DNA of 64,000 bases, taken from contig NZ_CP051167.1 in the NCBI RefSeq assembly GCF_012295525.1, positions 3,703,501 through 3,767,500 on the forward strand. Direction: 5' to 3'. A program made the position numbers and the translations under genes. The notes below the pieces were generated by a model. That model saw nothing but the letters and a program-made list of their open reading frames with translations, made no database searches and was not told the origin of the DNA. Shown piece after piece: positions 1-64,000 of the stretch (position 1 is the first letter of the stretch; the number at the start of each line of letters is the position of its first letter). This DNA comes from Oxynema aestuarii AP17 (lineage in GTDB: Bacteria > Cyanobacteriota > Cyanobacteriia > Cyanobacteriales > Laspinemataceae).

Positions 1-1292
1 ATATTACTCGCCTCCAAAACGGGCGGACCGTCGGCCCCTTTGGGATAGTCAATGACTGTAATCGCGCCATTCCCTTGTTTGAAATTCCAGAAATGTTCCG
101 GTCCGAGTCCGAACAAGTGACAGAGAATCGCTTTATTAATCGCGTCGTGACCGACGACTAAGGTCGTGGTATTTGGTTCGGCGGCTTCGACGACTTGGCG
201 CCAGGCGGCGATCGCGCGACGCCACACATCTTGCAAGTTCTCGCCTTCGGGCATTTGCACTGTTTCGGGGGACTGCTGCCACTGGGTCAACATTCCGGGG
301 AATTCTTGCTCGATTTCGGCCTCAAATTTGCCTTCCCACAAGCCGTGACTGATTTCGCGCAAGCCGTCGTGTAGTTTGAGTTCGATCTGGGGATGGTGTT
401 GCAAGATAATTTCGGCAGTTTCTTTCGGTCGCAACATCGAACTGCTGACCGCCGCATCGATCTCGACCTCTTTGAGAAAGTCCGCCGCTTTCTGGGCTTG
501 AGCTTTCCCGTTCTCGTTGAGGGGAACGTCGATCTGTCCTTGAAACTGCCCGTTGCGATTCCATTCCGTTTCGCCGTGACGGACTAGCAAGAGGCGCGGT
601 CCGCGATGTCCGGGACGCGGGTTCGGGAATTTGTCGCCGACGTGATGGGTGAGGTTCATCGATTCGAGTTGAACCGTATCGTTCAACCCTCCGGCAAAGT
701 TCAAGACGCTGACGCCACAGTTGGACTGCTGGATGGAGTGATAGGCGCTGGCGTCGATTCCGAGGGCGATACTGAGTAAGCAACGGTTGATCCCGTTATG
801 GGCGACGACGAGAACGGTTCCGTTTTGGTGTCGGTTTAGTAAGTCTTCCCAGAAGGCTTTTGCTTGTTCGCGCAAGGCGAGGACGGGGAAATGTTCGCGG
901 GTTTCGCCGTCGGTCTCCACGAGCATTTTGAGTTCGTGGGGGCGCTGTTTCCAGCAGCGATAGTCTTCGGCAAATTGGGTTTGCACTTCGTCGCGTAGCA
1001 TTCCTTCCCATAAGGGCAGGTCGATTTCGCGTAAATTTTCGACAAACTGCACGGGAATGGCTTTTGAGTCGCGTTTGGCGAGTTCGGCGGCGATCGTTTC
1101 TGCAGTTTGGCGGGCGCGTTGAAGCGGACTGCTATAAATGGCGTCGAAGCTAATGCCGTCGAGAACGGTGGCAACTTGACGCGCCGTGGTCTGTCCGACC
1201 TCGGTGAGGGTGGAGTGGTCCAGGCGTCCTTGGATGCGATGCTCGATGTTGTAGGTACTTTGGCCGTGGCGGACGAGTATGACGCGGGTCAT
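1..1292 (-). CDS. Two-domain histidine phosphatase (phosphoglycerate-mutase superfamily), 3' end outside window
   Basis: The reading frame opens with ATG at 1292 and stays open to the left edge, giving about 430 codons without a stop; the C-terminus is missing. Two tandem histidine-phosphatase domains are visible. The first begins MTRVILVRHGQSTYN at the N-terminus and the second has LLLVRHGETEWN near the middle, each with the RHG catalytic histidine motif. Both have later partner histidines (VVAHNGINR in the first, VVGHDAIN in the second). Such two-domain proteins of roughly 440-450 residues are common in cyanobacteria. The superfamily includes phosphoglycerate mutases, alpha-ribazole phosphatases and metal-independent phosphoserine phosphatases, and the substrate cannot be read from this sequence. 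The gene runs divergently from the CPBP protease that follows. Confidence 0.9.
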   Translation of the reverse strand, partial: MTRVILVRHGQSTYNIEHRIQGRLDHSTLTEVGQTTARQVATVLDGISFDAIYSSPLQRARQTAETIAAELAKRDSKAIPVQFVENLREIDLPLWEGMLRDEVQTQFAEDYRCWKQRPHELKMLVETDGETREHFPVLALREQAKAFWEDLLNRHQNGTVLVVAHNGINRCLLSIALGIDASAYHSIQQSNCGVSVLNFAGGLNDTVQLESMNLTHHVGDKFPNPRPGHRGPRLLLVRHGETEWNRNGQFQGQIDVPLNENGKAQAQKAADFLKEVEIDAAVSSSMLRPKETAEIILQHHPQIELKLHDGLREISHGLWEGKFEAEIEQEFPGMLTQWQQSPETVQMPEGENLQDVWRRAIAAWRQVVEAAEPNTTTLVVGHDAINKAILCHLFGLGPEHFWNFKQGNGAITVIDYPKGADGPPVLEASN

Positions 1293-1597
1293 TGCCGTTT
1301 GTGGTTCCTCCATTGAACGAGTAGGGCGGGGAATCGGCGATCGCCAATTCCGGCGACAGCAAAGGTCAGGAGAATTTTACCTTGTCGGTGGCACGGGCTT
1401 ACGATGTTTCTGGCGATCGCAACGGGGCGATCGCTAGAGGCGAAAGGGTTAGGCAGTCTGATATAGTTCTCTATTGGCGATCGCCATTGGCGACCCCGGG
1501 ACGAGTCCGAGCTATTTTGCATAATACAAGAGCGATCGCTGCTCGATTCCCCACTGCCGATTCCCGATTCCCGATCTTAGTTAACCCCGAACTGCTT

Positions 1598-3199
1598 ATG
1601 ACGTTGACGATTGTCAAGCGCTTGGTCTTGAGTTTTCTCACGGCGATCGCCTTGTTTCTGGTGAGTGTGTCCCTGGTGGAAAGCTGGAATCAACCCCAAA
1701 TTCAAAGTCGTTTGGAGTTGTATCAAACCAATTTATTACTTCATGCGGCCCAGGTGCAGCTTGGGGAAGAACAACCGGGAATGGCCGGAACTGAGACATT
1801 AATCGGGGCCAATCCCTACGAAACGGCGTTAAAACAATATCGAGATGCCCTCGAATCGGTTGAGGACAATCTCGATCGCACCCAGCAGCAGTTGGAGGAA
1901 GCCGTCGTCGTCAATCCTTCCGTACCGCAAACCGTACCGCAAAGCCCGACCCCGCCTTTGGTAGACCCCTCGGGGGTTTCGCCACAAACCTCGAAGTTAA
2001 CCCAGACGATCGCCAAATTGGAGACGTTACGCAACGAGTTGACCCTCAAAATTGGCATTCTTGAGGCTCACACGTCCCAGGTGGCCGCCGGGCGATCGCG
2101 TTGGCAGCAGTTGGGCGATCGCCCCTCCGTGGCAAACAATGCAAGTCTTTTAAAAACACTCGAAGTAGTGACCGGAATTTGGAGCGACCCGCCGCGCCTG
2201 TCACCCAATACCGAAGCTATTGTTAACGAAAATTTAGACGGCTGGTTTCGCTATCGAGTCCTGCGCGAACTCTACCAAGTGCAACAACGCCCGGACGCTT
2301 TAGCGACCTTGGAAGCGAAAGAAGCCGACATCGGACGGGATGCCCTGTTAAAATTAGCCCTCCTCACCGGATTGCCGGGATTGGGCTTTGTCTTGGGCTT
2401 AATTCTCTTACTCTTTGTCGCCATCTCTCGTCTCGTCAAAGGCAAAGAAGCCCTCTTGGCCCGTCACGAAGACGAAGTCTGGCAAACTCCCTGGGATTGG
2501 GAAACGATTTGGCAAGTCTTGATTCTCGGCTTCTTCTTCGTCGGTCAAATCCTGGTTCCAGTGATTCTCTCCCTCGGTACCAGCGCCCTCGGATGGCAGA
2601 TGGGTAGTTTAAACGTCCGAACCCAAGCGCTTTACATTCTCGCCAGTTACATCATGCTCGCTGGCGGCGGTCTGTCGGTTCTCTATTTCTCGGTTCGCTC
2701 GTTTTTCCCCCTCCCCGAGGGCTGGTTCCGCTTTCGCTGGCGGGGGAATTGGATTTTATGGGGCGTCGGCGGTTATTTGACGGCGTTGCCTTTGGTAATC
2801 CTGGTTTCGGCCCTCAATCAGCAATTTTGGCAGGGACGTGGCGGCAGTAATCCCATTTTACCGATCGCCCTCGAAGGTCGCGACAGTTTGGCTTTATCGG
2901 TGTTTTTTCTGACTGCTTCCGTGGCGGCGCCGATGTTTGAAGAAATCATGTTTCGCGGCTTCTTACTCCCTTCCCTGACGCGGTATTTCTCGGTTCCGAG
3001 CGCTATTATTTTTAGCAGTCTGTTATTTGCGATCGCCCACTTAAATTTATCGGAAGTTTTGCCCTTGGTTACCCTCGGCTTGGTCTTGGGAGTGGTTTAC
3101 ACGCGATCGCGCAATCTGCTCGCCCCGATGTTGTTACATTCCCTTTGGAATAGTGGAACTTTGGTCAGTCTATTTTTACTCGGCAGTGGGGCGAGTTAA
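1598..3199 (+). CDS. CPBP-family intramembrane glutamic endopeptidase
   Basis: A 533-residue protein beginning MTLTIVKRLVLSFLTAIALF, where the hydrophobic start suits a membrane anchor. The frame is open upstream to 1382, but that part reads through HIP1-rich non-coding-like DNA, so the ATG at 1598 is preferred. After the anchor comes a roughly 230-residue soluble, partly helical region with a Pro/Thr linker, then about seven hydrophobic segments. The catalytic motif FEEIMFRGF (EExxxR, around residues 447-453) is followed by FAIAHLN and LLHSLWN, the conserved His and His/Asn motifs of the CPBP (Abi, CAAX-prenyl-protease-like) family. Members are membrane proteases; cyanobacterial ones of this layout have no assigned substrate that I know of. 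A hairpin terminator follows directly. Confidence 0.9.
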   Translation: MTLTIVKRLVLSFLTAIALFLVSVSLVESWNQPQIQSRLELYQTNLLLHAAQVQLGEEQPGMAGTETLIGANPYETALKQYRDALESVEDNLDRTQQQLEEAVVVNPSVPQTVPQSPTPPLVDPSGVSPQTSKLTQTIAKLETLRNELTLKIGILEAHTSQVAAGRSRWQQLGDRPSVANNASLLKTLEVVTGIWSDPPRLSPNTEAIVNENLDGWFRYRVLRELYQVQQRPDALATLEAKEADIGRDALLKLALLTGLPGLGFVLGLILLLFVAISRLVKGKEALLARHEDEVWQTPWDWETIWQVLILGFFFVGQILVPVILSLGTSALGWQMGSLNVRTQALYILASYIMLAGGGLSVLYFSVRSFFPLPEGWFRFRWRGNWILWGVGGYLTALPLVILVSALNQQFWQGRGGSNPILPIALEGRDSLALSVFFLTASVAAPMFEEIMFRGFLLPSLTRYFSVPSAIIFSSLLFAIAHLNLSEVLPLVTLGLVLGVVYTRSRNLLAPMLLHSLWNSGTLVSLFLLGSGAS

Positions 3200-3204
3200 C
3201 GAAT

Positions 3205-3234
3205 AAAAACCCCCACCATCGTGAGGGTTTTTTC
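3205..3234 (+). terminator. Rho-independent terminator after the CPBP protease gene
   Basis: AAAAACCC pairs with GGGTTTTT, with an inner CAC/GTG stem and a four-base loop, and the right arm runs into a T tract. It lies 5 bp after the stop codon. The A-tract on the left arm means it could also serve the convergent gene ending at 3259. Confidence 0.85.
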
Positions 3235-3258
3235 TCAATTTAATTCTGCGCAGAAAAC

Positions 3259-3780
3259 TTATTGCGCCAGCAATTCGTCTTCTTTCGTTTTGCGATACAA
3301 CCAACTGAGCAAAAAGCCGCCACATCCGAGTTTGATTAATTCGAGGAACCAATAACTTTCGTGCATTCCATCCATGAGCGCGGGAACGGAAACCTCGCTA
3401 TCGAGCCAATTGAGTTGAATCCCTAACGCGCTCATTTGCGGCGTCAGCGCATAGGTCTGCGCCAGGACGATGCCGAGTAAAATGACCGATAAAATAACTT
3501 CCGTTTTGCCCCAATTTCTTTCGCTGCGGTGGCGGTAAACCATCGTCAGCAACCCGGTCAATACCACTGCCGCACAGAGTAATTCAATGCGGTTGAAGGT
3601 TCCGAACATCACGTATCCGGCAGAAGCAAACCCAGATTCTACGGTCATTCCAGCCGCGTACATCGTCGGCATCACGACCAAATCGACTACGGCGATCGCA
3701 CTGAGCCAAAACCCCAAGGCGAACATCGCGATCGTATGCCATGCAGGTTTTCTAACTTCAATCGTAGGAATAATTGCCAT
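3259..3780 (-). CDS. Small four-helix membrane protein, DUF4149-like, function unknown
   Basis: A 173-residue protein with about four hydrophobic segments: around residues 15-40 (FALGFWLSAIAVVDLVVMP), 60-80, 92-112 and 143-162. The tryptophan/proline pattern of the first helix and the short charged C-terminal tail resemble small DUF4149-type cyanobacterial membrane proteins. That assignment is by eye and weak. The start ATG at 3780 is preceded by GAGG about 8 bp upstream, a good ribosome-binding site. It converges on the CPBP protease gene across a shared terminator. No catalytic motif is visible and no function is claimed. Confidence 0.75.
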   Translation of the reverse strand: MAIIPTIEVRKPAWHTIAMFALGFWLSAIAVVDLVVMPTMYAAGMTVESGFASAGYVMFGTFNRIELLCAAVVLTGLLTMVYRHRSERNWGKTEVILSVILLGIVLAQTYALTPQMSALGIQLNWLDSEVSVPALMDGMHESYWFLELIKLGCGGFLLSWLYRKTKEDELLAQ

Positions 3781-3945
3781 AAGAATTGCCTCTAAAATCT
3801 ATCTCTTATTTCTTAGATTATCGAAACTCTTTGGCAATAACCATGAATTATCCTTGAGAAATGATACAGAATGTATCAAATTCGGGGGTAATCTTCCTTC
3901 GATTTATTAATTTTTGTGAAGGACGGGCGATCGATGTCAAATCGG

Positions 3946-5295
3946 TTAAAACTTATCCGCAATTCGCATAAAAATGGCTTCGGGGATGGCATGTTCGCGA
4001 TCGTAGACGCCGCGATATTTCGCCGCAATCCCCTCCCAATCGATCTCCTCGTCGGAGAGAACGCGATCGCGAAATAAGTCGATCGCTTTTCCCGTTAACC
4101 CCTTTTCCACACAACTTTTAACCGCCAAACGGGTTTCGTCAATTTCGCCGAGACATTCAAAAGGAGTATGTTCCGTCAACCCTAACATCTGTTCGTAAAC
4201 CGGGAGTAAATCCGGGTCGTCGAATAAGTTTTTGCCAAATACCGCATCGACCCGGTCGGGGTCGAAAAACGCCATCAAATTCGTCCAAACATACGCACAT
4301 TTGGGGCATTTTTTACACCAGGGTTTTTCAATATTGCACGAATGAATATCGCCTAAAACTTCTGGATATTGGGTTAATTTTTCAAAAATTCGATATTCGT
4401 AAATCGGTTGGAGAATCCCGAAATAGCTTAAATTTGAAAATAAATTGGTTTGGATGTAGCGATTGAGTTCGATTTCCGCTTCGTAACTTTTTCCCCATTG
4501 GTGATTGACTTCCCCTAAGCTATCCGAAACTAAATTGCCAGTGTTGGCACTTTTTTCATGAGCCAAACTTAAATAGCGATATCCTCCCGCCAGCATCAAG
4601 ATTAAAGATTCAAACACGGAAACTGGGGTTTCTGGAACGGTAATTCCCGAAAGCTGTGGAAAGTAAAGGGAAACGAAAGGACAGTCTAAAAAATCGTCGT
4701 AAATCGAGATTTGATGCGAACGAACTGGACGGACATGCTTGAGAACTCGTGAAATCAAACGATGTTGTAAATTAGACTGACCGTAAATACTGTGGGAATA
4801 TTGAAAAGAGGCAAAAGGAAGGTTGGCTTCCTCAAGCATTTTCATGGCGACAATGCTATCTTTTCCTCCACCACAAGCGGCGAGAATGATGTCATTACGA
4901 TCGCCTAATTCTACAGCTTCGGAGGTTCCCAGGCGATCGTAAATCAATTGCGGTCCGCGATAGTCGCCGACGTTGTTTTCATACCAATGTTGTGCGAAAA
5001 CACCACAATAAATTCGGTTGAATAAGGTTAATGCATCTTCGCATAGCCGATCGGAAATAATAGAAATATCGTATTTTTCCGGATAAACCGAACAGAATTT
5101 CATGCCTTCAAATAAGGCAATATGTGCGTAGAGGCGATCGAGTCCTCGATCTCCGTATCGGCGATCGAGTTCGTTTAAATCAAGATCGTGATAAAAGATT
5201 TTGGTCGTAAAACTAAACTCGTCAACGGTATAGAGTAGATCGAGATGATGCTGGTGGATTTTGATTTCACGAAGGGCGATCGTCTTTACACTCAT
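3946..5295 (-). CDS. PP-loop ATP-pyrophosphatase-fold protein, possibly MurL-like
   Basis: A 449-residue soluble protein. Around residues 137-150 it carries ILAACGGGKDSIVAMK, a PP-loop (GGxDS-type) motif of the ATP-pyrophosphatase superfamily, whose members adenylate substrates and release pyrophosphate. A cysteine cluster follows at about residues 320-333 (CNIEKPWCKKCPKC), probably metal-binding. The stretch SANTGN...VNHQWGKSYEAE (about 250-275) resembles, from memory, MurL, an ATP-using epimerase acting on UDP-MurNAc-L-Ala-L-Glu. That family link is an inference. The N-terminal 130 residues contain no motif I recognise. The gene stands alone, with AT-rich spacers of 165 bp and 297 bp on either side. 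Confidence 0.8.
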   Translation of the reverse strand: MSVKTIALREIKIHQHHLDLLYTVDEFSFTTKIFYHDLDLNELDRRYGDRGLDRLYAHIALFEGMKFCSVYPEKYDISIISDRLCEDALTLFNRIYCGVFAQHWYENNVGDYRGPQLIYDRLGTSEAVELGDRNDIILAACGGGKDSIVAMKMLEEANLPFASFQYSHSIYGQSNLQHRLISRVLKHVRPVRSHQISIYDDFLDCPFVSLYFPQLSGITVPETPVSVFESLILMLAGGYRYLSLAHEKSANTGNLVSDSLGEVNHQWGKSYEAEIELNRYIQTNLFSNLSYFGILQPIYEYRIFEKLTQYPEVLGDIHSCNIEKPWCKKCPKCAYVWTNLMAFFDPDRVDAVFGKNLFDDPDLLPVYEQMLGLTEHTPFECLGEIDETRLAVKSCVEKGLTGKAIDLFRDRVLSDEEIDWEGIAAKYRGVYDREHAIPEAIFMRIADKF

Positions 5296-5592
5296 GAGAA
5301 ACTTTGATTGCTAGGATTAATTAATTATAAGTTTTTTTATGCCAATTTTAACGATCTTCTTAACCTCTGAGAATTGAGGAAAATGGATCGATATTTTTAA
5401 GTAAAATTAGATAAATTTTCAGTTTTCGTAACTTACCCTTTCTCTAAGCTGTCCGATATTTAAACTGCACCCGTAAAACCAGAAGTCCTTCCTAAAGGTA
5501 CCATAGAATAAGGTTTATGGTTCGGCGGGCATTCTACCCGCCTCTTGACTCTTATATATTTTAAAAGAGAAACAGCTTATTCCACTGCCGGG
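5296..5592. other. AT-rich intergenic stretch with one GC hairpin
   Basis: No gene is seen. It carries the upstream region of the PP-loop gene (start 5295) and a hairpin at 5524-5542 (GGCGGG, loop CATTCTA, CCCGCC) about 50 bp past the stop of the convergently placed DUF427 gene. The hairpin is not followed by a clear T tract on either strand, so a terminator role is only possible. Confidence 0.6.
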
Positions 5593-6084
5593 TTACCATC
5601 CCATTGTTCCCGGTCCGCCTTTGAACGGACCGACAATGTTTTTAGTGACCCATCCGCCATAGTAATCCCCCGGTTGAGGTTGTACTAATTCATCGCCGAC
5701 ATAACAACTCATCGGTTTTGCGTAGAAACCAATATGATTTTCAATCGCTTCAAATCCGGGAGTGACTTTATAATAAGACCAAGCGGCGATCGCCGATTCC
5801 ATGCCTTCCATTTTTAGATAAAAATAGCGACACGATCCTTTAAATTCACACCAGGTTGTGCGTCCCGTTTCTTCCAGATATTCTAGTTTTACATTTTCTG
5901 GAGGGAAATAGTAAACTGGAGGATGGCTTGTTTCTAAAACCCGATGACCGCGATCGGTTTCGGCTAGAGTAATCCCATTTAAAACAACTTTTAAAGTTTC
6001 GCTGACGGGTTCGATACGCGGGGGACGAGGGTAATCCCATACTGACTCTTGACCGGGACCCGGGGGAATCCGTTGAGGTCGCAT
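5593..6084 (-). CDS. DUF427 domain protein
   Basis: A 163-residue soluble protein. It contains the DUF427 pattern: VVLNGITLAETDRGHRVLET near residues 33-50, then PPVYYFPPENVKLEYLE, the tryptophan-containing TTWCEFKGSCRYF, and AAWSYYKVTPGFEAIENHIGFY toward the C-terminus. DUF427 proteins are small beta-rich proteins of unknown biochemical activity that are common in cyanobacteria and actinobacteria. Length fits the cyanobacterial form, which has a short Pro-rich N-terminal extension. No signal peptide or membrane helix. It is divergent from the alcohol dehydrogenase across a 279-bp AT-rich spacer, which probably holds both promoters. Confidence 0.88.
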   Translation of the reverse strand: MRPQRIPPGPGQESVWDYPRPPRIEPVSETLKVVLNGITLAETDRGHRVLETSHPPVYYFPPENVKLEYLEETGRTTWCEFKGSCRYFYLKMEGMESAIAAWSYYKVTPGFEAIENHIGFYAKPMSCYVGDELVQPQPGDYYGGWVTKNIVGPFKGGPGTMGW

Positions 6085-6363
6085 TGTGTTCTAACTCCTC
6101 GATTCAAATGATTGAGATTATTGGGTATTGTAACTTAATTAGTTTGAATTTGCAGAATTTAAGCAATTCATCTTATTAATTGACAAGATATCGAGGAATC
6201 ACCGAGGCGTTCTACAGGTTTATCCTGCGATTTTTGTACCCAGGGGAATAAAGGGAGGAGGAAAAATTTTCTCGTCCTCAATCATTTAAAATAGTCTAAA
6301 ATCTTTTAAATACGAAGAAAACGAGGGTTAGAATAAGAAAAGTTGTCTGTAATCGATCGAACA

Positions 6364-7317
6364 ATGAAAGCAGTTTGGCTGGAAAATCAAAAATTAGAAT
6401 TAAAAACCGATCTTCCCCTACCGGAATTACAAGCGGGAGAAGCACGAGTTAAAGTATTGCGCGCGGGAATTTGCAATACGGATTTAGAATTATTACGCGG
6501 TTACTATCCTTATCGAGGGGTGCTGGGTCACGAGTTCGTGGGGGTGGTCGAAAATGGTCCGGAAAATTTAGTCAACCGTCGCGTTGTTGGCGAAATTAAT
6601 GCAGCTTGTGGGGACTGTCGTTTCTGTCGTCAGGGGGTGCCGACTCATTGCGAAAATCGGACGGTGCTGGGGATTGTCAATCGTCATGGCGCTTTTGCTC
6701 AATATCTGTCCCTACCGATTGAAAACTTGCATCTAATTCCGGATAATGTTGATACAGATGTTGCTACGTTTACCGAACCTGTAGCGGCGGCGTTAGAGAT
6801 TCAAAAACAGGTCAAAATTGGGCCGAACGATCGCGTGTTGGTGGTCGGAGACGGGAAGTTGGGGCAGTTGGTGGCGCAAACTCTGGCGTTGAGTGGTTGC
6901 GAGTTGCTGGCGATCGGGCGCCACCGGGAAAAGCTGGATTTATTGGCGGCGCGGGGGATTCAAACGGGATTTGAGGAGGCGGCGATCGCCCGCAGTTTCG
7001 ATGTTTCCGTGGAATGTACGGGGAATCCGCAGGGATTCGAGGTCGCCCGTCGTGCATTGCGTCCGCGCGGGACGTTGGTGTTAAAAAGTACCTATGCGGG
7101 GCGGTTGGAAATCGATGCGTCGGCGATCGTGGTTGACGAACTTACCCTGGTCGGGTCGCGTTGCGGTCCGTTTCCGGAGGCGATCGCGGTTTTGGCGGGC
7201 GATCGCATCGATGTCAAACCGTTAATTCAAGCCCATTATCCCCTAGATGAGGCGATCGCCGCGTTCGATCGCGCCCAAACCCGAGGGGTTCTGAAAGTGT
7301 TACTCGATATTAACTAA
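6364..7317 (+). CDS. Zinc-dependent medium-chain alcohol dehydrogenase
   Basis: A 317-residue MDR-family oxidoreductase beginning MKAVWLENQ. The family usually starts at this MKA methionine, so ATG 6364 is preferred over the in-frame TTG at 6343. Zinc ligands are visible: AGICNTDLEL (catalytic Cys), LGHEFVG (catalytic His/Glu), and the structural zinc loop CGDCRFCRQGVPTHC with four cysteines. The dinucleotide fold follows at VLVVGDGKLGQLVAQ. Overall it resembles the threonine/sorbitol/alcohol dehydrogenase class; the substrate is not readable. No convincing Shine-Dalgarno lies before either start. It converges on the small Cys-motif gene with about 30 bp between stops. Confidence 0.9.
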   Translation: MKAVWLENQKLELKTDLPLPELQAGEARVKVLRAGICNTDLELLRGYYPYRGVLGHEFVGVVENGPENLVNRRVVGEINAACGDCRFCRQGVPTHCENRTVLGIVNRHGAFAQYLSLPIENLHLIPDNVDTDVATFTEPVAAALEIQKQVKIGPNDRVLVVGDGKLGQLVAQTLALSGCELLAIGRHREKLDLLAARGIQTGFEEAAIARSFDVSVECTGNPQGFEVARRALRPRGTLVLKSTYAGRLEIDASAIVVDELTLVGSRCGPFPEAIAVLAGDRIDVKPLIQAHYPLDEAIAAFDRAQTRGVLKVLLDIN

Positions 7318-7346
7318 CTCACGATCGACTAACTCACTTAGTATTT

Positions 7347-7616
7347 TTAATGCTCCCGATAGTCCATACAGCCGATCGCCTCTTCCGTCATGGCAACTTT
7401 CGGTCTGACCGGACATTTCAGGCGATGGTCGTTGGTGAAAAAGACGCACCCGGTGCAGGGAATTTGGTGCATTCGCTTGGCTTGGCTGACTCCACTGGCG
7501 ATCGCACTTCCCACACTCCACGCGACGAGTAACGTCAATCCCCACGCCAAACAAAAGCAAAGAGGAATTAAAAAAGGTTGGATGACTTCCACAAAGGGAT
7601 GAAGTAATCGAAACAC
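7347..7616 (-). CDS. Small conserved cyanobacterial protein with one membrane helix and a Cys motif
   Basis: An 89-residue protein. GTG at 7616 is preferred because GAGG lies 8 bp upstream; a TTG nine codons further up is the alternative. It has a hydrophobic segment (about residues 14-40) followed by a soluble tail, IPCTGCVFFTNDHRLKCPV...EAIGCMDY, with four cysteines. This tail, CxxCxFFTNDHRLKC, is a pattern I recognise from small uncharacterised cyanobacterial proteins. The four Cys suggest metal binding or a disulfide pair, an inference only. It lies between a dehydrogenase (convergent) and maf (same strand, 184 bp away). Confidence 0.75.
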   Translation of the reverse strand: MFRLLHPFVEVIQPFLIPLCFCLAWGLTLLVAWSVGSAIASGVSQAKRMHQIPCTGCVFFTNDHRLKCPVRPKVAMTEEAIGCMDYREH

Positions 7617-7799
7617 GGCTCGATCCTCGGAGAATAGTAACAAGTTTTTTTACTATTACCACAGGGGTGAAACTCAAGAAAGACCAAAAATGCCAGCACC
7701 TCTGTTGGGGAATCGTCAGAGAAAATTTGACTAAACGGAAGGGCGATCGCTTGTCCGAGGGAGATCCCGGGGCGATCGTCCGATGGTAAAAGTGAGAAC

Positions 7800-8450
7800 T
7801 TAATGAGGGAGCGACCAAAACTCGGTCACGTCATAGCCGAGATCGTCGATTATTTGGCGCAATAAGGGCAGACTCAAACCGATGACGTTGGTGTGACATC
7901 CTTCGAGTTTTTCGACAAACAGACCGCCGCGACCGTCGATCGCAAAACACCCCGCACAGCGTAGGGGTTCCCCGGTGGCGACGTAAGCTTCGATCTGGCG
8001 ATCGCCGATATTGGCAAAATAAACCCGGGTAATTGCCGTCCGCACGATCGCCCGATCTTGCGCCAGATCTAACAAAGCGTGACCTGTATACAAGTCGCCG
8101 AACGAACCGCGCATTTTCTGCCAACGGGCGATCGCCTCCTGGGGATCTTCCGGTTTTCCGTGAATTTCCCCATCGAGAACCAACACCGAATCGCAACCTA
8201 AAATTAACAACGGCGATCGCTTCGGCGTCTCCTCCGTCAATGCGCCCGTTGTCGGAGTCGGACTGAACTTTTCGATCACCGCTTTCGCCTTGCACTCGGC
8301 GAGGGTTTTGACCAGTTCGTCCGGATCGCTCAACTGCACCTGGGACTCGTCAAAATCGCTACGACAAACGATCGGTTCGATTCCAGCACTTTCGAGTAAC
8401 CGCAGGCGCGCCGGAGATGTGGAAGCTAGGACAAATGCAGGAATTACCAT
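7800..8450 (-). CDS. maf: Maf family nucleoside triphosphate pyrophosphatase
   Basis: A 216-residue protein of normal Maf length. The N-terminal motif [19 protein letters not shown] is the phosphate-binding signature, followed by SDFDE, CKAKA and LILGCDSVL, all in the order expected for Maf/YhdE/YceF enzymes. Family members hydrolyse non-canonical or canonical nucleoside triphosphates (for example dTTP, UTP, m7GTP) to monophosphate and pyrophosphate. Which of these this copy prefers is not readable. There is a small insertion around residues 60-75 ([16 protein letters not shown]). It is transcribed in the same direction as the downstream small Cys protein and the upstream psbP gene. Confidence 0.93.
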
Positions 8451-8523
8451 ATCAAATGAATCGGTTTACAGACCCCAAGGGCGATCTTTTCCCCCTGGGT
8501 TTTCCTCAAGGGAAGGCGATCGC

Positions 8524-9066
8524 TTAATAAACAGAAAAGGAATTGACCACTGCTTCAAACAAATCTTTTACCTTCTTCCAGCGTGATTGAGTCGTGGACA
8601 CATTAAAGGTAAATAGCTTACCGCGAGAAATGGCAACACTGGCGAGATTGTGCCGTTCGCGATCGGGGAATTTCACCCGATATTCCAATAAATAATAAGT
8701 TTTCGAGCCTTTTTCCTTCATTTGCGCGTCGAGTAACTCCGCCGTCCGTCCCGAATCCGGGGGGGCGATCGCCGATTTCGAGAGCTTGTAACCCACCTCG
8801 GTCGGCGTTCCCAACTCTTCTAACGATTTGTTGTTGGGAACTTCGCTAATCACCACGCTGACATTTTCACTTTGTTCGATTAAATCGTGAAACACCACAT
8901 CCGGGCCGCCGTTCACCTTCACCTGTTCCCATCCGTTGGGATAGAGAAATTCATAACCCTTGGTAGTGTTGGCATAACTTTTGAGGGCGCCGACCACCGA
9001 AGTCGAACAACTGGTCAGCGCCAGAGTGAGTACCACTAAGAAAACGGCTGCAATTCGTTTAAACAT
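8524..9066 (-). CDS. psbP: CyanoP, PsbP-like photosystem II lipoprotein
   Basis: A 180-residue protein with a lipoprotein signal peptide: MFKRIAAVFLVVLTLALTSC, with the lipobox LTSC putting the lipidated Cys at residue 20. The mature part has the PsbP pattern YANTTKGYEFLYPNGWEQV, then VSVVISEVPNNKSLEELGTP and TYYLLEYRVKFPDRERHN, ending VVNSFSV. CyanoP is a lumenal thylakoid lipoprotein associated with photosystem II assembly in cyanobacteria. Length and order fit the family. It is the one photosynthesis-specific gene in the window and supports a cyanobacterial origin. It follows larB on the same strand after a 207-bp gap. Confidence 0.93.
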   Translation of the reverse strand: MFKRIAAVFLVVLTLALTSCSTSVVGALKSYANTTKGYEFLYPNGWEQVKVNGGPDVVFHDLIEQSENVSVVISEVPNNKSLEELGTPTEVGYKLSKSAIAPPDSGRTAELLDAQMKEKGSKTYYLLEYRVKFPDRERHNLASVAISRGKLFTFNVSTTQSRWKKVKDLFEAVVNSFSVY

Positions 9067-9273
9067 AAGTATGATTCCTAGGCAACAGTACCGGAATAGC
9101 GTTCGATGCGAGCAGCACGGCGATCGCTCCCGGTACTGTTATTGTCACATCTTGGCGACCCTTATGGTTTTGGCAGAGGCAAAGGGGGGTTTGGATTTTA
9201 GATTTTCGATTTTAGATAGAGAGGGTTGGAGAAGCATCGACATCGGTGCGATCGCCGCTAACCGCTTGTCCCC

Positions 9274-10050
9274 CTACCCCTTCCCCGCCAAACGCAGACC
9301 CGTCCTCAAAATTTGTCCGGCTAAAATAGCGGCGCCAAAGCCATTGTCGATATTGACGACACCGACCCCGGCGGCGCAAGAATTGAGCATGGTTAATAAA
9401 GGGGCCAAACCGTTGAAACTGGCGCCGTAACCGACACTGGTGGGAACGGCGATCGTCGGACAACTGACCAATCCGGCGACGACACTGGGTAAGGCGCCTT
9501 CCATTCCCGCCACCACGATCGCCACGTCACAGGCGGCGATCGCTTCGCGATGGGCCAGCAAGCGATGGATCCCCGCCACGCCGATATCCCAAAAACGACA
9601 AACATCAAAACCGCATAACTGCGCCGTCACCGCCGCCTCCTCCGCCACCGGGAGATCGGCAGTTCCCGCACAAATCACCCCCATTTTACCGGGATAGGTC
9701 GGTTCTACCGCAGGCAGTCCCAAGGTACAAATCCGCGCTTCTCGATAATAAAATAAACCCTTGACGCGCTCTTGTAACTGGTCGTAAACTTCCGGCGCGA
9801 TGCGAGTCGCCATAACCACCGGATTGCGCTGACGCATGACTTCCATAATTTCGGCAATTTGATCCGGGGTTTTACCCGGCCCCCAAATCACCTCGGGAAA
9901 CCCAGTTCTCAAATTGCGGTGATGGTCGATGTGAGCAAAGCCACCCACGGGTTCGAATGCCAAATGTTTTAACTCTTCTAATGCTTTTTCAGGGGGCAAA
10001 TTTCCCGACGCTACCGCTTCTAAAAGAGACTGTAAAGCTTCCGGTTTCAT
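9274..10050 (-). CDS. larB: LarB, pyridinium-3,5-biscarboxylic acid mononucleotide synthase
   Basis: A 258-residue protein beginning MKPEALQSLLEAVASGNL. The N-terminal helical part ends at HRNLRTGFPEVIWGPGKTPD, which is diagnostic for LarB, and the C-terminal half is the PurE-like carboxylase fold (GVICAGTADLPVAEEAAVTA, VVVAGMEGALPSVVAGLV). LarB carboxylates and hydrolyses nicotinic acid adenine dinucleotide in the first step of the nickel-pincer cofactor (NPN) pathway. The later enzymes LarC and LarE, and the client lactate racemase LarA, are not in this window, and the cofactor's use in cyanobacteria is unclear. The start ATG is followed downstream, in normal coordinates, by a spacer with a palindromic repeat. 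Confidence 0.93.
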   Translation of the reverse strand: MKPEALQSLLEAVASGNLPPEKALEELKHLAFEPVGGFAHIDHHRNLRTGFPEVIWGPGKTPDQIAEIMEVMRQRNPVVMATRIAPEVYDQLQERVKGLFYYREARICTLGLPAVEPTYPGKMGVICAGTADLPVAEEAAVTAQLCGFDVCRFWDIGVAGIHRLLAHREAIAACDVAIVVAGMEGALPSVVAGLVSCPTIAVPTSVGYGASFNGLAPLLTMLNSCAAGVGVVNIDNGFGAAILAGQILRTGLRLAGKG

Positions 10051-10138
10051 TGAATAATTTTAGAGTTTAGATGATTAGATTGTAGGTTTTAGATGGTGGA
10101 GTAAAGGAATTGCATCCAAGAGATGGCAACTTCTTTAA

Positions 10139-10170
10139 GTCCCCCTTTTCAAGGGGGATTTAGGGGGATC
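10139..10170. repeat. Copy of a dispersed GC-box hairpin repeat
   Basis: The sequence GTCCCCCTTTTCAAGGGGGA followed by TTTAGGGGGATC forms a short hairpin with a third G5 box. Near-identical copies lie at 26139-26170, 51948-51978 and 54409-54455. It sits in the 259-bp spacer between larB and the binding-protein gene. No other feature was seen in that spacer. Confidence 0.85.
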
Positions 10171-10309
10171 TCCACCCCCCAAGTCTAGCGATCGCCGGGA
10201 TCGACAACTATACTTGCAATCCAATCCACCTCAAGTAAGTTAATCAAATGCAGCGTAAGTGCCGATCTTTTGGAATTGCTATAGCAACTGTCAGTCTCGA
10301 TTTTTTCCT

Positions 10310-12127
10310 CTATTCCTCGGTAGACTCTTCTATTTTTAACTCGTACAAATTCCAAAATGCGCCACCGAGGGCGGAATATTCAATCCCTTTGACGCGATCG
10401 CGTACCGCCGCCAAAGATAGGGGATTGACTAAATGAATCACGGGTAAATATTCCTGAGTCAATCGTTGAGTTTCGGCATAAATTTCTTTTCGCTTCGCTT
10501 CGTCCAACTCTTGGGCGCCTTTAATATAAAGATCGCCGATTTTACGTTCCCAATCCGCCACTTCCCAACCGATTAACGGAGTTTGTCCCGGTTGTCGTTT
10601 TTGGTTGAAAATGTGCAAGCGTCCTTCCGGTAACCAGAAATTAGCGCCGCCATTGGGTTCGACGCCACCCGTAAAGCCAATTAAATGACAGTCCCAATCG
10701 AGAGAGTCCGATAACTTGGCGACGAGGGCGTTAAAGGAAATCGGCTGAAAATCGACCTGAATCCCGATTTTACTCAAATCTTGCTTAATTTGCGCCCCCA
10801 TTGCTTCGCGGGTTTTATTTCCGGCGTTCGTAATCAGGGTGAAGCGAACGCGATTCCCTTCGGCGTCGAGTAATTCGTCGCGATCGTTATATTGAAAGCC
10901 GGAACCTAATAGTAATTCTTTAGCTTTGTCCGGATTGAAATCATACGTTTTTAGTCCTTCTTCCGGAGAGAGATAGTAAGGACTTTGGACGGAAATCGGG
11001 GAATGTTGCGGTTTTCCTAATCCTCTAAAAGTGTTGTCGATCGTGGTTTGGCGATCGATCGCGTAGGCGATCGCCTGTCGAAATTCGACTTTTTGAAACC
11101 AGCGCGATTTCATCGGTTCGACCACGGGGGTTCCGTCGGGATTGCGCCCTTTATTGAGGTTGAAAGCGATAAATGTCGTTCCCGACGCCGGACCGCCATT
11201 GTAAATAGTAAAATTTTCCCGTTCTTCTCTCGGTTTTAAGAAGGAAAAGTTTTCTGGAGAAACACCAATCGAGTCGGACGTTCCGGAAATGAATTTTAAT
11301 AAAGAAGTATCCGTCGATTCGACAATTTGCCAGACAATCCGTTCGATGTAAGGTTGGGAATTGCCTTCGGCATCTTTTCGCCAATAGTAGGGATTGCGAC
11401 GGTAAATAACTTGTTCGCTGGTTAAATAACTTTCGAGTTGATACGGACCGTTGACGATAATGTTTTCCGGTGGGGTATCGATCCCCCAGGTGGAGAGGAA
11501 AAGTGGGTTACCTTCGGCGTCGGTTTGTTCGATGGTGGGACGTAAAATATGGGCGGGTAAAATCTCCGTTCCCATCGTGCGTAAAAAGGGGGCGAAGGGT
11601 TCGGGTAAGGTAAATTCGATGCGGCGATCGTCGATCGCGCGGACTTTGGGTAACGCCCCACTTTCCCCAATTCTCAAGACGTCGCGGGTACTGGTGGGGA
11701 CTTTTTCGTTAAAGTAAACTTCGTTAAAACTAAAAACAACATCGTCGGAGGTGAGAGGTTCGCCGTCGGACCATCGCAACCCTTCGCGCAAGGTGAAGAC
11801 ATAACGCAGTTTGTCCTCGGCAATTTCCCACGATTCGGCGAGTCCGGGTTCGACTTCGGCGGTGATCCCGTTGGTGGTGGTCAATCCTTCAAACGTCAAA
11901 CTGAAGATATTGGGAACTTCCGTACTTAAGGCGGGATTAAAGGTTTTCGGATCGCTGAGAATTGTCCAGACTAATTGGTTGACTTCAGCCGCATCGGTTT
12001 TGAAACGCGCCGGATTGCAAGCGGCTAAACTAAAACTTAAGAGAAACGCCAAGCCAAGGGATAGAATTCGGCGGGGCGATCGCCCTAAGTTGATAAGTGT
12101 TTGGATCGTGACGATCGGTGTGAACAT
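10310..12127 (-). CDS. Oligopeptide/dipeptide-type ABC transporter substrate-binding lipoprotein
   Basis: A 605-residue SBP family 5 protein (DppA/OppA type). The N-terminus has a basic stretch and then LGLAFLLSFSLAAC, a lipoprotein signal with lipobox LAAC (Cys about residue 38). The mature protein has the family's typical motifs: FEGLTTTNG, LRWSDGEPLTSDDVVFSF, PFLRTMGTEILPAHIL, NGPYQL, and VEFRQAIAYAIDRQTI. It should bind peptides or similar solutes outside the cytoplasmic membrane and deliver them to an ABC importer. No permease or ATPase gene is adjacent, which is common for orphan cyanobacterial binding proteins. No clear Shine-Dalgarno precedes the ATG at 12127. Confidence 0.92.
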   Translation of the reverse strand: MFTPIVTIQTLINLGRSPRRILSLGLAFLLSFSLAACNPARFKTDAAEVNQLVWTILSDPKTFNPALSTEVPNIFSLTFEGLTTTNGITAEVEPGLAESWEIAEDKLRYVFTLREGLRWSDGEPLTSDDVVFSFNEVYFNEKVPTSTRDVLRIGESGALPKVRAIDDRRIEFTLPEPFAPFLRTMGTEILPAHILRPTIEQTDAEGNPLFLSTWGIDTPPENIIVNGPYQLESYLTSEQVIYRRNPYYWRKDAEGNSQPYIERIVWQIVESTDTSLLKFISGTSDSIGVSPENFSFLKPREERENFTIYNGGPASGTTFIAFNLNKGRNPDGTPVVEPMKSRWFQKVEFRQAIAYAIDRQTTIDNTFRGLGKPQHSPISVQSPYYLSPEEGLKTYDFNPDKAKELLLGSGFQYNDRDELLDAEGNRVRFTLITNAGNKTREAMGAQIKQDLSKIGIQVDFQPISFNALVAKLSDSLDWDCHLIGFTGGVEPNGGANFWLPEGRLHIFNQKRQPGQTPLIGWEVADWERKIGDLYIKGAQELDEAKRKEIYAETQRLTQEYLPVIHLVNPLSLAAVRDRVKGIEYSALGGAFWNLYELKIEESTEE

Positions 12128-12200
12128 ACGGCTGAATTTCGATCGGTTTTAGGGGGGAAATCGGCGATCGCCTGTGGCGGAACGCACCGGAAAACCTTAA

Positions 12201-12683
12201 TTACGATCGCCGTTCGAGTAAGGCGACCGCATAGGCGGCGATTCCTTCTTCGCGACCGACCGGACCGAGTTTTTCGTTGGTGGTCGCTTTGACGCCAATT
12301 TGTTCGGAATCGACGCCGAGGACGTTGGCGAGGCGATCGCGCATGGCGGCGATATGGGGTTTGAGTTTGGGCCGTTCGGCGACGACGACTGAATCGATAT
12401 TGCCCACTTTCCAGCCGCGATCGCCGATCAGTGCGTTCACCTGGGCGAGTAGCTTCAAACTGTCCGCCCCCGCCCATTGCGGGTCGCTGGGGGGGAAATA
12501 AAGCCCGATATCTCCCAAACTCAACGCCCCTAACATGGCATCCATAATTGCATGGGTCAATACGTCGGCGTCGCTGTGACCGAGTAATCCTAACTCGTGT
12601 TCGATTTTAACGCCTCCGAGGATCAACGGGCGATCGCCCGTCAGGCGGTGGATGTCGTAGCCATTCCCGATTCGGATGTTCAT
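12201..12683 (-). CDS. ispF: 2-C-methyl-D-erythritol 2,4-cyclodiphosphate synthase
   Basis: A 160-residue protein starting [14 protein letters not shown]; the ATG at 12683 gives the standard IspF length, while the frame upstream of it is not conserved. Metal ligands are visible in GYDIHRL (Asp/His), and [17 protein letters not shown] supplies the third zinc ligand and the active-site region. [15 protein letters not shown] and [20 protein letters not shown] are also IspF signatures. The enzyme converts CDP-ME-2-phosphate to ME-cyclodiphosphate in the MEP isoprenoid pathway, which feeds carotenoid and chlorophyll phytyl synthesis. It is 73 bp upstream of the binding-protein gene on the same strand. 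Confidence 0.95.
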
Positions 12684-12816
12684 TCGCGCGGTTGCTGCTT
12701 GCCAAGTCAATCTCGATCGTTTAGCTTATCTCATCGACGACCCCGATTTTTATCCGATTTGCGGATATAGCCTTTCCGAGATCGAGTCCACCGACGATCC
12801 CCGCCAACTGCACTTT

Positions 12817-13407
12817 TTAACTAATGGGAATGGTTTGTCCGTAATGTTCGTGCATTTGCGCTTCGCTGAGGGTATCGGTTTCGATTTGTGGGGTCCACAA
12901 TAACTCGAAAACGAGCAAATATTCCTCGGAAATCTCCGTGAGGATTTCGATCGCCCGATGGAGTTGGTCTCGCGAATTGAGGCGATCGAATAAAGGGCGA
13001 TCGTGGGCGGTTCCGACCAGCAAAGTAACGACAATATACGCCGGATCTCCGGGATTGGGATAGGGTAAAGCACTCGGTTCGTTAATTTTTCCTTCGACGT
13101 TGGTTAGGGTTTCGGCGCTGAATTTTTGCCGTTCTTTCCAGGAAATTTGTTGAAATTCGGCGTCGGCGCGATCGCGGCTGGGGAAGGTTTGCGAATAGCC
13201 TAAAACATGAGTCCACGACGGGGAATGTTTTAACAGCGATCGCGCCGAATTTTGCAAAATTTGTAACAATCCTTTGGGCGTCGTCGTATCCGCTTCGCGA
13301 CTCATCGCCGACAGTTCCGAAGGAATGGAACAATCTTGAGCGCGCAATCCAACTTGCACGACGCTGAGGGTGACAATATCATTTTCGAGTTCGGTATTTT
13401 GAATCAT
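12817..13407 (-). CDS. DUF1517 domain protein, cytosolic short form
   Basis: A 196-residue protein. It begins with an IVTLSVVQVGLRA segment and continues with the features of the cyanobacterial/plastid DUF1517 domain: TTTPKGLLQILQNSARSLL, followed by W...AEFQQISWKERQKFSAET and YIVVTLLVGT. Relatives known from cyanobacteria and chloroplasts usually carry an N-terminal membrane segment, which this one lacks. The domain has no assigned activity that I know of. It precedes ispF on the same strand with a 133-bp gap. Confidence 0.8.
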   Translation of the reverse strand: MIQNTELENDIVTLSVVQVGLRAQDCSIPSELSAMSREADTTTPKGLLQILQNSARSLLKHSPSWTHVLGYSQTFPSRDRADAEFQQISWKERQKFSAETLTNVEGKINEPSALPYPNPGDPAYIVVTLLVGTAHDRPLFDRLNSRDQLHRAIEILTEISEEYLLVFELLWTPQIETDTLSEAQMHEHYGQTIPIS

Positions 13408-14175
13408 TGTTCTGATGGAAATTACAAAAAATTTGACTGTCTAGAGTCATTGTAAAATCTATCCCACTTAACCCGGATCGGTCGTTTCGCGATCGGGTCG
13501 TTTCACGGCGATCGCCTTGACCCTTTGGTTCAGTTTCGATCTCGATAACTTTTACCCCATCGACGCATCCATCGGTCGAACTCAACCCCCCGGTTTTCGA
13601 TCGCCATCGATTTTTCTGTCTTTAGAAAGAAGATTGTACCGAGGGGGAATGCTAAATTCAGAATAAGGGGCATTCGTGCGCTGCTGGTGAGTTGCTCCCG
13701 GTCGGTGTCCGTCGGGATGACCCTGTTGATTCTGTGGCGTGTGACGACACCAAGCTTAGGGGTTGTCGTCTTTGTCTCGTTCGCAAAGCATCGACCGAGG
13801 AGAATCGCGCAGACGCTAAACTCGTCATTTCCTTGGGTGCGGAAATTGGCGATCGATCGCGTCGGTAGAGAGGTAGGGGAAGCAGGGGAAACTTCGCGAT
13901 CGCCAAGACAACTTTAAGACGACTTTACAAGTTAAAGAAACAAGTTAAAGAAAATCGTTCGAGAACTGTTCTCAAGGGCGGGAGTACAGTCGTGTTTTTG
14001 TGGCTTTTGTACGGCTGCGCCGATGACGAAATCTAGCCTGGTACGCGCGAGTTTAAGCCCTACACTCTCTCTAGAAATCTCGGCGATCGCCATCCTTCTT
14101 TTAACTTTCAACGTCGGAAAAATATTCCCTTGTAAAATCTAAAATCTAAAATCTAAAATCTAAAATCTAAACCAT
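13408..14175. other. 768-bp non-coding region with a hairpin and a TAAAATC tandem repeat
   Basis: No convincing gene is seen; the 76-codon frame at 13687-13917 lacks conserved features. Two things stand out. A stable hairpin at 13743-13770 (GACGACACC pairing with GGTTGTCGTC) is followed by TTTGT, like an intrinsic terminator with no gene before it. Just before the kinase start, about five copies of the heptamer TAAAATC run from roughly 14135 to 14171. The region must hold the promoter of the kinase at 14176. Confidence 0.7.
13743..13775 (+). terminator. Terminator-like hairpin, possibly of an unannotated small RNA
   Basis: The arms GACGACACC (13743-13751) and GGTTGTCGTC (13761-13770) form an almost perfect stem with an AAGCTTAGG loop, followed by TTTGTCT. 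No protein-coding gene on the plus strand ends upstream. A short RNA starting in the preceding 100 bp is one explanation. Confidence 0.35.
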
Positions 14176-17100
14176 ATGTCTGCAAGCTGGCAATTTTTGT
14201 TAAACGTTCCCGTTGAAGTCCGAGCGATCGCCCATTATGACTGGCGTCTCGTCGTCGTTTCGATCGTCGTGGGGATGTTGGCATCTTATACGGCGATCGA
14301 ACTGAGTCGCAAAGGGCACTACGAACGTCGCCTCGAAGGGTGGGTCTGGGTCATACTCAGCGCGATCGCGATGGGGGTGGGGATTTGGTCGATGCATTTT
14401 GTAGGGATGTTGGCGCTCAAATTGCCATTTTTGTTAAGTTACGACATCCCCACCGTCGTCGGTTCCCTGGTGGTGACGGCGATCGCCTGTGGTGCGGGGT
14501 TGGTCTTGGTCAACCGATCGCCGTGTGGTTTTAAAGAGTTACTGTTAGCGGGCACCATTCTCGGAGAGGCGATCGCCTCGATGCACTATCTGGGAATGTG
14601 GGCGCTGCAATTACCGAATCATATCGACTACGATCCCTTATTCGTGGTATTGTCGATCGCCGTGGCGATCGGCGGTTCGGAAATCGCCCTCTGGTTGGCG
14701 TTTCCCGTCGGTTCCGGGCGATCGCAACCGTCGAGCAAACTCGGCGGCGCGACGGTCTTGGGTTTGACCATTAGCGGGATGCACTATATCAGTATGGCGG
14801 CGGTGCGCTTTCGCTGGCCCACCGGCCCGATCGCCCTCGGGACCGATTACACCCTCGATCGCGAAGATTTGGCGATCGCGATCGCGATTACGACGTTGAC
14901 CATTTTAGGCTTAACGAGCCTCAATTCCGTGGTCGATCGCCATTTAGCCACCCAGCAAGAAACCCTCGATCGCCTGCGAACCTTTATCCGAGAAATGCAA
15001 GTCGGCGTTTTGTTATTGACGCCGGATTTAAAAATTGTGCTGTCTAACCCCGCCGCCGCGCAACTGTTGGGCGTCACGGTCGAAGAACTGCAAGAAGAGA
15101 CGATTTTTGAGGAAACCTGGGCGATCGTGCGCGAAGATCGCACCCCGTTCCTGAAAGCAGAACGTCCGGTGCAACAGGCGATCGCCACCGGGTCTCCGGT
15201 GCATAATGTGGTGATGGGAATTCAGAGGCGTTCGCGCGCCACCGAGACCGCCGAGGAGGCGATCGCCCCCGTGGAACGCTGGTTGTTGGTCAATGTCAAT
15301 CCGATCGCCAATGACGAGGGGGTTGTAGAACACGCGGTCTGCAGTTTTATCGATATCAGCGATCGCAAACATGCGGAAGCGGAATTATCCCAAACCCAGA
15401 ATTTTCTCAATTCCGTGGTCGAAAATTTGCCTGTCGGCGTGTTTATCAAAGAGGCGGCGAATCTGACGATCGTTTCTTGGAATAAAACCAGCGAACAACT
15501 GTTCGGTTACCCGGCGATCGCGGCGATCGGTAAAACCGACGCCGACTTATTCCCCCCCGCTCAAGCAGATTGTCTCGGCGCGATCGATCGCCAAGTGCTC
15601 GATAACGCCGAGGCGATCGAAATTGCCGCCCAATCTTTGGAAACGCCCGATCGCGGAACCCGCCTGCTACAAACCACCAAAGTCCCAATTTTCAACGAAT
15701 CCGGTCAACCCGAGTACGTCCTCGGGATCGCCCAAGATATTACCAGCGCCCAACAAGCACGCGAGGAACTGCTCAAGCAAAATCAGCGATCGCAACTGTT
15801 CGCCGAATTGACCATTAAAATTCGCCAGTCCCTCGATATCGGCGAAATCCTTAAAACCACCGTCGAAGAGGTACGCCAATTTCTCGACACCGATCGCGTC
15901 ATTATTTATCGTTTGTGGCCCGACGGGTCGGGAACGATCGTCACCGAAGCCGTCATTTCCGACACGATCCCGATTTTAGGTCAGGAATTCGACGATCCCT
16001 GTTTTAAAAATAAATATACGGAAAAATATCGCTCCGGACGGGTGACGGCGATCGCCGATATCGAAAATGCCAACTTGCAAGACTGTCATATCCACCTGCT
16101 CAAAAGTTGCGGCGTCAAAGCGAATTTAGTCGTCCCCTTACTCGAACGCGAAAAACTCTGGGGTTTGCTGATCGCCCACCAATGCAGCCATACCCGACAG
16201 TGGACCCCGTGGGAAATCGAGCTGTTAGAACAGTTGGCCAATCAAGTGAGCATCGCTTTAGCACAAGCGCAATTACTCGAACAAGAAACGCGCACGTCGG
16301 AACAACTCACCCAACAAAATATCGTCCTCGACAAAACCAAACGGGCCGCAGAAGCTGCCAATCTCGCCAAAAGTCAGTTTCTCGCCAGCATGAGCCACGA
16401 AATTCGCACGCCGATGAACGGAGTCGTCGGGATGGCCCGCTTGATGTTGCAAACCAACCTGACTCCCCAACAGCGCGAATACGCTCAAACTATTTGCACC
16501 AGCGCCGAACACTTGTTAGCGATCATTAACGATTTGCTGGAGTTCTCCAAACTCGAAGCGAAAGAAATGAAGCTCAACACCATCGGTTTCGACCTGCAAG
16601 AGTGCATGGAAGCGGTGGTCGATCTGATGGTGACTGCGGCTCAAGAAAAGGGATTAGATCTCACGTTGTTGATTCACAGCCAAATCCCGCAATTCTTAAT
16701 CGGCGATCCGGCCCGGTTGCGCCAAGTTCTGCTCAATTTACTCAACAATGCGATTAAATTTACCGATCGCGGCGAAGTGATTTTACAAGCGGTTTTGGAA
16801 TCCGAAACGCCCCAAAAAGTGCGGATTCGCCTGTCGGTGAGCGATACGGGCATCGGCATCGTCCCGGAAGAAGCGCACAAGTTGTTTCAGTCGTTTTCTC
16901 AACTCGATGCTTCTTCAACCCGCAAGTATGGCGGGACTGGATTGGGTTTGGCGATTTGCAAGCAGTTGGTGGAACTGATGGACGGCGAAATCGGCGTCGA
17001 AAGCGATTGGGGGAAGGGATCGACGTTTTGGGTGAGCATTCCTTTTGCCAAACAAGTTGGGGTGGAAAGTGAGCCGTTACCGCCGGAGTTGAAACGGGCG

Positions 17101-18333
17101 AGGTTACTGGTAGTGAGCCGCCGGGAGATCCAGCGCCAATCGGTGCGCTACATGGCCGAACGCTGGGGGATGGAGAGTGACGAAGCCCGGGACGGAGCCA
17201 GGGCGTTAGACAAAGTGAGAATAGCAGGGGCGGACGATCGCCCTTTCAATCCGATCGCGATCGAATTGGACTTGTTCGATCGCGATCTTCAGGAAGCCTT
17301 GCCACGGGTGGCGCAGGAGGCGAAAATTTTGTTGATGACGCCTTTAAATCGTCGTTCTCAAGCTCAAGCGTTAGTAGCGATCGGGGCCTGTCACGGCTAC
17401 GCGATCGAACCGATGCGTCCGTCTCGTTTGTTGGAACGGGCGATCGCCCTGTTAGGATCCCCGGAAACGCAAGCGGCGAACGCCCAATCCGGCATTCATA
17501 CTTTACCTGCAAAGCACGCGAGGGACCTTCCCCCGTCGAACTTCAAAATTTTAGTCGCCGAAGACCACAAAATTAACCAACAGGTGATCTCTTCCCAACT
17601 CGACGTCCTCGGTTATCGCGCCGACTTCGCCGACAACGGCGCCGAAGCGTTAACTCGATTGACCGAGAAAGACTACGATCTGGTCTTGATGGACTGTCAA
17701 ATGCCCATTAAAGACGGTTACGAAGCTACCCAGGAACTTCGCCGCCAGGAAGGGAATCGCCGTCATACCATTGTCGTCGCTTTAACCGCTCATGCCATGC
17801 CCGAAGACCGCCAAAAGTGTTTGGCGGCGGGGATGGACGACTATATCAGCAAACCTGTCAATTTGGAACGCTTACAAGCCGTGTTAGAACGCTGGAAACC
17901 CGAACCCGCTCAAGACGCTCCCCCCTACGAACCCCAACCTGTCGGCGAAGTGTCCCCTCCTAGTTCTCCGGAATCGGCGAACTGTATGGATCTCAAACGC
18001 CTCGAACAGGTTTCGCGGGGTAAATTGGCGTTAAAACAACGGTTACTCGAAACCTTTCTCGACGCCAGCGATGCGGATTTAGCCGCCACTCGGGAAGCGT
18101 TAGATCGGGCCGACGCGGACGCGGTGGAAAGTCATATTCACCGGATTAAAGGGGCGGGTCGCAACATCGGCGCGCGATCGCTGTCCGATCTCGCCGCTCA
18201 AGCCGAAAAATTAGCCCGCAACGGCGAATTAGACTCAATTCCCGACGTCCTCCCCCACCTCGATCGCGAGTTGGAGCGAGTCCGCCAGTTCTTACACGAA
18301 CAGCTCTCCCCTTCTCCCCCCAGCGAAGCATAG
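14176..18333 (+). CDS. MHYT-PAS-GAF hybrid histidine kinase with receivers and HPt; candidate DXCF cyanobacteriochrome
   Basis: A 1385-residue phosphorelay protein. Domains in order: MHYT membrane sensor (about 20-245, with the repeated motifs MHFVGM, MHYLGM and MHYISM), two PAS domains (about 265-395 and 400-520), GAF (about 540-705), HisKA (His741 in [11 protein letters not shown]), HATPase ([20 protein letters not shown]), a first receiver-like domain (about 975-1095) lacking an obvious phospho-acceptor Asp in context, a good receiver (about 1123-1240, Asp1173 in LVLMDCQMP, Lys1226), and a C-terminal HPt (His1322 in HRIKGAG). The GAF domain has DPCF (Cys609) and DCHIHLL (Cys637-His638), the cysteine pair of DXCF cyanobacteriochromes. 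Bilin binding is an inference. MHYT domains are proposed to bind metal and sense gases. Confidence 0.93.
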
Positions 18334-18419
18334 AGTATGCCGCTCCTGCGGAGCCACTCGGGAGTATAAACATCGAATCCATCGATCCATAGCTCAACCG
18401 AACTCCGTTCCTCCCCGTT

Positions 18420-21400
18420 TCAACTTTCCAAGTCCCAGGGTAACTCTAAGGTAAAACAGGTGACCCTCGAAGCGCTTTCGACGGCGATCGCCCCGCCGAG
18501 GTGGGTGGCGAGTTTCTGGACTAATGCCAGTCCCAAACCCGTTCCGCCTTGTTTCCAAGGGTCGGCGCTGGGAACCCGGTAAAATTTCTCGAAGATATGA
18601 CCGATCTCGTTCGGGGGAATCTCGACTCCGGTATTGACGACTTGTAATTGGAGGCGATCGCCCGCATCGCACGCCACCAGACGGATACTTTCCCCGGGAG
18701 GCGTATACTTACAGGCATTGTTGAGTAACTCGCTGACGATCCGCTCGAAACCGGATACATCCGTGGTCAGGGTCGGTAAATTGTCCGCCAGTTCCAGGGC
18801 GATCGTTTGTTGGCGATTGCGGGCGCGTTCGTGGAAGCCGTGCAAGAGTTGGGGCAACCATTCGCCGAGGTCTACGGGGGTAAACTCCTTCGCCAGACCG
18901 GAATCGAGCCGTTGCAAGTCGAGTAAGTCGTTAATCAGGCTGATTTCGCGATGGCATTCGTCATCGAGGATTTGGAAATAGCGCGACAATTTGGCGGCGA
19001 TCGCCTCTTGTTTTTCCAGATCGTTCGTGAGATTCGGGTCGTACTGTTTGTAGCCAATTTTTAACATTTGGATCGCCATTTTCATGTTAGCCATCGGCGT
19101 TCGCAGTTCGTGAGAAACCGTGCTGAGAAATTCATCTTTGAGACGGTTGACCTTTTCGAGTTCGCGCACTTGAGCGAGAGAGGCTTCGTAAAGTCGGGCT
19201 TGGCGCAGGGCGATCGCGCAGTGAGCGGCGACTTGTTGCAAGAGACGAATCTCGATGTCGCTCCAGGTTCGCACTTGGGAGTGCAAGACGCTCAAATGGC
19301 CGATGGTACCGCGATCGTCGAAAATCGGCACTAAAATGCGCGCTTGCAACATCCGGTCTAAATCCGGACAGGCTAAATCGCCCAAGGCTTGGGGGTCGAT
19401 TAACGGAACTCGTCCGCGATCGTAGGATAAGAAATACTCGCCGCGCCAGAGTTGCTCGTAAATCTTACGCGCGTCGGCAATCTTGAGGACTTGTCCCAAA
19501 CCGGAGCCGACATCGTCGGTACTGTATTCGTAACAGATGGTCGCGGTGGTGCGATCGCCGTCGTACAACGCCGCACAACAGTAATCGATCTCTAGCACTT
19601 GGGCAATTTCGCGGACGGCGGTTTGCAAAATTTGCCCTTCGTCCAAACTTTCGCCGACTTTTTGGGTAATGCGCCGCACGACGTGAGCGAATTCTAAAGA
19701 TTGCTGTAACTCGGCGGTGCGGTTGCGAACTTGAATTTCTAAATCGCTGCCGATTTGGCGGACCGTTTCGTATAATTCGGATTGTTCGATCGCGATTCCC
19801 AATTGAGTCGCCAACTGTTGCAGCAAGTCGATTTCCTGGGGCAACCACTGGCGCGGTTGGCTACAGTGATGGGCGACGAGCAAACCCCACAAGCGGCGTT
19901 GGGGCGATTCGCGACTCGGATCGCCGGAAGGGTGACCCTGACCGAGGCTTTTAACGATCGGGACCACGAGGTTCGCTTTGACTTGGAACTCGGAGAGTAA
20001 GGTTTTGTGACATTGGCTCAACTTCGAGCGCTCCAGATCGGCGATCGCGCCGATGCGCCCGTCGAGATAACTCTCGACGAAGCGATCGTTAAAGCAAGTA
20101 TCTTTAATTTCCATCCCCAAGAGGGGCAACCAACCGGGTTCGACGGACTCGACCACGATTTGACCGTTCCAATCCGGTTTAAACTGATAAATCAAGACGC
20201 GATCGGCCTGTAAAAATGGGCGCACTTCACCGACGGTGGTTTGCAAAATGTCGTCGAGGTCGAGAGACTGGCGAATCCGGTTTTGAATTTTCACCATCAA
20301 GCGTTCGCGGCGAATTTGGCGCGCCAGGGCCATTTCCGCTTGTTTGCGATCGCTGATGTCGGCGATCGTCAGTAAGATTCCCGCTTTGCTGTCTCCCGGT
20401 TGCCCCGCGTTCGCCGAAACGATCGTCCAGCGATCGCCGCCGTCGGCTTGACGGAAGCGAACATCTTGTTGTTGGGTGTGACCTTGGCGGACTTGTTCTA
20501 AAAATAGCTCGGCCCAAGGGCGATGCTTCGGGTCTACAAACGACAGCCACGGTTTGCCGATCGCCTGTTCGACGCGCACGCCGAGCATCCGGGCGAGTTG
20601 GCGGTTGATAAAGGTGGTGTTCCCTTCGGCGTCGAGACTCCAGACCCCCTCGGTCATGGTTTCGACGATGCGGCGGTAACGTTGTTCGCTCTCGCGCAGG
20701 GCTTCTTGGGCGCGACGGTTGGCGGTGATGTCCTGGAAGTAAACCGAGAGGCCCTCTCGGGCGGGATAAGCGTGAATGGCGAGCCAGCGATTGTCCTCGG
20801 GATAGAAGGCTTCAAAGGCGATCGAGACTTGTTCGGCGATCGCCCGTCGGTATTCGGACTCGAACGCGGCGGCGATCGCCTCGGGAAAGGCATCCCAGAA
20901 CGATTGTCCGATCGCCTCCCCTTGTCGCTCGGTCAACAGGCTTTCGGCGGTGCGGTTGATATAAGTCAGGCAAAAGTCAGCGTCGAGGGCGACGAAGCCA
21001 TCGGCAATGCTTTCGAGAATGGCGATCGTCTGTTCGTGGGACTCGCGCAAGCGGACGTCGGCTTCGACGCGGTAGGTAATATCGCTTTGAATGCCGATAA
21101 AATGGCTGACTTCTCCGGCTTCGTTGCGAATCGGCGAAATCGACAGTTCGTTCCAAAACATGCTGCCGTCTTTGCGGTAATTGCGCAAGATGCCGTGACA
21201 GTTCTGACCTCGGGCGATCGCCCAGCGCACGGTTTCCAAGCTGCTCTGGTCGCGATCGCCCCCTTGCAAAAAGCGGCAGTTGCGACCGATCGCCTCCCGG
21301 GCGGAGTACCCGGAGATCTGCTCGAAACTGGGATTGACATAAACAATCGGATTGTCTCGCGATCGAGCGTCGGTAATTACGATCCCGTTGGCGCATTCGG

Positions 21401-23309
21401 CGATCGCCCGTTGCATGATGTACGCCCTGGCGTCGCTGCGTTCTCGGTCGATCGCCGCCGCGACAATATTGGCGATCGCCTCTAAAAAATGCAAGTCGTC
21501 GGCACTGAACTCCCGCAATTTGCGGCTGTGAACCCCCAAAATGCCCACGAATGGAACCTCGGAGACTAACGCCAATTCCGGATGCGTACCCGATGGCGGC
21601 GTCCGATGGGGAGGATGGCCGATAATGGCGGTCATACCGGAGATGACCCCGTGTTCGTGCAGCAGGGGCATTCCCTCAAATCGGGTTTCGGTTCTCAGGT
21701 CTTGGACGATCGTGCTTTCGCCCTGTCTGAGGGTATACCCGGCTTGGGAACGTTGACTCGCTTCGACCCTGGCCCGACCGACAATCCCACTCTTCCAACC
21801 GACTCCCGCCCGCACGAGGAAGCTGGCGGGGGCGTCGCGATCGTCTCCAGGGTCGGGAAGTAGTTCTAAAATCTTGCAGTATTCCACCGCGAGGGTGTCG
21901 GCGACGAGTTGCACCGCGTCTTGCATCAGCACGGCGGTGGGAATCCCTTTGAGGGCGCGCTGACCGAGTTGGGCGACGGCTTGCTGCTGGCGGGCGCGCG
22001 ATCGCACGTCGGCGACGGCTTTCGCCCGAGCGCTGATATCGCGCACGAACACTTGAATGCAGGGTCGTCCGTCGTAGGCGATCGGCATGGCGGTCACTTC
22101 CACGTCGATCGTCTCGCCGTCGAGGCGGATGAATTGTTCTTCCACGGTCGGGGTCGGCTGTCCGGTCGTGACGTTCTCGATCCGTTGGCGCACGATTTCT
22201 CGATACGGCGGCGTTACGAAGTCGAATACCGAACGTCCTTCGAGTTCGCCCGCGACGGCAGCCCCCAACAAGCGGGCGGCGGCGGCGTTACTCCAGATAA
22301 TCTGACCGTGGTGGTGAATGAGGATCGCTTCAAAGGAGAGTTCGAGTAACTCGCGATAGCGCCGTTCGCTGTTTTCGAGGGCGTCTTGGGTGGCTTCGCA
22401 CTGCCTCGATTGCGAGCAAGGGGCGGCGTCGCTGGCGCTGGCGTCGTCTCGTTCCCAGAGTCCGGCGATCGCCTCGGCGAGCCATTCGAGGGGTTGGATC
22501 TGTTCGGGAGACCAATAGTGGGAGCCGCGATCGTCGTAGAGGCAGATCCGCCCTTCGGGTAAGGCGGTTCGGGGATTGTCTGTGGCGGACCCCGGGGCGG
22601 GACGAATGGGAATGCACAGGAGGGCGCGCACTCCTGCCTCGTCGAGGGAGCGGTCCGATCCAATCGCCCCGGCGGGGAGAGCCTGACAATCGGCGATCGC
22701 CACGACTCCGGCTCCCGTGAATGGCGGGATGGCGTCGAGCAGGACGGTCCATTCGTCCCGTTCGGCGCAACAGTCGGGCACTCGTCCCCAACAGCCTTCG
22801 AGGCGCACCGCACGAGGGAGATCGAGATCGCCGCCAACGCGCCATCGGGCGATCGTCGCCCCGGTCACTCCCAAGGCTTTGCCGATCTCCGCCAAGCAGT
22901 GATTCCAGTCGATCCGTCCGGCGGCGATCGCCCGCCACATCGGTCTGATGACTTCCTGGAGGCCGACCCCGGGCTGGGACTCGTTCCTCGGCGGCTGGGC
23001 GGTCCGACGGCAGGAGAGGCGCACCCGGCGATCGCTTATCTGGCGCGCGATCGTCGCTTCGACCCAAATCGCGGCTCCATCTCGGGTTGTCAACCGGAAG
23101 GGGGGGATCGTCATGGGGTTGGGGACGAGGTTGCCGTTGCGATCGCCCAGAATTGGGGCTGAGGTCTGCAACACGAACGGGCGATCGCGCCCATCGACGT
23201 AGTCGATCCAGGGCGTACCGATTAAGCTTGACTCGGCGTAGCCCAGGATGGCGACGATTCGCGGATCGACGGCCACAATTTGACCTGACGGTTCGAGGAT
23301 TAAGTCCAT
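18420..23309 (-). CDS. Multi-PAS/LOV/GAF sensor histidine kinase; candidate dual blue-light and bilin photoreceptor
   Basis: A 1629-residue soluble kinase. The frame is open 86 codons further upstream, but that part is Arg/Pro-rich and unlike a domain, so ATG 23309 (MDLILEPSGQIVAVDP, a PAS start) is chosen. Order: PAS (1-100), GAF-like (110-290), PAS (315-430), GAF (435-630), PAS of LOV type (630-750), PAS (755-870), PAS (872-995), GAF (1005-1180), GAF (1195-1375), HisKA (His1400 in TVSHELRTPM), HATPase ([15 protein letters not shown]). The LOV domain has the full flavin signature GRNCRFLQG (Cys678), NYRKDG and FWNELS. The GAF at 1005-1180 has DTCF (Cys1072) and LSQCHKTLL (Cys1100-His1101), as in DXCF cyanobacteriochromes. 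No receiver is attached. It converges on the hybrid kinase gene. Confidence 0.93.
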   Translation of the reverse strand: MDLILEPSGQIVAVDPRIVAILGYAESSLIGTPWIDYVDGRDRPFVLQTSAPILGDRNGNLVPNPMTIPPFRLTTRDGAAIWVEATIARQISDRRVRLSCRRTAQPPRNESQPGVGLQEVIRPMWRAIAAGRIDWNHCLAEIGKALGVTGATIARWRVGGDLDLPRAVRLEGCWGRVPDCCAERDEWTVLLDAIPPFTGAGVVAIADCQALPAGAIGSDRSLDEAGVRALLCIPIRPAPGSATDNPRTALPEGRICLYDDRGSHYWSPEQIQPLEWLAEAIAGLWERDDASASDAAPCSQSRQCEATQDALENSERRYRELLELSFEAILIHHHGQIIWSNAAAARLLGAAVAGELEGRSVFDFVTPPYREIVRQRIENVTTGQPTPTVEEQFIRLDGETIDVEVTAMPIAYDGRPCIQVFVRDISARAKAVADVRSRARQQQAVAQLGQRALKGIPTAVLMQDAVQLVADTLAVEYCKILELLPDPGDDRDAPASFLVRAGVGWKSGIVGRARVEASQRSQAGYTLRQGESTIVQDLRTETRFEGMPLLHEHGVISGMTAIIGHPPHRTPPSGTHPELALVSEVPFVGILGVHSRKLREFSADDLHFLEAIANIVAAAIDRERSDARAYIMQRAIAECANGIVITDARSRDNPIVYVNPSFEQISGYSAREAIGRNCRFLQGGDRDQSSLETVRWAIARGQNCHGILRNYRKDGSMFWNELSISPIRNEAGEVSHFIGIQSDITYRVEADVRLRESHEQTIAILESIADGFVALDADFCLTYINRTAESLLTERQGEAIGQSFWDAFPEAIAAAFESEYRRAIAEQVSIAFEAFYPEDNRWLAIHAYPAREGLSVYFQDITANRRAQEALRESEQRYRRIVETMTEGVWSLDAEGNTTFINRQLARMLGVRVEQAIGKPWLSFVDPKHRPWAELFLEQVRQGHTQQQDVRFRQADGGDRWTIVSANAGQPGDSKAGILLTIADISDRKQAEMALARQIRRERLMVKIQNRIRQSLDLDDILQTTVGEVRPFLQADRVLIYQFKPDWNGQIVVESVEPGWLPLLGMEIKDTCFNDRFVESYLDGRIGAIADLERSKLSQCHKTLLSEFQVKANLVVPIVKSLGQGHPSGDPSRESPQRRLWGLLVAHHCSQPRQWLPQEIDLLQQLATQLGIAIEQSELYETVRQIGSDLEIQVRNRTAELQQSLEFAHVVRRITQKVGESLDEGQILQTAVREIAQVLEIDYCCAALYDGDRTTATICYEYSTDDVGSGLGQVLKIADARKIYEQLWRGEYFLSYDRGRVPLIDPQALGDLACPDLDRMLQARILVPIFDDRGTIGHLSVLHSQVRTWSDIEIRLLQQVAAHCAIALRQARLYEASLAQVRELEKVNRLKDEFLSTVSHELRTPMANMKMAIQMLKIGYKQYDPNLTNDLEKQEAIAAKLSRYFQILDDECHREISLINDLLDLQRLDSGLAKEFTPVDLGEWLPQLLHGFHERARNRQQTIALELADNLPTLTTDVSGFERIVSELLNNACKYTPPGESIRLVACDAGDRLQLQVVNTGVEIPPNEIGHIFEKFYRVPSADPWKQGGTGLGLALVQKLATHLGGAIAVESASRVTCFTLELPWDLES

Positions 23310-24007
23310 CGATTTACCTATGCGATCGAGCGTGCAACATTTGACGCTTCCCTTGGGTTGAGTCCGGCGTTCCAGGGCATCTGTCTCCCCAACTCCGGGG
23401 GATGGGAATTCCTGGGACGACGAGTGGCGATCGCCCCGTGGCGCTGGTCGGTTTCTCGGGCGTTTTAGGTATATTCGCCCTTTACAGCGTTGCGGTCGAG
23501 GTCTTTTGAGATAATACGGGCGATCGCGGCGACCGATCCCCTCGTTTGGTTCGCTGTTGCGTTTCATTGCTTGAGTTCTATCCCTGTGTCCGATCGATCT
23601 CAGGCTCAGATCCGGTGCCTGTTGCTACCCGAATCGCACCACCGCCCGCCGTCCGGGCATCCTTTGCTCGAACGTACTTTTGGTGACGGTTATTCATGGC
23701 AAACGGGCGATCGGAACGGTTGCTCGGTTCTCAACAGCCCTCAGCCCAGGTCTGGCGTGCGATTTCCCCTGCAGTTCTCCCCTGCGTCAGATGTCTTCTC
23801 GCTCGCATCGAGCGCAGCTTACAACGACTTCAAGCTCAATGTAGCTAAAAACACTGAAATATACAAATACCAATTCTGGAGATTGTGGTCGTTACCGACC
23901 TCGCCCCCAATTATTAGTATTTACAGCACAAAATACCCGAGTGCGATTTTCTCAATCCAATGCGCTCGAATTGCCGTGCGTATTGAATTGTTCTCCACCG
24001 CGACCGC
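23310..24007. other. 698-bp region without a recognisable gene
   Basis: This lies upstream of the LOV/GAF kinase and downstream of the pseudouridine synthase (both minus strand). A 173-codon frame exists on the plus strand (23490-24011) but shows no motif, and its composition looks like chance in GC-rich DNA. HIP1 sites are present. The promoter of the kinase is presumably here; no clear -35/-10 pair was picked out. Confidence 0.6.
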
Positions 24008-24652
24008 TTAGCGCGATCGCCCGTTTCTGCGCGTCCCACTCCCTTTGTTTTTGGCAAAGCCCAGGAGTTGGTGTAACTGCTCGACCTCCTCGGGAGTCAA
24101 CTCCCGCCATTGCCCCGGTTCTAACCCGGTTAAGTGCAAGTGCGCGATCGCGGCGCGCACTAAGCGCAAGGTAGGAAACCCCACCGCCGCCGTCATCCGC
24201 CTGACTTGACGATTTTTCCCTTCCGAAAGGGTCATCTCCAGCCACGCCGTCGGTACCGTCTTGCGATACCGAATCGGCGGGTCTCGCGGCGGTAACTCCG
24301 GTTCCCCCCCCAAGAGCTTGACCCGCGCCGGGAGCGTTCGATAATTCTTAATTTGCACCCCTTTTCTGAGTCGCTCTAATGCCTTCCGGTCGGGAATTCG
24401 CTCCACTTGCACCCAGTAGGTGCGCGGGTGGCCAAATTGCGGATGGCTCAAGCGATGCTGCACGCGATCGCAATCGGTCAGCAACAACAACCCTTCACTA
24501 TCTCGGTCGAGACGACCGACGGGATACACCTGCGGAACAGAAATAAAATCTTTCAACGTCAAACGTCGCTTTCCTCGGCTTTCTCCCTCGGTGTCTGTAA
24601 ACTGACTGAGAACGTCGTAAGGTTTGTAAAATAGCAGATATCGATAAGTCAT
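24008..24652 (-). CDS. RsuA/RluB/RluE-type ribosomal RNA pseudouridine synthase
   Basis: A 214-residue protein starting [20 protein letters not shown]. It has the short RluE-like architecture without an N-terminal S4 domain. The catalytic motif [16 protein letters not shown] contains the conserved Asp, and the family's later motifs TYWVQVE and [11 protein letters not shown] are present. Enzymes of this class isomerise a uridine in 23S or 16S rRNA. RluE itself targets U2457 of E. coli 23S rRNA, but the site cannot be assigned here. The C-terminal tail after LHQLLGFA is basic and unconserved. It is divergent from the DUF3616 gene. Confidence 0.92.
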
Positions 24653-24882
24653 TGGCTTGCAATCATTATAGATCCTTTGCGTGCGATCGCCCGGTTATTT
24701 GAGGCGAACTTCATGGTTTGTAATCCAATCTTCTCCCTTCTCTAGCCCGCAATTGTCGCACGCAAATTCCCCCGCGATCCCGACGCGATCGACGGGGATC
24801 GCGATCGCCCGCTTCTAACAACAACAGCTCGCCCTCTAAAATAAGAACGGTCTTTGATTCTCCCCCATTGTCACCCCATACC

Positions 24883-25959
24883 ATGACTTCATCATTTTTG
24901 CTCGCCCGTCTCCTCTTTCAATTTGCCAACGAAGCTGATGATTTAATCGCCGATTTATCCGCCGTTACCCTCAGTCCCGATGGTAGTTTGTGGATCGCCT
25001 CCGATGAATTAACGAGCCTCGATCGCCTCTCTCGTCTCGATTCTTGTACCTTCGGCGATCGTCGTCAATTCCCCCTCACCCAATACCTCGACCGCGTCAA
25101 TGCCGAACAAGAAATCGACATCGAAGGCTTAGACTACCACCGTTCCTACCTCTGGTTTACCGGATCTCACAGTAGCAAACGTAAAAAACCCAAAGGCAAA
25201 AGTCGTAAAAAAGATTTAGACCGATTAACCCGAATTGAAACCGAAGAAAATCGTTATTTACTCGGACGCATTCCTATCAGTCGCGGCGAACTCTTTAAAG
25301 TCCATCCCGGTCAAACCGACGCCGAATGTTACGAACTCACCGCCGCTTGTCTCTCCTCCGAAGATACAGATCGCCTCCTTCTCGACGCCCTCAAAACTGA
25401 CGACCATTTAGGACTGTTTGTCACGGCGGGAATTCCCAGTAAAGAAAACGGCCTCGATATTGAAGGTTTAGCCGTCCGCGATCGCCGTTTATTCCTCGGT
25501 TTGCGCGGTCCGGTTTTACGCGGCTGGGCCGTCATTCTCGAACTCGAAGTCAACGACACCGAACCGGGTATTTTAACCCTCAACACCTTCGATAAAACCG
25601 ATCGCCCCTATCGCAAACATTTCGTCAATTTGAATGGGAATGGCATTCGCGATTTATGTTTCGACGGCGACGACCTCTTAATCCTCTCCGGACCGACCAT
25701 GGATTGCGAAGGCTTGATGAAAGTCTTTCGCTTGAAAGATGCTTTAGACGCCAAAAAAGATATGTTTTCCGATCGCGATTCCGGCGATTTAGAAGAAGTT
25801 TTCGATCTCCCCTTTCACTTCGGCCAAGATCGGGCGGAAGGATTGGCGGTCTTTTCCGGATTTGAAGGCGAAAAATCCCTTTTAGTCGTTTACGATTCCC
25901 CCAATCCCGAACGAATCGTCGGCGGGCGATCGATCGTCATGGACGTCTTTAAACTGTAA
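24883..25959 (+). CDS. DUF3616 domain protein
   Basis: A 358-residue protein. The frame also offers TTG at 24868, but ATG 24883 (MTSSFLLARLLFQF) is the natural start. It shows the DUF3616 features: LSAVTLSPDGSLWIASDE, IDIEGLDYHRSYLWFTGSHS, NGLDIEGLAVRDRRLFLGLR, GNGIRDLCFDGDDLLILSGP and QDRAEGLAVF. These repeated blade-like segments suggest a beta-propeller fold resembling esterase-like phytase/SdiA-regulated propellers. A Lys/Arg-rich insertion lies at about residues 100-115. There is no signal peptide, so it is probably cytosolic. Function unknown. Confidence 0.88.
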   Translation: MTSSFLLARLLFQFANEADDLIADLSAVTLSPDGSLWIASDELTSLDRLSRLDSCTFGDRRQFPLTQYLDRVNAEQEIDIEGLDYHRSYLWFTGSHSSKRKKPKGKSRKKDLDRLTRIETEENRYLLGRIPISRGELFKVHPGQTDAECYELTAACLSSEDTDRLLLDALKTDDHLGLFVTAGIPSKENGLDIEGLAVRDRRLFLGLRGPVLRGWAVILELEVNDTEPGILTLNTFDKTDRPYRKHFVNLNGNGIRDLCFDGDDLLILSGPTMDCEGLMKVFRLKDALDAKKDMFSDRDSGDLEEVFDLPFHFGQDRAEGLAVFSGFEGEKSLLVVYDSPNPERIVGGRSIVMDVFKL

Positions 25960-26138
25960 TCAAACTGTAACTGACGGCTGTTTTTACAGTCAGGAGATAG
26001 GCTTTCCCCGATCGCCTCCATCGAGGATTCCCCAACTCCCTAAAAAAAGAGAAACTCCAATGGAGTCCCCCTTTTTATGGTTAAGTACCGTGCCACCCGT
26101 TAAAGATTGCGGAATTCTTAAAAACGGGGGCAGTGAAA

Positions 26139-26170
26139 GTCCCCCTTTTTAAGGGGGATTTAGGGGGATC
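26139..26170. repeat. Copy of the dispersed GC-box hairpin repeat
   Basis: GTCCCCCTTTTTAAGGGGGA followed by TTTAGGGGGATC matches the copy at 10139-10170 at all but one or two positions. It lies between two convergent genes. Confidence 0.9.
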
Positions 26171-26235
26171 GAAATGTACCGCCCAACAGCGAAAACTGCT
26201 CTATGGGTTTTGCAAATGCGATCGCACCCTCGCGC

Positions 26236-26268
26236 AATAAAAAACCCGGCTTCCTCAGAAACCGGGTT
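26236..26268 (-). terminator. Rho-independent terminator of the S2P protease gene
   Basis: On the minus strand AACCCGG/CCGGGTT forms a stem, and the transcript then runs into TTTTTTATT. It ends 28 bp after the stop codon. The stem matches the AAACCGGGTTT-type repeat seen at 33199 and 33426, so the terminator may derive from a repeat. Confidence 0.75.
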
Positions 26269-26295
26269 AAACCTTAAAGGTTAAAGTTAAGCAAG

Positions 26296-27444
26296 TTAAG
26301 CAGGTAGTTGAAATTGAGATCGATCCGCTTTCGTTTCCGTGCGTTGTTGCAACTTGCGAATAATTTCAGTTTTTTCCAACAGTCCGACTAATGCCCCATT
26401 TTCGCCGACGACGGGCAACTCGTTAATTTGTTTTTCTTCTAACAAGCTCACCACTTCGAGTAAGGAGCGATCGGAGGTAACGGTTAAGGTGTCTTCCATC
26501 GGTTTGACCAATTCCCTCACTTGAGTTTTGGGCCAGTCAGCCGTAGAAACTAACTTGAGATCGTCTACGTTCAACGTACCGATGAGGCGATCGCTTTCGT
26601 CAGTGACTAAGAACTTGCGCCATTTTTCTTTACCGATGACGTAGTTATTCGCAAACTGGCGCAGGGACAAGTCCGCAGAAACGATCGGGCTGTTTTCGCG
26701 ATCGACTACATCCGCCGCCGTCAGGGCTGAAAGTCGGTCTTGAACCGTCGCCGATTGAGCCGCAAATCCAGCATTTTGTAACAAGAACCAACCGATTAAG
26801 ATATTCCAAATGCTGTTAAAGTTACCGTAGAACAGCAGGGGAATTGCACCGGAAAGAATGGCAATCCAGCCAATCACTTGACCGACTCGTCCGGCAAAGT
26901 TAATCCCTTTATACGGATTTCCGGTAATTTTCCAAACGATCGCCTTGAGGATATTACCGCCGTCGAGGGGTAAACCGGGAATCAGGTTAAAGAGGGCAAC
27001 CACTAAGTTAATCGACGCCAGCAACGCCAGCATGGCACCGAGTGGGCCACTCGCTCCCGTTGCAATCCCGATCGCACTGAAGGTAGCAAAGAGCGCCAAA
27101 CTCACTAACGGTCCGGCGATCGCCACCCAAAACGCTTGAGCGGGACTGTCCGATTCTTTTTCTAAACTTGCCAACCCCCCAAATAAGAATAAGGTAATTG
27201 ATTTGACATCAATCCCTTGTTTGAGGGCAACAAAACTATGCCCCAATTCGTGAGCTAAGACCGACGCAAATAGCAATAATGCCGACACAAATCCTAAAAT
27301 CCAAGGCAGAATTCCGCCCATCGAAAATTGGCTGGCCAGCAAGCCTCCATAACTTAAGGTCACTAGACCCAGAACTAAAAACCAAGAGGGATTAATATAA
27401 AAAGGTATGCCGAATAAATTACCAACTCGAATGTTGTTGTTCAT
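26296..27444 (-). CDS. Site-2-protease-family intramembrane metalloprotease with two CBS domains
   Basis: A 382-residue protein with about six hydrophobic segments in the first 220 residues. The zinc motif HELGHS is at residues 65-70 and the second motif NLIPGLPLDGGNIL at about 153-166 supplies the Asp ligand, the hallmark of M50 proteases. Two CBS domains follow (about 240-300 and 305-370), which in other proteins bind adenosyl ligands and may regulate activity by energy state. M50 proteases cleave membrane-bound substrates such as anti-sigma factors; no such partner is adjacent. The ATG at 27444 has AGGAGGTTC directly upstream, a strong ribosome-binding site. Confidence 0.93.
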   Translation of the reverse strand: MNNNIRVGNLFGIPFYINPSWFLVLGLVTLSYGGLLASQFSMGGILPWILGFVSALLLFASVLAHELGHSFVALKQGIDVKSITLFLFGGLASLEKESDSPAQAFWVAIAGPLVSLALFATFSAIGIATGASGPLGAMLALLASINLVVALFNLIPGLPLDGGNILKAIVWKITGNPYKGINFAGRVGQVIGWIAILSGAIPLLFYGNFNSIWNILIGWFLLQNAGFAAQSATVQDRLSALTAADVVDRENSPIVSADLSLRQFANNYVIGKEKWRKFLVTDESDRLIGTLNVDDLKLVSTADWPKTQVRELVKPMEDTLTVTSDRSLLEVVSLLEEKQINELPVVGENGALVGLLEKTEIIRKLQQRTETKADRSQFQLPA

Positions 27445-28088
27445 ATAGAACCTCCTTTTTTTAAAAGCTCAAGGCTTTTTGGCCTTTCGCTATTCTTAAT
27501 GTAACAAATTGTAAAATTTTTTCAATCTATCGCAGGTAGTAGTTCCCGTCATTGCGAGTTCGGTTATCGGAAATGAGCTGTTCAGTCGGTCAATCCCCAG
27601 GGCGATCGCCGCTCCACTGCCCTTTCATGACGGAAAACCGAACATCGCGATCGGTTTTCCTCCGGGGAATATCGCCATCTTAAGTGATTGGTCACCCGAA
27701 TCGGGAGCAAGATGCTCCCATTCCCAAGGGGTTGGGGCGATCGACGCCGCCAGAGTCCCGCCAAAATTGCAAGCTGGGGCATGATGATGAGGAAAAATTG
27801 AGCGGTTCGGTCGGCGGGAGTGGTTGGCAAGTTTTCCGAAAAAGATCGGTTCGAGATCGAACGGAGATCGGCTCGAAATTCATCAAGCAATCCATTGTAA
27901 AATCTGAAGATTGTAGAAGGCGATCGCCTCGACTCATTGGAGAATCTAACTCAGTCTTTCTGAAATTGAGAAGCGTTCGTTATGACCTCGGTAAATTAAC
28001 AGCGATCGGGGTCAATGGGACAGCACTGGACAAGTCAATAAAATTGAATGATACAATAACCAAAATCCCTCGATCGCCCTTGTGAATT
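27445..28088. other. 644-bp divergent intergenic region with a perfect hairpin
   Basis: It lies between the S2P gene and sbcC, which diverge, so both promoters should be here. A perfect 10-bp inverted repeat GGAAAACCGA / TCGGTTTTCC with a 9-base loop is at 27632-27660. A 133-codon frame (27684-28085) shows no conserved motif and was not accepted as a gene. HIP1-rich. Confidence 0.65.
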
Positions 28089-31000
28089 ATGCGCCCTTTA
28101 CAACTTTCTCTAGAAGGTTTTACCAGTTTTCGCCGAGAACAAAATCTCGATTTTACCGAGTTGGACTTGTTCGCAATTACCGGGGCGACGGGGGCGGGGA
28201 AATCTTCCCTACTGGATGCCCTGACTTATGCGTTATATAGCACGACGGCGCGCACCAAGCAAGTTGCGGAATTGGTCAGTCAGGGGGCGGAAACTTTAAA
28301 AGTGCGATTGTGCTTTGCCGTTCTCGGAAGTTCGTATCGAGTGACCCGGCGCTGGCGCTACCGACCGAGTACCCCGGTCACGAAGGTGTTGTTAGAGAAA
28401 CAGTTGGCGGATGGGAGTTGGGAAACCCTCGAAAGCAAGGAACGGGCGGCGAATAAGGCGATCGCGGAGATTCTCGGGATGGATTTCGATACGTTTACCC
28501 GGGCGATCGTCCTGCCGCAAAATCAATTTGACGAGTTTTTAAAGGGAAATACGGCAAAAAGACGGGAAATCTTGCGTCAGCTTGCTGGATTTGAGATCTT
28601 CGAGAAAATGCGCAAACAAACGAACGATCTATCCCGATCGCTCAAACAAGAAGTCGCCGCGTTGGAACGACAGATCGCCGAGTTGGAGGTTCCGGAAACG
28701 GTAGAGGTGGAGTTGAAGCGATCGCAACTCGCTCAATTGGAGGCGGATTTTCCGCAATTTTCCCGAGAAGCTCGACAAGCTCAAGTGCTTTTAGATGAAG
28801 AAGAGCGCCTATTCGCTCAAATTGTAAAATTGCGAAAAGTACGCGAGCAATTGGAGGAGTTGGAGGGGCGATCGCCCGAGATCGAAGGGACGATCGCCCG
28901 CCTCGATCGCGCGATCGCCGCCCACGAATTACAAGGGGATTGGGCGTTAGTGAGAGAAATTCGCCAACAAGTGAAAACGGCAAGTAGTGCGCTACAGTCC
29001 GCATCGAAGCGCTTAGTACAAGTAGAGCGACAAGTCGAGCTGAAGCAAAGTGAGTTAGACGCCGAACGCGCGCGCCAAGCGGAAATCTTGCCCCAATTGC
29101 AGGCTCGCGAAGCGGCGATCGCCTCGGCGAAGGTTTACGAAGAACAACGGCAACAGTTAGAGAGAGACCTGGCGATCGCGGAAAAACAGGAGAAAGAGAA
29201 GCAGAAACAGTTAAAAGAAGCGCAGAAACAGTTAAAAGAGGCGCAAGATCGCTTCGATCGCGCCGAGGCTGTTTTAAAACAAGCCGATCGTCAATTAGAA
29301 GGTCTGGCGCCCGGCGGGGAACGGTTGACCCAGTTGCAGGCGATCGCGCCGTTACTGGTGGAATGGGGCTTAGTGAGACAGCAGCTCGAACGATCGCGGC
29401 AACAGTGCGATCGCGCGATCGCCGAACGAGAGACGGCGCAAGGGGAATTAGCCGGAGCGCGATCGCGGCAGGAGGAGGCAGCCAACCGCTTGCAGGATGC
29501 CCGCAAAGCCGTGGAAGGAGCGGAACGGCAGAATCTCGACATCGGGCGATCGAACCATGCCGCCGCATTACGCATGTCTTTACAACCCGGGGATACCTGT
29601 CCCGTGTGCGGCGGCGTCCATCCGGAAGCGGCAGCCTTGCCGCCTTTAACGGAACAAGCCCCGATCGATCTCGCGCCGTTGCGATCGCGCGAAGCCAAAG
29701 CGCAGCAAGGGTTACAAGCGGCACAAACTGAACTGAGCAAGGCGGAAGCGAACCTCGACCGTTGCCGCCAGCGCCAAGAAGAAATGGAGGAACAAAGAGA
29801 GAGCAACGCACGGGAAGAAGCCCGCTTGCGCGCCGAAATTGCCTCGGTGTTGGGGATGGGGCAAGACGAAGCGCTGGAGGTGGCGCCCTTGCAGGCGGAA
29901 CGGGAAGCCTTGGAGGCGCGGGATGCCGAGTATCGCGAAGGGCTGGCGGCGCAGGAAAAGGCGGCAGCACAGCGATCGCAGGCGGAACAGGGCCTAGAGT
30001 TTGCGCGCCGGGGCGATCGCGCGGCCCAGGCGGAAGCGACGGCGGCGACGGAAGCGCGCGATCGCGCCCGCGAGGGGGTGGAACGAGTGCGGGCGAAATT
30101 GCTAGAGTTAACTGAGGGTAAGGCTTACGAGGTGTTAGTTCAAGCTTTGGAACGGGACAAGCAAGCCCTGGGCGATCGCCTGCAAGCGGCGGAAAGTGCC
30201 TATCAAGCGGTGAATACCCAGCTCATCCAAGGGCGAGAGAACGTCCAGCAAGCACAAAGTACCTTACAGGGGGCGATCGCCAAACAAGAGGAGTCCGAGG
30301 CGACGTGGGGAGAACGGTTGGAGGCGGCAAACTTCGACGAGGAGAGCTTTTTAGGGGCGGTGGCGTCGGCGGGCGATCGGGCCGCGTGGCAGCAGGCGAT
30401 CGCCGACTATCGGGAAATGAAAGTAGAATTGAATACTCGCGTGCGAGATTTAGCGGAGACGATCGGCGATCGCACCACCGACGAACGGGCGATCGGCGAT
30501 CGTCGCCAAGCCAAGCAGGAAGCCGAAAAACTGCTTGCTGAGGCCCAAGAACGGCGGGTCGAGTTGGGGACGTGGTTGCAAGATGCCGATCGCAAGTTAG
30601 AACAAGGCGATCGACTCACTCAAACCTTAGAAACCGTCAGCGCCACTTACGAAACGTATCACACTTTGGCTCAAAGCCTCAAAAGCAACGAGTTTCAAGC
30701 CTATATTTTAGAACATTTAGAAGCCGAACTCGTCGATCGCGCCACCTTGTTACTGCGCGAACTTACCGACGCCCGTTATACCTTACGCATGGAAGAAGGG
30801 GAATACTGGGTCGAGGATAACTGGAATGGCGGCGAACTGCGCCGAGTTCGCACCCTCTCCGGCGGCGAAACCTTTGCGGCGTCGCTGTCGATGGCGATCG
30901 CCCTTTCCGAAAAACTCTCGATGGGCGCCGAATTGGGCAGTTTATTCTTAGATGAAGGCTTCGGAACCTTGGACGGGGAAACCTTAGAAAGTGTCACCCA

Positions 31001-31139
31001 CATTTTAGAATCCCTACGCCAACAAAACCGCCTCATTGGAATCATCACCCACGTCAAATCCCTCGGCGAACGCCTCCCCACCCAGGTGAAAGTGTATAAA
31101 TCCCCCCAAGGATCTCGCCTGGAAATCGAACGCTTGTAG
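28089..31139 (+). CDS. sbcC: SbcC nuclease-complex ATPase (Rad50-like)
   Basis: A 1016-residue SMC-like protein. The N-terminus MRPLQLSLEGFTSFRREQ leads to a Walker A GATGAGKSS (about 32-40). Long coiled-coil arms (about 170-490 and 530-830, rich in Glu, Gln, Ala, Arg) flank the zinc hook CPVCGG at residues 504-509. The C-terminal lobe has the ABC signature LSGGETFAASLSMAIALSE and Walker B/D-loop SLFLDEGFGTLDGETL. SbcC works with the nuclease SbcD to process DNA ends and cleave hairpins. sbcD is not adjacent, which is often the case in cyanobacteria. The hairpin-rich repeats of this genome are the kind of structure such a complex cuts, but that link is only thematic. Confidence 0.96.
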   Translation: MRPLQLSLEGFTSFRREQNLDFTELDLFAITGATGAGKSSLLDALTYALYSTTARTKQVAELVSQGAETLKVRLCFAVLGSSYRVTRRWRYRPSTPVTKVLLEKQLADGSWETLESKERAANKAIAEILGMDFDTFTRAIVLPQNQFDEFLKGNTAKRREILRQLAGFEIFEKMRKQTNDLSRSLKQEVAALERQIAELEVPETVEVELKRSQLAQLEADFPQFSREARQAQVLLDEEERLFAQIVKLRKVREQLEELEGRSPEIEGTIARLDRAIAAHELQGDWALVREIRQQVKTASSALQSASKRLVQVERQVELKQSELDAERARQAEILPQLQAREAAIASAKVYEEQRQQLERDLAIAEKQEKEKQKQLKEAQKQLKEAQDRFDRAEAVLKQADRQLEGLAPGGERLTQLQAIAPLLVEWGLVRQQLERSRQQCDRAIAERETAQGELAGARSRQEEAANRLQDARKAVEGAERQNLDIGRSNHAAALRMSLQPGDTCPVCGGVHPEAAALPPLTEQAPIDLAPLRSREAKAQQGLQAAQTELSKAEANLDRCRQRQEEMEEQRESNAREEARLRAEIASVLGMGQDEALEVAPLQAEREALEARDAEYREGLAAQEKAAAQRSQAEQGLEFARRGDRAAQAEATAATEARDRAREGVERVRAKLLELTEGKAYEVLVQALERDKQALGDRLQAAESAYQAVNTQLIQGRENVQQAQSTLQGAIAKQEESEATWGERLEAANFDEESFLGAVASAGDRAAWQQAIADYREMKVELNTRVRDLAETIGDRTTDERAIGDRRQAKQEAEKLLAEAQERRVELGTWLQDADRKLEQGDRLTQTLETVSATYETYHTLAQSLKSNEFQAYILEHLEAELVDRATLLLRELTDARYTLRMEEGEYWVEDNWNGGELRRVRTLSGGETFAASLSMAIALSEKLSMGAELGSLFLDEGFGTLDGETLESVTHILESLRQQNRLIGIITHVKSLGERLPTQVKVYKSPQGSRLEIERL

Positions 31140-31226
31140 GCGATTGTTAGCGTCGTGACCTTGCTTTCCTGTTTTGCTCTCCCAGTCTGTGGTTGAATTC
31201 ATCCCCGATTTGAGCAATGCCCAAAA

Positions 31227-31268
31227 AAAAGAAAGAGATCGCCCCCAAAAGAGCGATCGCCTTCTTTT
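31227..31268. terminator. Bidirectional terminator between sbcC and the M48 protease gene
   Basis: The arms at 31227-31242 and 31253-31268 pair over about 14 of 16 positions, with a GATCGC core. An A-tract lies on the left and CTTCTTTT on the right, so it can act for both convergent genes. It touches the M48 stop codon. Confidence 0.7.
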
Positions 31269-32733
31269 ACTCTTCTTCATAACCGACGACGTCTCGAACC
31301 CGCGCTTGGATCTGCGCGTGTCGTTCTACGCCTTCGTAAGCATACCGATTATAACGATTTTTCTGGATTAACTCTTCGAGATAGGTGACGCGATCGGATG
31401 ACGCCGGGTGAGAGGACAACCAAGTTGGAGGACGGCCCCGTTCTTCGTCTAACTCACTAAAGGTCACCATTAAATTGCGTAATCCGTCTGCGGCATAGTT
31501 AGAATTGGCCAATACCCGAGACCCGAGAATGTCCGCTTGTCGTTCGTTTTGGCGACTGTACGCCCGACCGATTAACGCCGCAATCAAGTCGCCCATCGGT
31601 ACGACTCGGTTTAAATTGGAGAGTAAGGTCCCTTGGACGACGCGCTGATAGCCGTGGGATAAGACGGCGTGGGCGACTTCGTGACCCAACAGTCCGGCGA
31701 GTTCCGCTTCCGAGTTGGTTTGCATCAACGCCCCGGTATTGACAAACACTTTGCCGCCGGGAAGGGCAAAGGCGTTGAGATTATCGTCGTCCACTACATA
31801 AAATTCGTACTCGAACTCGTCGCGTCCCATCAGACGGGCCATTTTTTGTCCGACTTCATCGACGTAGTTGACGATTTGCGGATCTTCGACCATCGGCAAT
31901 TGTTGGCGGAAGGCTTCGGCAAATTGACCGCCGAAGGAGGACTCGCCTTGTAGCAACATCATGGTAACTTGCAAGGCGGGGATGGTTCCGGAAGCGTTCC
32001 CGGTTAGCACTAAATCGCCGACGGAGAGGACTCCGGAGAGGATGGTCTGACCGATCAGTTTGCGTTTGATTTTGGAACGATAACGCCCCAGACTTTCATC
32101 GGCGATCGCCTTATATTCGTCCGCCTGGGGATGGTCGGGATTGAGGACGGCGAATTGTCGGGCGGCGATCGAAGCTTCCAGCCATTTTTCCTGGGCTTGG
32201 AGGACTTCGACTTCCGCTTCGATCAGGGCTTGATTGTCGGGATAAAGGCTGGTGGCGCGTTCCATCACCGCGATCGCCTCGTCGCCGCGATCGTATTTCA
32301 GCAAGGCTTTGACCAGCAGGACGTGACCGGGGATAAACTCCGGATAGTCCGCCACCAGTTTTTCTAAGGGAACGAACAGACGAGTTTCTAGATCTTGTTC
32401 CCATCCCGCTTGGGCTTCGCGCCAGTAAACTTTCGCCGCCCCTGTCAGTTGGCTTTCATCGACGATCGCCTCGCGGATTTCGCTGGCGCCGCTATGTTCG
32501 GGAAACGGTCTTTTGACTTCCCGGTAAAGCTGTTCCGCCGCCGCAATCTGTCCTTGCAAGTAGAGGCGATCGGCTTCGACAAGTTTTTGAAAGGCACTCG
32601 ATCCCGGCTCGAAGGCAATTTCCTGGGTCTGGGATAAAGTAGATAAGGCTGGGGTAAAAGTGGTTAGCAGGTTCAACCCGGTAAATAAACCCGCCCCCAA
32701 GATGCCCCACAAGATATGTTGGATCCGTTTCAT
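31267..32733 (-). CDS. M48-family metalloprotease with TPR-like N-terminal region (BepA/YfgC-like)
   Basis: A 488-residue protein. ATG 32733 is chosen (MKRIQHILWGILGAGLF, a signal or anchor), ignoring 32 upstream codons of basic, unconserved sequence. The N-terminal half is helical and TPR-like (FQKLVEADRLYLQGQIAAAEQLY). The protease domain is in the C-terminal half: LNAFALPGGKVFVNTGAL, then the zinc motif LLGHEVAHAVLSHG and the third-ligand region NERQADILGSRVL. Such proteins are usually periplasmic or membrane-attached and act in envelope protein quality control. BepA has its TPR C-terminal, so this has a different order. Substrate unknown. Confidence 0.92.
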   Translation of the reverse strand: MKRIQHILWGILGAGLFTGLNLLTTFTPALSTLSQTQEIAFEPGSSAFQKLVEADRLYLQGQIAAAEQLYREVKRPFPEHSGASEIREAIVDESQLTGAAKVYWREAQAGWEQDLETRLFVPLEKLVADYPEFIPGHVLLVKALLKYDRGDEAIAVMERATSLYPDNQALIEAEVEVLQAQEKWLEASIAARQFAVLNPDHPQADEYKAIADESLGRYRSKIKRKLIGQTILSGVLSVGDLVLTGNASGTIPALQVTMMLLQGESSFGGQFAEAFRQQLPMVEDPQIVNYVDEVGQKMARLMGRDEFEYEFYVVDDDNLNAFALPGGKVFVNTGALMQTNSEAELAGLLGHEVAHAVLSHGYQRVVQGTLLSNLNRVVPMGDLIAALIGRAYSRQNERQADILGSRVLANSNYAADGLRNLMVTFSELDEERGRPPTWLSSHPASSDRVTYLEELIQKNRYNRYAYEGVERHAQIQARVRDVVGYEEE

Positions 32734-33090
32734 AGGGTTTGCTTTCCTCAATCGCTGTTTGGGCTTCGACGTTCTCGGTCTTACGTATTTTAAACAGTCT
32801 GTCGAATCCCTATAAGATCTAGAATTCACTCAGTCCTTTTGTGTTTCCGAAGGCGATCGTTTTTTCGGAAAATTGGCGGTTTTTTTGTTCACTTCGAGCA
32901 GCTTCGATGTTTTTCATCTGTTTTAGGCGATCGCACTTCTTCCTTCTCCCTAAAGAGCCAAAGTTAGCCCCCTCGATTCTGCGGTTAAATGTGTGATAGA
33001 GATTGTTTCAATCGGGAATAAAATTAGCCAAGGATTGTTTCACCAGGCATTATAGAAGTGTTGGCAAAAAACTTCTTTGTCGGAGACAGA

Positions 33091-33469
33091 GATGGTAGGG
33101 TGCGTTAGTCGGGGGTAAATTTATGCCTACAATGAATCATCTATATTCCCGACGTAACGCACCTTTTTCTACTACCCAAAAATAAATTTAACCGACCGAG
33201 AAACCGGGTTTCTATGACCATATTGGTGGGGTGACAGAGATGGTAGATGGTAGGGTGCGTTAGTCGGGGGTAAATTTATGCCTACAATGAATCATCTATA
33301 TTCCCGACGTAACGCACCTTTTTCTACAAACATAAAGGTGCGTTACGTCGGATTGCTAAATCTCGGTCAAAATCCCAATTTTGTTGCCGACTAACGCCCC
33401 CTACCCAAAAATCAATTTAACCGACCGAGAAACCGGGTTTCTATGACCATATTGGTGGGGTGACAGAGA
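33091..33469. repeat. Interleaved direct repeats: an 82-bp hairpin unit and a 68-bp unit, two copies each
   Basis: Unit A (33091-33172 and 33246-33327) is identical in both copies. It begins GATGGTAGGGTGCGTTAGTC and ends in CGACGTAACGCACCTTTTTC, so its ends are inverted repeats (GGTGCGTTA...TAACGCACC). Unit B (33173-33240 and 33402-33469) differs at one base and contains the palindrome GAGAAACCGGGTTTCT. A third, diverged hairpin of the A type (33336-33396) lies between. The arrangement is A-B-A-(A-like)-B. They look like non-autonomous mobile or MITE-like repeats; no transposase accompanies them. Related hairpins occur at 55099-55262. Confidence 0.9.
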
Positions 33470-33534
33470 TTATATAAACAGGTCCCGGTTTCTGCGCGGC
33501 CACAAAAATACGATCGCCCTTTTCTTCCTTTCTG

Positions 33535-33705
33535 TCACTTCTGTATCATTGCCAGGATAGCATTGGCATAATCGTTATTTTCATCGACTAAGCACCAACT
33601 AATTGCGATCGAACAATCCAAAACAAACTGCATTAAAATCTTCGCCCTTCCTCAACGATCTGTCGAATAGAAGTTGGTGATAATGCCACTTCTTGCTGCA
33701 ATTGT
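33535..33705 (-). pseudogene. Remnant of a VapBC-like toxin-antitoxin pair
   Basis: On the minus strand, 23 codons ending QEVALSPTSIRQIVEEGRRF then TAA look like the C-terminus of a small antitoxin. The stop overlaps the next start as TAATG, the coupling typical of such operons. The second frame, from ATG 33633, reads MQFVLDCSIAISWCLVDENN, the N-terminus of a PIN-domain toxin with its first acidic residue, and stops after 32 codons (full toxins have about 130). A stop immediately precedes the antitoxin remnant, next to a hairpin element. Both genes are therefore dead. Confidence 0.75.
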
Positions 33706-33712
33706 CACATTG

Positions 33713-33776
33713 TAGTGCAGGGGGCGAAAGAAAATGACCAGCGATCGTGGAAAGAGCGGTTCGCCCCCCTGCACTA
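33713..33776. mobile_element. 64-bp palindromic MITE-like element
   Basis: The terminal inverted repeats TAGTGCAGGGGGCGAA (33713-33728) and its near-perfect complement (33760-33776, one extra C) enclose about 31 bp containing GCGATCG. It lies directly upstream of the antitoxin remnant, as if it had inserted into the gene. No transposase is present. Confidence 0.7.
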
Positions 33777-33997
33777 GTCGGACTTGTAAATTTTGGTCTA
33801 AATTGTAATTTCGTTGCCAAAAATACGGAATCAAAATACATCTAATATCTAGAATTAATACAATATTAAGGATAACATGGCTACCCTATTTCTCCCTCTT
33901 GCCTTTTTTCTCTTGTCCATCGAGAGGCGATCGCCTCAACTATGATAGAATTGCTAAAATTGCCATTGTTGCCCAAGCTTTTAAAAGATCGTTGCCA

Positions 33998-34315
33998 ATG
34001 AAATCCCCTATCGATTTTGTTACCCAACTCTACAGCCAAGCCCTTCGCAATCCAAAATCTCGCTGGATGGTGATTTTAGGGAGTTTGCTCTATCTCGTCA
34101 GTCCTCTGGATTTATCCCCGGATTTACTGCCGTTAATCGGACAAATTGACGATATTGCGCTTTTACTTTTGTTCGCTACTAGTATTTCTGAAATTATCCG
34201 CGAATGGTGGCAAACTCGTCAGGTGTTTGACGGGAGGGGAGTGGATGCGACGGGGGGCGATCGCGCGGAAACTTCGCAACAAACAATCGATGTCGATGCA
34301 GTTTCTCTCGATTAA
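33998..34315 (+). CDS. YkvA-like DUF1232 small membrane protein
   Basis: A 105-residue protein from ATG 33998; upstream codons to 33899 are open but unconserved. The core LGSLLYLVSPLDLSPDLLPL is the DUF1232 motif (YxxSPxDLxPDxxP) and is followed by GQIDDIALLLLFATSISEII, two short hydrophobic segments with a conserved Asp pair. The tail is acidic and variable. YkvA/DUF1232 proteins are widespread and uncharacterised. It precedes the alpha/beta-hydrolase gene on the same strand by 114 bp. Confidence 0.88.
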   Translation: MKSPIDFVTQLYSQALRNPKSRWMVILGSLLYLVSPLDLSPDLLPLIGQIDDIALLLLFATSISEIIREWWQTRQVFDGRGVDATGGDRAETSQQTIDVDAVSLD

Positions 34316-34429
34316 GTTTCATCTAAATTCCATCGGGAGTAATTTCACGAAAGGGTTGAATTAAATCAGTCTCGATTGTCTCAATTTTACAACAAGTATT
34401 TCCTGTCAGAATCCTTTTAAAATTCAAAG

Positions 34430-35380
34430 ATGACTCAAACTCTAAGTTCACAAGCCACCCAATTTTATCAATGGAAAGGGTATCGATGTGCTTATCGGGT
34501 CGATCGCCCCAACGCCGATTCCAATCAAGTTCCCCTGGTGTTAGTTCATCCGATTGGCGTGGGATTGTCGAAAGCGTTTTGGGATCGATTTTGCGATCGC
34601 TGGCGATCGTTACCGAATGCTAACCCGATTTACAATCCCGACTTACTCGGTTGCGGTGAAAGCAACATGCCCCATATCGCCTATACTCCCGCCGATTGGG
34701 CGCAGCAATTGCAGTATTTCCTCAAAAATATTGTCGGGCGATCGGCGATTTTGGTCGTGCAAGGGGCATTATTTCCCGTGGCGATTAAATTAGTCCAAAT
34801 TGAAACCACTGGAGAGGAAAACCCCGACCGGGTTGCGAATCCTTTTGTGAAAGGATTGGTGTTGTCCGGACCGCCATCGTGGCCCTTGATTACCAAAGGG
34901 ACGCCGCCCCTGCGTCAAAAATTGCTGTGGAATTTATTTTTTGATAGTTTAGTCGGACGGGGTTTTTATCGCTATGCCCGTCGTCGGGAATTCCTGCGAT
35001 CGTTCTCAGTTCGGCAACTGTTCGATCGCCCCGAAGATGTGGGAGAAGATTGGTTGGGGATGCTGAAAAATGGCGCCAGCAACGAAGCGAGTCGTTATGC
35101 CGTGTTTTCGTTTTTAGCTGGATTTTGGCGAGAAAATTACCAACAACAAATCGAAGCGATCGCCCAACCGACCCTGGTTGTGATGGGCGAAAAAGCATCG
35201 AGTATCAGCAAAGAAGGCGAACGAGAAACTCCCGACGATCGCCTCAATGACTATCTCAAATATTTACCGAAAGGAGAAGGGACAAAAATCTCCGGGCGCA
35301 ATGTCATGCCTTACGAAACTCCTGGGGAATTCGCGACGGCGATCGCGCCTTTTGTGCGTCGGCTTTCCTCATCGATGTAG
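34430..35380 (+). CDS. Alpha/beta-hydrolase-fold protein lacking the nucleophile serine
   Basis: A 316-residue protein with an alpha/beta-hydrolase layout: VPLVLVHPIGVGLSKAFWDR (oxyanion loop region HPIG), NPDLLGCGESN, and the elbow strand SAILVVQGALFPVAIKLV. At the elbow, where active enzymes have GxSxG, this protein reads VVQGAL, with Gln at position 111. The C-terminal cap and the QPTLVVMGEKASS strand are normal, but no clear catalytic His is seen near the end. Cyanobacteria have relatives of this layout. It may be a non-catalytic or unusual member, which is an inference from the missing Ser. Confidence 0.85.
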   Translation: MTQTLSSQATQFYQWKGYRCAYRVDRPNADSNQVPLVLVHPIGVGLSKAFWDRFCDRWRSLPNANPIYNPDLLGCGESNMPHIAYTPADWAQQLQYFLKNIVGRSAILVVQGALFPVAIKLVQIETTGEENPDRVANPFVKGLVLSGPPSWPLITKGTPPLRQKLLWNLFFDSLVGRGFYRYARRREFLRSFSVRQLFDRPEDVGEDWLGMLKNGASNEASRYAVFSFLAGFWRENYQQQIEAIAQPTLVVMGEKASSISKEGERETPDDRLNDYLKYLPKGEGTKISGRNVMPYETPGEFATAIAPFVRRLSSSM

Positions 35381-35488
35381 ATGCGATCTCAAATTTCCTT
35401 GCGATCGAGCTGTTTTGAGGGATTGAGGGCGAATTCAGAGGATCGACGATCGCGCGATCGCACTCAATTTCCTCGCAGCCCCGGACGA

Positions 35489-36367
35489 CTACACCGCCAC
35501 GGGCGTACCGCTTTTGAGAACGTCGAGGATCAAGCCTTCGCGGGCGAGAACCGAATTCGGGAAAGCCCCGCGCACTTTAACCGCCATTTCGTCGAGAAAA
35601 TCATCGTGATGGGTCGGGTCGTGATGGAAAATCACTAACTGTTTGACCCCCGCTTCTCTGGCGACCTTGACCCCTTCTTGCCAAGTGGAATGACCCCAGC
35701 CAATTTTCGGCGATTTCGGGTTGTGATACTCTTCGTCGGTGTACATCGCATCGTAGATCAAAACATCGGCACCTTGGGCGAGTTCGAGGACGTTTTCATC
35801 GATGCGATCGGGAAAATGTTCCGTATCGGTACAGTAAAATACCGAGTGACCGTTCCAGGTTACCCGATATCCCATTGCCGTATTGGGATGATTGAGCGGT
35901 CCGGTTTCGATTTTGATATCGTCGAGTTTAAAATTCTCTCCACAAACAATTTCATAAAAGTTGATATCCGCCTGCATTCCTTCTAGGGGAACCGGAGAAT
36001 TGGGGTGCAAAATCCGTTCGATGAAATGCTCTTGAATGGATTCGGCGTTGGGGGGAAGGGCTCCGTGAATTTTAAAGGAGTTGCCGCGAATAAAAGCGGG
36101 GGTAAAGAAAGGGAAGCCTTGAATGTGATCCCAATGGTAGTGGGTAAAAAACATGTAGGCTTCTACGGGCATTTGGCTCTGTAACTGTTGGCCGAGCATT
36201 TGCAATCCCGTACCCGCATCAAAAATCAAGCGTTTGCCATCAATTCGCATTTCGATACAGGAGGTATTGCCGCCATAGCGAACCGTATCTTTACCAGGGG
36301 CAGGAACACTGCCGCGAACGCCCCAAAACTGGACGACAAATTGATTGGAGGAAGGGCTAGTTTCCAT
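35489..36367 (-). CDS. Metallo-beta-lactamase-fold hydrolase
   Basis: A 292-residue protein. VVQFWGVRGSVPAPG and RYGGNTSCIEM near the N-terminus belong to a subgroup of MBL-fold proteins related to cyclic-nucleotide phosphodiesterase/PhnP-like enzymes. The dinuclear metal motif THYHWDHIQGF is at residues 75-85 (His76, His78, Asp80, His81). Later ligands are in TGPLNHPNTAMGYRV, LIYDAMYTDEE and GWGHSTW, ending with VIFHHDPTH. The substrate is not readable. It is convergent with the hydrolase-like gene (108-bp gap). Confidence 0.92.
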   Translation of the reverse strand: METSPSSNQFVVQFWGVRGSVPAPGKDTVRYGGNTSCIEMRIDGKRLIFDAGTGLQMLGQQLQSQMPVEAYMFFTHYHWDHIQGFPFFTPAFIRGNSFKIHGALPPNAESIQEHFIERILHPNSPVPLEGMQADINFYEIVCGENFKLDDIKIETGPLNHPNTAMGYRVTWNGHSVFYCTDTEHFPDRIDENVLELAQGADVLIYDAMYTDEEYHNPKSPKIGWGHSTWQEGVKVAREAGVKQLVIFHHDPTHHDDFLDEMAVKVRGAFPNSVLAREGLILDVLKSGTPVAV

Positions 36368-36518
36368 ACTGGCTGTTAAATTCCTTTACATGGCTCAGGT
36401 ACTATGGTATCGGGCAAAGCCGGACAACCACCACGGATAAAGCCTGTCATGGTCGATCCCGATCCCGATCTACTTTGGCACAGGCGATCGACAATTGTCC
36501 CGGACCGACGCCAACGCA

Positions 36519-37625
36519 TTAGCCCTCGATGGGCGATCGCACCGTATGGCATTGAGCCTGATGGCGCAGGAGGTGATCGCACAAAACGAGAGCGACCATC
36601 GCTTCCACCATCGGCACCGCTCTGGGTAACACGCAAGGATCGTGGCGTCCTTTCGCCGCGAGTACGGTTTCCTCGCCCGATCGCGTGACCGTGCGCTGTT
36701 CTTTGCGAATTGTAGCAGTCGGCTTGAAGGCGGCTCTCAGGATAATATGTTCTCCGTTCGAGATCCCCCCTTGGATGCCCCCGGAACGATTGGTTACCGT
36801 GCGGATTTGCCCCGCTTCGTCGATATAAAATTCATCATTATGCTCGCTGCCCGTCAGTAAGGTTCCGGCAAAGCCCGAACCAATTTCAAATCCTTTACTC
36901 GCCGGTAAAGACATCACCGCTTTGGCTAAATCGGCTTCGAGTTTGTCGAATACGGGCATTCCCAAGCCTTTGGGAACGTTGCGGGCGACACATTCGACGA
37001 CCCCGCCGACGGAATCGCCCTGACGCAGGTAACGATCGATTTCTTCGATCGCCCGGTTGGCAAATTCCCCGTCGGGAGAGCGCACGATATTGCTTTCCAC
37101 TTGCTCTAAGGTCACCGTATTCGGATCGACCACCGCTTCTAAATCCTTAATTCTTTTAACGTACCCGACGATCTCGACCCCGGCGATTTGCTTGAGAATT
37201 TTTTTAGCAATGGCCCCGGCGGCGACTCGTCCGATGGTTTCGCGGGCCGAAGACCGTCCGCCCCCCTGCCAGTTACGAATCCCGTATTTGGCATCGTAAG
37301 TGGCATCGGCGTGGGACGGGCGATATTTTTCCGCCATTTCGCTGTAATCTTGCGGTCGCGCGTCCTTATTACGAACCAAAATACAGATCGAGGTTCCCAG
37401 GGTTTGGCCTTGAAAAACGCCGGAGAGAATTTCGCAAGTGTCGGTTTCCCGGCGTGGGGTGGTGATTTTGCTCTGTCCCGGACGACGGCGATCGAGTTCG
37501 ACTTGAATTTCTTCTGCCGAAATCTCGATCTGCGGCGGGCATCCATCGATGACGACGCCTACTCCTCCGCCATGAGATTCTCCAAACGTTGTAATCCGAA
37601 AAAGATGCCCGAAAGTGTTGCCCAT
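36519..37625 (-). CDS. aroC: Chorismate synthase
   Basis: A 368-residue protein starting [19 protein letters not shown], the first chorismate synthase signature. Further signatures are [35 protein letters not shown], and [13 protein letters not shown] near the C-terminal third. The enzyme makes chorismate from EPSP with reduced FMN, the last step of the shikimate pathway. Length is standard. The ATG at 37625 is preceded on its strand by a spacer with HIP1 sites. Its neighbours are unrelated. Confidence 0.97.
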
Positions 37626-37844
37626 GATCTCCTATCACGAGAGCCGTTGGAACTTGTATTTTAACCGAAATCGCCGACGGGGAGAGACCCGCCCGATCGC
37701 GATTCCTCGAACCCGGGGCGATCGCGATCGCCTCCATCCCCCCGAGTGCGCCCCCTCAAGGCGATCGTTCTTCTATTTCTGGCGATCGATAACATTAATT
37801 AAGTTTTATCGTTTTGCCATTCGTTTCGATCTGGAGAACCGATC

Positions 37845-38951
37845 GTGAGTCGATATGTCTTTGCACTCGCTACCGCCGACGATGACGCCCAATTGCGCGA
37901 TCGCATGGCCCGGGATTGGATGGAAGGCGAAATTTCAGTCAGTTTTCGTCGCGAACCGAATTATTTTCTCGGCTGTCAGGTTCAAGGACGCTCGTTTCAG
38001 GTGATTAAATGTACCGATACTCACACCGGGCAAATTGTCGGTTTGGGCAGTCGCCTGACCGATCGGGTATGGATAAATGGAACGGTACAACGTTGCGGTT
38101 ATCTCGCCGATTTACGGATTCATCCCGCCTATCGCCGGGGGACGATCGTCGCCAGAGGTTATCGCTTTTTGCGACAACTTCACGACGCCGATCCCGTTGC
38201 TTTATATTATTCTCTGATTCTCGATGGCAATCGCAACGCCTTAGAAAATTTAGTCGGCGGACGGGCGGGGTTGCCCGAATATCGAGACGTGGGTTTCATT
38301 CAAACTCCGGCGATTTATCTCGATTTACCTAAACCCGAAATTCGTATTTCTGGAGTACGATTCGAGCGCGGCAGTTGGCAAAAGTTAGCAAAAATTTTAG
38401 AATTTGTCCGCTTGGAACAGGGGAAAAAACAATTTGCACCGTGTTATTTTGTCGAAGATTTTCAAACGAATCGCTTACGAGGATTAAACCCGGAAGACTT
38501 TTATTTAGCCGTGCGGGAGAACGAGATTGTCGGGGCGATCGCCGCCTGGGATCGGCGCAGTTTCAGTCAAACCCATGTCGAAAAATACAGCCCGGCTTTA
38601 GGGAAAATGCGACCGTTTTACAACGCGATCGCCCGTCTGACGCCGCTCAAACCCCTCCCGGAACCGGGGGCGACGGTACCTTGTTTTTACGTCGGTTTTG
38701 TGGCGATTCGCGACAACGATCCCCAAATTTTTCGCGCCTTATTGCGCCACCTATACCGCGATCGCCGTCGGGGAGAATGGCATTATTTTATTGTCGGCTT
38801 GCACGAGGGCGATCCCTTGGCTGAAGTCTTGGGCGACTACCGCCGCATCGACGCGGGCGGACACTTGTTCGTCCTCCACTATCGGGAAGACCGCGCCGCT
38901 TTCGATCGCTTGGACGGTCGGGTTCCTTATCTGGAAATGGCGACGATTTAA
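37845..38951 (+). CDS. GNAT-superfamily N-acetyltransferase
   Basis: A 368-residue protein starting with GTG at 37845; GGAG lies about 10 bp upstream. The N-terminal half has a GNAT core: QRCGYLADLRIHPAYRRGT (strand 4 and the acetyl-CoA loop, where R/Q-x-x-G appears as RRGTIV), then YYSLILDGNRNALENLVGGR. The C-terminal half looks like a second, degenerate acetyltransferase-like domain (ENEIVGAIAAWDRRSFSQ, VPCFYVGFVAIRDNDPQIF), so it may be a tandem-GNAT protein. Acceptor unknown. It diverges from aroC. Confidence 0.85.
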   Translation: MSRYVFALATADDDAQLRDRMARDWMEGEISVSFRREPNYFLGCQVQGRSFQVIKCTDTHTGQIVGLGSRLTDRVWINGTVQRCGYLADLRIHPAYRRGTIVARGYRFLRQLHDADPVALYYSLILDGNRNALENLVGGRAGLPEYRDVGFIQTPAIYLDLPKPEIRISGVRFERGSWQKLAKILEFVRLEQGKKQFAPCYFVEDFQTNRLRGLNPEDFYLAVRENEIVGAIAAWDRRSFSQTHVEKYSPALGKMRPFYNAIARLTPLKPLPEPGATVPCFYVGFVAIRDNDPQIFRALLRHLYRDRRRGEWHYFIVGLHEGDPLAEVLGDYRRIDAGGHLFVLHYREDRAAFDRLDGRVPYLEMATI

Positions 38952-39065
38952 CGACAAAAGACGACAGCCAACCCCGGCGATCGACGAGCCGGAGTTGGCT
39001 ATCTTTCGAGCAGAGTGCAACCTAATTTTTCAATCAATTTTTGATAAAAATCGTTCCGAAAGAGA

Positions 39066-41750
39066 CTAATTGACGGCGGCTAAACTCCGTTCTTTTTTTT
39101 TGGTCGCTTCGGGCAGTTGACGCACGGGAATTTCGATTCTAAATTGAGCCCCTTGTCCGGGAGCGGAAATACATTGGAGGCTGCCTTTATGTTTTTCGAC
39201 GATAATTTGATAGCTGATCGACAGTCCCAATCCGGTCCCTTTGCCGACGGGTTTGGTGGTGAAGAAGGGGTCGAACAAACGGGCGCGAACCTCGTGATTC
39301 ATGCCTTCGCCGTTGTCGGAAATGGCGATCGCCACCTTGTCGGGAATCGCGCGATCGCTCTCGGGGGTCCACGGTTGGCCGTCGGCTTTGAGGGGGAAGG
39401 TTTGAATTAAAATCCGGTTGGGATGTTGGGCCATTTCTTCCCGAGAGCGTTTTTTGTTATAACCTTCCAGGGCGTCGATCGCGTTGCCGAGAATATTCAT
39501 AAACACTTGATTTAACTGCCCGGTATAACATTCGACCCGAGGTAAATCCCCGTATTCTTTAACAATTTCGATCGCGGGATGACCGGGTTTGGCTTTGAGG
39601 CGGTTTTGTAAAATTAACAGGGTACTGTCGATGCCTTCGTGAATGTCTACCCGTTTCATTTCCGCTTGGTCGGTACGCGAGAAATTGCGTAGGGAAAGGA
39701 CGATTTCGCGAATGCGATCGGCGCCGATTTTCATCGAGTTGACGATCTTGGGCATATCTTCGCTCAAGAATTCGAGGTCGATTTGTTCGGCATAATCGGC
39801 GATCGCCGCCACCGGATCGGGATAGTGTTGTCGGTACAGTTCGATCAGATGCAGTAAATCTTCGGTGTAGCCATCGACATGAGAGAGATTGCCGTAGATA
39901 AAGTTAACCGGATTGTTAATCTCGTGGGCGACTCCGGCGACCAGTTGACCGAGACTGGACATTTTCTCGCTTTGGATCAACTGACTTTGAGTTTCGCGCA
40001 GTTGATTTAAGGCGGCTTCGAGTTCTCCGGCTTTCATTTGGGCGCTGACCGCCGCGAGGCGCGCTTGTTCGTACAGTTGAGCTTGTTTGATGGCGATCGC
40101 GAGGCGATCGGCCAACTGTTCGAGCAGGTACATTTCCGAAGACAGCCAACTGCGCGGTTGCTGGCATTCTTGAACCACCAACACCCCCCACAACTCGGCA
40201 CCGATCGCGATCGGGACGCTCATGCTGGCGTGGACTTGCAGGTGCTGCCAGTAGGCGAGTTGGTCCGCATCGAATCCGGCGTGGCGCACGTTGTCGATCG
40301 CCCGCACGCTGCTATTGGGATGCTGTTGTAGGTATTGTTCGCAATAGCGGCAGAAATCATCGTCGGGTCGGACAATTTCGCTCAGGGAGGGGGTGACGCT
40401 GTTTTCTTCGACGACGATTTTGCCCGATCGCCCGGGTTGGAATTGGTAAATCGCCACGCGATCGCTGTCGAAGCAGGAGCGCACTTCGCGCACCACCGTC
40501 GTCAAGATCGTTTGCAGGTCGAGGGTTCGCCGGATCTGCTCGCCGATGAAGCGCAACAGGGATTCCCGTTCCATCGAAGCGCGGGTTTGGGCGTACAGAC
40601 AGGCTTGTTGGATGGAAATGGCTAGTTGGTCGGCGACGGCTTGGGCGAGTTCGCGGTCGTGTTTCGACCAGTAGCGCACCCGAGAACATTGGTTTAAATA
40701 TAAGATTGCGTGCAGGATGCCGTTCGCTTGCACGGGAACGACGAGGGAGGATTTGATCTCGGCTTTCTGATATTCCGGATTGTGAGTGCCGATGCGCGAG
40801 TCGGCGCTGACGTCGTTGACGATCGCGGGTTGGCGGTGCTGGATCACCCATTCCGAAATCGGTCCGTGGGTGTCGAAGTCGTCGATCGAACTGGCAAACG
40901 GTTCGCGGCAAGTTTCAAACAGGTGGGCGCGCCGAAAGGCGACATCCGGGTCGAGATCCGGGGCGAATAGCTCGCGATTGAGCCGTTTGAACGAGTCCAA
41001 ACCGCGATCGCGATCGCCGTGGTTGGGTTGTTCGACCAGGTGAACCAAGCAGCGATCGATTTCGAGGGCTTCTAAAACTTGTTCGATCGCCTGGGTTAAA
41101 ATCGTTTCGAGGTCGAAGCTTTGGCGCGTTTGGCTGGTAATTTGGTTGACCAGTCGTTCTCGTTGGGCTTGTTTTTTGACGCGATCGTAGAGTTGGGCTT
41201 GATGGATGGCGATCGCCAGTTGTTGGGCGATCAGTTGGACGAATTCGAGTTCGATCGCCGACCACTCCCTGGGTCGCGCCTCGAACCCGCCGATATAGCC
41301 GCATCTGCCTTCGGGAGATTCGACGGGAACGAACAGGTAGGCGATCGCCCCGAACGGCGTCGCCGCTTCCCCCTCCGTCTCCCCAGAACTCGCGATCGCC
41401 TCGCCGCGCTCGATCCCGGCGGCGACGGCTCCGAGGCGCTCGACCGGATAGCTACCGAGCGGGCCACTGGGGCGATCGTCGCTCCACCGTTCGCAGACGA
41501 CCTGCACCGTCCGGGACTCCGGGGTATACCAAAAGAAATTACAGCCGTCGAGATCGAGTAACACCGACAGTTCGTTCACTGCCGTCTGCACGATCGCGCT
41601 AAAGTCTCGGGAGTTCCAAATTTTGCCGATCGTGGTTCGCAGCACGGTGCTGCGCTCTTTGGGGTCTTGAATCTCTGTCAGTTGCAACGGAGGCTCGGAA
41701 GATAGAGGTGGACGACTGGGAGAAAAAAGAAAAAATGAATTTAAGATCAC
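39066..41750 (-). CDS. Triple-GAF sensor histidine kinase
   Basis: An 894-residue soluble kinase. GAF-type domains lie at about 45-185, 205-385 and 400-560, then a coiled coil. The HisKA motif is LGQLVAGVAHEINNPVNF with His609, and the HATPase has GNAIDA, SDNGEG and GKGTGLGLS. Unlike the two kinases further left, its third GAF lacks the Cys-His bilin motif (the matching place reads DADQLAYWQHLQVHASM), so bilin binding is unlikely. There is no receiver or transmembrane segment. The frame begins with GTG at 41750 and no good ribosome-binding site was seen, so the true start may be a little downstream. Confidence 0.92.
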   Translation of the reverse strand: MILNSFFLFSPSRPPLSSEPPLQLTEIQDPKERSTVLRTTIGKIWNSRDFSAIVQTAVNELSVLLDLDGCNFFWYTPESRTVQVVCERWSDDRPSGPLGSYPVERLGAVAAGIERGEAIASSGETEGEAATPFGAIAYLFVPVESPEGRCGYIGGFEARPREWSAIELEFVQLIAQQLAIAIHQAQLYDRVKKQAQRERLVNQITSQTRQSFDLETILTQAIEQVLEALEIDRCLVHLVEQPNHGDRDRGLDSFKRLNRELFAPDLDPDVAFRRAHLFETCREPFASSIDDFDTHGPISEWVIQHRQPAIVNDVSADSRIGTHNPEYQKAEIKSSLVVPVQANGILHAILYLNQCSRVRYWSKHDRELAQAVADQLAISIQQACLYAQTRASMERESLLRFIGEQIRRTLDLQTILTTVVREVRSCFDSDRVAIYQFQPGRSGKIVVEENSVTPSLSEIVRPDDDFCRYCEQYLQQHPNSSVRAIDNVRHAGFDADQLAYWQHLQVHASMSVPIAIGAELWGVLVVQECQQPRSWLSSEMYLLEQLADRLAIAIKQAQLYEQARLAAVSAQMKAGELEAALNQLRETQSQLIQSEKMSSLGQLVAGVAHEINNPVNFIYGNLSHVDGYTEDLLHLIELYRQHYPDPVAAIADYAEQIDLEFLSEDMPKIVNSMKIGADRIREIVLSLRNFSRTDQAEMKRVDIHEGIDSTLLILQNRLKAKPGHPAIEIVKEYGDLPRVECYTGQLNQVFMNILGNAIDALEGYNKKRSREEMAQHPNRILIQTFPLKADGQPWTPESDRAIPDKVAIAISDNGEGMNHEVRARLFDPFFTTKPVGKGTGLGLSISYQIIVEKHKGSLQCISAPGQGAQFRIEIPVRQLPEATKKKERSLAAVN

Positions 41751-42178
41751 GACACCACACCCAGAATCTTCGTTGTTGTCGCCAGTCAGAGCGAACTCAA
41801 TGCACTCTCCCCCTTCTCACAGGATTTGATTTCTGTCTTGAGTTGCTCTTTGTTTATAGATTGAAGAGATTGATAAGGCGCTATCGAAAAATAATTGAAC
41901 TTCAGTTTTAAAAGCAAATTTATGGTCAATCTTTTTATAACTTAGGGGAGTTTTAGATCGACAATTGTAGTCTATGTTACATCTTAAACTAACGACTCAA
42001 TTTGTAATATTTAGTTGAAATTCAAGCCTGACAAGGGTTTTCGACCCTTTAAACGCATCGCCCATCCCGAGAACTGCATCGGAGGGGACGGTCAAAAATT
42101 TATACTTCAAGAGAAAAAGTCGATCGAAAAAGTATCTTTTAAGTCGGGAGTCTCCCCCCTCCCGACCGGATCGCTCCG
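41751..42178. other. AT-rich 428-bp spacer between an HPt gene and a kinase gene
   Basis: No gene or repeat is seen. Both flanking genes are on the minus strand, so it is the 5' region of the kinase and the 3' region of the HPt gene. The stretch 41840-42010 is clearly AT-richer than the rest of the window. Confidence 0.6.
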
Positions 42179-42511
42179 TCACGCCGACAAGCGCTCTCGG
42201 ATAAACAGACTGACACCGTCGAGTTGTTCTTCTAAGCCTTCAATACAAGCTAACGTATCGGTCAAATTGCCCTGTTTGGCCTGACTTTCCAATTCTAGGG
42301 CAATTTTCTGAATCGAGGAAGCGCCGACATTGCTGCTGGATCCCTTGATTTGGTGGGCGCCATCGGCGATCGCCCCCGCATCTTGACTTTGCCAACTTTG
42401 GCGCACTCGGACTAAGGTTTCCCGGGAATCTTCTAGAAAAGCTTCCAGGATTTCTCGTTGAAATTCCAGATCTCCTCCGGAAATTTCCTCTAAACGCTCG
42501 AAATCGAACAT
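42179..42511 (-). CDS. Free-standing HPt (histidine phosphotransfer) protein
   Basis: A 110-residue four-helix protein. It starts MFDFERLEEISGGDLEFQRE and carries the phosphotransfer motif DGAHQIKGSSSNVGASSIQK around residues 60-75, with the His in HQIKGSS. The remaining helices are amphipathic, as in HPt domains. It should relay phosphoryl groups between a kinase/receiver and a response regulator. It lies upstream of the triple-GAF kinase on the same strand (428 bp apart), which lacks its own receiver and HPt. Pairing is possible but not shown. Confidence 0.9.
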   Translation of the reverse strand: MFDFERLEEISGGDLEFQREILEAFLEDSRETLVRVRQSWQSQDAGAIADGAHQIKGSSSNVGASSIQKIALELESQAKQGNLTDTLACIEGLEEQLDGVSLFIRERLSA

Positions 42512-42969
42512 ATTTTTTCAGTTCATGTGTACGGCAAAATTATCTCTCTTGAGGCACCATTACCCTTTAGGGGACGAGCTACCTATTGGACAAACCACCG
42601 GATTCGGGGTCGTTAAAGGGGCGATCGCCCATTGCCACCCCGGAGATCGCCCCTTTCTTCGATCGGTCATTTTATTGTAATCATACCCGCTTTCCCAGAG
42701 AAGCGCCCCCCTTGTTTTTCTCTCGGACCCTCCCTTTATTTGATACCAAGTAAGAGATAGAATGGCATTCGATCGGACGATCGCTAGTGGGCGATCGTCC
42801 TCAAAATTGTGACGGGAGAAAATTCCGGGGAGTTCCGTTGGCAGGCGCAGGGGATCGCGCGGGCTATGCCAAAATAGGAAAAGACTGCAACCCCCCGCGA
42901 TCGAGGCGGTTCACCTCATCATCGATTTCGCGTCCGTTTGTCAATTGAGAACTCCGAGGAGAGGGACTG
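42512..42969. other. 458-bp spacer with a perfect 12-bp hairpin
   Basis: No gene. The inverted repeat AAAGGGGCGATC / GATCGCCCCTTT at 42615-42656 is perfect and followed by CTTC. A possible promoter for the tandem membrane genes is TAGAAT at 42758-42763, with a weak TTTATT 17 bp upstream. Confidence 0.6.
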
Positions 42970-43662
42970 GTGAAACCCGATCTAGAAGGCTTACCCATTA
43001 GCAAACGACAGATCCACCAACTCAGTGGTGTCGATGCTGAAGTTCTCCTGCGACCCTCCATCGAAACCTTGATGACCCTCGATCTCGGGCCGGACGTTCC
43101 CTGGGTTTTTCGACATTTTTCGACGATCGTCGCCGCTTTTGTCGCGTTAACGCACGGTTGGGTCAGCAGTCAACTCGGATGGGGCGTAACGTACCAGATC
43201 TTCGCCTTCGTTATCGAACTCGCCGTAGGGATCGCGATCGCCAAATCGATCCAGTTTCTCTGGTTAAAATATCGACTGGGAAACTCCCTCATCGGGTTGC
43301 TCAAAGACATCGACCGTTATAATGCCGTTATCAAAACCATCGATATCAACGACCGACTCGAAGAAGCGGGAAATCCCCAAGTTAAATTAGAAAACCGCGA
43401 TCGCGTCATCGAAGCACTCTATTTAACCCGAGACGATTTAATTCGCGCCTTAAAAACCGAACGGATTATGAGAAAAAATCGATATTTTATCAACCGCAAT
43501 CCCGAACTATTTACCAATAACTTAACCGCTTTAACCGCACTCCAGGTCAGCGATCGCGCCACCGAACACGGGCGCCTACTCGCCGAAGCGTTAAATATTG
43601 CCCTCAACACCAGACAAGAACTGGCCAAATTATGCGATCCTCGCGATCGAAATTTAGGCTGA
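42970..43662 (+). CDS. Two-helix membrane protein of unknown function, first of a tandem pair
   Basis: A 230-residue protein starting with GTG at 42970, preceded by GAGGAGAGGG, a strong ribosome-binding site. It begins KPDLEGLPISKRQIHQLSGV, has two hydrophobic segments (about 47-65 and 72-100), then a helical cytosolic-looking part with LLKDIDRYNAVIKTIDINDR, EEAGNP, LTRDDLIRALKTERI and RNPELFTNNLTALTALQVSD. The next gene encodes a homologue with the same order. I do not recognise the family. No enzymatic motif is visible. Confidence 0.8.
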   Translation: MKPDLEGLPISKRQIHQLSGVDAEVLLRPSIETLMTLDLGPDVPWVFRHFSTIVAAFVALTHGWVSSQLGWGVTYQIFAFVIELAVGIAIAKSIQFLWLKYRLGNSLIGLLKDIDRYNAVIKTIDINDRLEEAGNPQVKLENRDRVIEALYLTRDDLIRALKTERIMRKNRYFINRNPELFTNNLTALTALQVSDRATEHGRLLAEALNIALNTRQELAKLCDPRDRNLG

Positions 43663-43708
43663 AGGGCGATCGTCCAATCGACCAGGCGATGAGCGGGAGT
43701 AACCAACC

Positions 43709-44428
43709 GTGAGACGAGATTTAGAAGGATTGGAAATTAGTAAAGGAGAACTCCGCCGCTTGTGTGGAGTTGCGACAGACGACCTCATTCGCTCGTCTAT
43801 TCTTCAAGATCGTGAAAAAAAATCGAGTTTTTTCTATAAAGAACTGTTAGTCAACGGCAGCTTGACGGTCATTGTTTTTTTTGCCAGCTTGACCCTCGCC
43901 GATATTATCACCTGGCATCTTAAAGGCATGACCATCGATTTAGCCTTTCCCAACACGTCCCCTTGGGCAATTTTTATAACCCTCGGTTTGGGAGCGGCGG
44001 TTCTTTCCTTTTTTGTTCGCCTATTGTGGTTGCAAAACAACACTTATCACAGTAAATCCCTGCTCGGAATTCTCGACGATATCGATAATTATAACGATTT
44101 AATTCGGGCGATCGACCTCAACGACCAACTCGAAGATGTCGGCAATCCCGAAGTCACACTCACCAACCGTTCCGAAGTCATTGCCGCCTTAAAAATCACC
44201 CGCCGTCATTTAATTTCTGCTTTAAAAACCGAACGCATTTTAAGAGAAAACAAGACCTTTATCGAACGCAATCCCGAACTATTCGCCAGCAACTTGACGG
44301 CCCTCGAAGCCTTACAAGTCACCGACAAAGCCAGCGAACGGGGACGCTTACTCGACGAAGCCTTACAAATTGCCCTCAGTACCCAAGGAGAAATTCAAAA
44401 ACTGCACCAACACCGACCGAGATATTAA
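43709..44428 (+). CDS. Two-helix membrane protein of unknown function, second of a tandem pair
   Basis: A 239-residue paralogue of the preceding protein, also starting with GTG (43709, with GGGAG upstream). Shared blocks are RRDLEGLEISKGELRRLCGV, LLGILDDIDNYNDLIRAIDL, EDVGNP, LISALKTERILREN and RNPELFASNLTALEALQVTD. The membrane segments (about 48-70 and 85-108) are diverged in sequence but at the same place. The conserved C-terminal half suggests the shared function lies there. The gap to its partner is 46 bp, so they are co-transcribed; a terminator follows. Confidence 0.8.
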   Translation: MRRDLEGLEISKGELRRLCGVATDDLIRSSILQDREKKSSFFYKELLVNGSLTVIVFFASLTLADIITWHLKGMTIDLAFPNTSPWAIFITLGLGAAVLSFFVRLLWLQNNTYHSKSLLGILDDIDNYNDLIRAIDLNDQLEDVGNPEVTLTNRSEVIAALKITRRHLISALKTERILRENKTFIERNPELFASNLTALEALQVTDKASERGRLLDEALQIALSTQGEIQKLHQHRPRY

Positions 44429-44465
44429 CTGTTGACTCCTCCTATCGGCGATCGCGCCTACCTTA

Positions 44466-44489
44466 CCCCTACTATAGGGGATTTTTTTT
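44466..44489 (+). terminator. Rho-independent terminator of the tandem membrane-gene pair
   Basis: CCCCTA-CTA-TAGGGG forms a compact hairpin followed by A and eight T. It sits 38 bp after the second gene's stop. Confidence 0.9.
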
Positions 44490-44575
44490 GATTTCGCGCA
44501 CCTCATCGAGTCCTCCCCAAGTTTTAACGCCAGCAGAAATGAGAAAATAACAACCGTTAGCAACATGGATTTCAC

Positions 44576-45898
44576 ATGAGTCAACCGAAAATTATCGTTC
44601 TCGACGACGACCCGACGGGTTCCCAAACCGTTCATAGCTGCTTGTTACTGATGCGCTGGGATGTAGAAACCCTATCGATGGGTTTGCGCGACGAGTCGCC
44701 GATTTTCTTTATCCTCACCAACACGCGATCGCTCACCCCAGAAAAAGCCGCCGAAATTACCCGCGAAGTCTGTCAAAACTTGAAAACGGCGATCGCCAAC
44801 GAAGGAATCCAAGATTTCCTCGTCGTCAGTCGCTCCGACTCCACCCTGCGCGGTCATTATCCCATCGAAACCGACGTCATCGCCGAAGAACTCGGCCCCT
44901 TTGACGCTCATTTTCTCACTCCAGCCTTTTTTGAAGGCGGGCGAGTCACAAAAGATAGCACTCATTACCTGCTCGTCGATGGCGTCGAAACCCCCGTCCA
45001 CGAAACCGAATTCGCCAAAGACTCCGTATTCGGCTACCGACACAGCTATCTCCCCGATTACGTTGCCGAAAAAACCAAAGGACGGATCCCCGCCCAAAAC
45101 GTCGAACGCTTCCTGCTCGCCGACCTCCGCGCCGGAAGCCGAGACCGACTGATGCAACTGAGCGAAAACCGTTGCTGCGCCGTCGATGCAGAGACTCAAG
45201 CCGACCTCGATCGTTTCGCCGCCGACCTCCTCGCCGCCGCCAGTCAAGGCAAACGCTTCCTGTTCCGCAGCGCCGCCAGCTTGCTCACTTCCCTCGCCAA
45301 TCTCGGCCCCCAACCCGTCGCCGCCGAAGATATGGCACAATTTGCCCGGTCGGAGAAACCCGGCGTCGTACTCGTCGGTTCTCACGTGAAAAAGACAACC
45401 CAGCAACTCGAACAATTGTTAGAAGATCCTTCCGTCGTCGGCATCGAAGTGGACGTATCTCACCTACTCGAAGAGTCCGACAAAGAACGGGACGAATTGC
45501 TACACGAAATCTTGGAAAAAGTCCGCCAAGTTCGCCAGTCCGGTAAAACTCCAGTGATTTATACCAGTCGCGAAGAATTAGTCTTTGATAGTGTAGATAT
45601 TCGCCTGCAATTTGGCGCTGCAGTGTCCGCATTATTAATGGACATCGTGCGTGGTTTACCTGAAGATATCGGCTTTTTAATTAGTAAAGGCGGGATTACG
45701 TCCAACGATGTTTTAAGCACGGGTTTGGCGCTACAAACTGCACGATTACTCGGCCAAGTTTTACCCGGTTGCTCGATCGTGCGGACGCCGAAAGACTGTC
45801 CGAAATTTCCCGATTTGCCCGTGGTTCTCTTTCCCGGAAATGTCGGTGACAATCAAGGCTTAAGGACGGTTTATCGACGCTTGAGCAACCAAGGTTGA
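44576..45898 (+). CDS. Four-carbon acid sugar kinase family protein (DUF1537, OtnK-like)
   Basis: A 440-residue protein. The N-terminal domain opens IIVLDDDPTGSQTVHSC, the DDxTG substrate-binding motif, followed by FFILTNTRSLTPEKAAE, VVSRSDSTLRGHYP and FDAHFLTPAFFEGGRVT. The C-terminal domain has VVLVGSHVKKTTQQLEQL and FLISKGGITSNDVLSTGL, with PVVLFPGNVGD at the end, which is the nucleotide-binding part. Characterised members phosphorylate D-threonate, D-erythronate or related four-carbon acids. No partner dehydrogenase or aldolase gene is adjacent, so the substrate here is open. A terminator follows. Confidence 0.92.
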   Translation: MSQPKIIVLDDDPTGSQTVHSCLLLMRWDVETLSMGLRDESPIFFILTNTRSLTPEKAAEITREVCQNLKTAIANEGIQDFLVVSRSDSTLRGHYPIETDVIAEELGPFDAHFLTPAFFEGGRVTKDSTHYLLVDGVETPVHETEFAKDSVFGYRHSYLPDYVAEKTKGRIPAQNVERFLLADLRAGSRDRLMQLSENRCCAVDAETQADLDRFAADLLAAASQGKRFLFRSAASLLTSLANLGPQPVAAEDMAQFARSEKPGVVLVGSHVKKTTQQLEQLLEDPSVVGIEVDVSHLLEESDKERDELLHEILEKVRQVRQSGKTPVIYTSREELVFDSVDIRLQFGAAVSALLMDIVRGLPEDIGFLISKGGITSNDVLSTGLALQTARLLGQVLPGCSIVRTPKDCPKFPDLPVVLFPGNVGDNQGLRTVYRRLSNQG

Positions 45899-45911
45899 AG
45901 CATTTTTAGTC

Positions 45912-45940
45912 AAAGGTGGGGATAACCCACCTTTCTGTTA
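45912..45940 (+). terminator. Terminator after the acid sugar kinase gene
   Basis: AAAGGTGGG and CCCACCTTT form a perfect 9-bp stem with a GATAA loop, followed by CTGTTA. It sits 14 bp after the stop. The T tract is merged with the stem, so it is somewhat weak. Confidence 0.75.
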
Positions 45941-46105
45941 ATTCTTGTTTGATTGATGGTTATCGATGGTTATGGTTTTTCTCGTCATCAGATCCATAAT
46001 TAATCTGTCACAGCCCACGCGCTCTCTCGTTCAATTCCGATGGATTCATTCATTTTATAATCGGTTAAATTCGACTAAAATTGTAGTTTTTGTGCCAATT
46101 TAAGA

Positions 46106-47926
46106 ATGAACGAACGCCGAACACTCGATCGCCACCAACAACGAATTCTAAATTCTCCCCAGCAAGCTGAATATTATCTGAATATTGCCGAAATTTACCA
46201 AAAACAGAATAAATTTGAAGCAGCCTTGCGCGCTTACGAAAAAGCGCTGGAAGTCTCTGCGAATTCTGCGGAGATTTCTCGGAAAGTTGCCGAATTCTAT
46301 CAATTTTTAGGGAAGCGATCGCTGCAACAGCAAAAATGGCACGAAGCGATCGCCTATTTTGCAAATGCTTTTTACTTGAATCCCGCTTTAGAATCGCCAG
46401 ACTTTTATTTTAATTTAGGAAACTTGTTGGTAGACTTAAAGCAAACAGAAACAGCCATAACTTGTTATCAAAAAGCTTTAAAAAGTAATCCAAACTCGGC
46501 AGAAACTTATCTTAATCTCGGAATCGTTTATCGGCAGATCGGACGAGATCGAGAGGCGGAATTAAATTATCGACAAGCGATCGCGATCGCCCCCCGACTC
46601 AGTCAAGCTTACTTCAGTTTAGGAAATCTCCTCAGAGACCGACAGCAACGCGAAGCGGCGATCGCTTGTTATCTAGAAACCTTGCAAATTGACCCCGATT
46701 TTGAAGCGGCTTATCTGAATTTAAGTTATGTTTATAAAGATCTAGGAAAACTGGGCGAATCTTTCGATTTTGCCTTGCATTTACTGCCCGAAAATATTTT
46801 AGAACCAAAACTCGATCCCGATCGCCCATTGTCCGTCATTCCCGATCGCGCCAATCCCGGCGATCGCCCGCAATTTCCCTGTCAAATGGTTCATCCTGCG
46901 GGAGTTATAAAATTCAAAAAACCGCGCAATGGCGATCGCCAATCGCACCCTTACTTTAAATGGAAAGAATATCTCTATTCTGCCAGTTTTATCGCCCAGT
47001 TCGATCGCGCCATTGTCTGGGGTTCCAAACACTTGAGTGCTATTTTAACCCGCGATCGCACCCTCGTCCTTCCCCTATCCCAAGGGAGTTCTGAATTAAT
47101 TGCCTTATCGGAAAAGCTGCCCGAACCAGTAGAATTAAACGGGACGATCGCCTTTTTATCCGTTCGCGGCGGTCAAACTTATTTTCACTGGATGTCCGAC
47201 CTCCTCGGACGGTTTGAATTATTGCGCGCGGCGGGGATAGACTGGCAAAGCATAGATCGCTTTATCGTCAACAGCACTCATTTACCCTATCAACAAGAAA
47301 GCTTATCTTTATTGGGAATCGACAGCGATCGCCTCGTCGAAAGTCGTCTCTATCCTCACGTCCAAACCGAACGATCGATCGTACCTTCATTACCGGGCGA
47401 TCCGGGATTGATGACCCCTCGAACTTGCGAATTTTTGCGCGAGTTGTTTCTTCGCCATGCTCGGGTGAGTGGGACCGTTAAAAATATCGGCGATCGCCTT
47501 TATATCAGTCGCGAACAAGCGAGTTATCGGCGCGTGGTCAACGAAGGGGAAACGATCGCCTATTTAAGTCAATTCGGATTTGTGAAAGTCTCTTTAGAAT
47601 CGCTCTCTTTTCGGGAACAAGTGGGCTTATTTTCCCAAGCGCGGGCGATCGTCGCCCCTCACGGTGCGGGATTGACCAATCTTGTTTTTTGCGAACCGGA
47701 AACCCGGGTCATTGAAATTTTTTCGCCGCAAGCGATTTCGATTAACTATTGGGCGATCGCCAATCTGCGCCATCTGCAATATTATTATTTAATTGGAAAA
47801 GATTTAAGCGAATTTTACCGCGATCGCCCTCAACAGAGACGACGTTATCCCCATCCGCTTTATGAAGATATTTGTGTGGATTTAGAAGCTTTAAGAGAGG
47901 CGATCGAAAGGGCGGATTGGGTCTGA
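46106..47926 (+). CDS. TPR-repeat GT61-family glycosyltransferase
   Basis: A 606-residue protein. The N-terminal 220 residues are at least six TPR units (YYLNIAEIYQKQNKFEAALR, YFNLGNLLVDLKQTETAITC, TYLNLGIVYRQIGRDREAEL and so on). The C-terminal domain is a DUF563/GT61 glycosyltransferase: GGQTYFHWMSDLLGRFELL, then YISREQASYRRVVNEGE and the family motif APHGAGLTNLVFC. GT61 includes plant xylosyl- and arabinosyltransferases, and bacterial ones probably build surface polysaccharide; donor and acceptor are unknown. It ends 112 bp before the chosen minC start, same strand. Confidence 0.9.
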   Translation: MNERRTLDRHQQRILNSPQQAEYYLNIAEIYQKQNKFEAALRAYEKALEVSANSAEISRKVAEFYQFLGKRSLQQQKWHEAIAYFANAFYLNPALESPDFYFNLGNLLVDLKQTETAITCYQKALKSNPNSAETYLNLGIVYRQIGRDREAELNYRQAIAIAPRLSQAYFSLGNLLRDRQQREAAIACYLETLQIDPDFEAAYLNLSYVYKDLGKLGESFDFALHLLPENILEPKLDPDRPLSVIPDRANPGDRPQFPCQMVHPAGVIKFKKPRNGDRQSHPYFKWKEYLYSASFIAQFDRAIVWGSKHLSAILTRDRTLVLPLSQGSSELIALSEKLPEPVELNGTIAFLSVRGGQTYFHWMSDLLGRFELLRAAGIDWQSIDRFIVNSTHLPYQQESLSLLGIDSDRLVESRLYPHVQTERSIVPSLPGDPGLMTPRTCEFLRELFLRHARVSGTVKNIGDRLYISREQASYRRVVNEGETIAYLSQFGFVKVSLESLSFREQVGLFSQARAIVAPHGAGLTNLVFCEPETRVIEIFSPQAISINYWAIANLRHLQYYYLIGKDLSEFYRDRPQQRRRYPHPLYEDICVDLEALREAIERADWV

Positions 47927-48038
47927 GTTGACGGCGGTTCGCGACGAGGCGATCGCAATTTACGGGCGATCGCTGCCCTCGGACTCGAAAAATGACGTAG
48001 AATCCCTGTTAAGGATTGCCACCAGTATTTACACTTGC

Positions 48039-49040
48039 ATGAGTTCCAATTCTTCCGTGTCTTCCTCAGAAACGAATCAATCTCAAAAGGGCGAGTCTCC
48101 TGACGCGATCGCCGAAACTGTAGCCGCTTCAGCCTCACAGACCCCAGAAACCACAGAAACGCCAGAAACCGCAGAAACTGCAGAAACCGCAGAAACGCCA
48201 GAAACCTCAGAAACTTCAAAAACCCCGGCGACCTCCGAGGATAGCCCCTCAGAACCGTCGGAGAATGAGGATTCGTCCACCGAGTCCACCCCTCCCGTCG
48301 ATCCGAACGCGCAAGTCCGGTTTAAAACCGAAGAAGACGGGCGATTGCTGTTAATTTTGCCGCCAGAAAGCGACAAGAAAGAGGAAAACGCCCCGGTAGC
48401 GGTCACCTGGAACGAGATTTGCCAGCAACTCCAGCATCGGCTGAATGCGGGCGATCGCTTTTGGCAAGCCAACACCTCGGTCAACCTGCTCGCGTTCGAT
48501 CGCCTCCTCGACGCGCGACAATTACAGACGATCTCCGAAGCCTTAGCCGACGCCAAACTGCAACTGGCGCGGATTTACACCACCCGGCGTCAAACCGCCG
48601 TCGCCGCCGCCACCGCAGGCTACTCCGTGGAACAGAAGGCCATGCCTAGCGCCTTCCAAGCCGGAACGAGTGCCGAAGGAAAAGCCCTCGCCGATCCCCT
48701 GTATTTAGAAACCACCGTGCGATCGGGTTTGGAAATCCGCCATCCCGGGCATATCATCGTCAATGGCGATGTCAATCCCGGGGGAACCTTAATCGCCGAT
48801 GGCGATATCCTCGTTTGGGGACGCTTGCGCGGGATCGCTCATGCGGGGGCCAACGGCAACCATCGCGCCTCGATCATGGCCTTAGAAATGGAACCCACCC
48901 AAATCCGGATCGCCGATTTCGTGGCGCGGGCCCCGGAAACGCCCTCGCAGTTTTATCCTGAAGTGGCTTATGTTTCGCCGCAAGGCATTCGCATCGCGCG
49001 GGCTGTGGATTTTTCTAAAGCGCAATTCCTTTCTCAATGA
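48039..49040 (+). CDS. minC: Septum site-determining protein MinC
   Basis: A 333-residue protein. ATG 48039 (MSSNSSVSSSE) is taken; the frame is open back to a TTG at 47928. Residues about 25-90 are a low-complexity Glu/Thr/Pro/Ser linker with repeated TPET/AETAET units. The following part (about 95-210) is MinC_N-like. The C-terminal beta-helix domain is clear: LEIRHPGHIIVNGDVNPGG, ADGDILVWGRLRGIAHAGA and RIADFVARAPE. MinC blocks FtsZ polymerisation away from mid-cell and is recruited by MinD, encoded next. Confidence 0.95.
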   Translation: MSSNSSVSSSETNQSQKGESPDAIAETVAASASQTPETTETPETAETAETAETPETSETSKTPATSEDSPSEPSENEDSSTESTPPVDPNAQVRFKTEEDGRLLLILPPESDKKEENAPVAVTWNEICQQLQHRLNAGDRFWQANTSVNLLAFDRLLDARQLQTISEALADAKLQLARIYTTRRQTAVAAATAGYSVEQKAMPSAFQAGTSAEGKALADPLYLETTVRSGLEIRHPGHIIVNGDVNPGGTLIADGDILVWGRLRGIAHAGANGNHRASIMALEMEPTQIRIADFVARAPETPSQFYPEVAYVSPQGIRIARAVDFSKAQFLSQ

Positions 49041-49253
49041 AATGGAATCTGCTTGAAGTGGCCGAACAGATCGACAACTTCGATCGCCTCGCCTGTGCTA
49101 AATTGAATCGGCAAACCGTCAAATCGAGTTAGGATTAAGCTCGTCCGATCGCTCGATCCTCAGATCGGGGAACTTTCCCGCGCGGTCGGTCGGATTCGGC
49201 AGTCGGATCGTGAAACTATTCACCAGCAGTTTGATTGAGAGTCATCCTATTCC

Positions 49254-50063
49254 ATGAGTCGCATTATTGTCATCACATCTGGTAAGGGAGGAGTGGGTAA
49301 AACCACTTGCACGGCCAACCTGGGAATGGCTCTGGCTAAAATGGGCCGCAACGTTGCCGTCATCGACGCCGATTTCGGTTTGAGAAATCTAGATTTGCTG
49401 TTGGGTTTGGAAAACCGGATCGTCTACACCGCCGTCGAATTCCTCGCAGGTCAATGTCGTTTGGAACAAGCCCTGGTTAAAGATAAAAGACAGCCCCGTC
49501 TGTCGTTATTGCCTGCGGCACAAAATCGCATGAAAGATGCGGTCACTCCAGAACAGATGAAGCAGGTTGTCGGTCAACTCACCGATAAGTTTGACTACAT
49601 TTTGATCGACTCTCCTGCGGGGATCGAACAAGGATTTCAAAATGCGATCTCCGGCGCGAAAGAAGCCGTAATCGTGACGACGCCGGAAATTGCCGCCGTT
49701 CGCGACGCCGACCGGGTGGTTGGCTTACTCGAAGCCAATGGGGTTCGCCGCATTAATTTAATCGTCAATCGCATTAAACCTGCGATGATCGAAGCGAATG
49801 ATATGATGTCTGTCGATGACGTTCGCGAAATTTTGGCGATCGGCTTGATCGGCGTGATTCCCGATGACGAGAAAGTGATCGTTTCTACGAATCGCGGGGA
49901 ACCCTTAGTTTTAGCTGAAGAAAATTCCTGTTTTGCGCGATCGGCATTTGAAAATATCGCCCGCCGTATCGAAGGCGAGCAGGTCGATTTTCTTGAGATT
50001 GACGCCCCCAAGGATGGCTTTTTCTCGTGGTTGCGTAAAGTATTATCGGCTAAGATTATTTAA
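49254..50063 (+). CDS. minD: Septum site-determining ATPase MinD
   Basis: A 269-residue protein starting [20 protein letters not shown], the deviant Walker A motif with the signature Lys. It continues with [38 protein letters not shown] and the C-terminal amphipathic membrane-binding helix, here [17 protein letters not shown]. MinD-ATP dimerises on the membrane, recruits MinC and is released by MinE. It is 213 bp after minC and 25 bp before minE. The larger minC-minD gap could hold a promoter, but no consensus was picked out. Confidence 0.97.
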
Positions 50064-50088
50064 GGCTCTACCATTCCCCAACAGCTTC

Positions 50089-50418
50089 ATGATTAGCGAA
50101 CTGATTGAAAAGCTTTTTACTCGAACGGCGGCTGCAAACAGTCGCGAAGAGGTCAAGCGCCGTCTAAAACTGGTTCTGGCTCACGATCGCGCCGACCTGA
50201 CCCCGGAAACGGTCGAAGCAATGCGCCAGGAAATTTTAGAGGTCGTTTCTCGCTATGTCGAACTCGATGGGGAAGGGTTGGAGTTCTCTTTAGAAAATAA
50301 TCAACGGGCGACGGCATTAATTGCCAATTTGCCGATCCGACGGGTGAAAGAAGAGCGCAAGTCCGAATCGGAGGAAGCCGCCCCCTCTCCGGACGAACCC
50401 GCCCCGTCTTCGACCTGA
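50089..50418 (+). CDS. minE: Cell division topological specificity factor MinE
   Basis: A 109-residue protein starting [20 protein letters not shown] at ATG 50089; the frame is open further up, but only this start matches the family. The MinD-interacting helix is [20 protein letters not shown] and the topological-specificity domain follows ([20 protein letters not shown], then [18 protein letters not shown]). It has a charged, disordered C-terminal tail ending [15 protein letters not shown]. MinE stimulates MinD ATPase to produce pole-to-pole patterning. It is in one operon with minD (25-bp gap). Confidence 0.96.
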
Positions 50419-50542
50419 GCGGGCGATCGCCGCCTCTCGCATCTGCCTCTTCCCCGTCTTCACATATCATATTTAAGAGAATTTGTCAAGGTATTTTGGA
50501 TATTTTTGGATCTTTCCGCCCGAATTCCGGGGGCGATCGCTC

Positions 50543-51244
50543 TTAGTGCGGTCCGGCGAAAGGTAAAGTTCGGATCGTCTCGCACGCTTCCATATACCAA
50601 CGACGTTCGTGGACGTAGTGCGCTTGAGTGACGTGAAAAGTGCCGTAGTCGCGATCGAGCGCGTCGGTAACAAAGTCTTGCAATTGCTTAAACGCCGTTT
50701 CGCCCATCGGATCGAGAATGCGTCCGAGGGAAATGTGACCGAGTTGAGATTGATGGGGTGAAGCGAAAGGAATCGCCGTTCGTAACTGTTCCCGGAGGCG
50801 ATCGAACTCGCCAAACCCCCGCACGATCGCCGTTCCGTCCGGCGTCACCAACACCCCGCGATAGCGCACGGCGATCGGTGGCGTTCCCCTCAGAACCCGG
50901 GCCAACCGTTCCCCCGCTTCCCGTAACTGGCGATCGTCGAGACTCTCCGCCGGACGTTTGATGATAAAAAGTTCCCAGTGATACAACTGCGGTTTCACTG
51001 CATAAAACCGCGTTCCGGGCGGCAAAAGTGAGAACAATTCCGCCGCCACCGCCTCCAACTGCGCCGTGAGGGGGTCGGGAAGCGGCAACCCCGCCAAACA
51101 AGTCCAGACCTCAAATTGACGGGGAATTGGGCGTCCTGCTGTCAAGTCAAACAGCGATCGTGACGTTTCCAAAGATTCCAAGTCAAAATCTTTTGCTGCT
51201 TGCAATTGCTGGAAAATTGCGGCGTATCGGCGCTCTAAATTCAT
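50543..51244 (-). CDS. DUF1868-like protein, probable 2H-phosphoesterase relative
   Basis: A 233-residue protein. FEVWTCLAGLPLPDPLTAQL, KPQLYHWELFIIKR and QSQLGHISLGRILDPMGE suggest a two-histidine (2H) phosphoesterase-like duplicated fold: H-x-E at residues about 90-92 (weaker than the usual HxT/S) and H-x-S later. I recall DUF1868 cyanobacterial proteins with these features. No substrate or neighbour link is apparent. It is convergent with minE, with a 124-bp spacer. The start ATG 51244 follows a moderately AT-rich region with a transposon ruin behind it. Confidence 0.78.
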   Translation of the reverse strand: MNLERRYAAIFQQLQAAKDFDLESLETSRSLFDLTAGRPIPRQFEVWTCLAGLPLPDPLTAQLEAVAAELFSLLPPGTRFYAVKPQLYHWELFIIKRPAESLDDRQLREAGERLARVLRGTPPIAVRYRGVLVTPDGTAIVRGFGEFDRLREQLRTAIPFASPHQSQLGHISLGRILDPMGETAFKQLQDFVTDALDRDYGTFHVTQAHYVHERRWYMEACETIRTLPFAGPH

Positions 51245-51386
51245 CTGTTTTGATGTTTGACGAGTGAGACCTTCCCGTGGCGATCTATTTTAAGACGAGT
51301 TGGAGAAAGCCGACAATGCTATAGCGATCCTAAATCAGTTGAAACAGATATAATATTTAGCAAGCAATCGGAATAGAAGTTTGAAA

Positions 51387-52270
51387 ATGAACATTATTGA
51401 TGAGTTGGATATGTTTATTAAAACAACGAAAGAGAGCAGAAAATTAAAAAGGGCATTGGCCGCTCAAATGATTCTAACCAGATAATCGTATCGTGAAATT
51501 CAACAAACCTTATAAGTCTCTCTTTTCTGAGCAAATGGAAAAATTAAGCGCTCTTTCAGGGAGTAGAGAGTTTAAAGCTTCAATACAAAGGCAGTCAAGG
51601 TTACTTAAGTCCAGAAATTAAAGCTCAAGTTATTAAATGATTAAGACAACAAGATTATTTAAGGCTAGGCGATTTGAAAACGGTATTTAGAACGAGAACA
51701 TGGTATGGTTTTTAGCTCCAAACAAAGTTACTACTCTCTGTTTAAGAAAGCCGGAATTACCTGAAAAAAAAAGTCAAAAAAAGAATCCAGCTAAAGACAA
51801 GCGATTAGTAGAAGCTAAAAAGAAAGAAATTGAGAAGCAGTTACAGCATTTCTCAGTCTGCTGAGGTATGGCGGAATCTCTTGATTTCGGGATAGGGTTT
51901 AGTTTGATGTACCTCACTGGCTTAAAAAACCCTATAGATACCCCGAAATCCCCCTTAAAAAGGGGGATAGGGGGATCGGCACTGTACTTCATCAGACGCC
52001 CGAGTGCTGTAAAAGAGTGGGAAGCAGAAATAGAGGCTGGAAACCTTATTGTACTTATGTCTGATGAATGCCATCTTTTTTGGGGAGATCTATTGGGTTA
52101 TGTATGGGGAAGAACAGATAGAAGGACAGAAATTTCCCTCAAAAATAAAAAAACAAACAAATTATGGCGCATTAAATTATTAAACTCATCAATTTATTCC
52201 TAAACAGGATCTAATAGCTAATAGCAAAAATACCATTAAATTTATTAAGTATTTGCTCCTTTTATGCCCA
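51387..52270 (+). pseudogene. Degraded IS630-type transposase gene
   Basis: From ATG 51387 the plus strand reads an N-terminal HTH-like start (NIIDELDMFIKTTKESRKLK) that stops at codon 33. The rest is recoverable only by changing frames: SYREIQQTL, GSQGYLSPEIKAQVIK, QQDYLRLGDLKTVFRTRTWY, KQSYYSLFKKAGI, then KKNPAKDKRLVEAKKKEIEK. After an insertion (about 51860-52018) come EWEAEIEAGNLIVLMSDECH, with the catalytic acidic region, WGDLLGYVWGRTDRR, and finally NTIKFIKYLLLLCPK. The terminal part, with the last acidic residue, is missing. There are several stops and frameshifts, so it is a dead copy. Inverted terminal repeats were not found. Confidence 0.88.
51948..51978. repeat. GC-box hairpin repeat inserted in the transposase ruin
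   Basis: ATCCCCCTTAAAAAGGGGGA followed by TAGGGGGATCG is a variant of the copies at 10139 and 26139. It sits in the extra 150 bp that splits the transposase remnant. Confidence 0.85.
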
Positions 52271-52892
52271 AAATATTTTCTAAACTGTCAAAAATAGTTT
52301 GCTTCGTTGCTAATAATAGGGCGCAATTGAGCGGGGTAAGGGTGAGAGAACTTAACCAGCGATCGCAAGTCTCGCTGACTGCCTCTAAATGCTGGCAAAG
52401 CAGATGCGGCGCAATTTCATTAGCACTTTCTTGCAAGACTTTAGGAGTCGCTTGCACTGGGTTGGCGAGAGTGGCGGCGTTGGCATCCTACCATTGGAAG
52501 ATTTGATGGTAGCAGGCGATGTCTTCTAAGAGTTGAGTGAACTCGCCATCGCGGTGTTGAAGGACGCGATCGAAGTCGTCGCCAAAATCGGCAGTTTTGA
52601 TAAACCAGTCTTTAGGTTCATCTTTGAGGGCGGTTTGTTCGATGTCCGCAGGTAAATCGGCAGCAAATTGGCGTGACATTGAGGCTTGGTAAATGTTGAA
52701 ATGGGTTTTGAGGCTGTTGAGGAAAGTTTCACAGTTGGGAGTTGGTTTCGAGGGAGTGATGAGGGTATGGTTAGTTTTTTGCAGGAGGGTTTGGAGGGTG
52801 TCGGTAAGGTTACAACGCAGATCGGTGGATGAGGTGATTTGCGCGGGGTAGATGGGTGGGCGATCGAGGTAGATTTGTTGGAGTTTGTTCAT
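52245..52892 (-). pseudogene. Unknown gene broken by an in-frame TAG
   Basis: From ATG 52892 (MNKLQQIYLDRPPIYPAQIT) the frame runs 134 codons to TAG at 52488-52490, then continues in the same frame without another stop for 81 codons (DANAATLANPVQ...) to 52245. The two halves have similar composition and both look coding (a helical, Leu/Gln/Thr-rich protein). The last eight or so codons overlap the end of the IS630 remnant, so the original C-terminus may also be lost. I do not recognise the family. It is either a recent pseudogene or two separate genes; a sequencing error at one base would also explain it. Confidence 0.6.
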
Positions 52893-52925
52893 GGTGTGAT
52901 TGTGGGGTGATGAGGTATGGGAGGG

Positions 52926-52963
52926 GCGATCGCACCTTTTGGGAATGGCTGAGGTGCGATCGC
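52926..52963. repeat. Perfect HIP1-centred hairpin
   Basis: GCGATCGCACCT (52926-52937) and AGGTGCGATCGC (52952-52963) are perfect inverted repeats with a 14-base loop. It lies 37 bp downstream of the PEP-CTERM-like gene's... 3' end and upstream of the broken gene. It could act as a transcription terminator or be a HIP1-based repeat. Confidence 0.6.
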
Positions 52964-52982
52964 AACAGTTGCAAGTCGCTAT

Positions 52983-53945
52983 TTAATTAAATTGACTGTG
53001 ACCTTTCAAGCGAGAATAAATGCCCAGTGCGCCAAATGCCAATAATGCGATCGGTGTACTGCCTTCCGGGACGGAAGTGGGAGCAGGAATCGCTTCCATT
53101 TTAAAGTCAGCTTGTTCAGTATTAAAGGCAATTTTGAGTGGAAAAGCGCTAGGATCTTCTGGATCGACAAGGGGGTTAATATCGGTGATGGCAAATTCGG
53201 AAACCCCGTGACCGAGTAAAGAGACAAAATTAACACTTTCCCCCGGACTAAATTCTCCGAGAATGGTATCGCCAACCGAAATGGTAAATAAATTATCGTC
53301 ATCAATGGCGATCGGGAAGTCGAGGATGTCAGTAAACAGAGAATCCTCTAGCATGGTATAGCGAAATCCGTAAGCAGTAGGGGGATCGACCCAACGACCG
53401 GAAGGTACATCATCAAATATCCAAGTACCGGGTTCGGTAACGGTAGGCATCACAGGGTTGTCTTGAGTCCAACCAATATTTGCCCATCGTCGTCGCCATT
53501 CCTCCCGTCGTCGTTGTTCTTCAAGTTGTCGTTGCCATTCTTGCGATCGCGATTGTTCTGTTGGTTGGCGATTCGGTAAACTGTCATTCAGTAACACACG
53601 AGAACCGTTGGTATGGTAAGTCCATTGATTGCTGCCACTGGTTATGACTACTATCCAACCACTAACTACTACTTGGGTACAGAATATTTCAGGTCCGCTA
53701 ATTCCCATACATCCATTGGGCCAGGTTACACGAATAGCGCTCTCAAGTTGCAATTCGGAAATGGATAAGCTGGTGTCTTCTGCTGCTTGTTGAAGAATGA
53801 TTTGTGTTAACGCATCGGATAATGTTGCTTCCGACACGGTTTGGGTTTTGGCTGTATTAGCAGTAAAAAGATTGAAGGTGACAGATAAGCTTAAAATGGC
53901 GGCAAGTTTGAGCAGGGGGTTTTGAGAGTTAGAAAAGATTTTCAT
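52983..53945 (-). CDS. Secreted PEP-CTERM-like surface protein
   Basis: A 320-residue protein. The N-terminal signal peptide region is LLKLAAILSLSVTFNLFTAN, followed by a Thr/Gln-rich mature start. Residues about 150-170 are basic and Gln/Arg-rich. The beta-rich part (about 175-285) has WVDPPTAYGFRYTMLEDSLF and FSPGESVNFVSLLGHGVSEF. The C-terminus is VPEGSTPIALLAFGALGIYS then RLKG, a PEP-CTERM-type sorting signal (short VPE motif, hydrophobic helix, basic end). Such proteins are processed by exosortase-like enzymes for surface display. The exosortase gene is not in the window. Function unknown. Confidence 0.85.
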   Translation of the reverse strand: MKIFSNSQNPLLKLAAILSLSVTFNLFTANTAKTQTVSEATLSDALTQIILQQAAEDTSLSISELQLESAIRVTWPNGCMGISGPEIFCTQVVVSGWIVVITSGSNQWTYHTNGSRVLLNDSLPNRQPTEQSRSQEWQRQLEEQRRREEWRRRWANIGWTQDNPVMPTVTEPGTWIFDDVPSGRWVDPPTAYGFRYTMLEDSLFTDILDFPIAIDDDNLFTISVGDTILGEFSPGESVNFVSLLGHGVSEFAITDINPLVDPEDPSAFPLKIAFNTEQADFKMEAIPAPTSVPEGSTPIALLAFGALGIYSRLKGHSQFN

Positions 53946-54122
53946 TGTTTTTCAGAATGCTAGATTTTTCGGGGTTCGTTTTGGACTTTGGGGATTGCAT
54001 CGTTGTTGATGCAGTGGTGGGAATTTTTTTAGAGCGTGGTTGCGGGAAGATGCGCGATCGCACTCTATGAAAAAGAGGCGATCGCACTCTGGAAAATTCA
54101 GGGTATATTTCAGGAATTACAT

Positions 54123-54284
54123 CTAAGAACCCTTCACCCAACCAGTGCCATTACAGCGAGGACATTGAGGTTATCGTTTACCATCAGGGACAGAAATACG
54201 TCCTTTTCCGTGACATTTTGGACATTTTTTTTCAGCTTTTCCTTTTTCAGGTTTGCCTTTGTCGTAAGGGTGTCCTTCAGACAT
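54123..54284 (-). pseudogene. Small DnaJ-like zinc-finger protein split by an in-frame TAA
   Basis: ATG 54284 has a strong ribosome-binding site (AAGGAGA) upstream. The frame reads MSEGHPYDKGKPEKGKAEKK, then CPKCHGKGR and SVPDGKR, stops at TAA (54171-54173), and continues in frame with PQCPRCNGTGWVKGS to TAG at 54123. The second CxxCxGxG half completes a four-Cys zinc module like those of DnaJ, so the full 53-residue protein was probably the ancestor. As written, only a 37-residue, two-Cys product would be made. It could be a pseudogene, a truncated active gene, or a single-base error. Confidence 0.65.
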
Positions 54285-54408
54285 GATAGTTTCTCCTTTA
54301 GTAATGGGCGATCGCCCCCAAAAAAGCGATCGCCCACCAAAAACGATCGCAGGAATTTTTTTAAGGTTCATTCAATTTTGTTTTGGCAATTAACTCAAAG
54401 TCCCTCAA

Positions 54409-54455
54409 AGTCCCCCCTTTCAAAGGGGGGATTTAGGGGGGATTTTTCCCCGAAT
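54409..54455. repeat. Copy of the GC-box hairpin repeat forming the 3' end of a gene
   Basis: AGTCCCCCCTTTCAAAGGGG and the following GGATTTAGGGGGGATTTTTC are a longer version with six-base boxes. It supplies the stop codon and last residues of the DUF559 gene on the minus strand. A related block (GGGGGGCTTTTT after CCCCCCAACCCCCC) is at 54841-54875. Confidence 0.85.
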
Positions 54456-54806
54456 ACATTCACAAACTCCATCAAAACAATTCATTACCTCATCATTGGT
54501 AAAACGAACCACCTCCAAGCCATACCCCTCTAAAATATGAGTTCGCTGTCCATCATAAATAATGCCTTGTTTGGTAAAATGACTTTCCCCATCTACCTCA
54601 ATAACTAACCTCAGCTTGGCACAATAGAAATCAACAATGAAATTATCGATGGGTTTTTGCCGCCACACTTTGAGAGGAAACTGTCTTAAATAGTCCTGCC
54701 ACAATTTACGCTCGGCTGGGGTAGGATTTTTTCGCATTTGTTTCGCGGCTTCGACCAGAAGAGGATTATAAGGTAAAAAATATCGTCCTTGTTTTAAATG
54801 AGGCAT
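54420..54806 (-). CDS. DUF559 endonuclease-like protein
   Basis: A 128-residue protein. The core PTPAERKLWQDYLRQFPLKV, then RQKPIDNFIVDFYCAKLRLV and IEVDGESHF, is the DUF559 (VSR/restriction-like endonuclease) motif with the D...ExD catalytic pattern, followed by DGQRTHILEGYGLEVVRFTN. DUF559 proteins are predicted nucleases, often near mobile DNA, with no known partner here. The last residues, GKIPPKSPL, come from the dispersed GC-box repeat, which supplies the TGA stop, so the C-terminus has been altered by the repeat. The start MPHLKQGRYF fits relatives. Confidence 0.85.
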   Translation of the reverse strand: MPHLKQGRYFLPYNPLLVEAAKQMRKNPTPAERKLWQDYLRQFPLKVWRQKPIDNFIVDFYCAKLRLVIEVDGESHFTKQGIIYDGQRTHILEGYGLEVVRFTNDEVMNCFDGVCECIRGKIPPKSPL

Positions 54807-55265
54807 GAGCTTTTAATTAATTGGTGATTTTTGGATTTTTATCCCCCCAACCCCCCTTGGGAAGGGGGGCTTTTTAAATTATAGTTTTTTTAGATTAATC
54901 TAGCACGGTAAACAGCGATCGCTCACTAAAAAACTTCGTTTGTAGTAAGGACTTTAGTCTTACAAACCCATCGCCTTCCAGGGGACTCAGAAACCGGGTT
55001 TATTTTCGGGTGACACAGTTAACTTCCGATATCCACAGTAGAAACCCGGTTTCTTTGCTTGATTTTTCGTGCTATCGCCCCTCAAAAACAGCTATTCGGT
55101 AGGGTGTGTTAGCGGGGAATTAACGGTTGCGAAAGTCGCGTAAACTTTATTCCCCGCGTAACGCACCACAAGGGAGTTGATAATTGGAAATTTCGGTGCG
55201 TTACGTCGGACTTTTTAATTGACTAATTAAGTTTAAAATTTATGACCGACTAACGCACCATACCA
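54807..55265. repeat. 459-bp spacer made largely of hairpin repeats
   Basis: No gene. It holds a C6/G6 block (54841-54875), two AGAAACCGGGTTT-type palindromes (about 54989 and 55042), and two hairpin elements of the GTGCGTTA/TAACGCAC type. The first spans 55099-55168 (arms GGTGTGTTAGCGGGGAAT and ATTCCCCGCGTAACGCACC). The second spans 55194-55262 (arms GGTGCGTTACGTCGG and CCGACTAACGCACC). These match the family at 33091-33327 in their arms. They end right at the 3' end of the giant protease gene. Confidence 0.85.
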
Positions 55266-58200
55266 CTAGAATTTAATGTAATTTCTAGGATTTTTGGGTA
55301 CGCCATTCACGCGAATTTCAAAATGTAGATGGTTGCCAGAAGAGTTACCTGTACTGCCTACATTGCCAATTACTGTTCCAGCGCTTATATAACTTCCTTG
55401 CTGGACATTAACATTTGATAAATGAGCATAACGAGTTTCTGTTCCATCACCATGATCTATCTTGACATATTTGCCATAACCATCATTCCATCCAGTACCA
55501 TTATAGGCAATAACAACCTTTCCACCTTTAGCTGCTTTTATAGGAGGAGTATTGTTTCCCGTAGACAAATCTATACCCTTATGAGTCCCGCTAATTGTTC
55601 GGGGAGTCCCAAATTCGTTCAATGAGTAAATTGCATACCAACTACCGGCGAGGGGATTTTGCCAAGATCCATTACCAGGATTAGAATTACCAGGCGGGTC
55701 AATATATTTACTGTTGGACTTGGGATTTCCGTTAATATAAGCACTCGCCACCCATTTATTTGTGCCCTTAATTCGGAACCAGCGATTATCCCATTGCTTG
55801 GCAATTGGATCCCAATGAGAAGTGCCGCGAGACCAAGCATCAAAAGTTAATGGCGTATTGGAACCATAAGAACCGACACGATTATAGTTCGTTCCCGGCC
55901 CACTGCGGATGTTAAGGGAACTGACCACTGACATCACTTTGCCCGTGAAATCGGTGGGACTTCCCCCGTTATTGTTAGGGGGATTGATGTACTTACTATT
56001 GGATTTGGGATTGCCGTAAATGTAAGCACTCGCCACCCATTTATTTGTGCCTTTAATCCGGAACCAACGGTTATCCCATTGCTTGGCAATTGGATCCCAG
56101 TGAGAAGTGCCGCGAGACCAAGCATCAAAGGTTAATGGCGTATTGGAACCATAGGAACCGACACGATTATAGTTCGTTCCCGGCCCACTGCGGATGTTAA
56201 GGGAACTGACCACTGACATCACTTTACCTGTGAAATCTGTAGAGGTAGCAGTCGTCTTAGGTTGGGAAACTGGAGAAGAAGTAACGGGTTTACCCGTACC
56301 TGTTTGATAATTGACAGGTAGATACACGACCTGGCCGACTTTTAAGCGTCTTGCTTCGGCAGCAGTGAAGGTAGTCCCATCAGCTTTTTTAATTTCTCGC
56401 CAGCGATTGCCGTCACCTAATTTGCGTTGAGCTATAGCCCAGAGCGTATCCCCTGATTTGATGATGTACTGTTGGTTTTTTCCGGGGGTAGCTGGAGGCG
56501 AATAAGAAGTATTTGTATCGGAATTCACCTTGTTTTTAACCGAGCCTTTGTAGCGGAAATAAACGGGGCTTTCCGAACCAAAACCCTGACTCACACCCAT
56601 GTTTTTACCATTGGTTGCTCCGGCTTGGGCAATTCGGACATTAGACCCAGAACTACCAGGGATGACAACTGCAACATGACCGACCGAAGACGCTAAAACA
56701 ACTTGACCATTATTAGCACTAGAAACTGCTTCAGCAGCACTAATTTTCTCCCAACTTCCATTTCCACCTGCATTCATAAAGTTGAGTAATCCTGCAGCAC
56801 TGAAGGGTTTATTGGGAGTATTCGTTCCATAAATTGGATGGGGTTTTGTGTACGAACCAGCACTGCCTCCATATCGAGGAATAGGGACGCCCAACTGGTC
56901 TAAAACATCGGCTGCGAACCAGTTGCAAAAAGTTTCTTTAACTCCATCACCCGTAATATCCCGAGGAAGATAGTACCATTGCAAGGGATTAACCTTATCG
57001 ACTGCATCAAGAATGTGCTGCCCATTATTGCTCGGTGGCGTCGGAGTTGGAGTGGCTGGTGCTGATACTTGTCGTGGAATCAGTATTTTTTGACCCAGAT
57101 AAATCAAGTTGGGGTTAGCAATACCATTTTTCTGGGCAATAAAGTTGTAATAAAGAGCAGAACCATTCCCCATTGTATTTAGCGCGATCGCACTGAGAGT
57201 GTCTCCTGATTTAATGGTGTACGACTCCCACTGATAATATTTCCCTTGAAATTCAGTGGAAGCAGCACGTTCAGTTGGGATGACCTTCCCTTCCCCACTC
57301 CAGGTATCTGGAATCACAGTCGCTAAAACATCATGTTCTTCCCCCGTGGTTGCTTTAGCTAACATGACAGCTCCCGCCATATTCAGCAAACCCGCACCCG
57401 TTTCACTATCCCAATTCGCATCGTTTAAATCGGTAGCCGTATCTTTGACAATTTCGATGACTTGCCGATAGCTGAGACTGGGATTCGCTGCCCAAACTTG
57501 GGAAATTGCCCCGGTTACTTTCGCAGTAGCAACGGAAGTTCCGGCCATCGTTCCCAGACCATCACCCATTAAAGATAACTCGGGATTATCGGTCGTTCCG
57601 CCCGGAGCCATGATATCTAAACCCCGTCCGTAGCTGGAATAATTAGTGCGTTCAAAAGCTTTGGAATTGGCAATTTCATCGTTGACTCGTTCGGCTGCAC
57701 CGACAGTGATAATATTGTCAAATTCTTGCGAAGATTGACCCAGCGCCGACATCACTGCCCCATCATTTCCTGCTGCAACGACCAGCATCACATTATTTTG
57801 TCGTGCATACTCGATCGCCGCTCGTTCCATCGGCGTAAACTCATAACGAGTTGTCACATTCCCCTCAGCATCAATCTGAGTTAAATCTAAACTCAAATTC
57901 ACCACCGCATTCGGTTGTCCCGACTCCCGCGCTGCATCGACAAACTCAACTAACGATTCTGCCCATTTCCCAGAACCAACAGCCCGTCCCGCCCAAATTG
58001 GCGCAGTATTGTTAATCCCATCAATGCCGATTCCATTATTTTGGGTGGCGGCAAGAATTCCTAAAATATGAGTGCCGTGTTCGTTGCCTTCTCCTGTCGC
58101 TAAAGTGGGGTCATCATCTCCATCAACGCGATCTTCTCCCCAGGTAATCCGCGAGTAATCGAGATCGGGATTATCCCCACTAAATCCCGTATCAATAATA

Positions 58201-61148
58201 CCGACTAAAGGCTGATTTTCTAAGGGAAAATTAGGCTCGATCGCCCGTCCGCTAACAATCGCCTCCGGTGTGGACTTGACGACCCATTCTTCTAACCGAG
58301 AAATCGCCGTATTCGCTCGGTCTTCAATCGCTTCAGTCGGATTTTCTAGACCTTGAGAAATGACACCCAAACGGGCGATCGCCGTTTCAATACTGCCCGT
58401 ATCGGTGAGGTCGGGATCTCGCGATCGCTGCTGCAAGACCTCAATTAAATTATCCAGGCGATCGCGCAATTCACTGCCACGATTTTCAACAGTTATCTCA
58501 CGGATTGATTCCAACGATTCCAAATTAGAAAGGTCGGCAGGCGCGATCGTTGGGGGAGGCGTTATAGCAGGTAGCTCTACCGACAATGTCGGAGTTTCAA
58601 TCGTGTTAACCTTGTCCTCTTGATTTTCCAGATCTACCGTTGTATTTCCATCCGAACTTTGTTCGATCGCCTCCGAAGTTTCCGTCACCGAAATCGGAAT
58701 GTAAATTTCATCTTCAACCCTCTCGATTTCAGGCTGATTTTCGTTAGAATTAGATAACTCTTCAGCGCTGTCTAAACCTGGCTCACTCCGATCGACGGTT
58801 TCTACTTCCTCACCCTGGGAAGCTTCAACAGAATTGCTATTTTCAGAAGATTCATCGTCCAGATCGTCGGTATTTTCCGCTCCAATCGGTTCGTCATCAC
58901 TCAGACGAGTGGGTAATAACGGATCGGGATCTTCAGTTTCGGGATCTTGCTCGTTCGAGTCTTGAGAATCAGCGATCTCTGTTGTTGGTGTTGCTACAAC
59001 CGTTTCCCCCTCTTCAGAACTAGAATTAGAAACATTCTCTTCAGATTCGCTATTCTCAGAAGTTACACTTTCTTCTTCTATCCCTTCATCAAAATCATTC
59101 TCGGTTGTTTCATCGGTTTCTAACTCATCGTTGACTTCTTCAGAACCCGATTCTCGATCGTTCGAGTCTTCCAAATCGGTCTCGAAATCTTCCTCAAAGG
59201 TTTCCGATTCCGATTCTCCAAATAAGTCTTCTAATTCGGCGATCGCCTCGTCCAGATCGTCATAATTAACCGTCGGTTGTTCGGGAGTGATATACGGCTG
59301 GATATAGTCGATCAACGCTTGTCCCATATCACTCGTGCGCCAATCCTTCTGTGGATCGACCACATCATTCATGTGAGCTGCAACGCCTTTCGCTCCTCGC
59401 ACTTGGAAGATAATATCGTTGTAGTCGCGATCGGTACCCGCATCGACGCGCAAATCTTCCCAAGCAAAGGCACTTCCATCTCCCGTAATATCGGCAATTT
59501 GGCCGACATGATACTCGTCATCGGGATTGGCGGTGGCGAGGGAAAATAGGGGACGACTGGCACCACCGATCGCCGGATCGTTCGCCACGCGCTCGATCGC
59601 CCCATTCGGCACCATCATGAGAAAAAACTTGTCTCCGGGGCGCATGGCAAAGGTTTTCACCCCTTGATAATCCCCCTGATTCCACTGGCGTTCGCCCAGA
59701 GATGTATGAAATTTGGCTCCTTCGGTGCGATCGTCGATCGCGATGTGACCCAATTCCGACTCACTTAAGGCACGACGAGCCGCCTCTTGTATAAAATCGA
59801 CCGAACCCGGTTCGTACTCTTCCATTCCGGACAAACTGACGATCGCCACCTGTCCCTGATAGCGTCCGCCATCGAAGAGGTAGTCAATACCGACCTCACC
59901 GCTTTCATCCACGGTAAAAGTGCCTACGTCAAAATTAATATCGGACTCACTGATATTGGGATCGACAACGGGATCGCTCTCACTTTCTCCGGTTTCCTCC
60001 GTCGCAACGTCCTCCTCGGCATGATTTTCGGTCGTATCGGTCGATTCAGCTTCGGTCTCTTCCTCGCCGTTGTCCGAACTGTCCTCGGTGTTGACTTCCT
60101 CATCATTTTCAGTGAGATTAGCTTCAGTCGGATCGTTTAATTCGGCTTGCGTGTCCTCGTTGCTGCTGTCGGAACCCGCGTCACTGCTAGCTTCTTCATG
60201 TTCTGCTACTGAGTCATCGGCGCCGGATTCGGTAGATAAATCGGTTTCATTATTTTCTGTACTATTATTTTCTGTATCGTCAATTTCGGTACGATCGCCC
60301 GTCTCATCTCCATCATTTTCGGCGATCGTCTCTTCTCCTTCGTCGCTCTCACCTTCTCCTTCTTCCGAGGATTCGCTAACCGTCTCTCCAGCCATTTCAT
60401 CAGTTTCACGGTCAGACTCGACAGAATTCTCGGACTGATTTACCGCTTCAGTGGGAGCATCATCGCTACTATTTTCATCCTCTTGTTCGTTCACCGTAGA
60501 ATCGCTGGATTCCCCAGAGCGATCGTCTGCTTCCGTTTCGGAATACACCCCATTAGTTGGGTTTAAATTGCTGGTTTCCGACTCATTCTCGGCATCGGAA
60601 CGATCGTTATTTTCTTCGGATTCGGTAGTTATTTCGCGATCGCCTTCCTCGATTGTATCTTCATTAGATAGCCCGGAGTCATTCTCTTGCTCCTCAGATT
60701 CTTCCGAACTATTTGACTCTATATTTTTATCCTTATTCTCATGAGTAACAGAGGTTTCATTTACGGTATCTTCGTCAGCTTCTCTGTCAATCCCCGGATT
60801 AGTAATAGGATCCCTTTCCGCTTCTTCTGTCAAGCTTGATGTCTCTTCACCAAAAGGTTCTTGGGTCACCGGATCGCGATCGGAATCCGTCGTTTCTTCA
60901 TCCGTATCTGTCCCAGGAGATGAACTAGTTTCCATTTCATCCCATGAGGTTGCCGTCGGATAGGGATTGAAATTCTCGTTAGATTCTCCATCAAATCCAG
61001 CGCTTTTAGTGAATTGGTCTTCCGGTTCACTCGATCCGCTACTGGTCGGTAAAGATGAGAGAGGATCTTTTGGCAATCCATCCAGTAAAGGATCGCCGCC
61101 AAAATTTTCTTGGATAACATTATTGGTAGATGTACTATCGAAAGTCAT
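55266..61148 (-). CDS. Giant acidic multi-protease surface/cell-wall protein (DUF4114, subtilisin, LysM, CHAP-like, SH3b, M23)
   Basis: An intact 1960-residue protein. Order: acidic Glu/Ser/Asp/Thr-rich region (about 60-400); DUF4114 domain (about 405-595, with FAMRPGDKFFLMMVPNGA and DRDYNDIIFQV); second acidic region (625-850); helical linker (865-955); subtilisin S8 domain (980-1265, Asp986 in GIIDTGF, His1024 in EHGTHILG, Asn1128, Ser1205 in GTSVATAK); LysM (1309-1350); CHAP/NlpC-like domain (1370-1535, Cys1408 in ETFCNW, His1491 in SSVGHVAVV); second LysM (1551-1612); two SH3b domains (about 1640-1715 and 1735-1810); M23 endopeptidase (1850-1955, His1856, Asp1860, His1919, His1940, His1942). 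No N-terminal signal peptide, transmembrane helix or RTX repeats are visible. The ATG has AAAGGAT upstream. LysM and SH3b bind peptidoglycan in other proteins; the role of the whole is unknown. Confidence 0.93.
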   Translation of the reverse strand: MTFDSTSTNNVIQENFGGDPLLDGLPKDPLSSLPTSSGSSEPEDQFTKSAGFDGESNENFNPYPTATSWDEMETSSSPGTDTDEETTDSDRDPVTQEPFGEETSSLTEEAERDPITNPGIDREADEDTVNETSVTHENKDKNIESNSSEESEEQENDSGLSNEDTIEEGDREITTESEENNDRSDAENESETSNLNPTNGVYSETEADDRSGESSDSTVNEQEDENSSDDAPTEAVNQSENSVESDRETDEMAGETVSESSEEGEGESDEGEETIAENDGDETGDRTEIDDTENNSTENNETDLSTESGADDSVAEHEEASSDAGSDSSNEDTQAELNDPTEANLTENDEEVNTEDSSDNGEEETEAESTDTTENHAEEDVATEETGESESDPVVDPNISESDINFDVGTFTVDESGEVGIDYLFDGGRYQGQVAIVSLSGMEEYEPGSVDFIQEAARRALSESELGHIAIDDRTEGAKFHTSLGERQWNQGDYQGVKTFAMRPGDKFFLMMVPNGAIERVANDPAIGGASRPLFSLATANPDDEYHVGQIADITGDGSAFAWEDLRVDAGTDRDYNDIIFQVRGAKGVAAHMNDVVDPQKDWRTSDMGQALIDYIQPYITPEQPTVNYDDLDEAIAELEDLFGESESETFEEDFETDLEDSNDRESGSEEVNDELETDETTENDFDEGIEEESVTSENSESEENVSNSSSEEGETVVATPTTEIADSQDSNEQDPETEDPDPLLPTRLSDDEPIGAENTDDLDDESSENSNSVEASQGEEVETVDRSEPGLDSAEELSNSNENQPEIERVEDEIYIPISVTETSEAIEQSSDGNTTVDLENQEDKVNTIETPTLSVELPAITPPPTIAPADLSNLESLESIREITVENRGSELRDRLDNLIEVLQQRSRDPDLTDTGSIETAIARLGVISQGLENPTEAIEDRANTAISRLEEWVVKSTPEAIVSGRAIEPNFPLENQPLVGIIDTGFSGDNPDLDYSRITWGEDRVDGDDDPTLATGEGNEHGTHILGILAATQNNGIGIDGINNTAPIWAGRAVGSGKWAESLVEFVDAARESGQPNAVVNLSLDLTQIDAEGNVTTRYEFTPMERAAIEYARQNNVMLVVAAGNDGAVMSALGQSSQEFDNIITVGAAERVNDEIANSKAFERTNYSSYGRGLDIMAPGGTTDNPELSLMGDGLGTMAGTSVATAKVTGAISQVWAANPSLSYRQVIEIVKDTATDLNDANWDSETGAGLLNMAGAVMLAKATTGEEHDVLATVIPDTWSGEGKVIPTERAASTEFQGKYYQWESYTIKSGDTLSAIALNTMGNGSALYYNFIAQKNGIANPNLIYLGQKILIPRQVSAPATPTPTPPSNNGQHILDAVDKVNPLQWYYLPRDITGDGVKETFCNWFAADVLDQLGVPIPRYGGSAGSYTKPHPIYGTNTPNKPFSAAGLLNFMNAGGNGSWEKISAAEAVSSANNGQVVLASSVGHVAVVIPGSSGSNVRIAQAGATNGKNMGVSQGFGSESPVYFRYKGSVKNKVNSDTNTSYSPPATPGKNQQYIIKSGDTLWAIAQRKLGDGNRWREIKKADGTTFTAAEARRLKVGQVVYLPVNYQTGTGKPVTSSPVSQPKTTATSTDFTGKVMSVVSSLNIRSGPGTNYNRVGSYGSNTPLTFDAWSRGTSHWDPIAKQWDNRWFRIKGTNKWVASAYIYGNPKSNSKYINPPNNNGGSPTDFTGKVMSVVSSLNIRSGPGTNYNRVGSYGSNTPLTFDAWSRGTSHWDPIAKQWDNRWFRIKGTNKWVASAYINGNPKSNSKYIDPPGNSNPGNGSWQNPLAGSWYAIYSLNEFGTPRTISGTHKGIDLSTGNNTPPIKAAKGGKVVIAYNGTGWNDGYGKYVKIDHGDGTETRYAHLSNVNVQQGSYISAGTVIGNVGSTGNSSGNHLHFEIRVNGVPKNPRNYIKF
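55671..56240 (-). repeat. Two tandem 285-bp copies encoding the SH3b domains
   Basis: The copies at 56240-55956 and 55955-55671 differ at few, mostly third-codon positions. Each starts at TDFTGKVMSVVSSLNIRSGP and ends after GNPKSNSKYI. It is a recent internal duplication of one SH3b domain with its linker. Confidence 0.9.
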
Positions 61149-61573
61149 GAGAATAATCCTTTCTGTGGGAAACCATTCGGAAAGTGAATTGGCGCAAACC
61201 CTAGCGGTCTAACGATCTCGAAAGCTCGGTAACGCTCTTGTAATCTTTATTGGGATCGTCGCGGGTAAATTATGCAGTCGCTAAAAAATTAATCAAAAAA
61301 ATTTCCTGAACTTGAAGGCGCTCTGATTGAGGGGTTGTGACAATCTGTGACTATATGTGACCCTGGATACATAAAAAGCGTCGAGACTTCAAGCGAGTAC
61401 TGCTATTTACCTTCTTGAGATCGGGATTACCTAAATGGGTGAAATTAGCATAAGAGAAAAGCGCAGAAAGCCGATACTCATGGAGATTGGCAATTAGATT
61501 GGCAACTTGATGGGTGCTTTTGCTAATCTAATTGGGTACGATAGGGGTGAGGTGCGTTCGGCGATCTTGAGTT
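61149..61573. other. 425-bp divergent spacer upstream of the giant protease gene
   Basis: It contains the 5' region of the giant protease gene (minus) and the HTH remnant gene (plus). Three phased TGTGA boxes are the main feature (separate entry). On the minus strand a CATAAT lies about 125-130 bp before the start codon, without an obvious -35. Confidence 0.6.
61336..61360. promoter_or_regulatory. Three TGTGA boxes with an exact 10-bp period
   Basis: TGTGA occurs at 61336-61340, 61346-61350 and 61356-61360, each followed by C, so three direct repeats face the same side of the helix. They lie about 190 bp upstream of the giant protease start and 215 bp upstream of the HTH remnant. Direct repeats with this spacing are typical of sites for OmpR-type response regulators; TGTGA is also a CRP half-site, but CRP sites are inverted. 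The regulator is unknown. Confidence 0.5.
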
Positions 61574-61873
61574 ATGGCGTTTCCACCTGGTGTGTCTCCT
61601 GAAGAAAAATTTGTTAAAGCTGTCGCAGAGTGGGATCTAGACAGGCTGTATTCCGATTTGACTTTGGCTAAAAAAAGGTGGTCCCCTAGTTCTAGATTGG
61701 GACTAAGTGAGTCCGAGAGAGAGCATTTGTTGGGATTGCTGTCTGGCTACAGTCCAGAAGAAATTGCTCAAAAACTGGACAAAGATGTGGGTGGACTGCT
61801 AACAACGTTGAGTCGAACTTTATATCGCTACGCTGAAATTCTGACTCGCCGGGAACCTAAAACTCGCATTTAG
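61574..61873 (+). pseudogene. HTH-domain N-terminal part of a truncated WD40-type gene
   Basis: A 99-residue open frame starting MAFPPGVSPEEKFVKAVAEW. Residues about 45-80 (LSESEREHLLGLLSGYSPEE then IAQKLDKDVGGLLTTLSRTL) form a LuxR-like HTH pattern. It ends RREPKTRI. HTH segments of this kind occur at the N-terminus of large cyanobacterial ATPase/WD40 proteins. Immediately after and overlapping its end is a WD40 remnant in another frame, so this is probably the stump of such a gene after an internal deletion. It may still be expressed as a small DNA-binding-like protein. Confidence 0.6.
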
Positions 61874-61943
61874 TCCGGACGGTCGAACCCTGGTTAGTGG
61901 GAGTTGGGATCGCACGGTGAAGGTTTGGTCTTTTTCAATTTAA
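61863..61943 (+). pseudogene. WD40-repeat C-terminal remnant, frame-shifted after the HTH stump
   Basis: The frame starting at 61863 reads LAFSPDGRTLVSGSWDRT then VKVWSFSI and TAA, one WD40 blade of the kind that ends beta-propeller proteins (FSPDG...SGSWDRTVKVW). It overlaps the last 11 bp of the HTH frame, in a different reading frame. The missing central gene body and the frame change point to a deletion junction near 61860. Confidence 0.75.
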
Positions 61944-62683
61944 TTTTGGGTTAAATTTGAGTTGATTTGACCGACTAAACGATTGGTGACAATCCGCTTG
62001 ACGCCTAATTCTCCTAACTGGCGAACGATATCCGGGTCGTCTACAGTCCAGGCGACAATTTCGACCCCGGCGCGATCGCTGGCTTCTACTAATTGAGGAT
62101 TCGCCAATAAAATCTTATACAAACTAATTATGACGGTATTTCTAGCGGAAGCGGCTTTAGCTAACTCCTGTTGGTAGCTGTCGGCGTCGGCGACGATATA
62201 ACCGAGGGTAAAATTATAATTGCGTTGGCGGACGCGATTGACGAAAGATTCGTTAAACGATGAAATAATACAGCGCGTTTCCCATCCTTCTCGGAGGAGG
62301 AGGGCGAGTAAATCGTCGATTTGGCGATCGCTCCAGTCGCAGTGAGGTTTGACGTCGAGATAGAGATGTTTGGGTAGGGAGGCGATCGCCGCTAACACTT
62401 GTGAGAAGGTGGGAATCCGTTCTCCGGCGAAGCGATCGCCAAACCAGGCGCCGACATCTAACCCTTGCAAGACCGCGATCGGAGTTTCCCTCACTTTATC
62501 CGGTTTTCCCGCAATCCGTTCTAAGGTTTCGTCGTGAATGACCACGGGTATGCCATCGGCGGACAGTTGCAAGTCTAACTCGATCGAATCGGCGCCTTCG
62601 CGGAGGGCGCTGGAAAAGGCGGCGAGGGTGTTTTCTGGTGCGATCGCGGAAAAACCGCGATGGGCGATGACTTCAAATTCCAC
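61940..62683 (-). CDS. Glycerophosphodiester phosphodiesterase (GDPD)
   Basis: A 247-residue protein. GTG 62683 is preferred: AGGGGA lies 7-10 bp upstream and the protein then begins VEFEVIAHRGFSAIAPENT, close to the family start. An ATG at 62743 is in frame but overlaps the divergent recQ start. Motifs are IAHRG, PENTLAAF, DSIELDLQLSADGIPVVIHD (metal ligands ExD and His) and LYLDVKPHC. The enzyme cleaves glycerophosphodiesters to glycerol-3-phosphate and an alcohol. There is no signal peptide, so it is cytosolic. Its stop overlaps the stop of the WD40 remnant. Confidence 0.92.
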   Translation of the reverse strand: MEFEVIAHRGFSAIAPENTLAAFSSALREGADSIELDLQLSADGIPVVIHDETLERIAGKPDKVRETPIAVLQGLDVGAWFGDRFAGERIPTFSQVLAAIASLPKHLYLDVKPHCDWSDRQIDDLLALLLREGWETRCIISSFNESFVNRVRQRNYNFTLGYIVADADSYQQELAKAASARNTVIISLYKILLANPQLVEASDRAGVEIVAWTVDDPDIVRQLGELGVKRIVTNRLVGQINSNLTQN

Positions 62684-62733
62684 AATTAAATCCCCTACAA
62701 TAATCCCATTTATTGTACGTAGCGGAGGGTCTG

Positions 62734-64000
62734 ATGTCGCCATCGGGTGCCGACGAATACGATCGCGTGCGCGCGAAACTGCGCGAAATTTGGGGATACG
62801 AGGATTTTCGACCGCCCCAAGGGGAAATCGTTCGCACGTTGTTAGAGGGACGCGATGCGGCGATCGTGCTGCCGACGGGGGGCGGTAAGTCGATTTGTTT
62901 CCAACTTCCGGCGCTGTTACAAACGGGCTTAACCCTGGTGGTGTCGCCGTTGGTGGCGTTGATGGAGAATCAGGTGCAGGAATTGCGCGATCGCCGTCTT
63001 CCCGCCGCCTTATTACACGGACAACTCGATCGCCGCGTCCGTCGGGATACGTTAAATGCTATAGAACGTAACCGCTTGCGCTTGTTATACCTATCCCCGG
63101 AAACTTTGCTCAGTCCTCCGGTCTGGGAGCGTTTGTGTCAGCCCCAGGTCAGAATTAACGGCTCGATCCTCGACGAAGCCCATTGTCTGGTGCAGTGGGG
63201 CGATACCTTTCGTCCGGCGTATCGGCGCTTGGGGGCGGTTCGTCCGGCGCTGTTGAAAACGAAGCCGCCGGGAACGAAAATCGCGATCGCCGCGTTTACC
63301 GCAACCGCCGATCCCGAAGCCCAGCAAACGATCGCGACGGTGTTGGGGTTACAACGCCCCCGTCAGTTCCTCTACAGTCCCTATCGAGAAAATTTATACT
63401 TAGCGTTAAAAGTGGCTTGGACGCCGCGCGATCGCCGTCAGAAGTTATTCAAATTTATTCAAAGTCAGGGGAAAACCTCGGGATTGGTTTACGTTCGCAC
63501 GCGGGGAGACAGTGAGAAACTCGCCCGGGAGGCGAGCGCACGCGGGTATGCGGTGGCGGCGTATCACGCGGGGTTGAGTGGGGAGGAACGGCGGGCGATC
63601 GAACGGGGTTGGATCGAGAATCAGTTGCAATTTGTGGTCTGTACGTCGGCGTTCGGGATGGGGGTCAACAAGCCGGACGTGCGCTGGGTGGCTCACTTTC
63701 AGGCGCCCGCCTTACTCTCGGAGTACGTGCAGGAAGTGGGACGGGCGGGACGGGACGGACGATCGGCGCGGGCGTTAACCTTAGTGAGCGAATGTACTGG
63801 GTTGCTCGATCCCGAGGACAAACAACGGCGAGAATCTGTCAGGCGCCAGCAGCGAGAGATCTTCAAGCGATCGCGACAGTTGGCGAAGCAGTTCCCGCAG
63901 CAGGGGGAGGTCGAGGCGATCGCGCGGCAGTTTCGCGAGGGGGCGATCGCCCTGTCGGTACTCCATTGTTGCGGAGGGTTACAATGGCGAGACCCGTTTC
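62734..64000 (+). CDS. recQ: RecQ-family ATP-dependent DNA helicase, 3' end outside window
   Basis: The frame opens with ATG 62734, with GGAGG six bases upstream, and runs open to the right edge (about 422 codons). Helicase motifs: YEDFRPPQGEIVRTLLEGRD (motif 0), VLPTGGGKSICFQLPALL (Walker A), LTLVVSPLVALMENQV (Ia), SILDEAHCLVQWGDTFRP (DEAH box with the RecQ aromatic loop), TATADPEAQQ (III), and in the second lobe YHAGLSGEERR, CTSAFGMGVNKPDVRWV and EVGRAGRDGR (VI). RecQ unwinds DNA 3' to 5' in recombination and repair. Zinc-binding and HRDC domains, if present, lie outside. It is divergent from the GDPD gene (50-bp gap). Confidence 0.95.
   Translation, partial: MSPSGADEYDRVRAKLREIWGYEDFRPPQGEIVRTLLEGRDAAIVLPTGGGKSICFQLPALLQTGLTLVVSPLVALMENQVQELRDRRLPAALLHGQLDRRVRRDTLNAIERNRLRLLYLSPETLLSPPVWERLCQPQVRINGSILDEAHCLVQWGDTFRPAYRRLGAVRPALLKTKPPGTKIAIAAFTATADPEAQQTIATVLGLQRPRQFLYSPYRENLYLALKVAWTPRDRRQKLFKFIQSQGKTSGLVYVRTRGDSEKLAREASARGYAVAAYHAGLSGEERRAIERGWIENQLQFVVCTSAFGMGVNKPDVRWVAHFQAPALLSEYVQEVGRAGRDGRSARALTLVSECTGLLDPEDKQRRESVRRQQREIFKRSRQLAKQFPQQGEVEAIARQFREGAIALSVLHCCGGLQWRDPF

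Follow-up and report, generated by a model that had tools for sequence, protein, structure and literature searches.

We identified a gene for a 1629-residue histidine kinase in a 64,000-nucleotide stretch of the genome of Oxynema aestuarii AP17 (hereafter the window; the genome is a single contig of 6,357,750 bases). The kinase likely carries two light sensors in series, a flavin-binding LOV domain and a bilin-binding cyanobacteriochrome (CBCR) GAF domain of the DXCF type, with both driving the kinase output. The two photosensory signatures are present in this order and are conserved in collinear homologues, the CBCR domain could be modelled with the expected fold, and genes for making bilin are found in the genome. 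The architecture looks built for reading the colour of light, and not its brightness alone.

The gene occupies positions 18420-23309 of the minus strand (open reading frame list and translation). An earlier interpretation of the window made from its letters (the sequence-only reading) had given the same open reading frame (ORF) and length, both correct on re-reading the sequence, and the residues it named are all in place: GRNCRFLQG at 675 (with Cys678), NYRKDG at 710, FWN at 718, DTCF at 1070 (with Cys1072), and Cys1100-His1101. The longest frame of the gene starts at an ATG at 23567 and encodes 1715 aa. Since third-position GC is low in the first three 30-codon blocks of this longer frame (0.53, 0.57 and 0.57, compared to 0.68 from codon 301 on), the start at 23309 chosen in the sequence-only reading is favoured, without being proven.

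The domain order according to Pfam is PAS-(weak GAF)-PAS-GAF-LOV-PAS-PAS-CBCR-GAF-HisKA-HATPase, and the kinase is apparently soluble, as Pfam gives no membrane domain. Upstream of the LOV domain we found a PAS domain at residues 4-88 (23046-23300, on the minus strand like all features of this gene; PAS_3 with 29.3 bits for a cut-off of 25.6, and PAS_11 with 28.1 bits for a cut-off of 25), a possible GAF at residues about 140-282 (22464-22892; E 0.055 and 14.4 bits, below the Pfam cut-off of 22.4), a PAS at residues 328-426 (22032-22328; PAS_9, E 2.9e-14) and a GAF at residues 461-620 (21450-21929; Pfam GAF, E 4.8e-11). Two additional PAS domains separate the LOV domain from the CBCR, at residues 765-866 (20712-21017; PAS_4, E 7.2e-16) and about 877-985 (20355-20681; Pfam PAS, E 8.7e-14). 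Besides the two photosensors, four PAS and three GAF domains had been proposed. The four PAS domains, which are above the Pfam cut-offs when the protein is scanned by segment, and the GAFs at 461-620 and 1222-1369 were recovered; the third GAF (about 140-282) falls under the cut-off.

The LOV domain spans residues 631-760 (21030-21419), and the complete LOV signature attributed to it was supported both by its sequence and by its matches to LOV structures, with the adduct-type Cys678 (codon at 21276-21278) and the flavin-pocket residues present. The best solved match of segment 615-760 was 7r5n, with an E-value (4.8e-43) that, for a sequence match, is not due to chance; 170 distinct solved sequences were matched at E<=0.001, the best 60 of which include phototropin, aureochrome and a blue-light photoreceptor. 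Eight residues that presumably act in flavin contact or adduct formation are in place: N677, C678, R679, Q682, R695, N710, N720 and Q741. Among NCBIfam models, YtvA_fam scored 148 bits on residues 631-760 and BluLightHisKinLov 129 bits on the LOV segment, under their respective whole-protein cut-offs of 250 and 450. The structural model of the LOV domain, built from a two-row alignment, was poor (pLDDT 62.4), so that the predicted flavin pocket is read from sequence. Across the phylum, 114 of the 141 LOV-type domains sampled have a Cys at the place of Cys678, i.e., a cysteine at the adduct place is usual, but not automatic.

For the GAF domain at residues 1001-1182 (19764-20309), a DXCF bilin-type domain with Cys1072 and Cys1100-His1101 had been predicted, and this is consistent with its CBCR signature and its homology to solved CBCRs. 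The DXCF motif, D1070-T-C1072-F1073, provides the second cysteine (20091-20102), and C1100-H1101 the canonical bilin-attachment Cys with the following His (20007-20012). Solved CBCRs were the top matches of segment 998-1182 (6oap, E 2.8e-49, a sequence match that is not due to chance; 8k9o, 3.4e-37). The GAFs of cyanobacterial phytochromes gave weaker matches, from 4e-22 (6ozb, 6oza; Cph2 4bwi, 8e-13), which overlap just the weakest CBCR match (6xhg, 4e-20), and plant phytochromes were weaker still (from 6e-9). No PHY domain was present among the Pfam matches of the kinase. Judged by these matches, the domain is a stand-alone bilin-type GAF, nearer to CBCRs than to phytochromes.

The stretch with the DXCF motif and the Cys-His pair aligned to TePixJ, whose motif is DPCF, without any gap across both cysteines, and C1072 and C1100 are about 28 residues apart, which is the spacing in TePixJ. 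An AlphaFold2 model of the domain, built from a 62-row alignment (A2: the window CBCR together with 61 CBCR segments, out of 86 that scored at least 140 bits), had a mean pLDDT of 88.6 and a pTM of 0.85. It superposed on 6oaq with Z 26.2 (rmsd 1.5 over 169 residues) and on TePixJ 4glq with Z 23.2 (rmsd 1.9 over 149 residues), a fold that is not specific to CBCRs, because bacteriophytochrome GAFs reach Z 22-23. In alignment A2, the canonical Cys is present in all 62 rows, the DXCF Asp in 57, the DXCF Cys in 59 (absent in 3) and the DXCF Phe in 59, and the canonical Cys is followed by His in 51 rows and by Tyr in 10. As for the chromophore, the bilin-reductase family had one match in the genome, which is PcyA by NCBIfam (355.7 bits, cut-off 206), and haem oxygenase had two; together they make a supply of bilin possible.

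The sequence-only reading had suggested that the kinase integrates blue and another colour, which seems too simple. Typical DXCF CBCRs, as portrayed in the part of PMC11284453 available to us, have a blue-absorbing dark state and a green-absorbing photoproduct, with the second Cys bound to C10 of the bilin and phycocyanobilin converted to phycoviolobilin. Because a typical DXCF CBCR thus absorbs blue before illumination, blue is probably the colour to which both modules respond first, and the other colour is probably the one that returns the CBCR to its dark state, i.e., green (or similar). A different outcome, with both domains photoactive, would be a CBCR that does without ligation by Cys1072 and responds to light of longer wavelength, so that the protein would sense a clean pair of colours, blue and orange/red. 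The same source portion reports that use of the second Cys varies in CBCRs, and that in AM1_6305g1 it is dispensable for isomerisation (PMC11284453); however, the window protein has the complete DXCF motif at TePixJ spacing, and its two collinear homologues have DPCF, and we regard this outcome as unlikely.

These two homologues (L297 in genome G405 and L309 in G441) are intact and come from one genus of another family of the order. They share 85% identity with each other over the aligned part. From residue 317 on, they are collinear with the window protein, except for what by eye seem to be one additional PAS and one additional GAF, with 42-65% identity by domain, the lowest being GAF 455-625 (42% in L297); the L309 alignment spans 333 of the 444 positions of 317-760. 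A third copy of the collinear homologue (L310 in G431) is interrupted, and a search of the 13 other genomes of the window's family yielded no ortholog. All eight LOV residues listed above are identical in L297 and L309, and so are D1070, C1072, F1073, C1100 and H1400. The His that follows the canonical Cys is kept in L309 and replaced by Tyr in L297. Because the LOV residues, the DXCF motif and the canonical Cys are kept, both pockets look maintained.

This conservation bears on whether the LOV domain contributes to signalling. The CBCR alone might control the kinase in vivo, with the LOV domain binding flavin yet serving as a structural or redox-tuned PAS domain without light output. The unit CBCR-GAF-HK is indeed common without LOV: four proteins (L190, L192, L236 and L241) match residues 985-1629 at 47-51% and have no LOV domain in the ORF. 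Furthermore, the LOV domain is distant from the kinase: it ends about 640 residues ahead of the phospho-acceptor, with two PAS domains, the CBCR and one GAF in the interval, and its coupling to the kinase may be weak for this reason. Two sampled proteins (L047 and L081) have a LOV domain with Ser for Cys beside a CBCR. Nevertheless, the eight LOV residues, Cys678 included, are kept in L297 and L309 although the LOV domain is just 56-57% identical between these and the window, and a kinase under the control of the CBCR alone appears improbable to us.

To see how common the pairing is, we searched for LOV domains in 386 cyanobacterial genomes, scoring up to the 10 best candidates per genome, and at least 84 genomes had a LOV match at E<=1e-28. 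Our counts are based on 141 LOV ORFs, namely the window's and those of 140 further loci among the matches listed, with a LOV score of at least 95 bits and one per locus. The set includes two other LOV proteins of the window's genome (L075 and L126); nine listed matches, all in frames under 600 aa, were left out, and a stricter LOV motif would give 98 ORFs. We detected a CBCR-type GAF in 18 of the 141 (at least 112 bits against the window CBCR, the next score being 62, a clean split), and the LOV Cys is present in 16 of these 18. The LOV Cys, the DXCF motif and the canonical Cys-His pair are all present in 12/141, from 11 genomes, 7 genera and 7 families, window included; two of the twelve are altered beside the LOV Cys (DCRFLQ in L050, DCGFLQ in L052). 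Four proteins (L047, L081, L117 and L140) combine LOV with a CBCR that lacks the DXCF motif and is of the RcaE-like kind, with its Cys followed by Leu; L047 and L081 are those with LOV Cys replaced by Ser, and L117 has two CBCR-type GAFs. Two further variants are L165, with DTCL in place of DXCF, and L107, with a CBCR-like GAF devoid of both cysteines. In a reverse sample, picked by likeness to the window CBCR (80 best of 573), one of 82 CBCR ORFs from named genomes contained a LOV domain (L235); several loci reach a contig end. From the 18/141, 12/141 and 1/82 counts, the LOV-CBCR pairing is uncommon but recurrent in cyanobacteria. The uniqueness of the architecture, which the sequence-only reading had implied, is ruled out by the first two of these counts.

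We also considered whether the protein arose from two cassettes joined just here. Searches with its front and back halves gave 23 and 63 matches, respectively, with the window alone in both; this scenario was overturned by L297 and L309, which have both halves. In CBCR trees built without L297 and L309, the window CBCR grouped with five LOV-free CBCRs (L174-L178; SH-aLRT 98 and 97), whose output is GGDEF (by Pfam in L174, by eye in the other four). On the tree without L297 and L309, a single clade for the 14 LOV+DXCF rows was not rejected by the AU test (p 0.105). The second CBCR tree and the AU test omitted the long-branch rows L126_1_489, L117_0_162 and L107_5_278. The LOV tree left the window unplaced.

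The GAF between the CBCR and the kinase core (residues 1222-1369; 19203-19646; Pfam and alignment) belongs to a cysteine-rich family that occurs in CBCR-GAF-HK kinases. At E<=1e-22, 51 of the 373 genomes searched contain relatives of it. Three genomes have at least 8 matches each to this domain. Members of the family (L255-L283) are found before kinases, often behind a CBCR, and have four well conserved cysteines; a CBCR was present in the same ORF at 19 of the 29 aligned loci of this search, for which a short flank was examined. Of the 38 members aligned, 30 have Cys1244, 21 the Cys of the "QFC" motif, 31 that of "CPI", and all 38 have Cys1364. The family set is incomplete in the window GAF, where C1244 and C1364 are present and the other two are missing: the "QFC" place is occupied by Tyr1296 (Tyr also in L297, Cys in L309), and the "CPI" place by Val1327 (Cys in both L297 and L309). 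The window GAF has three extra cysteines, C1245, C1259 and C1314, of which C1314 enters the "CPI" column of the 38-member alignment just via an insert. Four cysteines (C1244, C1245, C1314 and C1364) are common to the window, L297 and L309. The solved structures nearest in sequence are bilin GAFs (best E 5.2e-12).

A GAF of this kind recalls LcyA, a CBCR-GAF-kinase with a [4Fe-4S] cluster in its second GAF, according to the portion of PMC12214013 at hand. By that description, the C-terminal CBCR-GAF-kinase order and a GAF with conserved cysteines are shared with the window kinase; in contrast, LcyA comprises two GAFs plus a kinase (PMC12214013). The window GAF lacks two of the four cysteines of its family. 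LcyA itself was sought via allophycocyanin-type genes in four genomes and was not identified there, the nearest such gene to a GAF-kinase match being at ~10 kb (G332 contig 10). C1244, C1245, C1314 and C1364 could supply four cluster ligands despite the Val at the "CPI" place, and an iron-sulphur cluster in the window GAF is possible, though not likely. A kinase with three cofactors (flavin in LOV, bilin in the CBCR and iron-sulphur in the GAF preceding the kinase core) is accordingly a tentative idea that we rather doubt; if true, one polypeptide would integrate information on blue light, on the ratio of colours and on redox or oxygen state. The seven PAS/GAF domains besides the two photosensors (one weak), with this GAF of a cysteine-rich family among them, might also point to a general redox or energy sensor, with neither photosensory pocket loaded and the PAS/GAF domains holding other ligands. 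Both photosensory signatures are, however, intact and conserved, and PcyA and haem oxygenase are present in the genome, which makes such a sensor very improbable.

The kinase core comprises a HisKA domain at residues 1391-1471 (18897-19139; Pfam E 1.2e-12), with the phospho-acceptor His1400 in HELRTP at 1400, and a HATPase_c domain at residues 1517-1625 (18435-18761; Pfam E 7.6e-23), with LLNNACKY and GGTGLGLA, i.e., the HisKA His and the N and G boxes of HATPase_c are present. The first G-box, at residues 1559-1564 (18618-18635), reads NTGVEI, with Asn1559 at its first position, where the usual residue is Asp; Asn is found also in L297 and L309. Next to the gene, and convergent to it with ends 86 bp apart, lies a second DXCF kinase (14176-18333, plus strand), a hybrid kinase of 1385 aa with the Pfam order MHYT-PAS-PAS-DXCF CBCR-HisKA-HATPase-receiver-Hpt, whose CBCR is at 15790-16281 of the window, with DPCF at 607 and Cys-His at 637. 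Pfam found no receiver domain in the ten neighbouring ORFs scanned; this hybrid kinase has a receiver and an Hpt. Elsewhere in the window, minus-strand genes encode a histidine kinase with three GAF domains (39066-41750) and a 1960-residue fusion of DUF4114, subtilase, LysM, SH3 and M23 peptidase (55266-61148). The whole genome (G000) has 100 GAF matches, 3 LOV matches (E<=1e-28) and 10 places matching the window CBCR (E<=1e-40).

For the kinase with LOV and CBCR sensors in series, which we favour, we infer chromophore binding, colours, integration and output partner as follows. The LOV domain would bind flavin, and form, in blue light, a Cys678-flavin adduct that decays in the dark (for LOV adduct chemistry, see the relevant part of PMC4335406). 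The CBCR would bind phycocyanobilin, likely turned into phycoviolobilin, via Cys1100. In darkness, the bilin is probably also bonded at its middle to Cys1072, and this form would absorb blue or violet. Illumination would break the Cys1072 bond and yield a photoproduct of the green type (or a teal or orange one), which light of longer wavelength would revert. The LOV and CBCR signals would travel through helical linkers, the PAS-PAS pair and one GAF to the kinase core, where both sensors would set the phosphorylation of His1400, passed on to a response regulator. Tandem sensors may signal along coiled coils, and an engineered LOV-plus-haem-PAS kinase showed positive cooperativity, as summarized in a section of PMC6798134. 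Because blue would drive both sensors and the second colour, green, would reset the CBCR alone, the output would report the blue dose plus the blue-to-green ratio.

Our literature search found no report of a natural LOV-CBCR protein, with a coverage that is thin for subscription journals and therefore is not proof of absence. In the review passages available to us, neochromes and Ppr are named as multi-photosensor receptors and CBCR arrays as the bacterial case, and LOV-CBCR proteins are absent from those same passages (PMC9614035, PMC6798134, PMC5812497). LOV and bilin-GAF proteins often co-occur in one bacterium, as stated in the part of PMC4844311 that we drew on. The kinase described here shows that their pairing in one protein recurs in cyanobacteria. 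As a flavin-plus-bilin bacterial kinase with both pockets conserved, it allows a direct test of how signals are combined in tandem PAS/GAF arrays, be it by addition, gating or veto, and it may serve as a natural template for optogenetic kinases controlled by two colours.

To our knowledge, few natural receptors join two photochemistries, namely neochrome, dualchrome and Ppr. Neochrome consists of LOV and phytochrome. All three resemble the window kinase in having two photosensory chemistries per protein; dualchrome is described as cryptochrome plus phytochrome, and Ppr as PYP plus bacteriophytochrome plus kinase (PMC9614035, PMC5812497, PMC11879098). Their partner families and organisms are other than those described here, and none pairs LOV with a cyanobacteriochrome. 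TePixJ and other DXCF CBCRs share with the window CBCR the DXCF second Cys, the canonical Cys-His, the spacing and the fold (modelled here). TePixJ, which we take to have no LOV domain, is a chemotaxis-type protein, whereas the window CBCR lies behind a LOV domain, feeds into a histidine kinase and contains an insert of 16 residues ahead of the LWGLL strand. Finally, YtvA-type and LOV-histidine-kinase receptors have the LOV signature and the pocket residues in common with the window kinase, but here the LOV domain is one of nine sensory domains (one weak), and is placed away from the kinase.
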